Made by a program: the position numbers and the translations under genes. A model generated the notes under the pieces. It was not told where the DNA came from. It saw nothing but the letters and a program-made list of their open reading frames with translations, and ran no database searches. Of a DNA stretch of 64,000 nt, positions 1 to 64,000 are shown in pieces (the first letter of the stretch is position 1; each line of letters begins with the position of its first letter). The stretch is from assembly GCA_001839685.1 (NCBI GenBank), contig MLAK01001271.1, positions 55,604 through 119,603 of the forward strand. Direction: 5' to 3'. This DNA is from Tritrichomonas foetus. Its lineage: Eukaryota; Parabasalia; Tritrichomonadida; Tritrichomonadidae.

Positions 1-23
1 AGAAAGAAACATTCATATTTCTT

Positions 24-120
24 TGCATTACGACCAAAAATTAAGTCGGAAATTAAAATTTGTATTTAGAATTGACCAAACTTGGACGTATCATCCTATT
101 TCATGTTTGGTCGTAATGCA
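24..120. repeat. 97-bp hairpin-forming inverted repeat
   Basis: TGCATTACGACCAAA at 24-38 is the exact reverse complement of 106-120. A second GACCAAAC (74-81) pairs with GTTTGGTC (105-112). I see no target-site duplication, so a tiny MITE is possible but unproven. Confidence 0.55.
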
Positions 121-839
121 GAGGTATAAGCACCAATTAAGACATATTTGTATAGTTGTTTATTGTTTTTGTGCATTCATGATCATCAATCAATCTTGAA
201 AATAAATTCTAACTTATTTTCTATCTTCCTTCGTATCAATTACATATGAAGTTGCCTCCTTTGTAATAAATAAAGTCATTTCTGAAGAAAAATGATTTCA
301 TGAATTCTGATTGTTTTCAATCAAAACGTTCCGAAAAGAAAAGATTGTGTTATATTCGGATTATAGCCGCTTTTAAAAGTAAAGATATGGTAATGCTAAA
401 CACCATATAAAATGTCATTAACAAATTTCCTTTTCAAAATTTATTTATTTCGTATTAATCTTGAGAAAAACACTAGCTTATTAACTGAGCATGATGCGAT
501 AACTCCTTATATTTCACCAACAATCATGATTGATCCTTTATAAATTTGGTGACCTGACAGATTCTGAAAGTTCTTTGTTATGGCGAATATATTGAAAGCA
601 ATAGTGAATTTGAAATGGTATGATTCTCTGTGAAATATAACTTTTTCAATTGATCATACCACATCATTTGGTAGAGATGTTAATTCAAAACCTTTCATTT
701 TTTTCGAATGATTTTCTGAGGACTGTTAAGAAATTTACATTCAAATATATTATTCCATAAAATTATCAGTGAAATTCAAACAAAAAGTTATTCTTTCTGG
801 TGTAAAATTGAATAGTTTTTGGTTGGCCACATAAGTGAT

Positions 840-847
840 TCATTTTT
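840..847 (+). promoter_or_regulatory. Candidate initiator (Inr) of IleRS
   Basis: TCATTTTT with the putative +1 A at 842, 15 nt before the ATG. Trichomonad genes typically start at a TCA(C/T)(A/T) initiator 5-20 nt before the ATG. A second TCATAT follows at 847, so the exact start is uncertain. Confidence 0.45.
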
Positions 848-856
848 CATATCGCA

Positions 857-3800
857 ATGTTTAAGCCAGTTGACGAACGCCAACAATTAAGCGACATTGA
901 ACGCCAGATCCTCCAACATTGGCAGGAGAAGGACGCATTCCGCACATCCCTCAAGCTCAGCGAAGGCCGATCAGAATTCATTTTCTACGATGGTCCACCA
1001 TTTGCCACCGGTCTTCCACACTATGGCCACATCCTTGCTGGTACCATCAAAGATGTTGTTACACGTTATGCTCACCAAACAGGCCACCACGTCGAAAGGA
1101 GATTCGGATGGGATACCCACGGATTACCAGTTGAACACGAAATCGACAAAACAAACAACATCAGCGACCGTCGCCAAATCATCGAAATGGGCATCGATGT
1201 CTACAACGAGAAATGCCGATCAATCGTTATGCGTTACCAAAAAGAATGGGAACGTATCATCACACGCACAGGCCGTTGGATTGATTTTGAAAACTCATAC
1301 AAGACAATGGATGTTACATTCATGGAATCAATCTGGTGGGTATTCAAACAATTATGGGAACGCGATTTCGTTTATCGTGGCGTCAAAGTTATGCCATACT
1401 CAACAGGATGCAAGACAGCTCTTTCAAACTTCGAAGCCGGTGAAAACTATCAACAAGTTAGCGATCCATGCTTATCCGTTGCATTCAAAGTTCCAGGAAA
1501 AGATTACGAATTCGTTGCTTGGACAACTACACCATGGACACTTCCATCTAACTTGGCTCTTGCTGTCAACCCTAAACTCACCTACTGCCGTGTTTTGGAT
1601 ACCAAATCTGGCAGAAAATTCGTCGTGATGAAAGACCGTATCTGCGAACTTTTCAATATCAAAGACAAGAAATCATACACAATTGAAGAAGAGTTCCTTG
1701 GAAGCACACTTGCTGGCATCCAATACGAGCCGCTCTTCCCATACTTCGCGAGCTGGGCTGATGAAGGAGCCTTCCGCGTCATCGAAGCCGACTACGTTTC
1801 CAACGAAGATGGTACTGGTATTGTTCACACCGCTCCAGGCTTCGGTGAGGACGACTTTAAGGCATCAATGGCCGCCGGCATCATCAAGAAAGGCGGAAAG
1901 ATCGTCTGCCCAATTGATGATAACGGCTGCTTCACAGCCGAAGTCAAAGACTATGAAGGCGTTTACGTAAAGACAGCTGACAAGCAAATCATCGAACGCC
2001 TTAAGGCCGAAGGAAAGCTCATCAAACTCGGAACAATCTCCCACAAGTATCCATACTGCTGGAGATCAGATACACCACTTCTCTATCGCGCCATTCCTTC
2101 GTGGTTCGTTCGCGTTGAAGCAAACCGTGAACGTCTCATCAAGAACACACTTGAAACAGAATGGGTTCCACAATCCATCCGCGATGGCCGCTTCGTCGAA
2201 TGGCTCAAGAGCGCACGTGATTGGGCAATCTCACGTAACCGCTATTGGGGTACACCAATTCCAATCTGGACTGATGATGAATACTCCGAATTCGTTGTTG
2301 TTGGTTCAATCGCCGAACTTGAAGAATTAACCGGTGCCAAGAACGTGACTGATCTTCACATGCACAAGATTGATGACCTCACAATCACATCAAAGACATC
2401 AGGAAAAGTTCTTCATCGTATCCCAGAAGTTTTCGACTGCTGGTTCGAATCAGGATCAATGCCATTCTCCCAAAACCACATTCCATTCTCCGGAAAAGAA
2501 TTCGTTCAAGCCGATTTCATCGCCGAAGGTCTCGATCAAACTCGTGGCTGGTTCTACACCCTCACAATCCTTTCAACACTCCTCGACCATACATCACCAT
2601 TCAAGCATCTTATTGTAAATGGTCTCATTTTGGCAGAAGATGGTAAGAAGATGTCCAAGAGACTCCACAACTACCCAGATCCAGAAAACATCATGGAAGA
2701 ATGTGGTGCTGATGCTCTTCGTCTTTACCTCATCAACTCACCAGCCGTTCATGCAGATCCAATGCGTTTCAAGGGCGATGGCGTTAAGCAAGTTGTCCGT
2801 GATGTTATGCTTCCATGGCTCAACTCCATCAAATTCTTCGTCCAACAAGTTTTACGTCATGGAAATAAATTCCACCGTAATGTTGAACTCGCTCTTTCAT
2901 CAACAAACACACTCGATAAGTGGATTCTTTCTCGTCTTCACCGTATCATTAAATTCGTCCACAACGAAATGAGCCAATACAGACTTTACACAGTTCTTCC
3001 AGAACTTGTCAAATTCATCGATGAAATGACAAACTGGTATGTCAGACTTAATCGTGATCGTCTTAAGTCTGCCAAAGATGCCGAAACAGGTCTTGCTGTT
3101 CTTTACGAAGTTCTCCTTAACATTTCCCTCTTGATGGCTCCATTCGCACCATTCTTCTCTGAGTATGCTTACCAAGTCCTCAAGCCAGGACTTGATGAGA
3201 AGGACACACAAGATTCAGTTCACTATCTCATGCTTCCAACAGCCAACGAAAAGGTCATTGATTCAGCCATCGAACGTAAGGTTGGATTCATGCAATCAGC
3301 CATTTGTGTCGCTCGTGCTGTCAGAGACAGACGCCACATTCTTGTTCGTCGTCCACTTGCAGAACTCATCATTGTTTGCTCAAAAGAAATCAAGGAACAA
3401 ATCCACGATCTTGAACCATACATTTTAAGTGAACTTCACGTTCTTAAGATTTCATTTGACACTGATGAAAAGAAATACGTTAAATTCCAAGCTGTCGCTG
3501 ATGGAAGACTTCTTGGAAAGCGTCTTGGAAAGAAGTTTGCAGCAGTCAACAAGGCCCTCAAGTCCCTCCACTACGAAACAATGGCTTCACTTTATGAAAA
3601 ATCAATCGAAGCAGCAATGAAGGGCGAACCAGCACCATCATTCGAAGTCGAAGGTGAAACAGTGAACACAGATGAAGTTAAACTCATTAGAGAACTTATC
3701 TCACCAGACACCAAGAAGTTCGATGGTGGCGTTGATGGAGAAGTTTGCGCACTTTGCAACATCGAAGAAAATGACCTCATCAAAGAAATCACAGTTGCTC

Positions 3801-4051
3801 GTGAAATTAGAAATCGTGTCCAACAAGCAAGAAAGAAGCTTGGACTTCAACCAACAGACCAAGTTCAGATTTTCGTTTCTGTTGATCAAGGAAATGAAGT
3901 TTGGAACTGCCTCCACTCCACTAAAGAGGAAGTTACATCTTCTCTCGGTCTCAAACTCAACATTGGCGAACCAACAGCCGAAAATGTTGTTGGCGCACTC
4001 GATTTCGCAATCAATAGTAACACAATCAAAGTAACTATCATCAAGGAATAA
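857..4051 (+). CDS. IARS: Isoleucyl-tRNA synthetase, cytosolic
   Basis: Class I aminoacyl-tRNA synthetase that charges tRNA-Ile with isoleucine and hydrolyses mischarged valine. The 1064-residue protein shows the HIGH-type motif as HYGH (residues 55-58), the CP1 editing-domain signature WTTTPWTLPSNLALAVNP near residue 220, and the KMSKS loop as KMSKR (598-602). A tRNA-binding anticodon domain follows. It matches the eukaryotic cytosolic type but is shorter than the animal enzyme, lacking a long C-terminal appendix. Trichomonads have no organellar translation, so one copy should serve the cell. The start is the first in-frame ATG behind an initiator. Codon use is rich in C-ending codons (ATC, AAC, TTC), unlike most neighbours, which fits high expression. 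The stop overlaps TAAA. Confidence 0.97.
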   Translation: MFKPVDERQQLSDIERQILQHWQEKDAFRTSLKLSEGRSEFIFYDGPPFATGLPHYGHILAGTIKDVVTRYAHQTGHHVERRFGWDTHGLPVEHEIDKTNNISDRRQIIEMGIDVYNEKCRSIVMRYQKEWERIITRTGRWIDFENSYKTMDVTFMESIWWVFKQLWERDFVYRGVKVMPYSTGCKTALSNFEAGENYQQVSDPCLSVAFKVPGKDYEFVAWTTTPWTLPSNLALAVNPKLTYCRVLDTKSGRKFVVMKDRICELFNIKDKKSYTIEEEFLGSTLAGIQYEPLFPYFASWADEGAFRVIEADYVSNEDGTGIVHTAPGFGEDDFKASMAAGIIKKGGKIVCPIDDNGCFTAEVKDYEGVYVKTADKQIIERLKAEGKLIKLGTISHKYPYCWRSDTPLLYRAIPSWFVRVEANRERLIKNTLETEWVPQSIRDGRFVEWLKSARDWAISRNRYWGTPIPIWTDDEYSEFVVVGSIAELEELTGAKNVTDLHMHKIDDLTITSKTSGKVLHRIPEVFDCWFESGSMPFSQNHIPFSGKEFVQADFIAEGLDQTRGWFYTLTILSTLLDHTSPFKHLIVNGLILAEDGKKMSKRLHNYPDPENIMEECGADALRLYLINSPAVHADPMRFKGDGVKQVVRDVMLPWLNSIKFFVQQVLRHGNKFHRNVELALSSTNTLDKWILSRLHRIIKFVHNEMSQYRLYTVLPELVKFIDEMTNWYVRLNRDRLKSAKDAETGLAVLYEVLLNISLLMAPFAPFFSEYAYQVLKPGLDEKDTQDSVHYLMLPTANEKVIDSAIERKVGFMQSAICVARAVRDRRHILVRRPLAELIIVCSKEIKEQIHDLEPYILSELHVLKISFDTDEKKYVKFQAVADGRLLGKRLGKKFAAVNKALKSLHYETMASLYEKSIEAAMKGEPAPSFEVEGETVNTDEVKLIRELISPDTKKFDGGVDGEVCALCNIEENDLIKEITVAREIRNRVQQARKKLGLQPTDQVQIFVSVDQGNEVWNCLHSTKEEVTSSLGLKLNIGEPTAENVVGALDFAINSNTIKVTIIKE

Positions 4052-4505
4052 AGCCACACTATTTAATGATATTTAAATAAAATTACTCTTATAAATCTGA
4101 TTTGTATATCACTTTTTTAATATTTACATGAAACACTAATCAGGTATAGTGTTGGGCTTTATTATCTTTCTTGCTTGAACCAGGATATTACTGTACATGC
4201 CATTCATGGTAACAATAAAAATGTCCAGAAATCATTCTCAAGTCGCGGGAAAAAGCTCTCTCATTGTGTGAAGATTGAATGAGATACAGACCTAAAAAAT
4301 AAGTGAATACTTTATGAAATGGAAATGTGAACTAAAATGACAACAACGGATTTGCAATCACTTTTGCTTTACAAAGATAAGCATAAAAAAATAAATTTAC
4401 GAACCTGGTTTTCATAATTTTCGGTCGACATGAAATATGGGAAATGGTTTAAAGAAAAAAGAACAGTCTGGAACTTAATCATTGTGATACTCTGCGTTTA
4501 TTTAT
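4052..4505. other. Convergent 3' spacer
   Basis: Spacer between the 3' ends of IleRS (+) and eL27 (-). AT-rich. No RNA gene or repeat recognised. Confidence 0.6.
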
Positions 4506-4940
4506 TTAGAATTGGAGTGGCTTGAACAACCATGGTAATTTGTTGTTCAAATATTTCTGGCGGAGGACCTTGGCTGTGGCTTCAAGTTGGGCCTTCTTTT
4601 CAGCGGCATCTTGCATTGAAGCAACAACTGTATCTGGCTTGATCTTGTTGAAGAGATCGTCATCTGGCTTGACAACATGACGAGTTAAGAGAACGTGGTT
4701 GAAGTTGACTGTCTTCAAGAAGCACTTGACTTGTGTGCGCTTGACAAGGGTTTCTTGTGGCATGTCCTTTGTGAGCTTCTTTGGTGCCTTCTCGATTCCG
4801 AGGACGACGCAATGTGGATACTTACGGGCTTCTGTTGGTTCGTTGTAGACAGCAAGAACGATTCCCTTCTTTCCGGCATGGCGGCCATTGAGGAGGATGA
4901 CAAGACGGCCTGGTTGGATAAGTGTTTTTTGAGCAGACAT
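4506..4940 (-). CDS. RPL27: 60S ribosomal protein eL27
   Basis: Component of the large cytosolic ribosomal subunit. The 144-residue basic protein begins with the typical KOW-containing segment (GRLVILLNGRHAGKKGIVLA, residues 12-31) and ends with the characteristic NNKLPWLFKPLQF. Its length is close to the family norm of about 136-145. The ATG at 4938-4940 is the first in frame. Codon use resembles that of IleRS: strongly biased with many C/G third positions, as expected of a highly expressed gene. The upstream DNA has no clear TCA-type initiator. Instead it carries CCTTT and CCGTTA motifs, described separately. The identification is secure. Confidence 0.97.
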   Translation of the reverse strand: MSAQKTLIQPGRLVILLNGRHAGKKGIVLAVYNEPTEARKYPHCVVLGIEKAPKKLTKDMPQETLVKRTQVKCFLKTVNFNHVLLTRHVVKPDDDLFNKIKPDTVVASMQDAAEKKAQLEATAKVLRQKYLNNKLPWLFKPLQF

Positions 4941-5446
4941 CTTAAAAAAGGCCGGCTCAAAGGACCAACCCTTTTGATAAGGCTTTCAATTTTTAACCAT
5001 AACGGCTTTTTTTATGGTAAAATGTGACGATGGCCTTTATCGTATTTCTATCGGCTATCTGTTTCCGGTTTATAACAAGGAAATCAGATATCATTTTAAA
5101 ATAAATCAATGTATGATTTACAAATAAAATTAATTTATATGAATCGACACTGGGAAATTGAATAATATTGTAACATATATAAATATGTCGGAATATGTGT
5201 CAAATCCAGTAAATAAGTGATTATTTTACTTATATTCATAATACACTTCTTTCTATTGCTTTATCAGAAAGATTTAATGATATAACAGTAATATTAAAAC
5301 ATCAGGAATTGAAATTACAATAATGAAACTCAACAACATGATGGAATAAGCAACTAATCAACTCACTTTTATTTTTAAAAAAGCAATTAAATAAATTGGA
5401 GTTATATTTTTATTATATTAATAACATTTCTAACAAGAAAAAATAA
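4941..5446. other. Spacer, eL27 promoter to acidic gene 3' end
   Basis: Holds the eL27 promoter on its left side. The remainder is AT-rich with no recognisable gene. Confidence 0.6.
4947..5005 (-). promoter_or_regulatory. Candidate M5/M3-type core promoter of eL27
   Basis: Read on the minus strand, CCTTT occurs 7-11 nt (4951-4947) and 19-23 nt (4963-4959) before the ATG. CCGTTA occurs at 5005-5000, about 60 nt upstream. CCTTT-type (M5) and Myb-site-like (M3) elements are described as core promoter motifs in Trichomonas vaginalis. Assigning these matches to them is from memory and is inference. Confidence 0.35.
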
Positions 5447-8400
5447 TTAAGTATCTTTCAAACTGTTCATCAAATCATCTAAATCATATTCGTCTTCACT
5501 TTCTGGGGCTTGATTTGGGTTTTCGTTTTGCTCGACATCTGAATTACTAATATCATCAAAAATTTCATCATCCACACTGTATGCTTCACTGTAATCATTG
5601 ACATCATATTCTTTAATTTCTTGTGGATTTTGATTTTGATGATTTTCATTTATTAGTTTTTCCTTTATTTCGTTGGAATTCAAACTGGGCTGGTTATTTT
5701 CTTCTGTTTTTGTGCTGTCATTAAGCGATTCGTTTTCTTTATTATCAAATTTATTTTCACTATAATAATCATCGTCGTCATCTGAATGAACTTCAATGTC
5801 ACTTTCTTTATCATATTCCATATCTTTTGATGAATGAATTTCATCTTGATTAACTGTTTCTGGATTTTCTTTTTCATTTAGTTGCTCATTTTCTGTATTA
5901 TTTGAATTTGATTTTAGTTCATCATTTTCATCATCATCATAATCCCCATCGTCATTGATTACAATTTCTTCTTCTTTTGTTTTTTCATCAAATACATCAT
6001 CGTCTGTTTTTTCTTCTTTTTTTTCAATAGTTTCTTCATTAAATTCAACAATTTCGTTCTTACTTTCGTCGTCGTCTGATTCATTAAGTAAACTATTGTT
6101 CAAATTTTCAATTTGATTTTTTATATTGTCTCCTTTTTCTTTATTGGGTGAAGATTCACTATCCAAATGTTCTGCGCTCGGAAAATCTTTTGTGTAGTCA
6201 TAGTCGTCACTTAGCAAGCTATTATCGTGTTTGTTAGAAATACTGATATCGTTGATGATCGACACCTCAATTTTTTGTTCATCATTAGGTTCTTCATTTT
6301 GTTCGTCACTTTTTGAGTCTTTTGGTGGGTCACTCTGTTCAAATTTTTGACTGTCACTTTCACTTTCATTTGGAATTTCTTCATTTTCATCGGTATTGTT
6401 GCCATTTGAATCGTTATCTGTGCTTTTCTCCGAATCATTCCCATGGACGGGTGCTTCTTTTAATGAATTTGTGATTTCTTCTTCTTCAGACTGTTTCTGT
6501 GATCGTTCTGAATTTGAAAGCAGATCGGATTTATGTAATGAATCAGAAAAAGTAATTTTAGATAAATCTAATTCACTGTCTTCATCATGAGTGGTTATAT
6601 TTCTGATTTCATCTTTTTTAATTTCATCTTCTTTGATTTCATCTTCNNNNNNNNNNNNNNNNNNNNNNNNNNNNNNNNNNNNNNNNNNNNNNNNNNNNNN
6701 NNNNNNNNNNNNNNNNNNNNNNNNNNNNNNNNNNNNNNNNNNNNNNNNNNNNNNNNNNNNNNNNNNNNNNNNNNNNNNNNNNNNNNNNNNNNNNNNNNNN
6801 NNNNNNNNNNNNNNNNNNNNNNNNNNNNNNNNNNNNNNNNNNNNNNNNNNNNNNNNNNNNNNNNNNNNNNNNNNNNNNNNNNNNNNNNNNNNNNNNNNNN
6901 NNNNNNNNNNNNNNNNNNNNNNNNNNNNNNNNNNNNNNNNNNNNNNNNNNNNNNNNNNNNNNNNNNNNNNNNNNNNNNNNNNNNNNNNNNNNNNNNNNNN
7001 NNNNNNNNNNNNNNNNNNNNNNNNNNNNNNNNNNNNNNNNNNNNNNNNNNNNNNNNNNNNNNNNNNNNNNNNNNNNNNNNNNNNNNNNNNNNNNNNNNNN
7101 NNNNNNNNNNNNNNNNNNNNNNNNNNNNNNNNNNNNNNNNNNNNNNNNNNNNNNNNNNNNNNNNNNNNNNNNNNNNNNNNNNNNNNNNNNNNNNNNNNNN
7201 NNNNNNNNNNNNNNNNNNNNNNNNNNNNNNNNNNNNNNNNNNNNNNNNNNNNNNNNNNNNNNNNNNNNNNNNNNNNNNNNNNNNNNNNNNNNNNNNNNNN
7301 NNNNNNNNNNNNNNNNNNNNNNNNNNNNNNNNNNNNNNNNNNNNNNNNNNNNNNNNNNNNNNNNNNNNNNNNNNNNNNNNNNNNNNNNNNNNNNNNNNNN
7401 NNNNNNNNNNNNNNNNNNNNNNNNNNNNNNNNNNNNNNNNNNNNNNNNNNNNNNNNNNNNNNNNNNNNNNNNNNNNNNNNNNNNNNNNNNNNNNNTTTAT
7501 TTCTTCTTCTTTGATTTCTTCTTCTTTGATTTCTTCTTCTTTGATTTCTTCTTCTTTGATTTCTTCTTCTTTAGTTTCATCTTCTTTAATTTCTTCTTCT
7601 TTGATTTCATGATTTGATTCAGAGTGATCTCCATTATTTGTTAATTCTTTTTCATTTTCAGTTTGATTTAGATAATGACTTGAATGATGAGATTTGTGTG
7701 AGCTCATTGAATGATGTGATCTAGTTGAATGACGAGAATGAGTTGAATGTCTGGAACTTGAAGAATGACGCGAATGATTTGATCCTGATGAATGCAAAGA
7801 ATTATCTGATTTAATGTTAATAGCAGAAGAATTCTCCGTTTGTTCAATGGATTTATCTCCATTTTTTTCATTTGAAACATTGTTTAAGGTTTTATTTGTG
7901 GCTTGATTTGATATTTCTTTGATTTGAGTTTCAGAAACATTTTCTTTTATTAAATGCTTTGTCGAATGAGTTTTATGACTTTTTTCACTTTTGTGTGTTT
8001 CGCTTGTGTTTGAAATAAATTCATGTGTAAGTGATTCTTTTTGAATATCGAGTTTGGCTTTTCTTGGAGTATAAAATTGCTCTTGTTCAGTAGAATCATC
8101 ACTTAAATCAAGCTCGGACAAATCTGAATCTGTTTGAAATACCATTAGCATTACTGATTTCATTTTATGCTTTTGTGAGGTAATTTCGAAGTCACTATAT
8201 GGTTTTTCTTGTTTTTGGCGTCTTGAATGTAAAGTTTGGGTGTGTGGAACTTTTCTATTATATGAAGAATGATTCAAATTTGTTTGTTTGGTAATATTTT
8301 GAGTTTGTGGTAAATTTTTAATATTTCTTCTTGGAAGTGGAGTTACTTTATTCTCGTCGTCTTCGTAAATTTTATAAATTTCATCATTTTTCTTATTTTT

Positions 8401-9822
8401 GCTTACTACTTTCGATGAAGAATGATTATTTGAAATTTGCGATCGATTAATTGAATGAGAGGTACTTTTATGACTGCTCCTATGATGACTATTAGAATGG
8501 CTTCGATGACGATCAGAATGATTTGAATGATGATGCGAACGATGACTGTGATGATTTGAGTGACTAGGATGGTTGGAATGACGATTTGAGTGATGACGAT
8601 GACGATGGTGATTTTGGATTTCTGATGAAGTACTGTAAATTTTTTCTGAATAAAGATTTGAGGAATTCGAAATAGATCCTCTTTGAGAAAAAGAAGAGGG
8701 TTCATAATCGCCGTATGAATAAGTGTCATATAAATTGGAATCAGTTGGTGGAACCATTGAGGAAATTTCTGAAATTGAAGTTAAATCAGATGAACCAATC
8801 CATAATCGATTATAATTTTCATCATAATTCTCCTCCTCCTCTTCTTCTTCTTCTAAATCATAATCCGAATCATCTTGTAATTCGCTATTCAATTCTTCTT
8901 CGTCTTCTTCTTCATTGCCGAATTCGAAAAATGAATTTTTGGAATTTTCGGACAGTATTTCGTAAGAAGAGTCATAAATAACAGTTGACCCTGAATCTTC
9001 GCTAAGTTCAGGAATGTATTGTTTCATTTTAGGTGGAGATTGCTGATTAGATTCTTTTTGTGGGGAATAACGATGAAAAGTAATTGGCTGTTGTGCATTT
9101 AAAGATAAAGATCGAGCATTTTTGTCATATTTATTATTTATTTGTGTTTCAGCTTTAATATTTGATTGTGTGTTGAATTTTTGATTCATTTCTGAGACTT
9201 TCTCATTTTTAGGAGAATATTTTCTTTCATTAAATTCCTGTTCGACTTCATGATTTTTTTGATAATTTGGTTGTGATTTTGAATCATTTTTCTTTTGCTG
9301 AACCAAACGCGGGTTGTGTGATAAACTAAATTTTTTGGGCGATTGGGAAAATCGAGAGTTGTCCTTTCCTTTTGTTCGTTGTAATTCTTCTGTTTTTTCG
9401 AAAACTTTTGCACTGTGATTAAATTGATTGTTTGCTTTATCAAAAAGTGAGTGTTCGTTATTTTGATGGCGCCAATCATAACATTCATCACCACTGTATT
9501 CAATACTACGATCGTATTTACCGTTATCCGCTTCATTAAAAAAGGCGCGATAATTTAATCTACCTTTTCGATAAGGGCTTTCTCTTTGAGGAGGGGGCTC
9601 ATAAAATGCGGTATTAGTTTGAGTATCGACATGCCCATTTTTCTTTTGAATATCAATAACAATGTTTCTTTCAACAATATTTACGATATTACCATCATCG
9701 CCAACTGTTTTGTGTTTAGGGGTTATATCAATACAGAAATTGCGTTCTTTTGCTTCTCCTTTAACTCGAATGTTTGAAGATCCGTTTAGAGCAAAAGGAA
9801 ATCCCGAAGATGATGAATCCAT
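5447..9822 (-). CDS. Large acidic, low-complexity protein, interrupted by gap
   Basis: Unknown function. The ATG at 9820-9822 opens about 775 codons down to the gap at 7495. After the gap a different frame stays open from 6646 to the stop at 5447, about 399 codons. Both gap edges encode the same Glu/Lys/Ile pentapeptide repeats (IKEEE, IKEDE), so this is almost certainly one gene and the gap size is wrong by a non-multiple of three. The protein has an N-terminal globular-looking segment, an Asp/Glu-rich stretch near residue 310, and two Ser/His-rich tracts (HHSNRHSNHPSHS type). The C-terminal region is very acidic (Asp, Glu, Asn). No signal peptide or membrane segment is seen. Such composition suggests a disordered scaffold or a metal- or histone-binding protein, but nothing specific is supported. 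The downstream frame has no ATG of its own near 6265; GTG there is not a plausible eukaryotic start. Confidence 0.75.
6602..7608. repeat. 15-bp tandem coding repeat around assembly gap
   Basis: Units of TTCTTCTTCTTTGAT (plus strand) on both sides of the gap encode the pentapeptide IKEEE on the minus strand. The array explains why assembly failed here. Confidence 0.85.
6647..7495. other. Assembly gap (849 N)
   Basis: A run of 849 N inside the IKEEE repeat of the acidic protein gene. 849 is divisible by three, yet the flanking reading frames do not match, so the length is an estimate. Confidence 0.95.
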
Positions 9823-11027
9823 TTTAATTTTTGTAAATCATTAAATTCACGAAATTATTTGTGAATTCATTCAAATGCCGATTAGTTTGAATGCTTTTTA
9901 AATTTAAATGATATTGAAAAAGTTGGTATCAATATTTTGTTGATTAAATCAACTTGATTTCTTCATCCAGGGAAATGATATTGTACTTTAATGACTGTCT
10001 AGCATAACTTCATCATGAGGTGTTCTTAATAAAAGATTCTAATGAGCCAACAAAATCATTCATTTCGAAAGATAATTATCTTTTTTTTTATTCATGCTGA
10101 TTTTTTGTAAACCTCAATAAAAAGTTTCCTAAAATTCGTCTATTAATATGACTTTATAACAATTGAGAGCCAATCCTTTTCATTTTCTTAAAAAATGTAT
10201 TGTATCTGATTGAGATTCTTTTCCATGATCAAAAAGTACTTCTAACAATGAAAATTCATCCTAATAAATGTATCACTACCATTCGTTGCTGACATCTTTT
10301 TTAATTAATGATTAATCATATAATTTTCAACCGAAAAATGATAATTTCTCCATTATTTGTTGATAATTATTTATCAGTGGCAGTTTATAATCGATTATTA
10401 GTTTAAAAAAGGAATTATTGATGAGCAAATTATTTCCAAAACTAATCTCTCACGTTCAAACTTACTAATGTATATAAAAGGAAATGAAACAAATTAATAA
10501 TCTTATAAACGGAGTAGAAATTATTAATATGAAATTCTATATATTATGCGAATTTCTGATGATCACCTTGGAAGGGAATTTTTTTGAAATTGGATCAGTT
10601 TACCTACTGAATACACTTGGATTGATAAATATTAATATTTATCAAATGTTTCATGAGATAAAAGGGAAACAAAAATAAAATTACTATGATGTCGAATAAA
10701 ATGATCATTCTTTCACCTTGATATTTTACCTTTCATTCGTCAAAATCAAAATGCTCTAACTGACGCTCACAATTTATCACAATATCATTGAAAATTTGAA
10801 TTGGATTTTTCATAATTTTATTCAGAATGCTTTCAAAAAGTTTTTATGCCAAAATAAACCAATAAAAAAAATTGATAATGAAACAAATTATTGTGGAGAG
10901 GATGAACCGACGTTTTACATCATTTTCCTTTTTATTTTCCAATTATATCATTTTTCTTCTGTGAGCATTGGAATATTTAAAAATTCATTAAAAACCGCAA
11001 ATTGGTCTCAAAATTGATACAAAGTAG
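9823..11027. other. Divergent 5' spacer, about 1.2 kb
   Basis: Lies between the acidic-protein gene (-) and the surface-protein gene (+). AT-rich. The short open frames at 10484-10678 and 10796-11017 lack coding character. No RNA gene or repeat recognised. Confidence 0.55.
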
Positions 11028-11034
11028 TCACTTA
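11028..11034 (+). promoter_or_regulatory. Candidate initiator of surface-protein gene
   Basis: TCACTTA with the putative +1 A at 11030, 13 nt before the ATG at 11043. A good fit to the trichomonad TCA(C/T) initiator. Confidence 0.5.
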
Positions 11035-11042
11035 CTCTATTA

Positions 11043-12401
11043 ATGTTGAATTCTACTATTGTAGGTCTTTCAGCAATTTTACTTGCTAGTAATCCATTTT
11101 CCCTTGCCCAGACAACTGGACGCCGCATGTTTAACGTCGATAGATCAATTTTCTCGAAGTCTCTCCACAACGTTTTCTATTTCAACACATTTTTAGGCAG
11201 CGCCAAATTTTCCAAGGCCACATTCGACAACATCATTGGTGGTGCTATCAAGGTCGAGTCATATGACGCCAAAGATCAAGTTATCGAAAAACGCTTCAGC
11301 CCAAATATTATGAGCCAAAACTATTACTCTTTTGAAAGCTGCATGTTCCGTAAATGCTTCACTACTGGTGAAAAATCTAACGGCGGTGCTATCTCCATTA
11401 ATGTCAATCCAGGAATCGACTACGATGTTGATCTCTCCCTCGAATTTTCATCATTCTACAACTGTTATGTTGCTGGTGGCCAAGGTGGTGCCATTTACGG
11501 CTTCAGAATTGGCGATGTAGATATCAAAGAAACCTGCTTCCAACAGTGCACAACACGCGAGAAATCAGAGACAGAAGACACTGGATCAGGTACAGCTTGC
11601 TATATTTGGCACCGTGCCAACACAGAAAGATGCCGCCTCCGTGGCTCATCATTCGACAGATGCCCAGAAACCGGTGTTATGAATCCAAATACAGAGACAG
11701 TTTTCTTCGTTCTCATGGGTCGTGCCGACTCTGATGATTGCAACTTCACAAATAACTTTATCGAAAAAGTTGCATCAGCCATTGCTTTCACAGAACAGCA
11801 TTCATGCGATGTTGACTTCACATCATTCATCAACTGCAGTGGTGAATGCACCATCTTCCTTTCCGGCCAAACTGACGCCAACTGCGACATCAACACAGTT
11901 AACTTCGTCAACTGCGCCTCACACCCAGATACAAAGAACCCAGCCATTATTCTTGGTTACGCAACCGTTGTTACTCTTGAAAAGTGCGTTTTCATCATGG
12001 GCACAGACAAATATCTCGCAGCCCGCTCTGAAACCGATACAACATCAAAATTCACATTCAGCGATTGTATTTTCGACCGTAAGCAAAACGACCTCGTCGA
12101 TACAACAATCTGCAACTTTAATAGCTGCAACTTCGATGTTAGTTCACCTGAAACAAACAAATTCACCTTCTTCGACTCTCGCGAATGCTGGGAAATCGAA
12201 CCAGACCGTCTCCCAGCCTCAAACACCGTATATGCATTCCTTCTCTTCTTCGCCCTGTTCGGCGCTATCGTTGGATTCGGTCTTTACCTCCAACTCACCC
12301 AGGTCCTTGGTGGAAACACTGTTATTTCCGAAAACTATGACGCCGCACCAGCTGTCTCAGAGCCAATCAACAAGGCCTCATATGATGCTATTCCTGAATA
12401 A
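11043..12401 (+). CDS. Pmp-like / right-handed beta-helix surface membrane protein
   Basis: Predicted type I cell-surface protein of 452 residues. Residues 1-23 look like a signal peptide (hydrophobic, ending SLAQ). The ectodomain has short Cys-containing repeats built on GGAI (three times) and FxxC/FxxN motifs (FYNC, FTNN, FVNC). This pattern is seen in chlamydial polymorphic membrane proteins and in the trichomonad Pmp-like family, and is expected to fold as a parallel beta-helix. A single membrane helix (about residues 393-416, YAFLLFFALFGAIVGFGLYL) is followed by a cytoplasmic tail of about 35 residues. Codon use is strongly C-ended, like the translation genes, which suggests abundant expression. 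The stop overlaps TAAA. A role in host adhesion is possible by analogy but not shown. Confidence 0.75.
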   Translation: MLNSTIVGLSAILLASNPFSLAQTTGRRMFNVDRSIFSKSLHNVFYFNTFLGSAKFSKATFDNIIGGAIKVESYDAKDQVIEKRFSPNIMSQNYYSFESCMFRKCFTTGEKSNGGAISINVNPGIDYDVDLSLEFSSFYNCYVAGGQGGAIYGFRIGDVDIKETCFQQCTTREKSETEDTGSGTACYIWHRANTERCRLRGSSFDRCPETGVMNPNTETVFFVLMGRADSDDCNFTNNFIEKVASAIAFTEQHSCDVDFTSFINCSGECTIFLSGQTDANCDINTVNFVNCASHPDTKNPAIILGYATVVTLEKCVFIMGTDKYLAARSETDTTSKFTFSDCIFDRKQNDLVDTTICNFNSCNFDVSSPETNKFTFFDSRECWEIEPDRLPASNTVYAFLLFFALFGAIVGFGLYLQLTQVLGGNTVISENYDAAPAVSEPINKASYDAIPE

Positions 12402-12437
12402 AGCATTTGATTATTTCATTCTATTTTTACTTGTTTT

Positions 12438-12550
12438 CATGGAGTATTGTTCTCATGAAGCATTTTTTACATGAAATCATTATTCTCATGAAGTATTGTT
12501 TTAATGAAGTATTGTTCACATGGAGTATTGTTTACATGGAGTATTGTTCT
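12438..12550. repeat. 16-bp imperfect tandem repeat, seven units
   Basis: Seven near-copies of CATGGAGTATTGTTCT (16 bp; one unit is 17 bp) start at 12438, 12454, 12470, 12487, 12503, 12519 and 12535. They lie directly downstream of the surface-protein stop codon, within or just past its 3' end. Function unknown. Confidence 0.8.
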
Positions 12551-13045
12551 CTGTATGTGAGAGTGTCCACTCACAGTTATGTGAAGTGTCACCTTTTCAT
12601 AATTATCTATCGTTTAACAAAAGTACACAACCTATGCTTCTACGCTTATGATTTTATTTATATTTTCTCCATATAATTAGCATAATTAAAAAATAATATA
12701 TCCAAAATATTAAAAGATTTTGTCTTTTTATTTTTGAGATATTCTTCGATTTAATAAAAAAAGCAATTTTTTTAGAAATACTTATTGTTTTGAATACATT
12801 ATAATCGTCTATTCCATTGAAAATGAAAATCTACTTTTTTCCCACACATATGCGACATATCCTTGATTTTTGAGAGTATTTACATGGATAAGCTCCTTCA
12901 AAAGGATTTTAAGAAAGAAAAAAAAATTATGCCCAAAAAATAAGATTCTCAAATAATTTCAGAATTAAATTCAATTTCCTTCTTTATTAATAAGAATGTT
13001 CATGATTTTGTGTGAGTTGAATACAATTGGTTCATTAGATTTTGA

Positions 13046-13536
13046 TCAAATATCGAATTTTTTTTGAGAACGTAATTCTCGACAACCAAAAGACGAAAAT
13101 GCTTTATAAATCGATGTTAATACATTCTGACGAAATTGTGCATGTTGGCAAAGTTTGAAAAAAAATCTAAGCATCAATCTTTCGGAAAATTCAAATTCAA
13201 TAAAATTGGTGTATTGCAAGATAAATTCGATAAAATTGTCCACATAGTAGGGATAATATAGAGAAATATTTGAGTAACTCTTTGATCTAGTGGAAAGGGC
13301 AAAATCTTTCATCTGCCTGGAGATTTTAGAAATAACGTGTAATTTCGAAAATAGTAATCAAGCGAATTTTGGCATTTTTTATTGGTTGAGATCTATTCAG
13401 CAAAAATTCGTTGCTGTAAATTAAGCATCAGAGAGTCGGGAAGTTGTTTCCAAGATTCGAAAAAGTTCAGTTTATTTAATGAAAATAAACGTATTTCCAG
13501 GTTGTGTACTTTTCGTTTAACTTTCAATAGTTTTCT
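13046..13536 (-). pseudogene. Possible decayed coding fragment
   Basis: On the minus strand an open block of about 44 codons (containing FFESWKQLPDSLMLNLQQ) ends in a stop. An 88-codon ATG-started frame (13312-13046) follows in a different frame. Composition is protein-like, but no family was recognised and AT-rich DNA can mislead by eye. The rest of 12551-13587 shows nothing else. Confidence 0.25.
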
Positions 13537-13587
13537 TTACCTTCTAAAATTTTATGACGAAAGGTTTGAGAGGAGATAAAATTTGAA

Positions 13588-13594
13588 TCATTCA
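13588..13594 (+). promoter_or_regulatory. Candidate initiator of kinase-Sel1 gene
   Basis: TCATTCA with the putative +1 A at 13590, 21 nt before the ATG at 13611. Confidence 0.4.
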
Positions 13595-13610
13595 AATAAT
13601 CTTCCTCAAA

Positions 13611-15422
13611 ATGTCGATTTATAGCTTCATCATCGATCTTGAAGATTATCATATCAAGCAAAAAATTGGAAGTGGAGGTTTTGGAGAAGTGTTCATTATC
13701 GAAAACAAAAACACGAACGAATTATCCGCATGCAAAGTAAGTAAAAACGAAGTTATCACAGCGAAAGATCAACGAAATTTCTTTTCAGAGATTGAAATTT
13801 TGATGAAAGTTCATCACCCAACCATTTTAAGTCTTTCAGGTTTTAATTTACGAAATTTTGAAGATCAACCATTTCCAGTTATCATCACCGAATATTTGGA
13901 AAGTGGATCATTATCGAAAGTTCTTGAAGCAGCATCAAAAGGCCTTGCGCCAAATGAGTGGACTTTTACTAAAAAGTTCATTAACATTCTCGGAATCGCA
14001 CTTGGGATGCAACATCTTCATTCACAAGGCATTATTCATCGAGATTTGAAACCAGATAATATTTTACTTGATAGTAATTTTTATCCACGTATTTGTGATT
14101 TTGGACTTTCTAAAATTTTTTCAAATGAAGAAACAAGGAAAGACAGTGAGAGTCTAGAATTTACAAAAACGACTGTTGCAGGAACAATTCTTTATATGGC
14201 CCCTGAAATTGTTGATGGAGAGAAATATTCTATGAAAATTGATGTTTATTCTTATTCATTAATTGTTTATGAAATTTTAAGTGGAAATCCTCCAACAATT
14301 CCAGGAAATAATCCTTTCCAAATCATGTTTAATGTTAAAGCCGGAAATCGACCAAATCTTTCAAATATTACCAATGAAACACAACGTTCATTTCTTGAAC
14401 ACTGTTGGTGTAATGATCCAAAATCGCGTTATTCATTTTCCGAAATTGTTTCATTCCTTCTTTCATCATTTCAAAACAAAACAGATAATTCTTTTATTGA
14501 TGAAGATATTGATGAATCAGAGATTGAATTTTATTTGCAAGAATTTGAGAATCTACCGATCCAAGAAATTACAAAAATCGAAGAAATCAAAGAACCATCA
14601 GAAACTTCATTCGCCGAAACTGATAAATTGAAAGAACATCTTGTAACTCATTCCAATCTAGAAAACAAAAACGAACTTTTTTATATTGATCCAAATGGGA
14701 ATCGCCATTCAATTGATTTAACAAATTCATCTTCAATTTTTAAATACGCAAATATGTTATATAATGGAGAAGGAATTGAACGAAATTCTTCGGAAGCCAT
14801 CAAATACTTTAAAATGGCTGCAGATCAAGGGCATTCAGATGCAATGCTTTATTATGCATTTATGTTATATAATGGAGAAGGAATTGAACGAAATTATTCA
14901 GAAGCCATCAAATATTTTAAAATGGCTATCGATTTAGGGAATTCATATGCAATGAATAATTATGCAAATATATTAAAAAATGGGATTGGAATTGAACGAA
15001 ACTATTCAGAAGCAATCAAATATTATAAAATGGGGATTGATAAAGGAGATTCAGGTGCAATGAATGGTTATGCAAATATGTTATATAATGGAGAAGGAAT
15101 TGAACAAAATTATTCTGAAGCACTCAAATATTATAAAATGGCTGCAGATCACGGAGATTCAAGTGCAATGTTTAATTATGCATTTATGTTATATAATGGA
15201 GAAGGAACAGAACGAAATTCTTTGGAAGCCATCAAATATTATAAAATGGCTGCAAATCAAGGACATTCAGGTGCAATGTATAACTATGCATTTATGTTAT
15301 ATAATGGAGAAGGAATTGAACGAAATTGCTCAGAGGCCATCAAATACTTTAAAATGGCTGCAGATCGAGGAGATTCAAATGCATTAAAACAATATCACAA
15401 ACTTACATCAAGTAGCGTCTAA
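13611..15422 (+). CDS. Protein kinase with C-terminal Sel1-like repeats
   Basis: Likely active Ser/Thr (TKL-like) kinase of 603 residues. Residues 14-285 form the kinase domain: glycine loop IGSGGFGEV (19-27), ATP-binding Lys42 (in ACKV), catalytic HRDLKPDN with Asp145, metal-binding DFG with Asp163, and MAPEIV in the P+1 region. An acidic linker (about 285-375) leads to six tandem 36-residue Sel1-like helical repeats (379-594; YANMLYNGEGIERN type). These repeats usually act as a protein-docking solenoid. There is no signal peptide or membrane helix, so it should be cytosolic. Kinase-Sel1 fusions are common in amoebozoan and parabasalid protists. Substrate unknown. The repeats are nearly identical at DNA level, suggesting recent unit duplication. 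Confidence 0.9.
   Translation: MSIYSFIIDLEDYHIKQKIGSGGFGEVFIIENKNTNELSACKVSKNEVITAKDQRNFFSEIEILMKVHHPTILSLSGFNLRNFEDQPFPVIITEYLESGSLSKVLEAASKGLAPNEWTFTKKFINILGIALGMQHLHSQGIIHRDLKPDNILLDSNFYPRICDFGLSKIFSNEETRKDSESLEFTKTTVAGTILYMAPEIVDGEKYSMKIDVYSYSLIVYEILSGNPPTIPGNNPFQIMFNVKAGNRPNLSNITNETQRSFLEHCWCNDPKSRYSFSEIVSFLLSSFQNKTDNSFIDEDIDESEIEFYLQEFENLPIQEITKIEEIKEPSETSFAETDKLKEHLVTHSNLENKNELFYIDPNGNRHSIDLTNSSSIFKYANMLYNGEGIERNSSEAIKYFKMAADQGHSDAMLYYAFMLYNGEGIERNYSEAIKYFKMAIDLGNSYAMNNYANILKNGIGIERNYSEAIKYYKMGIDKGDSGAMNGYANMLYNGEGIEQNYSEALKYYKMAADHGDSSAMFNYAFMLYNGEGTERNSLEAIKYYKMAANQGHSGAMYNYAFMLYNGEGIERNCSEAIKYFKMAADRGDSNALKQYHKLTSSSV
14745..15392. repeat. 108-bp tandem coding repeat (Sel1), six units
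   Basis: Six consecutive 108-bp units, each encoding one 36-residue Sel1-like repeat, share long identical stretches such as ATGTTATATAATGGAGAAGG. Copy number may vary between alleles or be miscounted in assembly. Confidence 0.85.
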
Positions 15423-15579
15423 AACGTGAGCTTGTTATATATTTTCCATTGAATGCTTTGAATAAAAGCGCGTATAAACTCGTGTTAATCTTGTATTGTG
15501 CAACGAAAAGAGGAAAAATCAAATCCCAAAAATTATCGTTATTTTTCTCAACCCAAAATCGTCAAAGGATTTCTACATT

Positions 15580-15871
15580 CTAGACACCAATCACTTCATT
15601 TATTGTCAAGTTACTTAACCATGTGACTAAAATGAAACACGCTTCTTAAAGTAATTACTGAGAACGATACCAGTCTCAATAATATTTGCCAAGGTTTCCA
15701 CACGAGAAATGAAACTCACTAGAAACAACTCTAATTCAGAGATTAGATTTCCAATTAATGCCATGATGTTGCTAATGCCGCATTAACATCTAGCATCCTC
15801 AAGACAAAAATGATTTTGTTTAATATCTTCCCCAAGCATGCTTCACCTTCCATGTCATGCTGCATAGTAGA
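15580..15871 (-). pseudogene. Possible frameshifted gene remnant
   Basis: Three minus-strand open blocks join end to end through frame changes. One contains CLGKILNKIIFVLRML, one ISELELFLVSFISRVETLA, and one VTWLSNLTINEVIGV ending at the stop 15582-15580. Base composition is less AT-rich than the flanks. No family recognised. The antisense reading also looks partly protein-like, so this is tentative. The remaining spacer 15423-16217 shows nothing else. Confidence 0.25.
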
Positions 15872-16217
15872 CTAAAAATTTCATTCGAATTCATAAAAAA
15901 TTTAGAAATTTGGTTTATTATTTAGCAAAATCATCAAATTTTTCTGAGGAAACTGTTTATAATCATTTCAATGAATGTAGTATACACGCCTCATCTCATT
16001 GTAATTCTCTCTCACAAAACATGACAAAAATCATTCATCATATTTGTTCACCTGTTATCAGGGGAAAGTATTGTTTTCATAAAAGAATGAAATCCAATTT
16101 CTATGTGGTCATATAATGATTAAATTTTAATCACCAACAATGGAATGTAACAAAAAACAAAATTTGTCATGAATGGCAATTTTTCATATAAAATGTCAGT
16201 GAAATAACGTTTTTTCA

Positions 16218-19200
16218 ATGAGCAATTTCCCCAATAATTCGACACAGCAAAGGAAATTGAATAAGCAAGGCCGTCCTTTAAACTTCCTTTCAACCGACAT
16301 TTCCCATATAATCAGCGAAGCAAAGCCAGCCACTCAAACGAGACCAATTACCACTTTATCCGAAGTTTCGCAGGCTTCTTTCCCATCAGATCCATCATCA
16401 TCACTTGATGACGATACGCGACTCGAAATAGAGAATTATTTTGACGAATTACTGGAAAAAATCTCAATCCTTCCATTTCACTCGGCCGTTGAACCAATTT
16501 TAACAACGATCTTTAATGCGCATAAAACGGTATTATGGGTTTCCAAAGGACGAGCCTATTCCTATTTTTCCCCAACATTGGATAAATATATTGTTGGTGA
16601 GGACTCTTTAATCTCGGCAGCAGCAAGAGCTAGAACATCTATTGTTTGCCCACCAAGCATGGACTTTTCTTCAACCGAAGATCAATCTGATAATGAATGC
16701 TCGAAAATGTATTTTCCGTTTTATTTAAAAACTGGAACAGTTGTTGCTGTAGCTGAAGTATATCGTTCACCTTTGCAGGATCCTTTTGAAGATGATGATT
16801 TGAAAATATCTGCATTTTTAATGAAAAAATTTTTATTGTATGGATCAGCTGTCTTTAGTCCATCTGAAACTGTTTCTTTTGCTTCTGAATTTTCTCACAT
16901 TACAACTCCTCTTGAAGCCAATATGAGGCTATCAAATGCGCTGATTCGAGGATTTAATTGCAAAATGACTGATTTTTGGTGTCACCATGAAAACACTAAA
17001 GATTTGTTAAAATTTGACACTGATTCAGGTGATTTTCTCCAGCCTCCAAAATCAAATATCGGAGTTGTAACAGCTGCAATTCGTAATAAAACAACAGTGA
17101 ATTCAAAAACAGCAAGATATCATCCAAATTTTTCTTTTAATGGTGATCCTTTACCGGATGAGCCTGTTTTGATTTCGACATTTACTGTTGATGATTGTGT
17201 CTTTGCTGCTGTCTTAAGAGGAAGAATTGTTCAATCACCTTTTTCAGCAGACGATGAATCAAAACTTGAAGCAATCATGCCATTCATTGCCAGATCGCTT
17301 TTATTTTCAACGACTGTTGGTCAAAAAGGAGTTTCTTCAAGAGACCCTTTTGAATTAGAGCTAACTGACTTGTTGGATGCTGCTGCACTTTTCGCAGCTC
17401 AAATTACATTCGATGATCTTGCAAAAGTAATTCAGGAAAAATCTGCTTCTTTAACACAAGCACAAGCTTGTAAACTTTATTTATATAATCATGTAACAAA
17501 TCAATTAACTAGTGATTTTGATCAAAATAATCCAAATTTGCATTCTTTTTCAGCTTCTGAAGGGCTTGTTGGATCAGTTGCATCGTTAGGAACACCAATA
17601 CGATTAAAAGATCCAACAAGTGATCCTAGATTTCATGAAATAGTTGATGTTGGTGCCTCAAAAACTCGAAATAACAGCCCTTCAAAAAGAAATCGAACAA
17701 ATTTGATGAATAATAATAACAATAACAATAATTATTTAAATGGTGTTACTGCAGAATCATTAAAATCCATAATGATTATACCTATATTTACTTCTATGGA
17801 TAGTGTAATTGGTGCTATTGCATTATATAATAAAAATAATAGGTTGGAATTCACAGATGACGATGAAAAAATAATGACAACAATTGCAGTTTTTGCATCA
17901 ATTTCCATTCAAAATTCAAAGATTTTCCAGATGTCTTTAAACCTAGCACAACATCTTAGTTCTTTTACACATTTTACACATGATCGAACAAAAATCCACT
18001 CAGATGATTCGTTTTTGATAAAATTACTCAAAAAAGCACGAGATGAGCTAAAAGCTTATAGAGTTACACTTTTCTTTTCAAGAAATAACAAAACACTTAT
18101 TCTTTATAGATCAATTGGCGGTCCACCTGAAGATGGTTCAAAGTATTCTTTGCCTGCTGCACAACAAGGAAACATTATTTCTTATCCAATTCAAGAAACT
18201 CCTGAAATATTGCCACCTACTACAAATTCATCAGCTCGTCGCAGAACTTCTGACGCTATTTCTCAGCCTGTATCAAGTAGGACTGATGCTGGAACGTCTC
18301 CTTCACCAAACAACAGAATGGGAAGAATAATTTGCTGCTCACCAATCATTGACATAAACAATGATATGAATAAAAGTGGTAGAGATAGTAACAGGGAAAC
18401 AGAAGGTCTTAATGATGCAGAAAATGGCGACAAAAATGAAAATGTATTGGCTGTATTGGAAATTTGTATTCCATCGATTGGAAGTCCAGAAGATATTGAA
18501 ATTTTTGAAACTTTTTGTAAAATTGTCGTTCTTGCAATTAAACAAAAATCATTAAAAGAATTGAAAGAAACACGTGAAGAAATGATTGCTTTACAAGATA
18601 CTTTGACTGAAAATGAAAGAGAAAATTATTCGATACCATCAAAATATAAAGCTGTTCCGAAAAACATTTTCACAAATGAATTTGATATAACGTTAGTTGA
18701 AGATGAAAAGCTTCTTAATATTGCTTTTGCTTGCTTTGATAAATTTGGATTAATGCATGAATTCAACATAATTGGTGCAAAACTTTTCCTCTTTCTTTAT
18801 AGAATTCAAAAGTTAAATGGTGATGAGTGGCGTCATGCTTTAGATTCGACAGCATTTTTGTCATATTTATTGACATTGACGAGATTTGATGAAAAACTTC
18901 AAAAGAATGAAATTTTAGCACTTTTAATTGCATCATTATGTCATAATCTCGGATCATCATTCTTTCCTACAACTTTTACTAATCGTGCTGATAATGCATT
19001 AGAACTATTATTCTCGAAATCACCTGTTTTTGAAGAACATTCTTGTGCAGAAACAATTTCCATTATTTCTTCACCTGAAATCAATTTACTTGAATCAATG
19101 GATGAAGAAACGACAGAATATACAAATAATTTAATTATTAAATTGATTTTATCAACAGATTTCTTTAGGCATTTTGAACTAATGCATGAACTGAAAGTTC

Positions 19201-19712
19201 GAACTAATAATGAACAATTTGACTGGACAGATGCTGAAAATACACTACTGTTAATGAAAATATTTCTAAAATGTGCAGATGTTGGTGTGATTGCTAAAAT
19301 TCCTATAGTTGCGGATAAATTCAAAAACATTGTATGTAATGAATATTTCCAGCATGGACCAATTGATAAACCAAAAGATTTAATCTTTAAATCAAAAATC
19401 AATAGAGATCGATCTCATTTAGATAAAGATCGATCAAGAAGATCAGTGCTAAATTCTGTTTTTGCGCCAATGTTTCGAATTCTTCAAAAAATATATCAAC
19501 AATTGGAAGATATGAACCTTTGCATTTCCGAAAATATAAACAAGTGGACAGGACTTCAATCAGATCCAAATTCTAATATCAATACTGATGAAGGGAATAA
19601 ATCTGGAGGTGATGGAGAAGAATCGCCTGAATCAAATGAAGAAGAGGAGGAGGAAGAAACATCTGATGACAATGCTAAGCTGGGTCCTGATCGTTTATTG
19701 GAAGCAGATTGA
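16218..19712 (+). CDS. Multi-GAF protein with degenerate cyclic-nucleotide phosphodiesterase domain
   Basis: The 1164-residue protein has three or four GAF-like modules, the clearest at about residues 390-575, and a C-terminal class I phosphodiesterase (PDEase_I) fold at about 825-1070. The fold is recognisable from WRHALD (871-876), the EWRHALD..LIASLCHN..EEHS spacing, KCADVGVIAKIP around Asp1021, and NEYFQHG. Key residues are altered. The YHN of the first motif is GDE (868-870). The metal-binding HD of HDxxH is His909-Asn910 followed by LGS, losing the Asp and the second His. It may therefore be a non-catalytic, ligand-sensing protein rather than an active cAMP/cGMP hydrolase. It has a disordered N-terminus and an acidic tail. 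Start chosen as the first ATG. Its 3' end faces the RasGEF gene. Confidence 0.85.
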   Translation: MSNFPNNSTQQRKLNKQGRPLNFLSTDISHIISEAKPATQTRPITTLSEVSQASFPSDPSSSLDDDTRLEIENYFDELLEKISILPFHSAVEPILTTIFNAHKTVLWVSKGRAYSYFSPTLDKYIVGEDSLISAAARARTSIVCPPSMDFSSTEDQSDNECSKMYFPFYLKTGTVVAVAEVYRSPLQDPFEDDDLKISAFLMKKFLLYGSAVFSPSETVSFASEFSHITTPLEANMRLSNALIRGFNCKMTDFWCHHENTKDLLKFDTDSGDFLQPPKSNIGVVTAAIRNKTTVNSKTARYHPNFSFNGDPLPDEPVLISTFTVDDCVFAAVLRGRIVQSPFSADDESKLEAIMPFIARSLLFSTTVGQKGVSSRDPFELELTDLLDAAALFAAQITFDDLAKVIQEKSASLTQAQACKLYLYNHVTNQLTSDFDQNNPNLHSFSASEGLVGSVASLGTPIRLKDPTSDPRFHEIVDVGASKTRNNSPSKRNRTNLMNNNNNNNNYLNGVTAESLKSIMIIPIFTSMDSVIGAIALYNKNNRLEFTDDDEKIMTTIAVFASISIQNSKIFQMSLNLAQHLSSFTHFTHDRTKIHSDDSFLIKLLKKARDELKAYRVTLFFSRNNKTLILYRSIGGPPEDGSKYSLPAAQQGNIISYPIQETPEILPPTTNSSARRRTSDAISQPVSSRTDAGTSPSPNNRMGRIICCSPIIDINNDMNKSGRDSNRETEGLNDAENGDKNENVLAVLEICIPSIGSPEDIEIFETFCKIVVLAIKQKSLKELKETREEMIALQDTLTENERENYSIPSKYKAVPKNIFTNEFDITLVEDEKLLNIAFACFDKFGLMHEFNIIGAKLFLFLYRIQKLNGDEWRHALDSTAFLSYLLTLTRFDEKLQKNEILALLIASLCHNLGSSFFPTTFTNRADNALELLFSKSPVFEEHSCAETISIISSPEINLLESMDEETTEYTNNLIIKLILSTDFFRHFELMHELKVRTNNEQFDWTDAENTLLLMKIFLKCADVGVIAKIPIVADKFKNIVCNEYFQHGPIDKPKDLIFKSKINRDRSHLDKDRSRRSVLNSVFAPMFRILQKIYQQLEDMNLCISENINKWTGLQSDPNSNINTDEGNKSGGDGEESPESNEEEEEEETSDDNAKLGPDRLLEAD

Positions 19713-19989
19713 ATTTATCTTTCATCGATTAATTTGTTTGTTTGTAAAAATTTGTTAGAATAATCAATTTTATTTTTTAAAAAAATAAAAATAAAAAACT
19801 ATGCTATGTATCCGTTCATTGTTGAGTGATAATAATCATAGGAATATATATCGGAATAGAATCAGACTAGAACCAGAGAAGCTATCAAAGAAGAATCAAA
19901 GAAAAAGTTTTATAAATAAAATAAAAAATAAAAAAAAAAAAACACGCAAATGATTTTTAAATATAGAGGAAGATGACAGCAAAAAACTA

Positions 19990-21879
19990 TTATGAATATG
20001 AGGCTGCAAACTTCCTTTGATCTTGACCAGTATTATCAAACGAGAACCTTGTTCTGTGTCTCGCCATTGGCTTTGGAAGACGCATTGGATTATTTGTATA
20101 TTGGGCATCACTGAAATCATCATCCCATTTCAATTGTTCTTTTGTTAAAGTTGGCCCACGATTAATCAAATCCTGAATTTGCGGAATTGCGTAAAACAAA
20201 TATGGTTTACACTTAAATTGGAACCAATAATAAACTAAGGCTTTATAAGAATTCGCCCAAATCATTTCCCAGTTAATTAATCCGTCATTATCAATTGTTG
20301 GTGATGATTTTGAATTTTCAGTAGAATTTGTATTTGATGTACTCATGTGGAATTCTGTCATTAAGTTTGGAATAGCTGGGAGACATTCATCAAAGAGAGC
20401 TTTCACCTTTTCTGAATAATCTTGTAAAGTCTTTGGATTCTCACCACTTCTGTTATAAAGATGTTCGTATTTCTCTTTATTAGCTGGATTTTGCATAACA
20501 GGATGTAGCATGATTACTTTTTGTTGCAGAGCTTGAATGATACATGCTAGTGCGTGGAAATTGTTTAATTTGTCAAGTGCCTCCGCAATTTGTAAAGTTC
20601 TTGTAATTGCATTTCCCATATCTTGTGCTTGAGTAATAGTTTCAAAAGCCAAAAGTGTTAACTTTTTACCGAAATCGAAAAATTCGGAAAGTGTTGGAGT
20701 TTGATGCGAAATTCCTTGAATTCTTGATGCAATAATGAATTCACGTGAGTGAACAACCTTAAATGCATTATGGAATAAAAGAGTTATTTGCCTGGCAACT
20801 TCAGTTGGATCAGGATCGATTAATTTCAAATTTGGCTGGAAAAGAATTTGATAATTCGAAATAATTGGTTGCTCAGTTGCTGTTGGAGTTCTTTGGTTTT
20901 TAGGCCCATATTGAATATCAGGCAAATATGTTAAAACTGTCTGTGTATATTTATAAACGTTTTGACAAGCTGGATCTTCCATAACTCTACGTAAAAATCT
21001 GCCAATAGCCTTTATTGTTTTATTTCCAATAAATTTGCCATGCTCGTTGACCCATTTTTTAATTAGGTTAACAATCATGAGCCTTAATTGTGATTGACCA
21101 TACGGCAAATTTGGATGCTCTTCATAATTCAAATCGAACAACGTAATAAGATGTTCCAAAAAGTGCTCGGATGAAGTAATCGCATGAAGTGACAAGAAAA
21201 ACCGAGTCATATCTTGCAAAGCATGCTGATCACCAGTCGTTGTAACCAATACGACAAGACGATTTAATGATCCACGAATTAAAGTGTTCAATGTTTGCTT
21301 CCTGCCTGAATTCTCATTATAAATAGCATTAATGTTTGGATTTTGGAGCTCTTTGTAAATTTCACACATTTTTGAATCACGATAAGGTGATGCAAAAAAA
21401 TCTTCTTCCAAATTTTCATCAACAAAGTGATGGTGTGGATCCGGTGCAATATTCCAGGGATTTTCGTGTGGTAAAATGCCGAGAGAGACCAGAAGCATTA
21501 ATGTGGTTTTATCCCATGGTTGCTTTGAATGCTGGAATTTGAGCTGGCTTTCTTCTTGTAGAGTTTCGGCAGTATTATACATTCCTATTGCGCAAAGGTG
21601 CTGATAAACAAGTTCGAGAATTGAATATCGATTGACGTGGGGTAAAATGGCAGTAGTATCTGTATGAACGAGGTTGGCAAAAGAGTGACCACCTGTCCAT
21701 GGAAGAACTCTTTCTCTTAAAGCGAAAAGTTGAAGATTATCATTCGTAACTTGAGATAGCCATTGGGATCTCTCCTCTGCAAGAGACTCTGGTGGAATTG
21801 CAATTTCGTTATCTTGAGAAAGTGGTTCGGGAACTGAAGCGGAATGCGCCATTGACATCTGTGGCGGAGACGAATCCAT
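19990..21879 (-). CDS. Ras guanine-nucleotide exchange factor (RasGEF)
   Basis: Predicted activator of Ras-family GTPases by GDP/GTP exchange. About 629 residues from the ATG at 21877-21879. The open frame reaches 21909 only through a TTG, which I reject as a start. Order: a disordered N-terminus; a LisH-like helix pair near residues 75-110 (LELVYQHLCAIGMYNTAETL); an N-terminal REM-type helical region (about 185-340); and a C-terminal CDC25-homology catalytic domain (about 360-595) with PTEVARQITLLFHNAFKVV, an R-x-A-E-L/NF-type core (TRTLQIAEALDKLNNFHALA) and a helical hairpin. Trichomonads carry expanded Ras-like GTPase sets, so the partner cannot be named. Cytosolic. Its 3' end converges with the GAF-PDE gene. 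Confidence 0.85.
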   Translation of the reverse strand: MDSSPPQMSMAHSASVPEPLSQDNEIAIPPESLAEERSQWLSQVTNDNLQLFALRERVLPWTGGHSFANLVHTDTTAILPHVNRYSILELVYQHLCAIGMYNTAETLQEESQLKFQHSKQPWDKTTLMLLVSLGILPHENPWNIAPDPHHHFVDENLEEDFFASPYRDSKMCEIYKELQNPNINAIYNENSGRKQTLNTLIRGSLNRLVVLVTTTGDQHALQDMTRFFLSLHAITSSEHFLEHLITLFDLNYEEHPNLPYGQSQLRLMIVNLIKKWVNEHGKFIGNKTIKAIGRFLRRVMEDPACQNVYKYTQTVLTYLPDIQYGPKNQRTPTATEQPIISNYQILFQPNLKLIDPDPTEVARQITLLFHNAFKVVHSREFIIASRIQGISHQTPTLSEFFDFGKKLTLLAFETITQAQDMGNAITRTLQIAEALDKLNNFHALACIIQALQQKVIMLHPVMQNPANKEKYEHLYNRSGENPKTLQDYSEKVKALFDECLPAIPNLMTEFHMSTSNTNSTENSKSSPTIDNDGLINWEMIWANSYKALVYYWFQFKCKPYLFYAIPQIQDLINRGPTLTKEQLKWDDDFSDAQYTNNPMRLPKPMARHRTRFSFDNTGQDQRKFAASYS

Positions 21880-22187
21880 TTGGAAATTTTTGCTGTAAAA
21901 AGTTAACAAAGCTGATCAAAAAGTTGTCGAACAAACTATGAAAAAGTTTGTTTTGCGAAATGAATTGATATAAAGTATTCAAATTTGCTATTCATTCCTG
22001 AAAAAATTTGACTCTTCTTGTTTCTCAGAGATTGCTTATATAGCAACTTTCTTATAACAGATGAATTTCATAACCCACCCTTTGGCAAATTTCATAATTC
22101 ACAACCAATGAGAATGATAAGTAAATTAAATTTAATAAAAAAAAAAAGTCAGAGATAGAGAAAAAGTAGATAGATAATCCTTTATAT
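21880..22187. other. Short spacer between two minus-strand genes
   Basis: RasGEF 5' region and HECT-ligase 3' end. No feature recognised beyond a short A-run near 22138. Confidence 0.5.
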
Positions 22188-24302
22188 TTATACAATTCCG
22201 AATCCTTCGGTGTGCTGTATTGCCAGCATCACCTTTTCAAACATTACATTCTTTGATCGATAATCAGGTAGTGTGAAAGTATTAAAACAAGTGTGAGAAA
22301 TTGGAAGCCTTTCATAGTCAGCACCTCTTTGAATGACAAGCTTCATTTTTCCAAGTCCACCAACTGGCGCACGATCTGTTCCAGTTGCAAATTTCAAAAA
22401 CATCAACTTTTGCTTAGTTGAAAAATTCTCAAAAATTTCCCAAAACCACTTAACAGCGCGCGATTTTGCGGTATAGCCGTCTTTATAAACAGCTCCCCTT
22501 TTCAGGGCACCCCAGTCTAAAACCTCTTCGCCCGATACAAGGATATCGATTTCTGCAGGATCAAGAAGTTTATACGACGGCGTACGACATGATAATTCAA
22601 AACCACGACGAAATGCATCAAAATGCGATTCTATACTTTTGACAAGCATGAAGTTTATATATGAGCCAATATAAAAATCTACGTTCTCGTTACAAACTTC
22701 AACATCCTCCATTCCGTCGACGAGTGGAACAATGACTTTGTCACCAAAACAGTCTATTGTCGTACTAAAAGTTAAGCAAAGTGCAGAAACATCCTCATTA
22801 CGATTCACCATGTCCACAATCGCACTCAAACTTGATGCAAGCTGAGAATCGATTTCTCTGAGGTCATTCAAAGTTAACGGATTTTGTGGTGTAAGCAGTC
22901 GTTTATAAATAACTCGGGGAAACCGAATAGGAAGGACGATAGAATTATGTATCGCCAATCCGACAACTGCACCAACTAAAAAAAATGAACGATCACCTTC
23001 AAATGAGCATTGTGAAAACCAGTGATACTTATCATTAACAATTACAAACATTCCATGATCAGGGGAAAAAAGTCTTTCTGACACCAGATATAAAAATTCA
23101 CGAGATGGTCCACCAACATCAATTGCATGTTCACCTTCGAAAATGATGCGCAGTTTCTTCAAAAAGCTAAATGAGTTCTGTATAGATAACTGAGTAACCG
23201 CATCATCAACTAAATGATCTCTTCGAATTCTTAAGGTCAAAAAAAGGTCATTATTTGACCTTGATCCAAAAGTATTCAAAAGAAATGAACGATAAGCGCC
23301 AATCCCCATAAAATGCTCTGATTCAAGTTGGCAAATGGCAGCTTTTGTTTTAATTGATAACACGTACGGTGTTTTGAGTATACTTGGTTTATGGTTTTGT
23401 TTCAATTCAAGTTCTTCTTCTAAATTAATCGCTTCATTAATATGGTGGTTATAAAAAATTGAAGGTGAAAATGGCTTCTCAAAAAGTGAATTAACATCAT
23501 AGTAAACGGAAAGCGTTTTTAAGTAATTCGAAACATCAGTGGAATGCGGATTTGGATGCGAATGCATCGAAAAATACATGGAGATTGCAACATGCGAAGC
23601 ACCAACGATTTGAACGAATAGCTTTGGAAGAGTCGAAAGCCAATTTTTCAAAATTTGATTGGCCCGCTTTGATAAGTTTCCAATCATAATCAATAATGGC
23701 TCCAAAACGATACTAAAACACGACGGGGCAATTATCGCTGGAAAATAGAACAATAAAAGCAACGCTCGCAATTGCGAATATTTTTCGATTTGAACTTGAC
23801 TTAGCAATTTCTTTGAAGCATTCGAAATTACATCAAGTACAGCTGCATTCAAATGTGGAATTGAAGACAATTTCGAAGAAAAATCGTATAATAAGTCATC
23901 ATCGATCGCCGAATTAAAAATTGAAAGGGGCTGATCATTTGAGGGCAAAATACAACAAAATTTCTCGAAATCCAAAAAATTTTGACGTAGTTGTTCGATT
24001 GTCTCCTTGGTGTTGATCCTTTCTTTTGATAAATCTTTGACGATAAACTTCAAAACGAAATTTTTAAACGTTTCTTGTTGCGCACGATGTTCGGGATGTA
24101 ATATACAGTACGGGAGATCAGGGCAAAGATTGTTAGTTTGATTGTGAGTGACGGCACAACGCTGGGCATTTAAATATTTTTCTTGGTCCGAAAGATCAGC
24201 GTATATGAATTTAGAACAGTTTGAACAATACTGATTACAGCAATCAATTTTTTCGCATCCATAAGTAAACTGATATTTGTAGCAGCCTGCAATAAAATCC
24301 AT
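22188..24302 (-). CDS. UBE3A-like AZUL-HECT E3 ubiquitin ligase
   Basis: E3 ligase that accepts ubiquitin from an E2 as a thioester and passes it to substrates. The 704-residue protein opens with a Cys-rich AZUL-type zinc finger (Cys7, 16, 21, 22, 26, 29; GCEKIDCCNQYCSNC), the N-terminal hallmark of UBE3A/E6AP, where it binds the proteasome. A helical middle region is followed by the HECT domain (about 330-704), starting near FMGIGAYRSFLLNTFG. The catalytic Cys672 sits in SHTCFNTFTLP, 32 residues from the C-terminus, and the protein ends EGFGIV, all canonical. ATG at 24300-24302. Overall it is shorter than human UBE3A but carries the full architecture, so orthology or co-orthology is likely. 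Substrate unknown. Confidence 0.92.
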   Translation of the reverse strand: MDFIAGCYKYQFTYGCEKIDCCNQYCSNCSKFIYADLSDQEKYLNAQRCAVTHNQTNNLCPDLPYCILHPEHRAQQETFKNFVLKFIVKDLSKERINTKETIEQLRQNFLDFEKFCCILPSNDQPLSIFNSAIDDDLLYDFSSKLSSIPHLNAAVLDVISNASKKLLSQVQIEKYSQLRALLLLFYFPAIIAPSCFSIVLEPLLIMIGNLSKRANQILKNWLSTLPKLFVQIVGASHVAISMYFSMHSHPNPHSTDVSNYLKTLSVYYDVNSLFEKPFSPSIFYNHHINEAINLEEELELKQNHKPSILKTPYVLSIKTKAAICQLESEHFMGIGAYRSFLLNTFGSRSNNDLFLTLRIRRDHLVDDAVTQLSIQNSFSFLKKLRIIFEGEHAIDVGGPSREFLYLVSERLFSPDHGMFVIVNDKYHWFSQCSFEGDRSFFLVGAVVGLAIHNSIVLPIRFPRVIYKRLLTPQNPLTLNDLREIDSQLASSLSAIVDMVNRNEDVSALCLTFSTTIDCFGDKVIVPLVDGMEDVEVCNENVDFYIGSYINFMLVKSIESHFDAFRRGFELSCRTPSYKLLDPAEIDILVSGEEVLDWGALKRGAVYKDGYTAKSRAVKWFWEIFENFSTKQKLMFLKFATGTDRAPVGGLGKMKLVIQRGADYERLPISHTCFNTFTLPDYRSKNVMFEKVMLAIQHTEGFGIV

Positions 24303-25177
24303 AAATAAATTTTAATATAATTTGTAAAGTATTGAAATGTATTCAATTTATTTCAATCATGAATCTAACAAATAACTTTTTCAATATTCATTAAAATTTG
24401 AAAAAATGTAACTTACTCACAAAAATATTATCATCTATCAAAAAGTGGAATGAGATAACTTTCGATCTATTCACAATATCATCATTTCTGTTTTGTAATC
24501 TATGTGAAATGATCGTTAAAGTTTTCGTCCTATTAATTGGAGGAATTATCGGATTTAAAAAAGAATTGAATACATCTACTATGGAACATATTGAAATATT
24601 TCTATAGAATGAGACTTTTTATCATTGAAAAATTGAGAAAAATAAATATTTTCACACGGTTTTTTGACGAAATAATTTTTCTTTTATCTTTCTTAGTGTC
24701 CGAAATAAATCAAATATAATTACTTTTTATTGTTTAAATTACTCTCATTAATATCAAAAACTTATTATTGATAAATATTTTGTGATTATAATTTGTTCAT
24801 GATTCCAATCTGCTTTAAAATGGAAAGTAATCAAAATTTCATAATGACTTATTCTCTTCATTTTTGTCCTTGCTCTATTCTTGAAGGCAAATTCAATAGA
24901 ATTCTTCTTGAAAAATTAAAATTTCAACAAATTGCCATAATTCGATTTTTAAATTTAAAGAATCTTTTTTCTCAAAGTTAGGAAAGATTTTATTCCCACA
25001 ATAATGATTGTTGTTGTAATATTTGATGAACAAACTTCATATATCACAATCGATTATATTTAGTTAATATATCATTTGTTAACCAATCATTATCTAAAAT
25101 TATGACTAAGAGGTCAATATTTTTCGCCAAAACAATGAAAAATCATAAAAGGAATCAAAAAATATAAAAAAATCGCT
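24303..25177. other. Divergent promoter region
   Basis: Between the HECT ligase (-) and the HMG/FG gene (+). Very AT-rich. A TCATAA at 25143 lies 33 nt before the FG-gene ATG. The small open frames at 24398 and 24793 are not convincing. Confidence 0.5.
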
Positions 25178-27469
25178 ATGTCTTGTAACCTTGGAGGCAC
25201 AGGCTTTTTCAGTGGTTTTAATACGAGCTTCAAGAACAATGGAAATAAAAACGGTAACAATGAAAACAAAAAAGATGATGATGCAGCTCAGTCTAGCGGA
25301 AATTTTGTGATGGCATGCCCAGAAACGCCAATTTCGTTTTTCAGGAAAGAAAGGGAAGAAGAATTTGCAAACTCAAATTTATCAGAATTTGAAATTTGCG
25401 CCCAGCTTGGGCGCGACTTTGAGGCGCTTTCTGATGCTGAAAAGCAAAAATACGTTGACATGGCCAAAGAAGCACAAGAAAAAATGGAACCTCGTCCATT
25501 GCCAAAAATAGTCAAAGGTGGTGGATTTGGATCAGGTGGTGGATTTGGATCAGGTGGTGGATTTGGACAAGGTGGTGGATTTGGATCAGGTGGTGGATTT
25601 GGAAAAGGTGGTGGATTTGGAAAAGGTGGTGGATTTTCAATTAATTTTTCAAAACAAGATGCATCAAAGAGAGATGAAAATAAAGATGAAATCAAAAGTG
25701 AAAGCAGCAAGCCAGATATTTCTCAAAAACAAAATGATGGGAAACCCGAATCATCACAAAATTCACAGAGTTCTAATTTTTCGTTCACATCATTATCTTC
25801 CAAGAGGCCAATTGGTGAAACTTCAACATCAGGTGAATCGAATAATTCACTCCTCGGTTGGCCACTTGGAGAAGTGGCAAAACCAGCTAATTCATCATCA
25901 AACAACACATCTAATGCATTTGCTAAAACTGCATTGCGTCCGCATACAACCAGCATGGCTGATGTAGCCACTACTAGTTCTGCATTTGGTTCTCATAGTA
26001 CTGCATTTGGAAATCCAGGTGGTTCTCCACCTACAGCAATAAATACCGGTTTTGGTACTAGTGGTTTTGGTGCTAGTTCTGGTTCTGGTTTTGGTGCTNN
26101 NNNNNNNNNNNNNNNNNNNNNNNNNNNNNNNNNNNNNNNNNNNNNNNNNNNNNNNNNNNNNNNNNNNNNNNNNNNNNNNNNNNNNNNNNNNNNNNNNNNN
26201 NNNNNNNNNNNNNNNNNNNNNNNNNNNNNNNNNNNNNNNNNNNNNNNNNNNNNNNNNNNNNNNNNNNNNNNNNNNNNNNNNNNNNNNNNNNNNNNNNNNN
26301 NNNNNNNNNNNNNNNNNNNNNNNNNNNNNNNNNNNNNNNNNNNNNNNNNNNNNNNNNNNNNNNNNNNNNNNNNNNNNNNNNNNNNNNNNNNNNNNNNNNN
26401 NNNNNNNNNNNNNNNNNNNNNNNNNNNNNNNNNNNNNNNNNNNNNNNNNNNNNNNNNNNNNNNNNNNNNNNNNNNNNNNNNNNNNNNNNNNNNNNNNNNN
26501 NNNNNNNNNNNNNNNNNNNNNNNNNNNNNNNNNNNNNNNNNNNNNNNNNNNNNNNNNNNNNNNNNNNNNNNNNNNNNNNNNNNNNNNNNNNNNNNNNNNN
26601 NNNNNNNNNNNNNNNNNNNNNNNNNNNNNNNNNNNNNNNNNNNNNNNNNNNNNNNNNNNNNNNNNNNNNNNNNNNNNNNNNNNNNNNNNNNNNNNNNNAC
26701 AGCAATAAATACCGGTTTTGGTGCTAGTACTACTTTTGGTGCTAGTTCTGGTTCTGGTTTTGGTGCTAGTTCTTTCAATAAGCGGAATGGTGATGAACCA
26801 AAAGGATTGTTCAATAACCCTAATAAATCGAATTCAACAAACCATGATCGCCAACAAACCTCAACAGTTTCTGCATTCAATACAGGATCGACATCAGATA
26901 GCAAAGGTATGTCAGGTTTTTCATTTGGAAACTGTTCAAATGCATTTAAGAAACTATCAGAACCCAACGAACCACCAAATAATTCAACTCAACAAAATAA
27001 CTTGAATCAACAGAATCCATTCTCTTTTAGACCACCAATAAACAATATATCTATTACATCCAATAACGCTAATAATAACAGCAGTAATATCAATAACTCG
27101 AATAATAGCAAGATGAGTCGGAATGATAACAGTGATAAACAAAACGATAATGACTTCGAGACATTCAGAAACAGTATCTTTCCTACCATTTCAGATGTTG
27201 TATCTAGTTTACCTAAAGAAAAGGTTGATGAGCTCATCACAAAACTCTACAACATTTCACGTTCGGCAAGCACTTCAGGCACCAGCCAACAACAACAACA
27301 ACAACAACAACAGCAGCCGAACTTGGGAATGTTGCCACCTTTTGGAATAGGTATGATGATGCTACCTTTTGGAATGTTACCTTTTGGAGTGCCAATTTTC
27401 GGAATGCTACCTTTCGGAAATGGTATGATGCCTCCACAGCAACAGAAACAACAACAGCAACCACAATAA
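25178..27469 (+). CDS. HMG-box-like protein with FG-repeat and poly-Gln tail
   Basis: About 763 residues as assembled, with a 600-N gap inside. Residues 47-103 resemble an HMG box (PETPISFFRKEREEEF, then EICAQLGRDFEALSDAEKQK). Then come seven GGGFGSG-type repeats, a Ser/Asn-rich linker, and long GFGASSGSGFGA repeats running into and out of the gap. A conserved-looking helical stretch (near FPTISDVVSSLPKEKVDELI), poly-Gln, and a Met/Pro tail with repeated LPFG complete it. FG repeats are the hallmark of nuclear-pore proteins that bind transport receptors. An N-terminal HMG-like domain on such a protein is unusual. The reading frame is kept across the gap. Nuclear location is inferred. It could instead be an HMG-type chromatin protein with a phase-separating tail. 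Confidence 0.65.
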   Translation: MSCNLGGTGFFSGFNTSFKNNGNKNGNNENKKDDDAAQSSGNFVMACPETPISFFRKEREEEFANSNLSEFEICAQLGRDFEALSDAEKQKYVDMAKEAQEKMEPRPLPKIVKGGGFGSGGGFGSGGGFGQGGGFGSGGGFGKGGGFGKGGGFSINFSKQDASKRDENKDEIKSESSKPDISQKQNDGKPESSQNSQSSNFSFTSLSSKRPIGETSTSGESNNSLLGWPLGEVAKPANSSSNNTSNAFAKTALRPHTTSMADVATTSSAFGSHSTAFGNPGGSPPTAINTGFGTSGFGASSGSGFGAXXXXXXXXXXXXXXXXXXXXXXXXXXXXXXXXXXXXXXXXXXXXXXXXXXXXXXXXXXXXXXXXXXXXXXXXXXXXXXXXXXXXXXXXXXXXXXXXXXXXXXXXXXXXXXXXXXXXXXXXXXXXXXXXXXXXXXXXXXXXXXXXXXXXXXXXXXXXXXXXXXXXXXXXXXXXXXXXXXXXXXXXXXXXXXXXXXXXXXXXTAINTGFGASTTFGASSGSGFGASSFNKRNGDEPKGLFNNPNKSNSTNHDRQQTSTVSAFNTGSTSDSKGMSGFSFGNCSNAFKKLSEPNEPPNNSTQQNNLNQQNPFSFRPPINNISITSNNANNNSSNINNSNNSKMSRNDNSDKQNDNDFETFRNSIFPTISDVVSSLPKEKVDELITKLYNISRSASTSGTSQQQQQQQQQQPNLGMLPPFGIGMMMLPFGMLPFGVPIFGMLPFGNGMMPPQQQKQQQQPQ
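25517..25639. repeat. 18-bp tandem repeat encoding GGGFGS
   Basis: About seven copies of GGTGGTGGATTTGGATCA (variants CAA and AAA in the last codon) encode Gly-Gly-Gly-Phe-Gly-X within the FG protein. Confidence 0.85.
26099..26698. other. Assembly gap (600 N)
   Basis: A run of 600 N inside the GFGASSGSGFGA-coding repeat. Both flanks carry the same repeat, and the frame happens to be preserved. Confidence 0.95.
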
Positions 27470-28087
27470 TGACAAGTTAAAGTCAATTTAAAAACTAATC
27501 AATCTTTAAATATCTAGATATTTAATTTATTTTTCTTTTTTGATTTGAATATTTTATAGAATGAGATATAGAAAGTCGATTATTTGCTTTTTCATGTGAT
27601 TGATTCAATTCTCAAGAGAATTACTATCTATTACAATTGGGAATAGAACATAGTTATTTTCAACCAATCACTTTTATAATATGATTGCATAAAAGTAAAG
27701 CTAAAGTTAAAAAAACAATTTTAAGAATGAGCTGAATATTGTTCATCCTTTCAATTTTGTACCCGAAAACTTCCGACAGTACTGTCCGTTTTTTTTTTTT
27801 CTAGTATTGACCAATTTCATACTGGTAGCTTTGTCTGGTATTTGAAAAATACTCATTTAGAGAAGAATGAGAAACTTTCTAATTGTTCCATCAAATAATG
27901 CTTCTGGCTGTTATATATAGCATCGAAAGTAATGTAAAGATGATAACTTTTTATGAGCAACACATTACAAGGGTAAATATTGCAAACTCTTAAGTAAAAA
28001 AAAAATCTAAGAAGAAAATAATATAAAAATAGGGTAAAAATCTAATTTATATATTACATACTTGCTATTAAGTGAAAATTAACGTAG
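27470..28087. other. Convergent 3' spacer
   Basis: Between the FG gene (+) and the cyclase gene (-). AT-rich, with a T-run at about 27790. Nothing else recognised. Confidence 0.6.
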
Positions 28088-31000
28088 TTATTTCTTCTCA
28101 ACGAGATAAGTGATTGTATTCCCATTTTTGATTTCAATTTCACCTCTTTCTTGTATCTTGAAATTACCTCCATAAATTAATTCATAAACAGCACGAGAAA
28201 TGTGAACTTTCATAGGAACTCCATGATGTTCCATTTGTTGGGCCATGTTGATTGTTGGACCAAGAATTTCAAATGTTGGTTTTTCTGTTCCAAGAACGCC
28301 AGCAACGATAGGTCCACCTGTATTTACACCAACACGAATTCTTAACGATTGGTTTATTTTTTCATTCAATACTTGAATTGCATCAATTGCATCTAAGCCA
28401 AATTCAACAACATCCTTTGCATGAGTTGCAGGCTGATTAACCTCCATGAAAATTCCACCTGCTGCCATGTAGCAATCACCAATGCATTTAATTTTAGTCA
28501 TGGTTGTATGAATTTGTGTTAATGCATCAAATTCTTTAAACAACATGTTCAATGTTTTCATGACAGTTGCTGCAGGTAATGAGCCACACCATGGAGTGAA
28601 TGAAACAATATCCATGAAGACAATTGTAACACTTTGTACAGCAAATGAAATGTCTTTTTCGCCTGCTGCAACACGAGCTACTAATCTTGGTGGTAAGATA
28701 GAGCTAAGTAATTGATCACTTTTTGCTTTCTCTTCTTGGATAAGTTTATCATACATAACACTTTGTGTTATATCTCTCGAAACAACGAAGAGCCATTCTG
28801 CCATAACGACGAATTGCATTTCAACGTATTTTTCACCACCATCTTTATTTTTGAAGTAGAGATCATTTCTTTCAAATGTTTTCTTTTCAACACCTGGTGC
28901 AAAAATGCCCTTGAATGGATTTTCATTCTCGAATATATCACCAAGCTTTTCAATATGATTTCCGATAAGGTCTTCTTTCGTAAGTGAATGGAAAATTCGC
29001 TCAGTTGATTTATTAGCAGAGATAATGGTTCCATCAACTTTAAGAATAATCATAGAATCAGGCATTTCTTCAACCAAGTTGTCATAAAAATCGGAATCAC
29101 GTGTTGTAAAATCAACGCTTGATTGTTTAAAGTTGCCGGATAAAATGCTTGTAACATTGGTGTTACTTAGAACAACTTTTCCTGGACAGTGAAGCAAAAG
29201 TGTTAGTGCAAATCTCTGTTTTGCCTCAGATTGGCTCAATGCATAGAAATACAAGCCAATAATGCATAAAACAAGAAATGCCACAAGATAGCTAGCTAAG
29301 TTCATTGTTGAAGTTCGAGCTTCCATAGAATCAACAACAAGTCTAGCTACTTCTTGGAAAAGTGGATAATAGAATTGATCAAAAATATGAACCATATAAA
29401 TATGATAAATATGTGTCAAGTATTCGCTGTTACCTGCGAAAATAGCATGATTTGGTGTATTCTTGTAAATGTTAACAAGATTATTGATAAGTAATTCGCA
29501 GTAAGCCATAGTAGCTTCAGATGTCATACAATTATAAACTTCATGAAGATTTGTTGGATTGAAATTATTATCACATCTAGCACTACTTACAATTGATTCA
29601 ATATCAATTCCTAATGCAGCGAATGATGGTGCATTGTTAGCTTCATCACCGTATTTAACATATGAGAATTCATTTTGTCCTTGAGTTTGCCAGTCATTAA
29701 TTACTCCAAGAATAGAATCTCTGTCAAATCCACGGCTTTCAAAATTAACTGATGGGAAAACAGCACCTGGTAATAAATGAATAAGAATAACTGATGCAAA
29801 TTCATAAGTGTATGATGCATAAATATGATCAACATGTGGTGATGTTTGATCAAGTTGATTACCAGCATTCTTAAAGCACAGAACTAAGTAGATACACATA
29901 GCAATTTGAGCAACAGCAATAACTATGCTCACTAGAATTGTGATAACGTTATCGAGAGTTTTACTGCCTCCAGAATCTGAAGAAGTAGAGAATAATTTCA
30001 ATAAATTTTCTTCTTGCTTGCTTAATTCTTCATCTCGTGATTTTGATGATCTTTCTTCGGATTCTTCTTTACGAAGAATTTTGAATTGTTCAGCAACATG
30101 AGAAACCACACTTTTTTGAAGGGTTGTTAAACATTTATAAATAGTCATTTTATCTCTATTCATCGTTGTAATGATTACCGCAGTAACCACAGTATAAATA
30201 ATTGCTAATAATAAGCAAATGGCAATCATGGCATACAAGGTAATTTGTTTGATTCGTAAATTCACCTTATTGATATAGCTTAGCATAAGTTTGATATCTG
30301 AAGACAAAACATCAGACATTCCTCTTAAGTTGTTAACTGGTGTAACGAAGTATCTTTTATTGAAAACATCGATTGGTACTTGGGGAGTTGATAAAATTTC
30401 TTCGAACTGTGCAATGTATAAGGCAGATGCATCCATAATCGACATTTCTTCATAGGTAATGTTATATACAATTGTAGATCGGTTATTGGTCATATTATGC
30501 CAACCATCTAAATACGTTGGATCAGAATAGTGTGTGAAATTGAAACTTGGGGAAAAGAGCATTTCACGAACAGTGTCCATTGCTTCATTTCCTTTCTTGT
30601 AACTCATCATTGGCTGTAGAATGGCCAAAATCTCAGCAGTGTTTTGAGAAATGTATCTCAATTGTGTTTTTGTATCAAATGTGCCTCCCCATGCAGGCCC
30701 TGCTGTTTCATATTCATTTAAAGTGTCGCCAATGACTTCATATTTACTAAATGGGAAAAGAACTTGACCAGGGAAATTGGGATGATCATCTGGATATGAA
30801 ACTTCAAGATTCTCTCCTGCATAATGAATCATCACACCAAATGCTTGGAAAAGTGTTGCACGTAAGCGAGTAAGGCCATAAAGGTAATCTAATGACCCAG
30901 TGGTTTCATCAATGAAAATAGGTACACAAACTGTGATACAAATGTATGGAACAAGGAATAGAATCACATATAAAATAATATGAGTCCATCTTGCATTTGA

Positions 31001-32879
31001 ATATGAAGGAATTTTAATGTTTGTAATTGATTCTTTGATAGATGATTTCATTTCGGCGTCAATTGCTGCTTTTTCATCATCTCCTTCAATTTCTTGAGTC
31101 AATGTATCTTCAGTTGTGTTTGCAATTGGATTTTGTGCAATATTTTGAGGGACATCGAGTTGCTTGGGTAAAAGTGGAAAAGCTAAAAGTCCAAGATCAT
31201 GCGAATTATCAGGTGTAACCATCATGCCACGTTGTAAATTTGATACTTTTTGTCCCCATTCTTGGTGTCCTTCATGATCAGCAACAACATCTCTTAAAAA
31301 TCTGGCGTAAGCACGTGCAACAAAGCGATTGTTTGGAAACATGCCTAATAGATGAACAAAGTTTACATTTGTAGTTGTAATTGATTCATATGCACGTCCA
31401 ATAATTGGTTCGAGTTCTTTAACATTTCCTTGAAGGACAAGATCCCAAATATACCTAATTTTCGCTTTAGTCGATTGAACTTTTCTTCCAATGTTATCTA
31501 ATTTTGTTTTTAATTCAGGAATTAAATTCGCTTCACGTTGTTTAATGACCGCTTCTATTTGTTGCATTGTATGTTTAGCAAAACTGCCTTTCATTTTATT
31601 TTGCATCATACCGACTTCGATATAAGCTAATTGCTGGGTTTCTTCTGGGTATATTGCTGAAAATTTAGCAAATAAGAGCCATACATCATATGATTTGGGC
31701 CACCTTTCAATTGCTAATTTGAAAATTGTAAATGAGAGACAATAAGGATGTGCATTTCGGAATCCATCCACAACGATAGATGAAAATTTAAAAGGTGATC
31801 GAATTGAAGCATCAAAGCTTTCTGGATCTTCCATAATTTGATCCAAAAGAAGTAATGAACGCGAAACTCGGTGATTAAAAATAAAATTAGTAATCAAATA
31901 GCAGAAAAGCCAAACAACAATAAACACAACAATTATGATTTCATTGGCTTGACGATCAATGACTTCATATATAGCGACAATAATGCATAAAATAATACCT
32001 GAAACAGAAGTTGCAACCATTGCTTTAAGATGTGTTAAACTGACAAATCCACCTTTACTGAAGAAAACAAAAATCGAGATGAAATAAGAAGCTGCTGCAA
32101 GCAAATTAAAAATTAATGAAAAAATCGAACCTGGGATTTTTGAACCACATGCTGGAAAGAAAGTAATGATTAAATATAAGGCTGTAATGGTACTTTGATT
32201 AGTTGGAATAATTGTCATAAGTGAATCTGATCGAAAATTGATTGTAACTGAATAACCCAATGTGTAAATAACCACAAAGATGAAAAATGAAAAATAGTGC
32301 GAAAATGATACCAAAAATACGAAGTGCTGTAGCTTCACTACCATCATGAATCATATAGCCGACTAATTCACCAATAAAGTTCATTCCGATTGGTGGCAAT
32401 ATATAGCCAAATGTAGAGAATATAAAAAATATTGCTGTTGGTATATAACTGGGTAGTTGTGCATGCTTTTCATAATATTGTGCAGCGAAAAAAACGAATA
32501 AAATTAATAACAAAAAGAAGCATCCTTCGCCTATCAAAAAAAATGGCGCCACTCTCTTTCTCAAGTCTTCACCTGGAAAGATATGGAATAAAATTGAAAC
32601 GATATCCATTGTTTTCAGCATATTCGAGCCTGGGCCCCAAAAAGTTGTATAGCCAACACAGAGCGATGGGCCAATAAGCTCAATGATACGCCATACTGAA
32701 ATGAAGTTTTGGAGTCCTCTCATTTGAGGTGCAACTACTGCGATATAGTCGAATAATCTGAATAAGAGATTTCGATAGGTCTTCAAAGGCTTCTCTTTAA
32801 TGAGACCTTTGTAGCGTCGTGAAAAACTCCCGGAATTGAAAGAGTTTGAAGTAAATCCGGTGGATGAAGACACTTTCAT
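28088..32879 (-). CDS. Transmembrane PAS-nucleotidyl cyclase (class III), one frameshift
   Basis: Membrane-bound cyclase of about 1600 residues, typical of trichomonads. The ATG at 32877-32879 starts MKVSSSTG, matching the paralogue at 57324 (MESSTIS). The upstream frame extends only through TTG. The frame changes once between about 32275 and 32297, in a run of TTTTTCATTTTTC inside a membrane helix. Both sides align with the intact paralogue, so this is one gene with a 1-nt error or mutation. Layout: about six to eight N-terminal helices; a cytosolic block with AHPYC and IYPEET motifs; two further helix-ectodomain-helix units; a PAS domain (about 28950-29080); and a cyclase domain (about 28100-28690). 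Metal Asp residues are present in FMDIVSFT and KCIGDCYMAAGG. The purine-specifying Lys is kept. The transition-state motif reads INMAQQM, with Gln where Arg is usual. Product (cAMP or cGMP) undecided. Confidence 0.85.
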
Positions 32880-32968
32880 AATCTTTCTGGAAATATTTGA
32901 TTCGGAATCTGTTTTCAATTCGCTCCACTTTTTCAGAAAGAATTTAAATAAATACTACTTAATAATAT
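32880..32968. promoter_or_regulatory. Truncated 5' region of cyclase gene
   Basis: Only 89 bp separate the cyclase ATG from the target duplication of mobile element copy 1. No TCA(C/T) initiator is visible in this stretch, so the promoter is weak, cryptic or provided by the element. Confidence 0.4.
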
Positions 32969-32976
32969 GTTTACGA

Positions 32977-34079
32977 AGATGTATACAAACTAACTAGCTC
33001 TAGATGTAGAAGACTATTGAGAGATCTAAATGAATAATTGTTGATATTATTGTCATCTAAAAAATATTTAATTGTAATCCTATTAATAATATATAAATAT
33101 TATAATTTAATAATCAAGATACAGAGAAAACCAAATCCAAAAAAAAATTGTGAGAAAAAAATAAACCCCACAGAAATTTCTGAGAATTATAGAGATAAAA
33201 AGTGATTTTATAGCATTAATATCTTGATTATTTCTTATCNCTTATCATAAATCGTGCTTTTTATTATCATATGACCCTCCATCGAAAATTATAATGTTTT
33301 CCAAAATACAAAAATGAAGTATAAAAAAAATATTAATAATTTTGATATAAATAAAAAAAATTTAGGCATCAATGAGAAGATTACGAATGTTTTGCCATCT
33401 AAATGGCGAGTCATCAGAAAATTCACTTGGCATCGAGTCTGGAAAAAAACATATTGGATTCCATTTTTCTTGATTTGGTCTTTCAATCGTTGTATCTGTA
33501 TCCCTGCTTGAGAATGTGCTGTTGAGGACTGCCAGTCTATTTTCTTCATATACTAAAATTTTATGACAGAAAAGATTTCAATACATTCATATTTGTCAAA
33601 TGGAAATTGAATTAATTCAACATCACTGAGTTAAAACTATCAAAATTTTCGCGATTTTTAATTAAAAATCGATAGAAGAAGTGTAAATAGAATTATGGGA
33701 AGCAGTATTATAATCTTTGTGATTCTTGGAAAAAAAGCTTCTCACAATTTTTTTTTAGGCTTTCTCCAAAATCGCTCTTTTTTCGGTTTAATTGTTGCAA
33801 AATTTCAAAACTATGAATAAATATGGCTCATAACTATAAAAAATAGATTTAACAATTGACTGAAAGCTGTTCACCCGAAAACTGAAACAATAGCTTCTTC
33901 AGAATCATTTTCGAAATATTTTTGAATTCGGCCATTTGCGAAGTTTGCGATAAGGGAAATTTTCGTCATTCTTTTAGCTATTTGGGTTTTGATTTTTGAC
34001 TGATGGTATTAAGTAATACTGATGATAAGGATCATTTTAGTGATTTCGTACGTTAAGACTATTTGGTTTGTATACATCT
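32977..34079. mobile_element. Non-autonomous DNA transposon, copy 1 (1103 bp)
   Basis: The left end AGATGTATACAAAC (32977-32990) is the exact inverse of the right end GTTTGTATACATCT (34066-34079), with imperfect pairing to about 21 bp. It is flanked by the 8-bp duplication GTTTACGA (32969-32976 and 34080-34087). The second copy is at 60825-61920, differing by about ten substitutions and a 7-bp insertion ending in N at 33240 (CTTATCN), probably an assembly artefact. An 8-bp duplication is used by the hAT, P and Merlin superfamilies and sometimes by Mutator-like elements. The family cannot be fixed without a transposase. Confidence 0.92.
33289..33577 (-). pseudogene. Decayed reading frames inside element copy 1
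   Basis: On the minus strand an 86-codon ATG frame (33549-33289, starting MKKIDWQSSTAHSQ) overlaps a second open frame (33577-33362, 71 codons plus stop, containing MPSEFSDDSPFRWQNIRN). The second has more balanced composition. Further open blocks lie upstream in shifting frames (around 33640-33800 and 33850-33990). This looks like a degraded gene, either a transposase or a captured host sequence. The same stops and frame changes occur in copy 2. Confidence 0.4.
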
Positions 34080-34087
34080 GTTTACGA

Positions 34088-34958
34088 ATGAATTTCTATA
34101 GTATCACTTTCAAATTTTAAAAAGGGTTTGTTAATTTTCAATGTATTTAAATGCTATTGAATTTTTGAATGATTATTTTCAATATAACTCTTTTCTTTTA
34201 ATAGATATTAATAAATCTGAGTCGAAAATTATAAATTATCTTCATAGATATATTCGTAGATGTGTATATTCCCATTTAGTTTATAATTCTGAAAAGAACT
34301 TTTTGTAATCACTTGGGGATAATTAGAAACTTTTTCAATATAGCTCTTTGAAAAAATAATGATTGTATAATTGTGTATTTCCTCAAATATAAAATATTTT
34401 GTATGCAAAATTTTTTTTCTCCATAATTTTTCTATTGTGTCTAACACGTTATTTTTTTTTTTTTTTTTTTCTTCTTTCTTTCAAATGATTTCGAATCACG
34501 AAATTGGTTTATTGAGAAAATTATTTTATATTCCCTTTAAAAAGCATAATGTCTTGAAGAGCAATTTAGCGGCTCAATTTTCAATTTATATTTATTATTT
34601 CAATAACGATTTTCTCGCAAAATTTCAAAAGGTTTGAATCTGAATTTCCCTCCATATGGATGAATAAATTAATTTTCTTTGAAAATATAAATTTATCTTA
34701 AGAAATATTTCTATGAAGGTGGAGTTTTTCTTATGGATTTTCATAGACGTCTCAATTTATCTATCATCACTCGAGAATCTCAAGTTTGAACATTAAAAGC
34801 TTTGAAAAAACTTTGAAGATGTATTCGTTGAGAACAAGATGGTAAGATAGAGATTGAAAACCATATAAAAAGATTTGTGATGCGAAAAATAACCGCCACT
34901 AAAATTGAATTTTCCCGTTATTTTCGTTTCAATTAATTCTTAACTGAGGAAAAAACTC
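34088..34958. other. AT-rich spacer
   Basis: Contains a 19-T run near 34451-34470 and short open frames without coding character. No feature supported. Confidence 0.5.
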
Positions 34959-35192
34959 TCAATTTTTTCTTTTGATCATTTTCTCGGTATTGTATTTTCT
35001 CTTTCTTATGATCTGACGAATGCAATGTCTTGCGATTTCTTTCACTTGCGGAAATTATATCACAGAAATATCTTTGCCACCTACACGTAGCCATTCACGA
35101 TTTATGCCAAGCCCAACACCAATTATCTTCGATTCCGTTAATTTCCGACAAAATTGCAAATTTCGTTGAAAATAGTCTTTATTGAATCTACT
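34959..35192 (-). pseudogene. Possible gene remnant
   Basis: Minus-strand frame of 45 codons between stops, containing LQFCRKLTESKIIGVGLGIN, reads past one in-frame TAA (35057-35055) into 31 more codons (FPQVKEIARHCIRQIIRKRK). Composition is protein-like and less AT-rich than the flanks. No family recognised. The rest of 35193-35980 shows nothing. Confidence 0.3.
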
Positions 35193-35980
35193 TTACTATC
35201 TTGAAAGATAAAAACATGCGAAAATTTCTTTATAAATTTTAATTTTGTGAATCAGGAAAATTATTTTGATTATCGTAGAAAAAGAGTAATTTTTACGATC
35301 TTTGCAATTTAACTTTTTTAGGAGTAATGTGGCTTTATGTAATTGACATCTTCAGATTATTCCCAATGGTGAAATGAGTCACTAAACGGAATGAATAGTA
35401 TTTTAATTGTGATTGTCATTAAAAATCATTTTATGAGTAGTTTCTCCAGAAGATTCGCATTCTAGTATTTAATTTCTCCACAAATATTATCCATTACAAA
35501 ATTGTGACAACTTCTCAATGTTGATTTATTGTTATTGTTTCAAGAGTGATAATCATTCTTCCAAAATCATTACTTTCTAATTAAATTAATTCTGGGAGAA
35601 ATTTTTTTCAAAAAAGCATTGTTTTCTTTCAAAGAAGAAAAAAAAACATACACCGTTTTGAAAAAATCATATGTAGTATGAGTTCAATTCAAAACCATCC
35701 TATTTTCAAATTTATAATGATAGAGGACCTCAAAATATCTGAAAAAATTTTTCGTTTTTGAATATTTCCTTTTTAACGGTATAAATGACGAAAAAATGAT
35801 TCCAATAAAATCATTTTTAGTAAAATATGTTACTACTAAGTATTTGAATCAAAACGATACCATGTGAGATGCTTTTCATCGAGTTTTCGTCGTTTTTTCT
35901 CGAAACAACGGGTCACTGATTAATTCAAAAAGTTTGACTTGTGCTAAAAACCATCAAAATCTTGATTGATTATTTTGACT

Positions 35981-35988
35981 TCATTTTT
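35981..35988 (+). promoter_or_regulatory. Candidate initiator of aspartate aminotransferase
   Basis: TCATTTTT with the putative +1 A at 35983, 13 nt before the ATG at 35996. It supports this ATG over the upstream TTG at 35966. Confidence 0.5.
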
Positions 35989-35995
35989 CAATTAT

Positions 35996-37186
35996 ATGAG
36001 TATATTTGATGGAGTTGAACAAGCACCACCAGATGCTATATTTGGTGTTGCTACAAAGTTTAATGCTAGTCCATTAAAAGAAAAGCAGCTTTTGTCTGTT
36101 GGTGTTTATCGCACAGAAGATGCAAAACCTCTAGTATTTCCTTCTGTTTCTAAAGCAGAAGATAAAATCATTCATAAGTTCTCAAAAGATTATTTACCAA
36201 TGACAGGATATCCACCTTTTGTCAAAGCTGCAAGAGAACTTTTGTGGACAAAAGAAAAAGTTGAAACCGAAGGTGAAAGAATTGCAAGTGTACAATCATG
36301 TGCTGGAACTGGAGCTTTATTCCTTGTTTCTCGATTTGCATCACGAATTCTTAAAGTACCAAAGGTTTTATTATCAAATCCAATGTGGCCAAATTACAGA
36401 CAAATTTTTGGAGAGAATGGTAATGAAATTGCGACTTATCCATGGATCAAAGAAGGCCTTCTTGATATAGATGGCTTTTTAGCATCAATTAAAGAACAAC
36501 CAGAAGGATGCTTACTTGTTGTTCAAGCATGTGCACATAATCCAACAGGTGTTGATCCAAATGAAGAAGAGTGGGTGAAGATTTTAGATCTGGCAAAAGA
36601 GAAAAAGCATGTCATATGTTTTGATTATGCTTATATGGGCTTTGGAAGTGGTGATATTGATATTGATTCAAAAGTTGTTCGAGATTTCCTTATGAGTGGA
36701 GAACAGTTCTTTGTTTGCTTCTCATTCTCAAAATGTATGGGCTTATATGGTGAACGAATTGGATGCTGCCATGCAGTTTGTGCCAATAAAAAAGAAGCTG
36801 ATGCAGTTTCTAGTCAATTAGCAATGTTTGGAAGACAATGTTGGAGTGTTTGTCCACAAAATGGTGCACCCATTGCTACAGAAATATTGAATGATAGCCA
36901 ACTATTCGAGGAATGGAAGGATGAGCTCAAAGTTTGCGGAACTAGAATTATTCAAATTCGACAAAAGCTTTGTGATTTGCTCGAGACTAAAACAGGAAAG
37001 AGTTGGGAATTTCTAAGGAAGCAAAAGGGAATGTTCGCTTTAACCGGACTAACACCAGGACAAGTACAAAATCTTGCAGAAGAAGGAGTCTTCATTCCAG
37101 CAAGTGGAAGAGTATCAATACCAGCACTCAATAACAGTAATGTTGAATTTGTTGCACAAGCAATTGCAAACGTAGTGAACAAATAA
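35996..37186 (+). CDS. Aspartate aminotransferase (class I, PLP-dependent)
   Basis: Transfers the amino group between aspartate and 2-oxoglutarate (oxaloacetate/glutamate) using pyridoxal phosphate. This is central to amino-acid and carbon metabolism in these anaerobes, where aromatic and branched substrates may also be used. 396 residues, normal for the family. Visible landmarks: the N-terminal FDGVEQAPPDAIFGV; NPTGVDP; SFSKCMGLYGERIG with the Schiff-base Lys246; and a C-terminal SGRVSIPAL with the substrate carboxylate-binding Arg. No targeting presequence is evident, so it is probably cytosolic. The open frame extends 10 codons upstream only through TTG. The ATG at 35996 is preferred because it follows a good initiator. 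The stop lies next to TAAA. Confidence 0.95.
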   Translation: MSIFDGVEQAPPDAIFGVATKFNASPLKEKQLLSVGVYRTEDAKPLVFPSVSKAEDKIIHKFSKDYLPMTGYPPFVKAARELLWTKEKVETEGERIASVQSCAGTGALFLVSRFASRILKVPKVLLSNPMWPNYRQIFGENGNEIATYPWIKEGLLDIDGFLASIKEQPEGCLLVVQACAHNPTGVDPNEEEWVKILDLAKEKKHVICFDYAYMGFGSGDIDIDSKVVRDFLMSGEQFFVCFSFSKCMGLYGERIGCCHAVCANKKEADAVSSQLAMFGRQCWSVCPQNGAPIATEILNDSQLFEEWKDELKVCGTRIIQIRQKLCDLLETKTGKSWEFLRKQKGMFALTGLTPGQVQNLAEEGVFIPASGRVSIPALNNSNVEFVAQAIANVVNK

Positions 37187-37544
37187 TAAATAGTTTTAAT
37201 GTTATTTTGTTGCTTTATATCAATATATGTATGCTTTTTAACCTATAATCAATATTAACAGAAATCATTGCTATGAAAATTATTATTTTCACGAGCATAA
37301 CTTTATGAGCATATTTTTTTAATATCTTTGTCATGTCACTGATGATTAGTTTGAAAAGTAAATATCATGTTTAATTCTAAAAAAATTTTTTCCTCATTTG
37401 ATATGCCGAGATTCATCAAAATATTGAAATAACCATTTAATTGACTATTTTTGACCATATTCATGAGAAATAACCGGTTTCTTTTCAATTTTTCAAAAAT
37501 TGAGTTAAAATGTTACGAATTATCAGAAAAAAAAACACGTTCGA
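37187..37544. other. Spacer
   Basis: AT-rich region between two plus-strand genes. No distinct element beyond the presumed promoter of the next gene. Confidence 0.5.
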
Positions 37545-38063
37545 ATGCGAAGGTTTATGTCAAGCCTGAATAGGGCCTCCAACAAATTCAGTAACGAGTC
37601 CACATCAATTCGACAGAATGAAGGTTCTTTAGACACACGATTTTTAGGTCTTCAAAATACCGTGCGAAAAACTCTCATTGTGAAACCACGCTTAAAAACC
37701 GGACAGATATATAACGCTCATCCACCTCACGTCCATAAAGCTCCACCAAAGCCGCCTGAAGCAGAAGACACGTTATTTTCTCATAATAAAAATCCACACA
37801 AAAATCACGCCTTTCATGCGAAGCCAACTTTTGCAGCATCACGAATTTATCAATCCCCTGCAACGCAAAAAATGTATGAAGATATTTTATATGGATATGC
37901 TGATTATTTGGATCATCCGACCCCTTCTGGGATGATACAATATGAATCGCAAATAGATCCGGTTTTACATGTTGGAACTTTTGAAAACGATGAATTAAAT
38001 CAACTCGGAACTATCGCGCCATTATACGATCCGCCACCATTGAATCAATATGCGACATATTGA
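37545..38063 (+). CDS. Small conserved-looking protein of unknown function
   Basis: Not recognised. 172 residues, basic N-terminal half, with a His/Pro-rich middle (NAHPPHVHKAPPKPPE) and an aromatic, acidic C-terminal third rich in Tyr and Pro. No signal peptide, membrane helix or known motif. Composition differs clearly from the surrounding spacer and the frame is open with an ATG, supporting a real gene. An alternative start lies four codons downstream at Met5. It may be a disordered or structural protein. No function is claimed. Confidence 0.65.
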   Translation: MRRFMSSLNRASNKFSNESTSIRQNEGSLDTRFLGLQNTVRKTLIVKPRLKTGQIYNAHPPHVHKAPPKPPEAEDTLFSHNKNPHKNHAFHAKPTFAASRIYQSPATQKMYEDILYGYADYLDHPTPSGMIQYESQIDPVLHVGTFENDELNQLGTIAPLYDPPPLNQYATY

Positions 38064-38787
38064 GAAACGGATGATATATTCTATTCCAATTATAATGTTT
38101 TGTTTGTTAATAAAATTATTTCTAATCCAAATTTAATTTAAATTTTTCGATTTGAAAAATTCAACCAATTTTACCGTGAACACTTTTCGTTAATTTGACT
38201 TTTCATTTGACCTTAAATGTTCACGACCTTTGTCTTGAGTTAAAAAGATATACTATAACTGCGAAAATTGGAACTGTGACATATTTTGCATGAAAAGCCA
38301 AAGGCAAATCTGTTATCCTGAAAGCATTTGAATCATATTCGGGAAAACTTTAAACACTGTAATTATGATAAAATCTTTTATTTTGCTAACATAACATATT
38401 TTCACATGTAAGCCGACAATGTGTTATCGATAACACTTCAAAAAGTATGATTAATTGGTTATTTGGGAATATCATCATTTTGTTTTCTCTTCCAAATCCT
38501 CAACTTTGTATATCAATAATGGAGAAACATCTCCAAGAAAAAGTAAAGCTTATTGACAATCAAATGCAATGGATTTAAAGCATGAAAAAAAAATTGATTC
38601 ATTAAATTAAATTCAGAGAAATGATATTTCGAATTCTTCAAAAAATTTTAGTGCCAATGTGTTTCTTACTCAATTTATATTTCATTTGCCACTTCAACAA
38701 TTTTTTCGGGTTGTCGGCAAAAACGATCAGATTAAAAGTCAAATAAGAAGGTACTATTTTTACTTTATAATTATATAAAACAGATAT
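38064..38787. other. Convergent 3' spacer
   Basis: AT-rich DNA between the unknown gene (+) and the FKBP gene (-). No feature recognised. Confidence 0.5.
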
Positions 38788-39201
38788 TTAAAGTGTTTGT
38801 TCTTTGATGATTTCAATGATTTCGGCATCAACAATCCATGTTGAATGCGGTCCAAAGAGTCCTTCAACTTTTTCACCTTTGTAAGCGAGTTCAGGCGGAA
38901 TGGTGATTCTTCTGATCTCGCCTTGGCAAGCTCCGCGCAATCCGAGATTGAATCCTTTAATGAATTCAGTGTTGTTTACTTTGAAGTACATTGGCTTGTT
39001 TTTTTGGTAAGTATCAAGCACTGGTTGTGACCTCCCCTCAACGCGAGCGACTATGTGTGCGTAAACATGATCCTCGTCTTCGATGAATCTTTTACAGTTT
39101 TTAATTTCCTTTTTGATACCAATTTTAAGGTTTGATTTGACGTCTTGGAGCGATGAAACAAGCGTATTGAAAAAGAAGAGAAGTATAAAACTATTAATCA
39201 T
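38788..39201 (-). CDS. Secreted/ER FKBP-type peptidyl-prolyl isomerase
   Basis: Catalyses cis-trans isomerisation of prolyl bonds during folding. The 137-residue protein has a hydrophobic N-terminus (residues 1-17, INSFILLFFFNTLVSS) that looks like a signal peptide. A single FKBP domain follows, with VLDTYQKNKPMYFKV, the active-site FIKGFNLGLRG (Phe where Trp is usual), IRRITIPPELAYKG and the C-terminal strand IVDAEIIEI. This resembles ER-lumenal FKBP2-type enzymes, but I see no KDEL-like end (it ends EQTL), so secretion or another retention signal is possible. ATG at 39199-39201. The Trp-to-Phe change is conservative; activity is likely. Confidence 0.85.
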   Translation of the reverse strand: MINSFILLFFFNTLVSSLQDVKSNLKIGIKKEIKNCKRFIEDEDHVYAHIVARVEGRSQPVLDTYQKNKPMYFKVNNTEFIKGFNLGLRGACQGEIRRITIPPELAYKGEKVEGLFGPHSTWIVDAEIIEIIKEQTL

Positions 39202-39516
39202 TTTATCTTTGATCGCGTCAAAAAACTTTTATCGTTCGATCATCTATCTTTTCATGTAAGATGTCGCATGACGATTAAATACTACAGAATTACAATCAAT
39301 ATTATAAATGGTCATCTATTCAGAAATCTAGCGAAATCTGTCTTTTAGAATTCATAATTGGTTTGACATAAACAAATGTCACAGAATTCTTTATTATCTT
39401 CCTCTAGCAAATGATTCGATTTTCTCATTCACATGACTGCTAATAATACTGTGAAACCTTTAAAGGTAAAATAACAATTAAACATGTCTATTCCAAGGTC
39501 AAATAAAGTCAAGTGT

Positions 39517-39816
39517 GGCAGGATTTTTTTTCCTATGAGTTTTGTTTTTTGACACTAAAAATGGGTAAATGTGATGTGACTTTGCGGGCCCCTTCGACTC
39601 ATTCGGCCATTGGAAGAGGTGCTGNCACGTGACCACAGCTTCGGATCGCTTCGCTCCCTCCGCTGTGTTCACGTGGCGCACCTCCTCCATGTCGAAGTGA
39701 CCCAAAGAACCAGCAAAGTTCACATCACATTTACCCATTAGGTTTTTTCCACTTTTGACCTTTATTTGACCTTTCACTTCACATTTACAAAACTCATAGG
39801 AAAATAAATCTCTGCC
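39517..39816. mobile_element. 300-bp Mutator-like MITE with GC-rich fold-back core
   Basis: The left terminal repeat (39517-39544, GGCAGGATTTTTTTTCCTAT...) matches the inverse of the right (39788-39816, starting GGCAGAGATTTATTTTCCTA). The 9-bp duplication GTCAAGTGT flanks it (39508-39516 and 39817-39825). Inside, 39561-39585 pairs with 39713-39738 (25 of 26), and 39616-39639 pairs with 39662-39684 around a GC-rich loop. One N (39625) lies in the stem. A 9-bp duplication and long terminal repeats suit a non-autonomous Mutator-like element; MULEs are known in trichomonads. The open frame across it is not a gene. Confidence 0.85.
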
Positions 39817-40198
39817 GTCAAGTGTTCACAGCAGCTGTTCAATCCAATTCTCTCAATTTGTTTTCAGAATATTGAATAAAGGATAAAAAAAAAATTATGT
39901 CAATCGCTCAGACTTTTGAGATAAAAGTAAAAAAAAAAATTTAAAGGTCAAGTTTCTGAAGATATTGAATACTACTCAATAAGTGATTTTCCAGTCATAA
40001 ATAGAATTCACAAAAACGTTTTGGTGAAAAAATCCTTTTAAAATTGAGACGCTAATGCTTACCAAATTCTGATAATTTCTTTGCTTTACATTTGCTTCTC
40101 AATTTTGATAGAAGATAACTTGGTAAAATAATCACTCATGATGCGCACCAAAATATATCTGCGCGTTTTAATCAAATCAAAAGATCCTTTGGAAAAAA

Positions 40199-40732
40199 CT
40201 AATAGAGCGATTTTAAACTAATTATTCTTGTAAAAAAGATAGAATTCATATCCCGATATCTGAAAAAATAAATTAAAAATTTTATAATTAAAAACGCCCA
40301 AAGACAACTCATATTATTTTGCACCAAAAAGTAGAATTCGATAGTTTTTCTACTCACACAGTTACAAGAATAAAATGAATATTTGTGATTTCTGTAATAT
40401 TTGTGATCTCTTTTGTCCTGAAAAATAAACGATTTATTTTTCTCTCGATTGGTAATGGATTGACCTTTAGTATGAAATTGTATTTCGGTTGTTAAATTTT
40501 CAGTTTGATCCATATTTATAAATGCTTGTTGTGGGGCATGAAGTGCTTTGAGAAATCCGCGAATCTTGGGATAGTGTCGCATGTTATGTACTGAGATAAA
40601 GATTTCATCATTCAGCCCAAGAGTCGATATTTTCCTGACTGAAGAGGGAAGTTCCTTCCTGAAAAAAATGACATTGTAAATTGGCCTTATGACCAAAAGT
40701 GACGGGTACGCGAAAAAATCGATAGAACTGTA
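40199..40732 (-). pseudogene. Uncharacterised open frame or gene fragment
   Basis: A minus-strand frame is open for about 178 codons. The right half has protein-like composition (KELPSSVRKISTLGLNDEIF, MRHYPKIRGFLKALHAPQQA) and lower AT content than its surroundings. The left half becomes Phe/Tyr-rich. There is no ATG near its 5' end; the first is Met in NMRHYPK. It is probably a truncated or decayed gene. No family recognised. Confidence 0.35.
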
Positions 40733-40962
40733 TCAAAAAAAGTCAAAATTCTTAATATTTATGATGGAATGTACACGAAATTTCTCTTTATATATAAATA
40801 ACATTTGTCTTTGTTTACATTCACGATTCTAACGGTAGAAAATTTTAACCGAGCTTTTTAAATGATTGTAAACTCTATCTCTTTTCAAAAATTTATATAA
40901 TTATTAAATGGTAAAATTGAGGTCAATTACGATCATTTAAAAATTGACCCTTACCAAGTTCA

Positions 40963-42687
40963 ATGTCAACGCGCGTACAGTTTCCTGAAGGAAGCGATAA
41001 TCAGGAACTTACTGCAAAAAACTCTAACTCTTCGTCACAAACGCTTTTAAACGCAATTTCCAACAACTCTACAGATTCCTTAAATTCTCTCCGATCTAAA
41101 ATGCTTTCTGAGGCAGATTCCTCCTCGCATCGGTTATATTCGTCATCAGGTGAAAATTTTGATGAAATCCTCGACAATAAAGATAATGAAACTTCTCCAA
41201 ATTCGCCGCAAAATAATTTTACAATCGATAGTAAGGGTCAAAAAACCCATCGGTTGGCCGATTCAAAGCAGACAGATGAAAAATCTACAGATAGTGGATA
41301 CATGAAAGATATCAAAAACAACGAAAATGCTAACCATGCGAATTACAATGTAAATATTGAAACAGTTCCAACAATCAAAAAGTGGAACTTTGAACAACCA
41401 CAGATAGTTGAAATCACGGAGGATGTTGGCGTGCCTGAAGCCACCTGGGAGCGCTGGTTGAAGCGGATTTCAAATGATGATTTGATCATCGAAAATAAAC
41501 GGCTCAAAGACGATACAGATGAATTTGACTTACAAATTCTAGCGCCTTTAGGGAAAGGCGTTTCTGGTTCGGTCTTTTTATGTAAAATTATGAAATCTCT
41601 AAGGGATCCATCTTTAGATGGAAATTTATTGGCAGTAAAGATATACAAAACTAATACTGTTGCAATAAGTCAGAGTGAGAATGAGATGGTGATGATACCC
41701 TATGTTCAAAGATTGAGTGGAACATCCAAAAAGTCAGTCATTCCCTCAATTTGTCACTCAACCAAAATTCAAGGACATCCTGCATTAATTATGAACTTAT
41801 ATGGTCCTACCCTCTTTCAAATCATAGCCATCAGAAATTATATTGGCCTTCCATTGACAGTTATTAGGTCAATTCTTACACAACTTCTTCAAGGACTCGT
41901 AAATCTCGAAAGTCGAGGCATTGTCCATGCCGACATCAAACCCGAAAATGTCTTAATATCTCTCTCTCGATTTGGAAAAACAACCTCCTTTGCCGATTAT
42001 ACAGCACGAATATCTCAAATTTCTCAAACGTTCACAACTGATGATTATGAAGCTCCAGGCTGCCTCGATATTGCCTTGGTTGATTGGAGCTCCTCGTCAA
42101 TGGGATACAGCCAAAGCGCTCCTTATGTCCAGTCCAGATATTATCGCGCGCCAGAAGTTCTTCTTCGTAGTAAATATGGCCCATCAGCAGACATTTGGTC
42201 ACTAGGATGCCTTGCTGCAGAAATGTTCCTTGGGTCTCCATTATTTCCCGGTGGTGATGAAATTGACATGTTGCGCCAAATTCAATTGAAACTTGGTCTG
42301 TTGCCATCCTCACTTATCAAAAAAATGGGAGATAATTCACTTGCCAAGCACTCAGATGAATGGCGAATTGACCCATCTATGTATGTTCCTGGTAACTTCG
42401 AGATTTTCCTGAGAGAACGATCGGGAAGAGACGATTTCGATTTCCTGGCATTTATAAACATTCTCAGGCTGATGCTTCAACTCAATCCTGACGCCCGCAT
42501 TTCTGCCTCATCCGCAATGCTTCACCCGTTCATCACCGGGTCGACAAGCCAGCAGCCAATGAGAGTCATCACCAGGCGTGACTCGATGATGGAAGACTCG
42601 GCATCGTCCTCACACTCGCGCGTCAGGAGGCTCGCAATTAAGAGGAAAGGAAATTCGAACCGAGATGACCAATCATCTGAAGTTTGA
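40963..42687 (+). CDS. DYRK-like (CMGC) protein kinase
   Basis: 574 residues. A Ser/Asn-rich N-terminal third leads into a kinase domain at about 185-530: glycine loop LGKGVSGSVFLCK, ATP-binding Lys226 (LAVKIY), and catalytic loop HADIKPENVLI with Asp324. The metal-binding DFG is replaced by Asp374-Trp-Ser (DWSSS). An activation segment YVQSRYYRAPEVLL with Tyr388 follows. The YxQSRxYR pattern is the DYRK/HIPK autophosphorylation signature, where the second Tyr is phosphorylated during folding. The metal Asp is kept, so activity is plausible although the Gly is lost. A TCATTT at 40933 lies 28 nt before the A of the ATG and could be the initiator. Likely cytosolic or nuclear. Substrate unknown. 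Confidence 0.88.
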   Translation: MSTRVQFPEGSDNQELTAKNSNSSSQTLLNAISNNSTDSLNSLRSKMLSEADSSSHRLYSSSGENFDEILDNKDNETSPNSPQNNFTIDSKGQKTHRLADSKQTDEKSTDSGYMKDIKNNENANHANYNVNIETVPTIKKWNFEQPQIVEITEDVGVPEATWERWLKRISNDDLIIENKRLKDDTDEFDLQILAPLGKGVSGSVFLCKIMKSLRDPSLDGNLLAVKIYKTNTVAISQSENEMVMIPYVQRLSGTSKKSVIPSICHSTKIQGHPALIMNLYGPTLFQIIAIRNYIGLPLTVIRSILTQLLQGLVNLESRGIVHADIKPENVLISLSRFGKTTSFADYTARISQISQTFTTDDYEAPGCLDIALVDWSSSSMGYSQSAPYVQSRYYRAPEVLLRSKYGPSADIWSLGCLAAEMFLGSPLFPGGDEIDMLRQIQLKLGLLPSSLIKKMGDNSLAKHSDEWRIDPSMYVPGNFEIFLRERSGRDDFDFLAFINILRLMLQLNPDARISASSAMLHPFITGSTSQQPMRVITRRDSMMEDSASSSHSRVRRLAIKRKGNSNRDDQSSEV

Positions 42688-42946
42688 TTTTTGTTTTTGT
42701 TTTTGTTTGTTTGTTTTTTTGTAAATGTTTTTATGTAGTATCTACCCAATTCTTATTTCACATTCTTTTTAGATTTCTTATTCTTTAATCTAATTTCTGA
42801 ACTCAAACCTGGATGAAAGATTCCGATCTTTTAGTTTATTTATTTGAAATTATAATATTTTATACAAAAGAGGTCAATGAATAGTATAAAATCTTAGATT
42901 TTATAATATTTTATATAAATAAATAATAATAAATAATATATCAATT

Positions 42947-45900
42947 CTATTCGTTTGTCTTTGCAACTTCGAAAATTGTAACATTATCATCATTCTTCAG
43001 GTGGTCAAGAGAAAGTGGTGTAATGAATATAAACTGTCTATTCTCCATAACCTCTGCGCCTTTCACTAACAAAGTTGTAGCTGCTTGTCTGTTGATGTCA
43101 TCCATAAACACATCGAATTCATCAACGCAGTAAAATGGGCACTCCATAACTTCCCAAAGTGAGAGTAATAAAGAAACAAGACAATAACTTTTTTCTCCGC
43201 CAGAAAGATTTGATACATCAGTAAAATTCGAATCTGCTTTCGATTTCACTGCAATATCGATTGATTTATCATCGTGCCTGAAATGAAGCTTTCCAACATA
43301 TCTTCTTTGTCGTTGGTAATTCAAAAATGACACCTTTGCTCTTCGTGTGACTGAATGCATAATAGATTGAAGCTTGTCTTGTCGATTTCCGAGGGCTTCT
43401 TCTGCTTTATTCAAGAATTCTTGAAGTTCTGTTAAGAATTTCGTTGCTTTTTCAACTTGTGATTTAGTTTTATTAAATGAAGCACGAATTGCTGCAAAAT
43501 CAAGGCCGGAAATTTTTTGTGCTTCTTCATATTTCTTTTTCTCTTCCAATAATAAATTTGCAAGGGATTTTGGTGGTCTTGCAGTATCTTTATATCGATC
43601 TTCACTTTCAGGCGAATGTTGTCTTGCTTTTGCTAGGTATGATTCAGCCTCATCTTTGGCTTTTCGTGCAAAATCACGAAGTTTATCACACCTTTCTCTT
43701 AAAGCGTCAGCAATTTTCTTTTCACGGCTAAGGGCATGTTCGGCTTGTCGAGCTGCATTGAAAAGGCGATCACTTTCCGCTTTAAATGTATCTGTTTCAT
43801 TAAGTTGGGAACTAATATCTGTAATCTTTTTGATTGCCTCAGTTTTTTCTTCTTGTAATTTTTGAATTTTCTCACGAATTTCTGGAATTAATTTGGTATC
43901 TTCAACGATATTATTTTCTAGTTTTTCTATTCGTGTGTCAATTGCATTGATTTGAGCATCAAAATCGTCTGTTTCATCTGGTGGATTATTTAACTGTACC
44001 CGAATTTTATTAAGTTGATTATTATAATCAGTTCTTGCTCTTTCATATGTGGTTTTATCCTTTTTGAGATCTCGGATTTGTGAATCAATTGATTTTAAGC
44101 GTTCTTCAGCTATTGATTTCGCTCTTTTTGCTTCTGTTTCTTCTCGTTCAAGGTGTGCAATTCTTGCGCTTTCATCAACACCAATTTTACATGTACTAGT
44201 TTTTGCACCAATTCGAAAATCATAACCGCTTTGGAATTTGAATTGAACACCACTTTTTGTAATTGTTAAATATTTTTTGGGACCAAAAGCTAAGTCCCTA
44301 GCAATTTTTTCATCTTCAACACACCAAATGTGATCAACATTTAAAATATCTACTAAAATATTGGTTATTATATCACGGGTATAAACTGTAATATTTCGTC
44401 CATTATATCGCGCTGTTATTGGATCATTTTGAATATTTATTAAATCAATTATTAACTTTGCACCAGAAGCAGGTGGCACTTGAGCAGTATTGTATCGCTC
44501 AGAAGTGAAATCACTAATTGCAATACTAAAATTCTGAGTATTTCCAACAATTCGTCTCAATAAACGTTCATCATCATAATTATTTACAATGAAATAATCC
44601 AAAAACTTACCAACAATATGTTGGATTGCAACACCCCATTGTGCATCAACCAATTTTATGTATCTGGAAAGTGGACCAATTGGTAAGAAAGAAAATCTAT
44701 TTGCATGATTTTTAATTCGATTTGTAAGTGAATCATTTCCATTATTTCCGCTATAAACATTTCTCAATGACTTTAATTTATTAGAAATGTTATTTAATTG
44801 GCTTGTTGCTTCTCTTACAGCTGATTTAAAAGTATCTGCACTAGATCCAATTTGTTGATATTGTGCTGTAATTTCAGCAAGTTTTGATTCAGCGTTTTCT
44901 AGTTTTGTTGATAAAGTAGACTGCTTTTCTTCAAGGTCAGCGATATATTTTCGGCGTTTTTCCATCATTTGTTGTGCTGCTTTTTCTTTCCGTCGTAAGA
45001 TTGTAGCTCTATCAGCTTTTTTATTTTCTAAATCAGTTTTTGTTCTTTGAATTTGATTTTCTTTATGTTTTAATTGATTTTTGCTATTTGTAAGCTCTGA
45101 CCGAATCTTGTTAAGAGTTCCAGCAAGTTGGTCTTTTTGTCTTTTAACAGCCGCTAATCTCTGCATTTCTTCGTTTACTAATTTCTTATAATTATCTGAT
45201 TCTTCTTTTGCACGATTTGCTTCTTCCTGTTTTTCTTGAAGTTTTTCATTGGCTGCATTAAGTTTATCAGACGCTTCTTGAAGGGATGATTGGGCTTCTT
45301 CATTTGCAGTTGCAGCAACTCGATAATAAGACCAAACTAATTCATCTTCAAGATCATGAATTCGATTCAAAAGATCGTCTGCTTCTTCAACGATATCATT
45401 TAATCTTTTTTCTTTTTCAAACTGTGCATCAAGATCCTTTTTCTCTGCTAAGCGTTCATCTTTCTGTCCTTCAACATTTTTGATATTTGCCGAAATTTTC
45501 GCAATATCATCAGAAAGACGAGTGAGAAGAGTTCCTCTCATAAAAAGTTCATATTTTTTCTGTGGGGTTGAGGTGCCAATAAATTCACGTGCGATATCTT
45601 GGTGCATAATTGAGCATGGATTATCGATTTGAATATTGAAAAATTGCAAAATTCTGGTGAGTTCTTCTCTGACGAGTGTTGCGCTTGATCGTGGAAAATT
45701 CGATATTTCAAACCTCGTTGAAGCTCTGGTAATTTTTCGTGTGATTACAATTGTGTCTCCGTATTTTTCTTGCTGATATCCCGACGGTGTGTTTTTGATT
45801 GTGATAATAATTGTAGCCTCATGACGACCATCTTTTATTAAATCGGCCATATTATTTCCACGGCCTGACAATCGAGTGTTTGATCCAAGGCCGACAGCGA

Positions 45901-46057
45901 GAGCAACTAAAATAGAACTTTTGCCTGATCCGTTTCGTCCGGTAATGAAATTTGCGTGTGGTTTTAAGTCAATTAAAAGATTATCGTGTTTCATAAAATT
46001 GATCATGCGGATTGATAAGAGAGTGCCTGCCGGTGCTTCATATTGAGAGTGCGACAT
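42947..46057 (-). CDS. SMC6: SMC6, structural maintenance of chromosomes
   Basis: Core ATPase of the SMC5/6 complex, which supports recombinational repair and replication-fork stability. 1036 residues, with an N-terminal ATPase half carrying Walker A GRNGSGKS (40-47) and the SMC6-type NTRLSGRGNNMADLIKDG. Long coiled coils (about 180-420 and 640-900) flank a hinge near 430-600 (SFLPIGPLSRYIKL). The C-terminal half carries the ABC signature NLSGGEKSYC and Walker B FYCVDEFDVFMD. The NPCSIMHQDIAREFI motif and the DEFDVFMD wording fit SMC6 rather than SMC5. ATG at 46055-46057. Length is near the family norm. Nuclear. Confidence 0.95.
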   Translation of the reverse strand: MSHSQYEAPAGTLLSIRMINFMKHDNLLIDLKPHANFITGRNGSGKSSILVALAVGLGSNTRLSGRGNNMADLIKDGRHEATIIITIKNTPSGYQQEKYGDTIVITRKITRASTRFEISNFPRSSATLVREELTRILQFFNIQIDNPCSIMHQDIAREFIGTSTPQKKYELFMRGTLLTRLSDDIAKISANIKNVEGQKDERLAEKKDLDAQFEKEKRLNDIVEEADDLLNRIHDLEDELVWSYYRVAATANEEAQSSLQEASDKLNAANEKLQEKQEEANRAKEESDNYKKLVNEEMQRLAAVKRQKDQLAGTLNKIRSELTNSKNQLKHKENQIQRTKTDLENKKADRATILRRKEKAAQQMMEKRRKYIADLEEKQSTLSTKLENAESKLAEITAQYQQIGSSADTFKSAVREATSQLNNISNKLKSLRNVYSGNNGNDSLTNRIKNHANRFSFLPIGPLSRYIKLVDAQWGVAIQHIVGKFLDYFIVNNYDDERLLRRIVGNTQNFSIAISDFTSERYNTAQVPPASGAKLIIDLINIQNDPITARYNGRNITVYTRDIITNILVDILNVDHIWCVEDEKIARDLAFGPKKYLTITKSGVQFKFQSGYDFRIGAKTSTCKIGVDESARIAHLEREETEAKRAKSIAEERLKSIDSQIRDLKKDKTTYERARTDYNNQLNKIRVQLNNPPDETDDFDAQINAIDTRIEKLENNIVEDTKLIPEIREKIQKLQEEKTEAIKKITDISSQLNETDTFKAESDRLFNAARQAEHALSREKKIADALRERCDKLRDFARKAKDEAESYLAKARQHSPESEDRYKDTARPPKSLANLLLEEKKKYEEAQKISGLDFAAIRASFNKTKSQVEKATKFLTELQEFLNKAEEALGNRQDKLQSIMHSVTRRAKVSFLNYQRQRRYVGKLHFRHDDKSIDIAVKSKADSNFTDVSNLSGGEKSYCLVSLLLSLWEVMECPFYCVDEFDVFMDDINRQAATTLLVKGAEVMENRQFIFITPLSLDHLKNDDNVTIFEVAKTNE

Positions 46058-46460
46058 TAAATCTCATATTTTTGCTAAATTCAAACCGAATCAAACAAAC
46101 ATCAGAATTCACTCACAAACACTCCTTTCAGAGAAAAATATTTTATATCAAATGTCATTCAAGAATCTTGAGAAAAGTCATTTTTTTTTCTGCTTTTAAT
46201 TAGATTCTTTTTTTAGTGAATTCTAATGCATACAAAATGTGAATAATTCCTCTCAAGAAAGCATAATGAAAATACTTCTCGAAAATTATCTGAATGAGAA
46301 AAATTGCGGAAACTATAAGTAAAAGTGATTTAGATATGTTAATTATCCGTATATCTTGTAGATTATATGTAAACAAGTAGAAATATTAGATGAGAATATG
46401 AAAAATCATTAATGCATTTGAAGACGATCATTTTTAATTGAAAGTGATCTTTTTGTGAAA
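46058..46460. other. Divergent spacer
   Basis: AT-rich region between SMC6 (-) and the small ORF (+). TCATTTTT at 46428-46435 could be an initiator for the latter. Confidence 0.45.
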
Positions 46461-46679
46461 ATGTTTCTTATATTTGTTTCAATCATTGCCGGGCTGATTA
46501 AATATGAGGATCAATATGATAATGGAAGAACACTAAGGAGTAAAAGAAAAGTGAAAGATCATAATCTTGAAAATATGAAGAAAATTGGGAATAAATTAAT
46601 GAAGCAAGTCGGTGATCCCGACGATAGAGCACGAGTATTAGAAATACTTTATGAAGGACAATTACCTGATCCTAACTAG
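46461..46679 (+). CDS. Possible small secreted protein
   Basis: 72 codons from ATG 46461; the frame extends two codons further only via GTG. The N-terminus MFLIFVSIIAGLIKYEDQ is signal-peptide-like. It is followed by a soluble, charged segment (KVKDHNLENMKKIGNKLM, DPDDRARVLEILYEG). The amphipathic helical composition and lower AT content argue for a real gene. No family recognised and no Cys residues. The initiator-like TCATTTTT lies about 30 nt upstream. Confidence 0.5.
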   Translation: MFLIFVSIIAGLIKYEDQYDNGRTLRSKRKVKDHNLENMKKIGNKLMKQVGDPDDRARVLEILYEGQLPDPN

Positions 46680-47073
46680 TCAAATTAAAATTGTGAATTC
46701 TAGCAATTATTAATAATTTGTATCTGTTTCATATTATTCCTAAACAACAATCTATACTTTATCAATCATAAGAATTCATATATTTGTTTCAATTATTTAT
46801 AGGAAATTCACAAAGAAGGAATTTGCTAACAATATCTTGACATTATTTGAGAACACTCCCGTATACTCAAATTCATTAATATCAAAGGTTATTCCAATTT
46901 CCATGCAATCATTAAGATCGAAATAAGAGTAGACAAGGAAAAAGACAGTTTTAAATCATATACTTTTGAATACTTTATATTAATTTTTCTGTTATTTTAA
47001 AATTTTTGAATTTTGTCATTTTTTCAATCCCCGATTTAATATATTCAATATATATTTGGTCGAAACATAGTTC
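46680..47073. other. Spacer
   Basis: AT-rich upstream region of the SCYL2-like gene. No feature recognised. Confidence 0.5.
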
Positions 47074-49587
47074 ATGGGAACAGGGCTTTCTGCAAATTAT
47101 AACAATATTACACCACATTTTACTTTCGGTATTTGGAAAGTTTCAAGGGCTGTTCAAAAGACAAGCGACAAAAAGGTATCCTTGTGGACAATCGATTATC
47201 AAGTCATGAAAGAGCGAGAAAGAAACAAGAAAAATAGGCGCCATTATATTCAATATCTACTAACGTGTCTGCAAGCGCAACAAAGAATCCAGCATTTAAA
47301 CATATTAAAAATATTCGAAGTCCGAAGCGCAAAGAAAAAGATCGGATTTGCTTCAGAACCAATAGAAATGAGTCTACTCGATGAAAGCAAGTTTACACGT
47401 GACGAGGCAATGTATATAGCTCAGCAATTAGCGATCGTATTAAGATATGTCCATGATAATTTGCATTTAGCACATTTGGGTTTATGTCCTGAGCAAATTT
47501 TCCTGAATGATCACTTCACATTGAAGCTTGGAATGTTTCTTCATTCTGTCCCAATACAAACTGAAATTGCGCCAATCCAAGATCCCTTCATTCATTGGAG
47601 TCCAAACTCAATTTTCCATGTGCCAGGATGCTGGTGTGCCCCTGAAATTGTGAATGATGAAGCTATCATTCCCAGCGCAGATGTCTACATGTATGCATTA
47701 ATCTGCATTTATGTATTTTCAGGTGAAAAACCATCAGCAACTACATCAAATTTAGATATTGATACTGCCCATCCACTAGTGGTCTTAAAATCACTTCCTG
47801 AAGAATTCCATGATATTTTGAAGCATTGTCTCACAATAGAACCAACTGGAAGACCTACTTTTGATGCAATTTTACACGATCCTGCATTTTCTTCATTAGT
47901 TTGTGGAATTTATCAATACTTAGATGTAATTCAACAGAAAGATCAACGTGATCTCTTTAATTTCTTCATAGGATTGAAATCTGCAATTACTGTATTTTCT
48001 AATCGATTAATTAAGAAGAAATTCACGCCTTTGTTTACTTATTACTTGAAAAAAGACATGAGATTTGCCCTTGCTTTATTACCTTTATTGTTTTTAATTA
48101 TTAATAGATTCGAAATAAGAGAGTATGTCAATGATGTTTTAAGACCAATCAAACATGTTTTTGTTCAAGTTGAGAATCCAAGAGTGACAAATATTTTGCT
48201 TGAATATCTTGGCATGCTTTTGAACAGAATTCCATCTGAATACCACGAGGAAATTGTTTTCCCAATTACATATTCAGCTCTTCAATCACCAGATCCACGA
48301 GCAGTCATTAATTGTACTGCATTAATGCCAAATATTATAGAATTAATGTCGGTTAATGCAATTCGAAGTGATCTAGCACCAGTTTTACTGAAAAGTTTAG
48401 ATTCAACACAAGTTCCTGATGTAATGATTGCAATCGTGAATCTTTTGAACTTGTGTATGTGTAAAACTGGTCCTGACTATATTGCACAAGAAGCAATTCC
48501 CGTTATTAAGCGAGTTTGGGAGCGTTCACAATGGCCAACACTTGCAGAACCTATTGCTGATCTTGTTGAGCTTTGTGATGTTCCAGTTGAACTTATGTTC
48601 TTGTCATCTTTGCAAATGGCACTTTCTATCATTTCTGTTCCACAAGTTCCAAAGAATATTCAAGCAAGAATGATTTTATTTGTTGAAAAATCACTACAAA
48701 AAATCAATAAAGATCGAAAAATATCCAAAATCGATTTTGATGAAGCTGCAAATCATGTTGTTTATCCACCAAAATTCCCTCATACAAAATTAAAGGATAA
48801 GCTCAAAGCAGAAGAGGAGGAGGATGAAGATGAAAGTGATGATCATCTTGATACACCAAATATTGCTCAAATTGCATCAAATTGTATAAATAATAAACAT
48901 GAAGAAGAAGAATCAAGCTCTAGTTCGAGTTCAAGTTCAGATTCCAGTTCTGAAAGCCAAAAAATCTCTGTAGAACCACATTCAACAAAAGCACCACAAA
49001 ATCCTTATGTCAATTCTAACAAAAGTAATAATTCTCCAAGATCCCCACAATTCCAACAAAATATGCAGCAAAACACCCAACTGAATCCTCATGGAAATAT
49101 TCGAAGAAGTAATACTGCTACAACTGAACCACAATATTTTCCACCACAACAGCAGCAATTCAATCAAGGCGGTTCACGTGGAAGTAGCCAGAACAATAGC
49201 AGTAATAATCCATTTAATTCAAACAATGGTTTCCAAACACAACAGAGACCAATAAATAATCAACAGCAATCTGTTGATCCTTACAATGTTGAATCAAAAC
49301 CAGGAAATCGAAGATCTTTAAACTTTGATCAGCAAATGGACTTGTTTAGAAATAATAATAGTGGTAACTTCCATACGAACAATACTAACCAACCCAATAA
49401 TTTCAGTAATCAACAATATGGCAGTGGTGGTGAACAAAATCCAAATTTTGATTCTTTCATTGATCTTCAGCCACATCAGCCTTCACAACAAGTCAATCAG
49501 CAAAATAGCCAGCCAAGTAGCAATTACAGTGATCCATCAAGACCAACAGCTTCAAGTAATCCATTCGATGGATTTGATTTTTTATAA
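47074..49587 (+). CDS. SCYL2: SCYL2-like pseudokinase with HEAT repeats and NPF motifs
   Basis: Predicted clathrin/endosome trafficking adaptor. 837 residues. The N-terminal MGTGLSAN has Gly2 in a possible N-myristoylation context. A kinase-like fold (about 15-275) follows. The catalytic loop reads HLGLCPEQIF instead of HRDLKPEN, and the DFG position reads LGM, so phosphotransfer is not expected, as in SCY1-family proteins. Helical HEAT-type repeats (about 290-545; SPDPRAVINCTALMPNI) come next. Then an acidic/Ser-rich linker (nine consecutive Ser) and an Asn/Gln-rich tail with NPF motifs (NNPFNSN, SNPFDGFDFL), which bind EH-domain proteins. SCYL2 is the closest member by layout. The stop overlaps TAAA. 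Confidence 0.85.
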   Translation: MGTGLSANYNNITPHFTFGIWKVSRAVQKTSDKKVSLWTIDYQVMKERERNKKNRRHYIQYLLTCLQAQQRIQHLNILKIFEVRSAKKKIGFASEPIEMSLLDESKFTRDEAMYIAQQLAIVLRYVHDNLHLAHLGLCPEQIFLNDHFTLKLGMFLHSVPIQTEIAPIQDPFIHWSPNSIFHVPGCWCAPEIVNDEAIIPSADVYMYALICIYVFSGEKPSATTSNLDIDTAHPLVVLKSLPEEFHDILKHCLTIEPTGRPTFDAILHDPAFSSLVCGIYQYLDVIQQKDQRDLFNFFIGLKSAITVFSNRLIKKKFTPLFTYYLKKDMRFALALLPLLFLIINRFEIREYVNDVLRPIKHVFVQVENPRVTNILLEYLGMLLNRIPSEYHEEIVFPITYSALQSPDPRAVINCTALMPNIIELMSVNAIRSDLAPVLLKSLDSTQVPDVMIAIVNLLNLCMCKTGPDYIAQEAIPVIKRVWERSQWPTLAEPIADLVELCDVPVELMFLSSLQMALSIISVPQVPKNIQARMILFVEKSLQKINKDRKISKIDFDEAANHVVYPPKFPHTKLKDKLKAEEEEDEDESDDHLDTPNIAQIASNCINNKHEEEESSSSSSSSSDSSSESQKISVEPHSTKAPQNPYVNSNKSNNSPRSPQFQQNMQQNTQLNPHGNIRRSNTATTEPQYFPPQQQQFNQGGSRGSSQNNSSNNPFNSNNGFQTQQRPINNQQQSVDPYNVESKPGNRRSLNFDQQMDLFRNNNSGNFHTNNTNQPNNFSNQQYGSGGEQNPNFDSFIDLQPHQPSQQVNQQNSQPSSNYSDPSRPTASSNPFDGFDFL

Positions 49588-49823
49588 ATAAATTTCTATT
49601 CGATGCCATTCATTGCATTTTATTTTGGAATATTTTAACAATATTTAGAGATTGATTTTATTAAGTTATGAAAAAATATGTTTGTCTTCATTTTTGAGTT
49701 TTGAGAAATGAACGCATTTGGAAATTGTTTACAATTATTGAAATAAAGATGATAATAATAATAATTAGGGTAATGTGATGAAATTGAAAGTATATATATA
49801 GGCTTTATTCAAAATAAAAAAAA

Positions 49824-51365
49824 TCATTGAGGTGTAAAGATTTCAGCTCTTCCTTCCGCAGGGAAATACTGTGCATATGTACCATTACTTCCAAACTGTC
49901 CAGGATTGAAAGCATGGCAATCAGCATAGTTAGATGTCCATGCTTGACAAGAATCACACAATGCTAAAACATTGGGTGGTGGGAACAATCTAAGGGAATG
50001 ATCATATTGCCAAGCAATAGGTGCATGTTCAAGATCAACAGGACATAAATGTCGTTGATCAATGATAGTTGTCAAAAGGTGATTATGTGCATCTGTTTCT
50101 GGAACTTGGAAAACTGCAGAATTTGCCATTCTTTTTAGTAAGTCATCTCTAAAAATCGTAATTGTCTGATTTAAAAATCGAATTCTGCATGGATTTGTCA
50201 TAAAGTGTGCATTTTCTAAGAGATGAGCTAATGACTCTGGGAATGCTGGACGTGGATAAACATGCGCTGAACCAAGATCATTTAATGATGGAACAATACA
50301 AATCTGTGTATTGTCATAAATTGTTTTATGAAGTTTTATTGTATCACAGAACTTTGTGAATAATTTTGTGAATGTTGCAAATTGATCAAACGAAAATGGA
50401 CGTGATGTAAATGATCCACAAATAATCATAATATTTGGTGGGCATTTATCATATTTGCTCAATACTTCATTGAAATTATCAAGAACTGCAGGAACATCAA
50501 TCCAAACATCTGAAAAAACTGTCACCAAAGAGTTTTCATGTTGTGTTTTTAATAATTCTTGTAATTCAATTGAAGTCTCTTTGGTAATATCCCATCCAAA
50601 TGGATCATTATGAACTTTCCAATATAGTTGGAAAAATGAAGTTGCTGTTTGTGCTGGTGGATGACCAATAAGAGAACAATAAACAACGCCGTCATGATAA
50701 TCAGCTTGAACAACAACAATATTTCCAACAGAAAAAATACCAGAAAGCAAATGCTCTTTAACTGACTCAATATCAATTGGAACAATTCCAGTTGGATCTT
50801 CGAGTGTAACAGTGCTACTATCAGAATCAAGATATCCTAATAAAATAACAGATTCGTCACCAAGAGAAATAAGTGAAGCAATTGGTGTGATCGAATATGA
50901 TTTGGAACTTGCAATTCCAAATTGTACTGATGATGCATGAAAGGTTGATGTGTGATTTAAGCATGTTTTCAAAATTTGATATCTTTCTTGATAAACTGAA
51001 ATTTTATCTGTTGATTTACCGAGAACTGAAAATGCATTTGGTTGGTTAGCGTTTTCTTTCTTTGCAGGAATGTAACTTCTTTCCGCATTATCAAAAACAT
51101 ATTTTGGAATGTCAAAAGCCGACTGAAAAGCGAAAACGTGATGTGTTGGTGACGCTGATTTTTTCAATGTTTTCACAAGTTCATCAATAACCTCTTTCGT
51201 GATGAGAGAATCTTGATGGATGGATGGAAGTCTTTGTAAAATAAGCTGAAGCGTATCTTCTGGATCGTCAGTTTTGTCTAAATAAGAACAGAGAAGTTTC
51301 ATTGCATCTCGCTTTAAAGCGAGCCCAAATGCTGAAAACTCTCGATAGATGGATTTCTCATCCAT
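49824..51365 (-). CDS. POLE2: DNA polymerase epsilon subunit B
   Basis: Non-catalytic second subunit of the leading-strand replicase, bridging polymerase epsilon to CMG/GINS. 513 residues: an N-terminal helical domain (about 1-75), an OB-fold region (about 150-260), then the inactive calcineurin-like phosphoesterase fold. Characteristic motifs are FSDVWID (about 280), MIICGSFTSRPF, CIVPSLNDLG, HSLRLFPPPNVLALCDS and FNPGQFGSNGTYAQYFP near the C-terminus. Metal ligands of true phosphoesterases are missing, as in all B subunits. ATG at 51363-51365, eight nt after a TCATAG initiator candidate. Divergent from the SPRY gene. Nuclear. Confidence 0.93.
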   Translation of the reverse strand: MDEKSIYREFSAFGLALKRDAMKLLCSYLDKTDDPEDTLQLILQRLPSIHQDSLITKEVIDELVKTLKKSASPTHHVFAFQSAFDIPKYVFDNAERSYIPAKKENANQPNAFSVLGKSTDKISVYQERYQILKTCLNHTSTFHASSVQFGIASSKSYSITPIASLISLGDESVILLGYLDSDSSTVTLEDPTGIVPIDIESVKEHLLSGIFSVGNIVVVQADYHDGVVYCSLIGHPPAQTATSFFQLYWKVHNDPFGWDITKETSIELQELLKTQHENSLVTVFSDVWIDVPAVLDNFNEVLSKYDKCPPNIMIICGSFTSRPFSFDQFATFTKLFTKFCDTIKLHKTIYDNTQICIVPSLNDLGSAHVYPRPAFPESLAHLLENAHFMTNPCRIRFLNQTITIFRDDLLKRMANSAVFQVPETDAHNHLLTTIIDQRHLCPVDLEHAPIAWQYDHSLRLFPPPNVLALCDSCQAWTSNYADCHAFNPGQFGSNGTYAQYFPAEGRAEIFTPQ

Positions 51366-51367
51366 TT

Positions 51368-51375
51368 TTCTATGA
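51368..51375 (-). promoter_or_regulatory. Candidate initiator of POLE2
   Basis: Minus-strand TCATAGAA with the putative +1 A at 51373, eight nt upstream of the ATG. Confidence 0.4.
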
Positions 51376-51630
51376 TCAGTTTCTGAAAATCATTCAATTT
51401 AATAATAAACGTGCACACTCCTTTTCCATATCAGGATTTCTCCTCAATCTAGAGACAAAATATCATAGGAAAAGTGCTTTATCTCCATGTTTAAATGTGA
51501 AATTAATCAGAAAAATAGTGATTTATATATTCCATAGGTGATACTGCAATATGACGAAGTCTCAATGTGTGATGTTAATTGAAAAATTCAATGGTTTATT
51601 TTATTAATAAACCGACATTTCGGCCTAAAA

Positions 51631-52518
51631 ATGAGTTCGAATCGAGGACGAAAACCCAGAAAAACACCAGAATTTTTCCATGAACAATTGAATCTTTCAT
51701 TCGAAGAACTCGGCCTCATTCGAAGGGCTGCTCTCGGATTGCTTCCTTATGTGATTGATCCAGAGAGTCAATTTCCTATTCACCTCTCGCCATTAAAATC
51801 ATCACGAAACTATATTTTTTCTGATAAACTCACTAAAAACGACTCAGATCGAATAGAACTATCGCATATTGAAAATGGGAATTACGACAGAGTTACACTC
51901 GATTCAGGATATCGCCTATGTCGTGCATCAAGACGTTTACAGCTTGACCAAAAATACTACTGGGAATTTCATTTCTGTCCAGAAAGTCATCCCGATAGTC
52001 ATCTTCGAGTCGGAATCGCCACAACAAAAGCCGATATGGAAGCTCCAGTTGCTGTTGATCAAGAAGGTTACTGTTTTCGGGATTTAGGTGGATCATATCA
52101 CAACGGCCACAGAAATCATAATGCATCATTAACGGAAACCTTCAAAATTGGCGATATTATTGGAATAGGTTTCGTTCCTAATGAAAAATCAATTTCTCTT
52201 CAACTTTTTATAAACGGAATCGATAAAGGCATCTTTTTCGATAACATTGAAAAAAAACTAAAATGGATTCCGTCACTTTCTATTTTCAAAAATGCTGTTG
52301 TGAAGGCAAATTTCAAGCGTCCATTCGCGTTTGATCCTGGGCAGGATTGGGGCGCCCCATATGATATGAAAAATGAAGATATGAATGATTGCTTCATTGA
52401 TGTTTATCAGCTTTGCCATATTATGAAAACTGAAATTTCTTGTAAAACTGAAGACAAGGACTGTTATTTTGAAGCAATGGATAAAGCATTAATTCCGGCT
52501 CATTTAATGGCCATTTAA
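51631..52518 (+). CDS. ASH2L-like SPRY-domain protein
   Basis: Probable subunit of a COMPASS-type histone H3K4 methyltransferase complex. 295 residues. A basic N-terminus (SSNRGRKPRKTPEFF) leads to a SPRY domain at about 75-250. Recognisable features: DRVTLDSGYRLCRASRRLQL, YYWEFHF, SHLRVGIATTKADMEAPVAV, YCFRDLGGSYHNGHR (the segment corresponding to the ASH2L APLGYD...YSWRS stretch), FKIGDIIGIGFVP and FINGIDKGIFF. There is no PHD or winged-helix part, so it is a short form. The SPRY domain of ASH2L binds RbBP5. A generic SPRY protein cannot be excluded. ATG at 51631. Shares a 265-bp divergent promoter with POLE2. Confidence 0.75.
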   Translation: MSSNRGRKPRKTPEFFHEQLNLSFEELGLIRRAALGLLPYVIDPESQFPIHLSPLKSSRNYIFSDKLTKNDSDRIELSHIENGNYDRVTLDSGYRLCRASRRLQLDQKYYWEFHFCPESHPDSHLRVGIATTKADMEAPVAVDQEGYCFRDLGGSYHNGHRNHNASLTETFKIGDIIGIGFVPNEKSISLQLFINGIDKGIFFDNIEKKLKWIPSLSIFKNAVVKANFKRPFAFDPGQDWGAPYDMKNEDMNDCFIDVYQLCHIMKTEISCKTEDKDCYFEAMDKALIPAHLMAI

Positions 52519-52830
52519 TTCCAAAGATGCTCAATTACTCATAATTGTCACCATTTTTTTCATGAATTTGTTATTGTAATTCTCTTGTTTTGTAATTCTT
52601 TTGTTTTGTTATTAATTGATTTACAATTCTACTTGATGTAGTTTTGTTTTTATTATATATTTGTTTTATAAAATATACAGCATGTAAAATTATCTGTTTC
52701 TTTTGTTGATTATAAAATCGTTTGTGCAATAAAAAATGTATGTCTGCCGAAAAATTTAATATGAATGATGAAAAAAATGAGTAAAATCCGATTTTGATTT
52801 ATTAAATAACATGGTATCATATTAATTGAT
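52519..52830. other. Convergent 3' spacer
   Basis: AT-rich. Contains a short local repeat (TTGTAATTCT, twice, around 52575-52600). Nothing else. Confidence 0.5.
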
Positions 52831-55800
52831 TCATATAGGAATATAATATACAAACATGCTTCCTATATATGTTACTTCAATTTCTCCTAATTCCCTAACA
52901 TCATATGTAGAATTAAAGATATATTCATATGTAGATCGAGAGAGAATAATTCCATTATTAGGTGCAACTTTAACAAAACTTTTCGTAAAATCTATAACAT
53001 CTCCAAATATCTCGAGAGAAGGAATCTTATTCATCACTAGTACTCCTCCATTAATTGGCCCACCAGTAATGATTCCAATCTTTAATATCATTTCATTCTT
53101 CTTATATTCTGACAGTGTTTTAATATAAGAAGATATGTCCAATGCAAAATCAATTATTTGATTTGCAGAAATTTCATTACAAGTATCATCTAAAAGTCCA
53201 GAAATAGCAATAAAAACATTGAAATCTATATCAACATAATCTATCTTGTCATATTTATGCTGTGCTTCTTTTATATATTTAAATAAATCTGAATAATGGG
53301 TGAATTCATTCTCTGATTCAATCAAAATAGCCATTACGGTGGAATTTTTTGATTGAAATGCAATTGTGTTTGAGCGGGTGGGATCTTTATGAACAGCTAG
53401 TATTGATTCAGGAATTATCATACTTATTAATTTATCTCTATGATGATGTTCCTCATGAATTTGATTGTTTAGAGATGTTTCTATTGTTTTATCTTGAATA
53501 CAAGCGAAAGTATGATTGTTCAGAATGATAAAATTAATACATAGAGATTTCTCATTCAAATTAATGAGATGTGGTTTATCATCAACAAAATCCAATTTAC
53601 TAATGTCATTTAATAAGTATTGTCCAGTTTTATTGATCATGATAATATTTCCTTCTGAGTCAAGTTTGGCTAAACCATGAGGGAAATTTGATAATACCTT
53701 ATAAAAGTAATAATCATCAAGAGAGGAAATATTCCTTTCCTTAAGATTGTATTGACCAGATAATATTTCTGTGATGTATTGACTTTGAATCACAATTTGT
53801 GGAGGTGCATGAAGAAGTAATTTTAAAGCAGATAAGAGTGTGCCTTTTAAAGTTAATAAAGCATATATAGCAAGAAATCCAAAAATAATTCCAATAACTA
53901 CGAGCATTGATGTGATTGAATAACAAATGGCAACTTTATCAGTAATCAGCTCAGAAACTGTTCCAGCAAAACTCCAATATAATTTTTTAACAAATCCAGG
54001 ATAAAAATGAACATAAAATATATTCCAGATATCTTTTAAATTTCCGTCATTAGGATTCAATGTTTCATTAATTTCAACAGTCGTTGAGTATAACTTTTTC
54101 ATCATTTCCATTGCATAAAGATACATTAAATCATATGGCAATGAAGTATAGAGCTCTTGAACTGAAGATAAATTTTCTGGGTAATGTGGTTCTTTTAACA
54201 AAGATTTGAAAACAGTTTTAGTAGTTATGACAATTGGATCACTGTTTTCTGTGGAGTTTCCAAAATATAAAATTCGGAATTTCTTTAGAGAACCTTGATA
54301 AACTGAGTTAAAAGTATTATTCATACTCTCAACCACATCAGATGGAAAGTGTTCTCTATCTGAATAGATCGCAAGAGTCAATGCAGATGTTAGAGCATCA
54401 ACAATAGAGGAAACAATTGTTTCAATATGAGGTGTAGATTTCATATACGAATTTGCCCCAGATGTGTATAAGTTAAATGAAAAATATATAAATAACGATT
54501 CAATTATGGATACAATAATACAAAGGATAACGAACATAAAAACAAATTGATTTTTTGTTCCATGATTTGCAGTTTGAAATGTAGCATAGATTTTTTCATC
54601 ACTAGTCTTCCTTTCAATTAATTCTTCAGAGGAGAGCAATTGAGATAGTTGTTGAGAAATATTTATACAATGGTTTTCTGACATATCGACTTTTTGGATC
54701 ATTTCCTTTAGTGTGCTTCTGGGTAATGCAGTAAAACAACCATATATTTTCTTTTGACTACTTATGATCCATCTACTAAAAAAAATTGTTATAATTATAT
54801 TGATTAAAGGAATTAGGATCATTGTTACAATTTGAATTATATAAATTAAATTTTTTGTGGAGTCAGTTTGCGAGTTGAGGAAGGCCATTAAATTATCACT
54901 TATCTCTAAAAGATACTTGGAAATAATAGGAGAATTGCCAATAACTATTGCGAAATGGCGTGATTCCGTCTCTATTGATGCTTCATCTTCATTTGCAATA
55001 GTAAGTAATGTGTGAAGGATAATCAAAAGTTCATCAAACAGAGTTCGGTTTACTGCTCTTGAACTATTCCATGAATCATATTCAATAAAGGTAATCTGAT
55101 CAGTATATAATAAATTTTGGGCAAATGCTAAATATTTATTGCTTGGAGATGATAAAGAAAATATATAATGAGAGTCAAGAGAGCTAATTGCAATATTTGT
55201 CAGATATGAAAGTTGATCTTTCGTATTACAATTTCCACCCAAATCAACTGGAATTGATGAATCTGGATAGCATAGTGGTTCAATTTTATTTATTAGCTCA
55301 ATTCTATATCTTACACATAAAATACAAACAATTAATGCCTTGGATCTAATCTGTGAGATAACGGTTAAATAAAGGGATGGATCGGAAATTAAAGCTGATA
55401 AAAATGACTGCATTGCAAGTAAGGTAATAAATATTCCGATTAATGCTATGCCAATAGTGATAATAATGAAAAGGATGGAATAACGGATCGATGGAATAGT
55501 CAATGTTTCTATTGAAGACTTAATTTGTGCATGAACAGAGAGGGAATCAGTTGATAAATCAGTGGGGAAATCATCAGTTATTATTTCATCATTTATACCT
55601 GGAGAAGCCTGTTCATAATTAACTAAATTTGTCTGAGAAACATTGAGTTTTTGAGGAAGTTTTGGGAAATACAATCGTCCATATATACATGGCTGGTCTA
55701 TTGAAGGTAATCGACCAATTTGAGCAAGTTTTGCTAGTTCACGCAGTTTCTCATACTCCTGGTAATCTGCCAAAACATCTTTGGCATACATTGCCTGAAG

Positions 55801-57324
55801 TAACAAAGCATGATGATTTATTGAATAATAAGATCTGATATTTAAAAATTTGAGATTAATTTGTTCAATTAAAATCGTAGCTTTCTCAAACAAAGGAAGT
55901 AAACTTAGACTATCTCCGTTTACTGCAGATTCCCAAGATGTTTTTATTCTATTTTTTGCAGTAGAAATTAATTGTGAAATTACACGTATTTTCTTTTTCA
56001 GTTCTGGTGATAGAGTATTGTCACGCCTCATTAAAATCGAATTAGCTTGTATTGAAACATATTTATAAATATATTTTCTGCATTTACTCTTTTTAAGGTT
56101 AAGAATAATCCATGATAATTGATGTGTTTCTTCAGGATAAATTGATATAAATTTTGCAAAAAGAATTAGAATGATTGAATTCTCAGGATATTGATCAAAT
56201 GCATCTTTGAAGATGTGAAAAGTAAGACAATAAGGATGAGCATTGAGAAATCCATATGTTACCATTTTAATGAAAATATGAGATGCTTTAATCTGATCAA
56301 ATTTTGATGTATCTCTTTCAACTTGATCCAAAGTAATAATTGCATCAATCATAAGTTTATTTTGAATTCTCGCAGACACAAAATAACTTAAAAACCATAC
56401 AACTATAAGAATTAATGGTAAATATAAAGGAACTTCTTTCTTTAGGATGTTAAAAATGCAAAGTGATATAGAAATAACAATGGAAGTGATGATGGTAGAA
56501 ATAAATGAGTTTACTTCCAAAGATTGAATCAGCCTACCGAAAAAATAAACTGAACAAAAAATGAGAATATAGCATAGTAGAAAGACAATATTCATGATGA
56601 ATGGCATTTTTTGGGTTGATTCAATTACCGATAAGCCAGAAAGAATGGGTATAAGACTATTGAGAATTGAATGGGGAAACTGACGTACTGTTGTAAAGGG
56701 GATTGGAAAAAAGAATATAGAAACTGTATTAATAAGAATATAAATTATGATCATTACTAGAAATAGGAAATATGTACCAATTGATAATATGAGATCATCT
56801 ATTTGGAAACTTCCGTGAATCATTAAGGTTGTGACACATCCAATAGCAATAGGAGTAAATATCTGATTCAACATAATGAAAAATATATCAATAAAATATA
56901 GTAAAGCCTTAGGCAACTCTGAATTCTTTGAAAAATAATATGATGAATAAAGAAAAATTATGATTTGAATTACATATATGATTAAAAATAACCAGCCAAC
57001 TACTCTATAATAAATTAAAGGACAATCAATGGGAATAAATTGATGACATATTGATAGAATTCTCATAACAATATAAATAGTAGTCCCTTTTGGATATAAA
57101 ATTTTATTTCCTGGACATAAGGCTGGTGTTGCCATTTGAATAAGGCGAATAAAATATACAACAGTTTTCAAAAACGGAAATATCGGAAATGATGCATATG
57201 CATAAGCGAAAAATTGCCAAAAATTGAGTTTAATTCGATGTCCTAACGATTTCCTTAAGAATGGAAGTGTTTTTATGTCTGATCCCGATGCTGTTGAATT
57301 TACGGAAATCGTTGATGATTCCAT
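52831..57324 (-). CDS. Pseudocyclase: transmembrane PAS-cyclase paralogue with lost catalytic motifs
   Basis: 1497 residues from the ATG at 57322-57324; the frame extends one codon via TTG. Same layout as the cyclase at 28088-32879: six to eight N-terminal membrane helices; the family block NAHPYCLTFHIFKDAF...IYPEETHQLSWI near 365-410; two helix-ectodomain-helix units; a PAS-like segment (FPHGLAKLDSEGNIIMI); and a C-terminal cyclase-like domain (about 1300-1497). The catalytic motifs are gone. FMDIVSFT became ILIESENEFTHY, CIGDCYMAAGG became VDIDFNVFIAISG, and INMAQQM became IDFTKSF. GIITGGPINGGVL and ELGEIEV remain, so the fold is kept. The full-length open frame argues for selection. It probably acts as a receptor or as a regulatory partner in a heterodimer. 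Very AT-rich codons. Confidence 0.88.
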   Translation of the reverse strand: MESSTISVNSTASGSDIKTLPFLRKSLGHRIKLNFWQFFAYAYASFPIFPFLKTVVYFIRLIQMATPALCPGNKILYPKGTTIYIVMRILSICHQFIPIDCPLIYYRVVGWLFLIIYVIQIIIFLYSSYYFSKNSELPKALLYFIDIFFIMLNQIFTPIAIGCVTTLMIHGSFQIDDLILSIGTYFLFLVMIIIYILINTVSIFFFPIPFTTVRQFPHSILNSLIPILSGLSVIESTQKMPFIMNIVFLLCYILIFCSVYFFGRLIQSLEVNSFISTIITSIVISISLCIFNILKKEVPLYLPLILIVVWFLSYFVSARIQNKLMIDAIITLDQVERDTSKFDQIKASHIFIKMVTYGFLNAHPYCLTFHIFKDAFDQYPENSIILILFAKFISIYPEETHQLSWIILNLKKSKCRKYIYKYVSIQANSILMRRDNTLSPELKKKIRVISQLISTAKNRIKTSWESAVNGDSLSLLPLFEKATILIEQINLKFLNIRSYYSINHHALLLQAMYAKDVLADYQEYEKLRELAKLAQIGRLPSIDQPCIYGRLYFPKLPQKLNVSQTNLVNYEQASPGINDEIITDDFPTDLSTDSLSVHAQIKSSIETLTIPSIRYSILFIIITIGIALIGIFITLLAMQSFLSALISDPSLYLTVISQIRSKALIVCILCVRYRIELINKIEPLCYPDSSIPVDLGGNCNTKDQLSYLTNIAISSLDSHYIFSLSSPSNKYLAFAQNLLYTDQITFIEYDSWNSSRAVNRTLFDELLIILHTLLTIANEDEASIETESRHFAIVIGNSPIISKYLLEISDNLMAFLNSQTDSTKNLIYIIQIVTMILIPLINIIITIFFSRWIISSQKKIYGCFTALPRSTLKEMIQKVDMSENHCINISQQLSQLLSSEELIERKTSDEKIYATFQTANHGTKNQFVFMFVILCIIVSIIESLFIYFSFNLYTSGANSYMKSTPHIETIVSSIVDALTSALTLAIYSDREHFPSDVVESMNNTFNSVYQGSLKKFRILYFGNSTENSDPIVITTKTVFKSLLKEPHYPENLSSVQELYTSLPYDLMYLYAMEMMKKLYSTTVEINETLNPNDGNLKDIWNIFYVHFYPGFVKKLYWSFAGTVSELITDKVAICYSITSMLVVIGIIFGFLAIYALLTLKGTLLSALKLLLHAPPQIVIQSQYITEILSGQYNLKERNISSLDDYYFYKVLSNFPHGLAKLDSEGNIIMINKTGQYLLNDISKLDFVDDKPHLINLNEKSLCINFIILNNHTFACIQDKTIETSLNNQIHEEHHHRDKLISMIIPESILAVHKDPTRSNTIAFQSKNSTVMAILIESENEFTHYSDLFKYIKEAQHKYDKIDYVDIDFNVFIAISGLLDDTCNEISANQIIDFALDISSYIKTLSEYKKNEMILKIGIITGGPINGGVLVMNKIPSLEIFGDVIDFTKSFVKVAPNNGIILSRSTYEYIFNSTYDVRELGEIEVTYIGSMFVYYIPI

Positions 57325-58956
57325 CAAAATCCACTTTTTGTATATTTAGAATGCATCAAAAATTGCTTCGAAATTTTTTTACATTTTATTTCGGAGAAAT
57401 TGATGAATATTTTCAATGTAAAAGATATAAATGAATGATAGCAATAATTCAAGTTATACTAGTATCGAATGATGGTAACGATACCAATATGAATCATTAT
57501 GAATCATAATAAATGAAAGATAATAATAGTAATAACAAGTAAAAATAGATATACATTAGAATAATATAGTATTTAATATAATAATATGGCCTCTTTTGAT
57601 GAAAGCATAAGAAAAATAAATCCTAATTCAAATTGTGAAAATAATGTTTGAATATAGATAAGGATTTTTTATATGCATAGAAAAACCGAATCATAATACT
57701 TTTTTAGAAGATTCCAAACACATCGTATAAAGATATTTTGAATCAACTTTTTCTCCAGACAGGATAAGTTTCTTGAAAAAAGAAAAACACTGCATCGTTA
57801 CATACTAGATAGACTATCGATATATGATTATTAAATTGTTCAGCAGCTTGGTCACTTGACAATTTCGAAAAATGATATTGGATTTTTTTTCAGTAAAAAA
57901 TTATTAATTTGATTTAAATTTCATAGTATAATCTTATTTATATTTAAATATTATGAATATATAATTAATTTGAAGTTTAAATGGTTTTAAAGGGTAGAAA
58001 AAATAATAATTTCTAAAACCGTGGTTTTTCAATTTTTCAGGATCTCTAACCCCAAACCCTAATTATTTTTGATATAATTTATTTTTATCAAGTGAAATTA
58101 AGAAAATAATGAATAGGCCGTTCTGTACACCAAAGAGTTTTTTTATTTTTGAATTTTTACACATCATCTGCTTAATATTTTCTAATTTTTTCGAGTATAA
58201 TTACAAATAAATACCATGTATATTTATGATAGACCACTTATTTTTGAACACTCATATTCTAACACAACATTCTTTTCTGAAAAAAATTGAATAGAAAATG
58301 AAATAAAATTCCTAAAAAACTCGAATTTTCATTATTTCGCGATAATTCTTCGTAGAATTTCAATAAATATAATATAATATAAATATATCACATTTTCAAA
58401 GTATTCCTCTGCTTCTACCAATATCTGTAAAAAAGGATGTTTTTTGGTGAAACTTTTTGAATGTCTATTCAATTTCCCCAAACTTCAAAAAATCACAGAA
58501 AAAACAATCTTTATTTGCAATATATTATTGCCAATTTATTAACCATATAATGTCAATATCAAATAAAAATTAATTTTCAAAAAAAAGTTATTCGCACCTT
58601 CTGAAAAATGAATTTTAGAAAAAAAAATGTTTCATAAAAAAAGTAATTTTTCGAAAATGCTTGGTAGAAATTCCTTAAAAATAGCACATTTATTCTAGTG
58701 AAAGTTACCTACACATCATATAAAAAAATGAGATCAATCTTGGGTCAAAAAGCGATCTTTATACGATGTTTCCAAACTTTAGATAAAAATGTGATCATTC
58801 ACTCATGCTCTCAATTCATTTTATACGACATTTATGGTGATGAAAAAATGATAAAACAACCATTTCACTGTTTAAACGATTATCAAAACGTACTTTTGAT
58901 GATTCAGGGAAAATCCCCAATTTTCATAATTTGTACGTTTACAGAAAAAGAAAAAC
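57325..58956. other. 1.6-kb AT-rich spacer
   Basis: Divergent promoter region between the pseudocyclase (-) and the coiled-coil gene (+). Extremely AT-rich with many A/T runs. TCATAATT at 58924 could be the coiled-coil gene initiator. No gene or repeat supported. Confidence 0.55.
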
Positions 58957-59862
58957 ATGAAAACACGAACCCCATTAAAGGAAAATAGAAACGATAATCA
59001 ACTTTCCGAAACGCCCAAACTCAAAAACATCTCTAGTCCATGCAATAGTATTTCCACTCCAACAGACAAAAAGAACTCGAAATCAAAATCAACAATAAAG
59101 AAAGAAATGAAGAATATTGAAAAGGAAATCGAAGCTAGGCTTCGCCTTCAGTTACGTGTTGAATATTCCCAAAGATATCATCAATTGCAGGACCAATATG
59201 ATCAAGAAATTATGAGTTCTTCGATTAATATGAGCTCATCCTTTTTCGAGAATTATTCCATGTTCTCTACTTCGCAAAACTATTCAGTCGATTCCTTCGA
59301 TATCCATAATAGAAATCAAAAAATTGAAAATGAAATCCAAGAACAAAAGCATAGACATAAAATCCTTCTTGATGAACAGCAAAAGAACTTGCAACTGCTT
59401 GAAAAAGCGAAAGAAGAATTATCGAATTTGCTCTCAATTCAAGAGCAGCTTCAAGATGAGCAAAGATTTTTATCAACTCAAATCGGTGAGGCCTACTCTA
59501 GACATTCTGATCTCAGAATCGAACTTGCAACACTACGTGAGCAAAGGGAAGAAGGCCAACTTGATAAAAATGAAAATATTAAAGATTTCTCATTTTCGAC
59601 TCCAACATCGATGAAGAATCAAAATGAAAATGATGAATTAATGAAAGATATTTGTATTGAGAATCAAATAAATAATAGGGAAATTAATAATGCAAGAAAA
59701 TGTTCACTTCGATCCACTCCAAAAAGATTGAGTTCTAAATTTAATATTATTAATCTTGATCAAGATGATGATTATTCTGATAATGATGATAATAACAACC
59801 TTCAAAATGACACTAAGGTTCTCAACAGTAATCAAAAGATTGTATACCCACCAAAGTTTTAA
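58957..59862 (+). CDS. Coiled-coil protein of unknown function
   Basis: Not recognised. 301 residues. The N-terminus is rich in Thr-Pro and Ser/Lys (TRTPLKEN, SETPKL, ISTPTDKK), resembling proline-directed kinase sites. A helical, coiled-coil stretch (about 50-90) and a longer one (about 120-205; QKIENEIQEQKHRHK, then LLSIQEQLQDEQRFL) follow. After more SxP/TP sites (FSTPTSMK, LRSTPKRL) comes an acidic Asp/Asn tail ending YPPKF. This suggests a cytoskeletal or cell-cycle scaffold, but that is only compositional inference. ATG at 58957; TCATAATT lies about 30 nt upstream. Confidence 0.7.
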   Translation: MKTRTPLKENRNDNQLSETPKLKNISSPCNSISTPTDKKNSKSKSTIKKEMKNIEKEIEARLRLQLRVEYSQRYHQLQDQYDQEIMSSSINMSSSFFENYSMFSTSQNYSVDSFDIHNRNQKIENEIQEQKHRHKILLDEQQKNLQLLEKAKEELSNLLSIQEQLQDEQRFLSTQIGEAYSRHSDLRIELATLREQREEGQLDKNENIKDFSFSTPTSMKNQNENDELMKDICIENQINNREINNARKCSLRSTPKRLSSKFNIINLDQDDDYSDNDDNNNLQNDTKVLNSNQKIVYPPKF

Positions 59863-60816
59863 AAATTAATTCATTTCTTTTACTAAGAAGTCAGATATCA
59901 TGAATGATCACACTCTTGTTAAGTCTTCATCAGAATTATATTTTGAGAAAAAGACTCAAAACCAGTTTTGAATCCCTATCTAAATCATATTAAAATATTA
60001 CTTTTTTATATCTCACACTCATGCTTTTTATTCATGTATTTGTTTGTGCTTTTATTAATACTATAATAAAAAATAACCTAACACGGTGGTACATCAACAC
60101 AATCAAACTTCAATCATTATCAATTTTTGCAAATCAGCTCATTTGAGTCCCTGCTCATGATTAAATGATAATCCACTCTTGTGGTTTACTCACAATTAGT
60201 ATAAAAATAAATATTTATTAATCTAAACAAAGAAGAGAGAAAAGTGTTATGATGCTCTTTTTATTTCATTTAGAACATTTTCTAGCTTTATCTGGTCGTT
60301 CATCAGTTTCTATTTAACTTCCAGAAATAAAGACGACTGGATATTGAATTTTTCACATATTGAAAATTATAAAAATTTATGTTTCGTTTTACTTCTCTAA
60401 TTTAGAGGATACTAAGAATATATATAGTATTTTTATATACAATATTTAATATTAATCCTTAGATTCATATTTATGATACAAATAAAAGAGAATACAAGAA
60501 GAAAAAAGAGTTATATTTTTTGATGCCAATAATTTCTATGTTTTATTTTATCAAGAATTCAATAATATCAGAATCAGATTATTGAAACATGAACCGATTT
60601 TTCAGAATATTCAGAAAATTTTCTAAAAGCTCTTTGGAGAATTCTAGAATTCTATTTCAAAAAATAAAAATAATATAACCATAATATTGCTAATTTTTTT
60701 CTACGGATATAAACTACTCAATGATTCATAGAAAAAGTACGAAAACACAAACAAAGAATTCAGAGAAAAAGTTCTCGTCTTTTGATTTAAATAAAATTAT
60801 TGAATGCCAATGTAGA
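59863..60816. other. AT-rich spacer left of element copy 2
   Basis: 3' region of the coiled-coil gene, then AT-rich DNA. No feature recognised. Confidence 0.5.
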
Positions 60817-60824
60817 GGAAATAC

Positions 60825-61920
60825 AGATGTATACAAACTAACTAGCTCTAGATGTAGAAGACTATTGAGAGATCTAAATGAATAATTGTTGATATTATTG
60901 TCATCTAAATATTATTTAATTGTAATCCTATTAATAATATATAAATATTATAATTTAAAAATCAAGATACAGAGAAAACCAAATCCAAAAAAAAATTGTG
61001 AGAAAAAAATAAACCCCACAGAAATTTCTGAGAATTATAGAGATAAAAAGTGATTTTATAGCATTAATATCTTGATTATTTCTTATCATAAATCGTGCTT
61101 TTTATTATCATATGACCCTCCATCGAAAATTATAATGTTTTCCAAAATACAAAAATGAAGTATAAAAAAAATATTAATAATTTTGATATAAATAAAAAAA
61201 ATTTAGGCATCAATGAGAAGATTACGAATGTTTTGCCATCTAAATGGCGAGTCATCAGAAAATTCACTTGGCATTGAGTCTGGAAAAAAACATATTGTAT
61301 TCCATTTTTCTTGATTTGGTCTTTCAATCGTTGTATCTGTATCCCTGCTTGAGAATGTGCTGTTGAGGACTGCCAGTCTATTTTCTTCATATACTAAAAT
61401 TTTATGACAGAAAAGATTTCAATACATTCATATTTGTCAAATGGAAATTGAATTAATTCANCATCACTGAGTTAAAACTATCAAAATTTTCGCGATTTTT
61501 AATTAAAAATCGATAGAAGAAGTGTAAATAGAATTATGGGAAGCAGTATTATAATCTTTGTGATTCTTGGNAAAAAAGCTTCTCTCAATTTTTTTTTATG
61601 CTTTCTCCAAAATCGCTCTTTTTTCGGTTTAATTGTTGCAAAATTTCAAAACTATGAATAAATATGGCTCATAACTATAAAANATAGATTTAACAATTGA
61701 CTGAAAGCTGTTCACCCGAAAACTGAAACAATAGCTTCTTCAGAATCATTTTCGAAATATTTTTGAATTCGGCCATTTGCGAAGTTTGCGATAAGGGAAA
61801 TTTTCGTCATTCTTTTAGCTATTTGGGTTTTGATTTTTGACTGATGGTATTAAGTAATACTGATGATAAGGATCATTTTAGTGATTTCGTACGTTAAGAC
61901 TATTTGGTTTGTATACATCT
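60825..61920. mobile_element. Non-autonomous DNA transposon, copy 2 (1096 bp)
   Basis: Same element as 32977-34079, in the same orientation. Termini are AGATGTATACAAAC (60825-60838) and GTTTGTATACATCT (61907-61920). It is flanked by a different 8-bp duplication, GGAAATAC (60817-60824 and 61921-61928), which proves an independent insertion. Ns at 61461, 61571 and 61683 reflect unresolved differences between repeat copies. The right end is 66 bp from the lipase ATG. Confidence 0.93.
61130..61418 (-). pseudogene. Decayed reading frames inside element copy 2
   Basis: The 86-codon frame (61390-61130) and the overlapping second frame ending at the stop 61205-61203 match those of copy 1, with two visible substitutions. 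One changes the residue after FFQT from Arg to Gln. The shared disruptions show that decay came before duplication. Confidence 0.4.
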
Positions 61921-61986
61921 GGAAATACTGAAAATTTGTGAAATTGTTCAATTTTTTTTGAAAAGAATAATCCTGCAAAAAAGATA

Positions 61987-62907
61987 ATGAAGATTCAGAA
62001 GTTCAGCGCTACTTTCATCGCTCTTATCCAGCTCTGTGCCAGACTTGCTCAAGCTGCTTATGATGGCAACATTGATACTAAATACCAAGGTCAAATTCTT
62101 TACTCAAATCTTGATTGCCGAAAAGAAAAACCAGTTTTCTACATCTTCAAGCTTGATGGCGTTCTTTATGTTTCAACAAGAGGATCAAGTGATGCTGCTG
62201 ATTTTGCAACAGACGTCATTTTTGAAGAAACTAAAACAGATTATGGAATTTTCCACACTGGATTTTTCGATGCTGCTTCTTTCGTTTACGATTCCCTCAA
62301 GAACTACTTGGATGACTCTACAGAAGTTAGGCTTGTTGGCCACTCATATGGTGCTGCCGTTTCTCAAGTTTTACATGTTATGCTTCATCGCTATAATCCA
62401 TCAGTTCGCGTGACTTCATTCGCTTTCGCACCAGTCCCATCAATGAACCAAATTGCAGACGACGAAGTCAGAGACGACATGTATGCTTTCGTTAACGATG
62501 ATGATATAATTCCAACATTATCCATTCCAAACTGCTACAAAAAGTTCACCTTCCTCTTCCCAACACTTCACAACATTCCATCCGATACAATCATTGAAAA
62601 AGTTGATGGTTTACTCAAGATCATCAAATTCACATCAATTCTTGATGAAGGAACCTTCAACATGATTTGGGATGCTGTGCCAATAATTGTGATTAATGCC
62701 AAGGCATACGAAGAAGACGTTCCGAAGTATGTTCGTTACGTTTCTGGAAAAGTCTATCAGCTTAAGGCTGGACGTCCAAAGGCACTCAGTAGGGCCCTCA
62801 TCAATCAGGAAATCTTCCTTGATGAGCTTTCTGTTACACTCAACTGCATCAGTGACCACTTAATGGCAAACTACATCAAAGTCGTTGATGAAATTATCGA
62901 AGGATAA
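61987..62907 (+). CDS. Secreted class 3 lipase
   Basis: Predicted triacylglycerol/phospholipid hydrolase of the fungal-type lipase family. 306 residues. Residues 1-23 form a signal peptide (hydrophobic, ending ARLAQA). The oxyanion-side motif is VSTRGSSDAADFATD. The nucleophile elbow GHSYGAA carries Ser120. The acid is Asp173 in VNDDDIIPTL and the base is His291 in SDHLMANYI, so the triad is complete. Codon use is C-biased compared with neighbours, suggesting strong expression. The gene begins 58 bp after the right target duplication of element copy 2, leaving little native promoter. No TCA(C/T) initiator is seen there; TCAATT at 61948 is the nearest. A degradative or virulence role is inference only. 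Confidence 0.92.
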   Translation: MKIQKFSATFIALIQLCARLAQAAYDGNIDTKYQGQILYSNLDCRKEKPVFYIFKLDGVLYVSTRGSSDAADFATDVIFEETKTDYGIFHTGFFDAASFVYDSLKNYLDDSTEVRLVGHSYGAAVSQVLHVMLHRYNPSVRVTSFAFAPVPSMNQIADDEVRDDMYAFVNDDDIIPTLSIPNCYKKFTFLFPTLHNIPSDTIIEKVDGLLKIIKFTSILDEGTFNMIWDAVPIIVINAKAYEEDVPKYVRYVSGKVYQLKAGRPKALSRALINQEIFLDELSVTLNCISDHLMANYIKVVDEIIEG

Positions 62908-63196
62908 GTTTTTTTTTTTTTTATAAAAGCTCATAATATTCCATCTTTTTTGTTCTTTTTATTTTGTTTCTAAGTCAGAATCTTTTCTTGATGAATGAAT
63001 GAATTTTTGTCGAAATTAAAAAAATGGCAGAAAAATTTTGAGGTATGCTCTGAAGATGAATTAACATCAATTTTTGCGGTTGATATGATGAATATGGGAG
63101 TCAAATTGGGGATACTATCAAGACAATTTTTTCAACTCGAATGACCAATTATATATTCAAAAAGTACGAATCTGAAATCTCCCGCCAAAAAAAATA

Positions 63197-63874
63197 ATGA
63201 CCGAGGAGTCCTTGGATTACAACAAGATTTGGACAGATACAGTAACAAAAATCTCTGGAACCTGCGAAGATATACCTGCTGCGCTCAATGAACCGTTTAC
63301 TCTCCTTAATTCGATCAGTATTGAATCCCATGTAAACTGGATTTCAGCAGCTTTTGCTTGTTGGGCGAATTTTGCGAATGAACAAATTATCCAACAGTTT
63401 TTTGCACTTTTTATCGCCGAATATTCGAAGTTTTTATTAACAGATATATCAGATTTGGCGCGGTTGAACAATTTCTTATCGGCCGTCGCAACTGGACTTG
63501 AATCGCCGCACAGAGTTTTATTTATTCAAGAGTATGCCGCCGTTTTCCCTTCATATTTTCCTGATCCAAATTCCATTGATTTAAACTTTTTGCTCGCTCT
63601 TCAGTCGCCGGTTTTCTCTTATTGCGTCAACAGACATCCAGATTCCAGCACGATTTACCAGCTTTGGTTTGATTCGCTTGCTTCTTCACAGGGCGCCGAA
63701 ATATTCAGAGATAATCACCAGCTGGCGGTTTCTTATTTCAAAATTATGAACCATGCATTCTTCCAGATTTCCGTTACTACCACCCCCGGCGCACAGCAGG
63801 AAGATCTCTTTGTTGTGGCGCAGAAGGCGATGAAATCTGCAATTGTTGCTGTTACTCGAAAAATTTCTGAATAA
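63197..63874 (+). CDS. Alpha-helical protein of unknown function
   Basis: Not recognised. 225 residues, rich in hydrophobic helices (SHVNWISAAFACWANFANEQ, IQQFFALFIAEYSKFLL, AVSYFKIMNHAFFQI) without a signal peptide or clear membrane anchor. It could be a small helical-repeat (ARM/HEAT-like) protein. The frame is complete, from ATG 63197 to TAA overlapping TAAA at 63872. Less AT-rich than the spacers, supporting a real gene. Confidence 0.7.
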   Translation: MTEESLDYNKIWTDTVTKISGTCEDIPAALNEPFTLLNSISIESHVNWISAAFACWANFANEQIIQQFFALFIAEYSKFLLTDISDLARLNNFLSAVATGLESPHRVLFIQEYAAVFPSYFPDPNSIDLNFLLALQSPVFSYCVNRHPDSSTIYQLWFDSLASSQGAEIFRDNHQLAVSYFKIMNHAFFQISVTTTPGAQQEDLFVVAQKAMKSAIVAVTRKISE

Positions 63875-63899
63875 ATGAATTTGTGTTCTGCTTCTATCT

Positions 63900-64000
63900 G
63901 CCCTTTCTTTTTTCTTTTTCCATTTCCATATTCCATTTCTCATTTCTCATTTTTCTTTTTCATTTCTCATTTCCATTTTCCATTTCTCATTTTCCATTTC
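63900..64000. repeat. Polypyrimidine microsatellite (CATTTC/CATTTTC)n
   Basis: From about 63900 to the window edge, irregular CATTTC, CATTTTC and CATTTTTC units form a pure C/T/A strand. It continues past the end of the window. Confidence 0.8.

Follow-up and report, generated by a model that had tools for sequence, protein, structure and literature searches.

The element that occupies one site in a 64,000-nucleotide stretch of Tritrichomonas foetus DNA (this whole stretch being referred to below as the window) very probably belongs to a non-autonomous transposon family of the P superfamily that has several hundred copies and arose by internal deletion of a transposase-bearing P element. The evidence for this reading comes from the structure of two copies within the window, from a survey of further copies throughout the draft genome, and from a single longer relative that shares the ends of the common element and harbors pieces of a transposase gene between them.

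Structure of the element in the window

When one mismatch was allowed, the 14-base sequence AGATGTATACAAAC was matched at four places in the window, all of them exact, as compared to a mean of 0.02 matches in shuffled sequence, and the two pairs formed by those matches are therefore not the product of chance. The first pair encloses copy 1, for which the 14-bp terminal inverted repeats and 8-bp target duplication reported in a first-pass annotation proved exact to the base; the second delimits a further copy with the same ends, also reported in that annotation, that is flanked by its own duplication (Table 1). Over 21 bp, the left and right ends of the element are identical at 19 positions. 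An 18-bp subterminal inverted repeat is perfect in copy 1 and 94% conserved in copy 2; because 24 inverted pairs were listed in the AT-rich copy 2, this one among them and possibly due to chance, its putative role is suggested by its likeness to the arrangement of the P element.

Two additional observations were made by inspection in and near copy 1. The 7 bp by which that copy exceeds the usual length of 1096 bp correspond to a CTTATC repeat around an N at positions 33235-33247, and are possibly an assembly artefact. Beside the copy, positions 28088-32918 of the minus strand contain a 1419-residue open reading frame (ORF) that resembles a transmembrane adenylyl cyclase and that overlaps an upstream ORF out of frame; a frame change in the draft may have split a single gene in two.

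Table 1. Positions of the two element copies and their parts in the window
Feature	Position	Strand	Basis or remark
Left target-site duplication of copy 1, GTTTACGA	32969..32976	no strand	
Element copy 1, non-autonomous, most likely P superfamily, 1103 bp	32977..34079	+	
Left 14-bp terminal inverted repeat of copy 1, AGATGTATACAAAC	32977..32990	+	
Left arm of the 18-bp subterminal inverted repeat, copy 1	33139..33156	+	162 bp from left end
3'-end remnant of transposase gene (frame WNPICFF...NLLIDA, stop)	33362..33463	-	same frame in C546
Internal-deletion junction, between 33469 and 33470	33461..33470	no strand	TTTC on either side in longer copy
5'-end remnant of transposase gene (MKKIDWQSS..., coiled-coil-like)	33471..33549	-	start codon at 33549
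Right arm of the subterminal inverted repeat, copy 1	33739..33756	-	323 bp from right end
Right 14-bp terminal inverted repeat of copy 1, reverse complement of AGATGTATACAAAC	34066..34079	-	
Right target-site duplication of copy 1, GTTTACGA	34080..34087	no strand	
Left target-site duplication of copy 2, GGAAATAC	60817..60824	no strand	
Element copy 2, 1096 bp	60825..61920	+	10 mismatches and one gap relative to copy 1
Right target-site duplication of copy 2, GGAAATAC	61921..61928	no strand	

Abundance, target-site duplications and recent spread

A search with the termini, which the first-pass annotation had proposed, was conducted across the draft genome of T. foetus (63.7 Mb in 1064 contigs), and returned 486 exact left ends (using a 21-base pattern of terminal and some subterminal bases) and 521 exact right ends (using a 29-base pattern); the main deletion junction is present in 443 exact copies. 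Fifty-five distinct complete copies were read, with the remaining several hundred counted by pattern only. By size, 33 of those read are approximately 1096 bp in length (1066-1103) and 20 are approximately 1258 bp (1255-1260), accompanied by single copies of 1567 and 1301 bp. The 33 short copies differ by a mean of 0.78% and at most by 1.65%, and this low average divergence argues that the burst was recent.

Target-site duplications were analyzed for the 51 copies that possess both flanks, the other four of the 55 having either no flank on one side or an N at that place. Aligning these flanks, as had likewise been proposed, yielded an exact duplication of 8 bp in 45 copies and of 9 bp in three, together with a 6-bp duplication in one copy and none in two. 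Of the 2805 possible left-right pairings, 8 or more bases agree in 48, as expected if only the two flanks of the same copy match.

The same flanks bear on the notion that the copies were spread by segmental duplication, or represent an assembly artefact, rather than having transposed. The fragmentation of the draft, with gaps within or beside some copies, lends it something, but 48 of 51 copies carry an exact duplication of their own, and among 106 flanks from the 55 copies the sole cross-match involves one pair of neighbouring copies, in which the same 268 bp lie between them. The probability of such an origin is negligible, and for the copies that were read, segmental duplication (for which shared flanking DNA had been named as the sign) is excluded by their unrelated flanks.

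Two peculiar sites were encountered in the course of this survey. At one of them (L101, C101:82200-82400) three tandem units of the left terminal repeat are found, one of which carries a substitution. At the other (L041), a further element, recognized by eye, is inserted near the left end of one copy; it is approximately 300 bp long, is bounded by GGCAG termini, has a 9-bp duplication, TAGAGCTAG, and is possibly Mutator-like, judging only from the length of that duplication.

A longer copy and the origin of the short element

The first-pass annotation had also anticipated a longer relative with a transposase, and this expectation was borne out in part: a 2109-bp element on another contig (C546:11545-13653) carries pieces of a P-type transposase, and the draft assembly yielded neither an intact transposase gene nor an autonomous copy of the family. 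The short element matches the outer parts of this copy at 97-99% identity, and between those parts the minus strand contains an open transposase piece of 219 residues along with a C-terminal piece; the short element retains the end of the latter's frame. The copy is broken, having stops in frame and pieces in different frames, as well as an apparent internal deletion that was recognized by eye in comparison with a related protein (P0004); its right end is without the last 4 bp of the terminal repeat, and 7 of the 8 flanking bases are still repeated. The 219-residue piece has a full-length match in the genome at this locus only, and is identical to a public protein record, TRFO_32366. That record is placed on a contig of 45,376 bp, as opposed to 38,834 bp for C546, and its source may be another version of the same contig or a second copy.

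Because the longer copy shares the ends of the short element and carries transposase pieces between them, the common element can be recognized from this comparison of sequences as a P element that has lost internal sequence. It retains the two extremities of the transposase gene, first and last codons included, and the catalytic region is gone; the sequence TTTC lies on both sides of its junction, as seen in the longer copy. Further internal deletions are displayed by the 1258-bp class, by one additional copy (L061) and by C546 itself. One copy (L016) is longer than the short copies by 160 bp, and this 160-bp piece of the gene, which is absent from the short copies, is found at 23 places in the genome.

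Probable assignment to the P superfamily

The longer copy also provides the basis for the assignment of the superfamily, which is most likely P, since its transposase pieces contain P-type domains. In the 219-residue piece, the Pfam model PF12017 (Tnp_P_element) scores 28.1 bits against a cut-off of 23 (2.7e-6), and PF21787 (TNP-like_RNaseH_N) scores 24.8 bits against 24.6 (2.9e-5), a margin of 0.2 bits. When the whole genome was scanned with both models, C546 alone was above both cut-offs, accompanied by C310 for PF12017. In addition to these domains (a P-type helix-turn-helix, HTH, and, narrowly, the N-terminal half of an RNase H fold), the element displays the 8-bp duplication and the terminal and subterminal inverted repeats of the P superfamily. 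C546, which is the sole transposase-bearing copy found, shows neither the GTP-binding insertion nor the second half of RNase H with its third acidic residue.

The first-pass annotation had regarded the element as a DNA transposon that was neither mariner nor hAT, and this view is upheld: its duplications are varied and 8 bp in length, rather than the TA of Tc1/mariner, and no hAT domain was matched in the partial transposase pieces scanned. A Mutator-like assignment is likewise disfavoured by the predominance of 8-bp duplications (45 of 51, against three of 9 bp) and, in the partial pieces available, by the lack of a MULE match.

Duplication length alone does not tell hAT, Merlin, KDZ and P apart, and it might accordingly be argued that the element belongs to another superfamily with duplications of approximately 8 bp, its P-like Pfam matches being a reflection of a common RNase H-like fold. 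Such an argument can draw upon the bare margin of PF21787 and upon a structure model of P0004 that more closely resembles other DDE transposases than that of P. It is nevertheless improbable, because two adjacent P-specific models are matched in the expected order within one protein, and because the Pfam scan of the partial transposase pieces of C546 returned no hAT, Merlin, MULE or KDZ match at E=10, a setting at which the HMMER filters still drop most matches above approximately 0.1. A P-like family in the same genome (L064/L065) points in the same direction, having 8-bp duplications; its terminal repeat, counted by eye, shares 9 or 10 of the 14 bases of the present one. Its own protein falls below the Pfam cut-offs.

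Related proteins and predicted structures were also considered. Three relatives (P0004-P0006, at 39-42% identity) share the acidic motifs LSxDA and ATDGDxGYN, a point in favour of P; all three fall below both Pfam cut-offs. The predicted structure of P0004 (a weak model, with a mean pLDDT of 56) follows an RNase H-like order, with acidic residues where they are expected, one aspartate lying close to where strand 1 ends and the other immediately following strand 4; its best matches in the PDB are chains of the ISCth4 transposase, followed by RAG1 and other RNase H-like proteins, and a P transposase does not appear among the best 50 of 768 structure matches. A model of a 783-residue relative was useless (mean pLDDT 30.5), and neither a sequence search of the PDB nor a search of NCBIfam produced a usable match in the former or any match in the latter. 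An N-terminal THAP DNA-binding domain is a feature of the animal members of the P superfamily, including the transposase of the Drosophila P element; none was found in the N-terminal piece examined here (P0007) or in a 45-residue frame upstream of it, where an upstream exon is possible.

Additional P-like transposases are encoded in the same genome. One locus (L065:519-2885, minus strand) contains an open frame of 789 residues within a 3479-bp element that is flanked by an 8-bp duplication, and others are found at L064, L066 and L068, with proteins below the Pfam cut-offs, although C310 lies slightly above that of PF12017 when the genome is scanned. As candidate sources of the element, L064/L065, L066 and L068 were rejected, since all are distant in sequence and the ends of L064/L065 differ.

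A composite with a second P-like family

The family represented by L065 (family 2, with the element of the window designated family 1) has the ends AAAAGTACAYAACC and the duplications TAAAATTA and AATTGATG, and includes non-autonomous copies of 895 bp, one of which matches the two end parts of L065 at 92% and 87% identity. At 45 places in the genome, a copy of family 2 directly follows AGATGTATACAAAC, the insertion lying after the 14th base of the family-1 left terminal repeat, with the nested copy flanked by an inner duplication ATACAAAC. All 45 have the same orientation, in a search that allowed both; the inner junction is also exact at 17 of them, and all 17 join the family-1 left end and none the right, in a search that again allowed both. 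When 16 further inner junctions were inspected by eye, eight continued into family-1 sequence, five fell in gaps and three ran into other sequence; the number of full composites is thus possibly below 45. Most of the remaining places with an outer junction lie at contig ends.

Seven composites were fetched (among L074-L080), of which one is truncated where its contig ends. The other six, for which both outer ends are present, comprise three clean copies of approximately 1999 bp, two with gaps, and one (L079) in which part of the left end has been replaced; the outer 8-bp duplications are exact in all six, and all are different. Amplification of one nested insertion fits these observations best, and it is somewhat favoured that a family-2 MITE was inserted once into the left terminal repeat of a family-1 element, and that the resulting composite was then amplified as a single transposon.

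A competing history, in which family 2 has inserted repeatedly and specifically into the family-1 left terminal repeat, would be compatible with the absence of common substitutions that separate composites from free family-2 copies (four of the former compared with three of the latter), and with the identity of the family-1 part of one composite to that of two plain copies. Against it stand the uniform orientation of the outer junctions and the uniform choice of the left end at the inner junctions, even though the same 14 bp are available at the right end, such that repeated targeting would need a specificity for both one end and one orientation. The individual outer duplications of the six composites, and the use of other targets by the three free family-2 copies that were read, also speak against repeated insertion, which is accordingly considered unlikely.

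If a single insertion was indeed followed by amplification, then a P-type end would function with only 14 contiguous terminal base pairs and with its own subterminal sequence displaced by approximately 900 bp; alternatively, a similar repeat in its neighbour would stand in. In either case, the composite would represent a natural test of the end requirements of a P-type transposase, and would raise the possibility of cross-mobilisation between two P-like families.

Insertion sites

Insertions of the element strongly avoid ORFs. When the empty site was rejoined, none of 51 sites was spanned by an ORF of at least 150 residues (or 100 residues where the ORF runs off the stretch); by comparison, in a background of 113 kb from eight stretches with 42 ORFs, the window included, approximately 31% of random positions are intergenic and approximately 70% lie in ORFs. 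Among 105 flanks, the nearest ORF end is a 5' end in 49 and a 3' end in 12, with no ORF in the other 44; counted per copy, the ratio is 40 to 7, and in the 24 copies with an ORF and with flanks of nearly equal length it is 25 flanks to 9. In the window, an ORF starts 97 bp from copy 1 and another 66 bp from copy 2.

The corresponding 5' share in the background is 52% when flanks are matched, and 0.63 when weighted by length (bootstrap 95% interval 0.43-0.78, from only 34 intergenic gaps), and 59 of 5000 bootstrap resamples reach at least the observed share of 0.80. With genes called at 200 residues, the background share is 0.59 and none of 5000 resamples reaches 0.80 (38 of 47 observed). Because the background is small, this lean towards the 5' ends of genes is suggestive. 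The insertion pattern may reflect selection or targeting. The palindromic target motif that is expected of P was not significant at these sites. The element end that faces the gene is more often the left (36) than the right (13); this apparent bias was set aside as largely an artefact of the longer left flanks that were fetched; in copies with flanks of nearly equal length the counts are 16 and 9.

Proposed mechanism and significance

In the mechanism proposed here, a P-type transposase acting in trans would have bound the ends of the short element, excised it, and joined it to a target cut with an 8-bp stagger, with insertion into intergenic DNA and perhaps a preference for the 5' ends of genes. 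The internal deletions may have resulted from faulty repair of the gap left by excision, with which the TTTC on either side of one junction is weakly consistent. Mobilisation of the element by other P-like families might also have contributed.

The assignment gives a superfamily to an abundant and recently active repeat of a cattle parasite, and its hundreds of recent insertions are candidates for differences in expression and between strains, as well as being usable as strain markers; all of the insertions that were read lie outside long ORFs, and many are apparently near gene starts. Habits of the P element that are familiar from insects, namely duplications of 8 bp, derivatives with internal deletions and insertion on the promoter side of genes, would thereby hold for a distantly related protist as well. 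The composite, for its part, amounts to a natural experiment on how the ends are recognized.

Comparison with known systems

The first-pass annotation suggested that the family may be undescribed; this can be upheld for the family at most, the superfamily itself being known. Within the open-licence papers of PubMed Central (Repbase and subscription journals lying beyond that search), none contains both 'Tritrichomonas foetus' and 'P element'. The name P.1N1, under Repbase naming, presumably denotes a non-autonomous P family. It is listed for Trichomonas vaginalis, with 164 annotated copies, in the available portion of one report (PMC7845603), and by that listing resembles the present element in being a P family with hundreds of copies in a parabasalid; the T. 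foetus element, in comparison with the listing rather than with a sequence, differs in its approximately 500 copies and its remnants of a transposase gene. Given these two results, and within the reach of the search, the element represents a new family of a type already known, and the composite is the most novel part. In the available part of a description of the chromosome-level T. foetus genome, DNA transposons account for approximately a third and unclassified repeats for approximately another 17%, with DNA transposons given as a class only (PMC11415386).

Within the P superfamily, for which a duplication of 8 bp is described in the excerpt consulted (PMC7776569), the Drosophila P element is similar to the present one in its 8-bp duplications, its terminal and subterminal repeats and its non-autonomous, internally deleted copies, and differs in having terminal repeats of 31 bp and internal repeats of 11 bp; its insertions are prevalent around promoters (PMC7776569). 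According to the same excerpt, the zebrafish P element/THAP9 also combines 8-bp duplications with a short terminal repeat (13 bp, 14 in T. foetus), a subterminal inverted repeat (12 bp, 18 in T. foetus) and multiple internally deleted copies (PMC7776569); it differs in having a THAP domain, which was not found in the readable part of the T. foetus gene.

A parallel in behavior may be drawn with the P-MITEs of Anopheles gambiae, which, in the portion of their description available, have 8-bp duplications, outnumber the transposase-bearing copies, and are in excess in the 5' flanks and in deficit in the 3' flanks of genes (PMC1562414). Apart from their insect host, they differ in being more diverged, with median pairwise identities of 80.7-95.9%, and in having a central region unlike that of any P element (PMC1562414), whereas the short element of T. 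foetus is collinear throughout with parts of the transposase-bearing copy.
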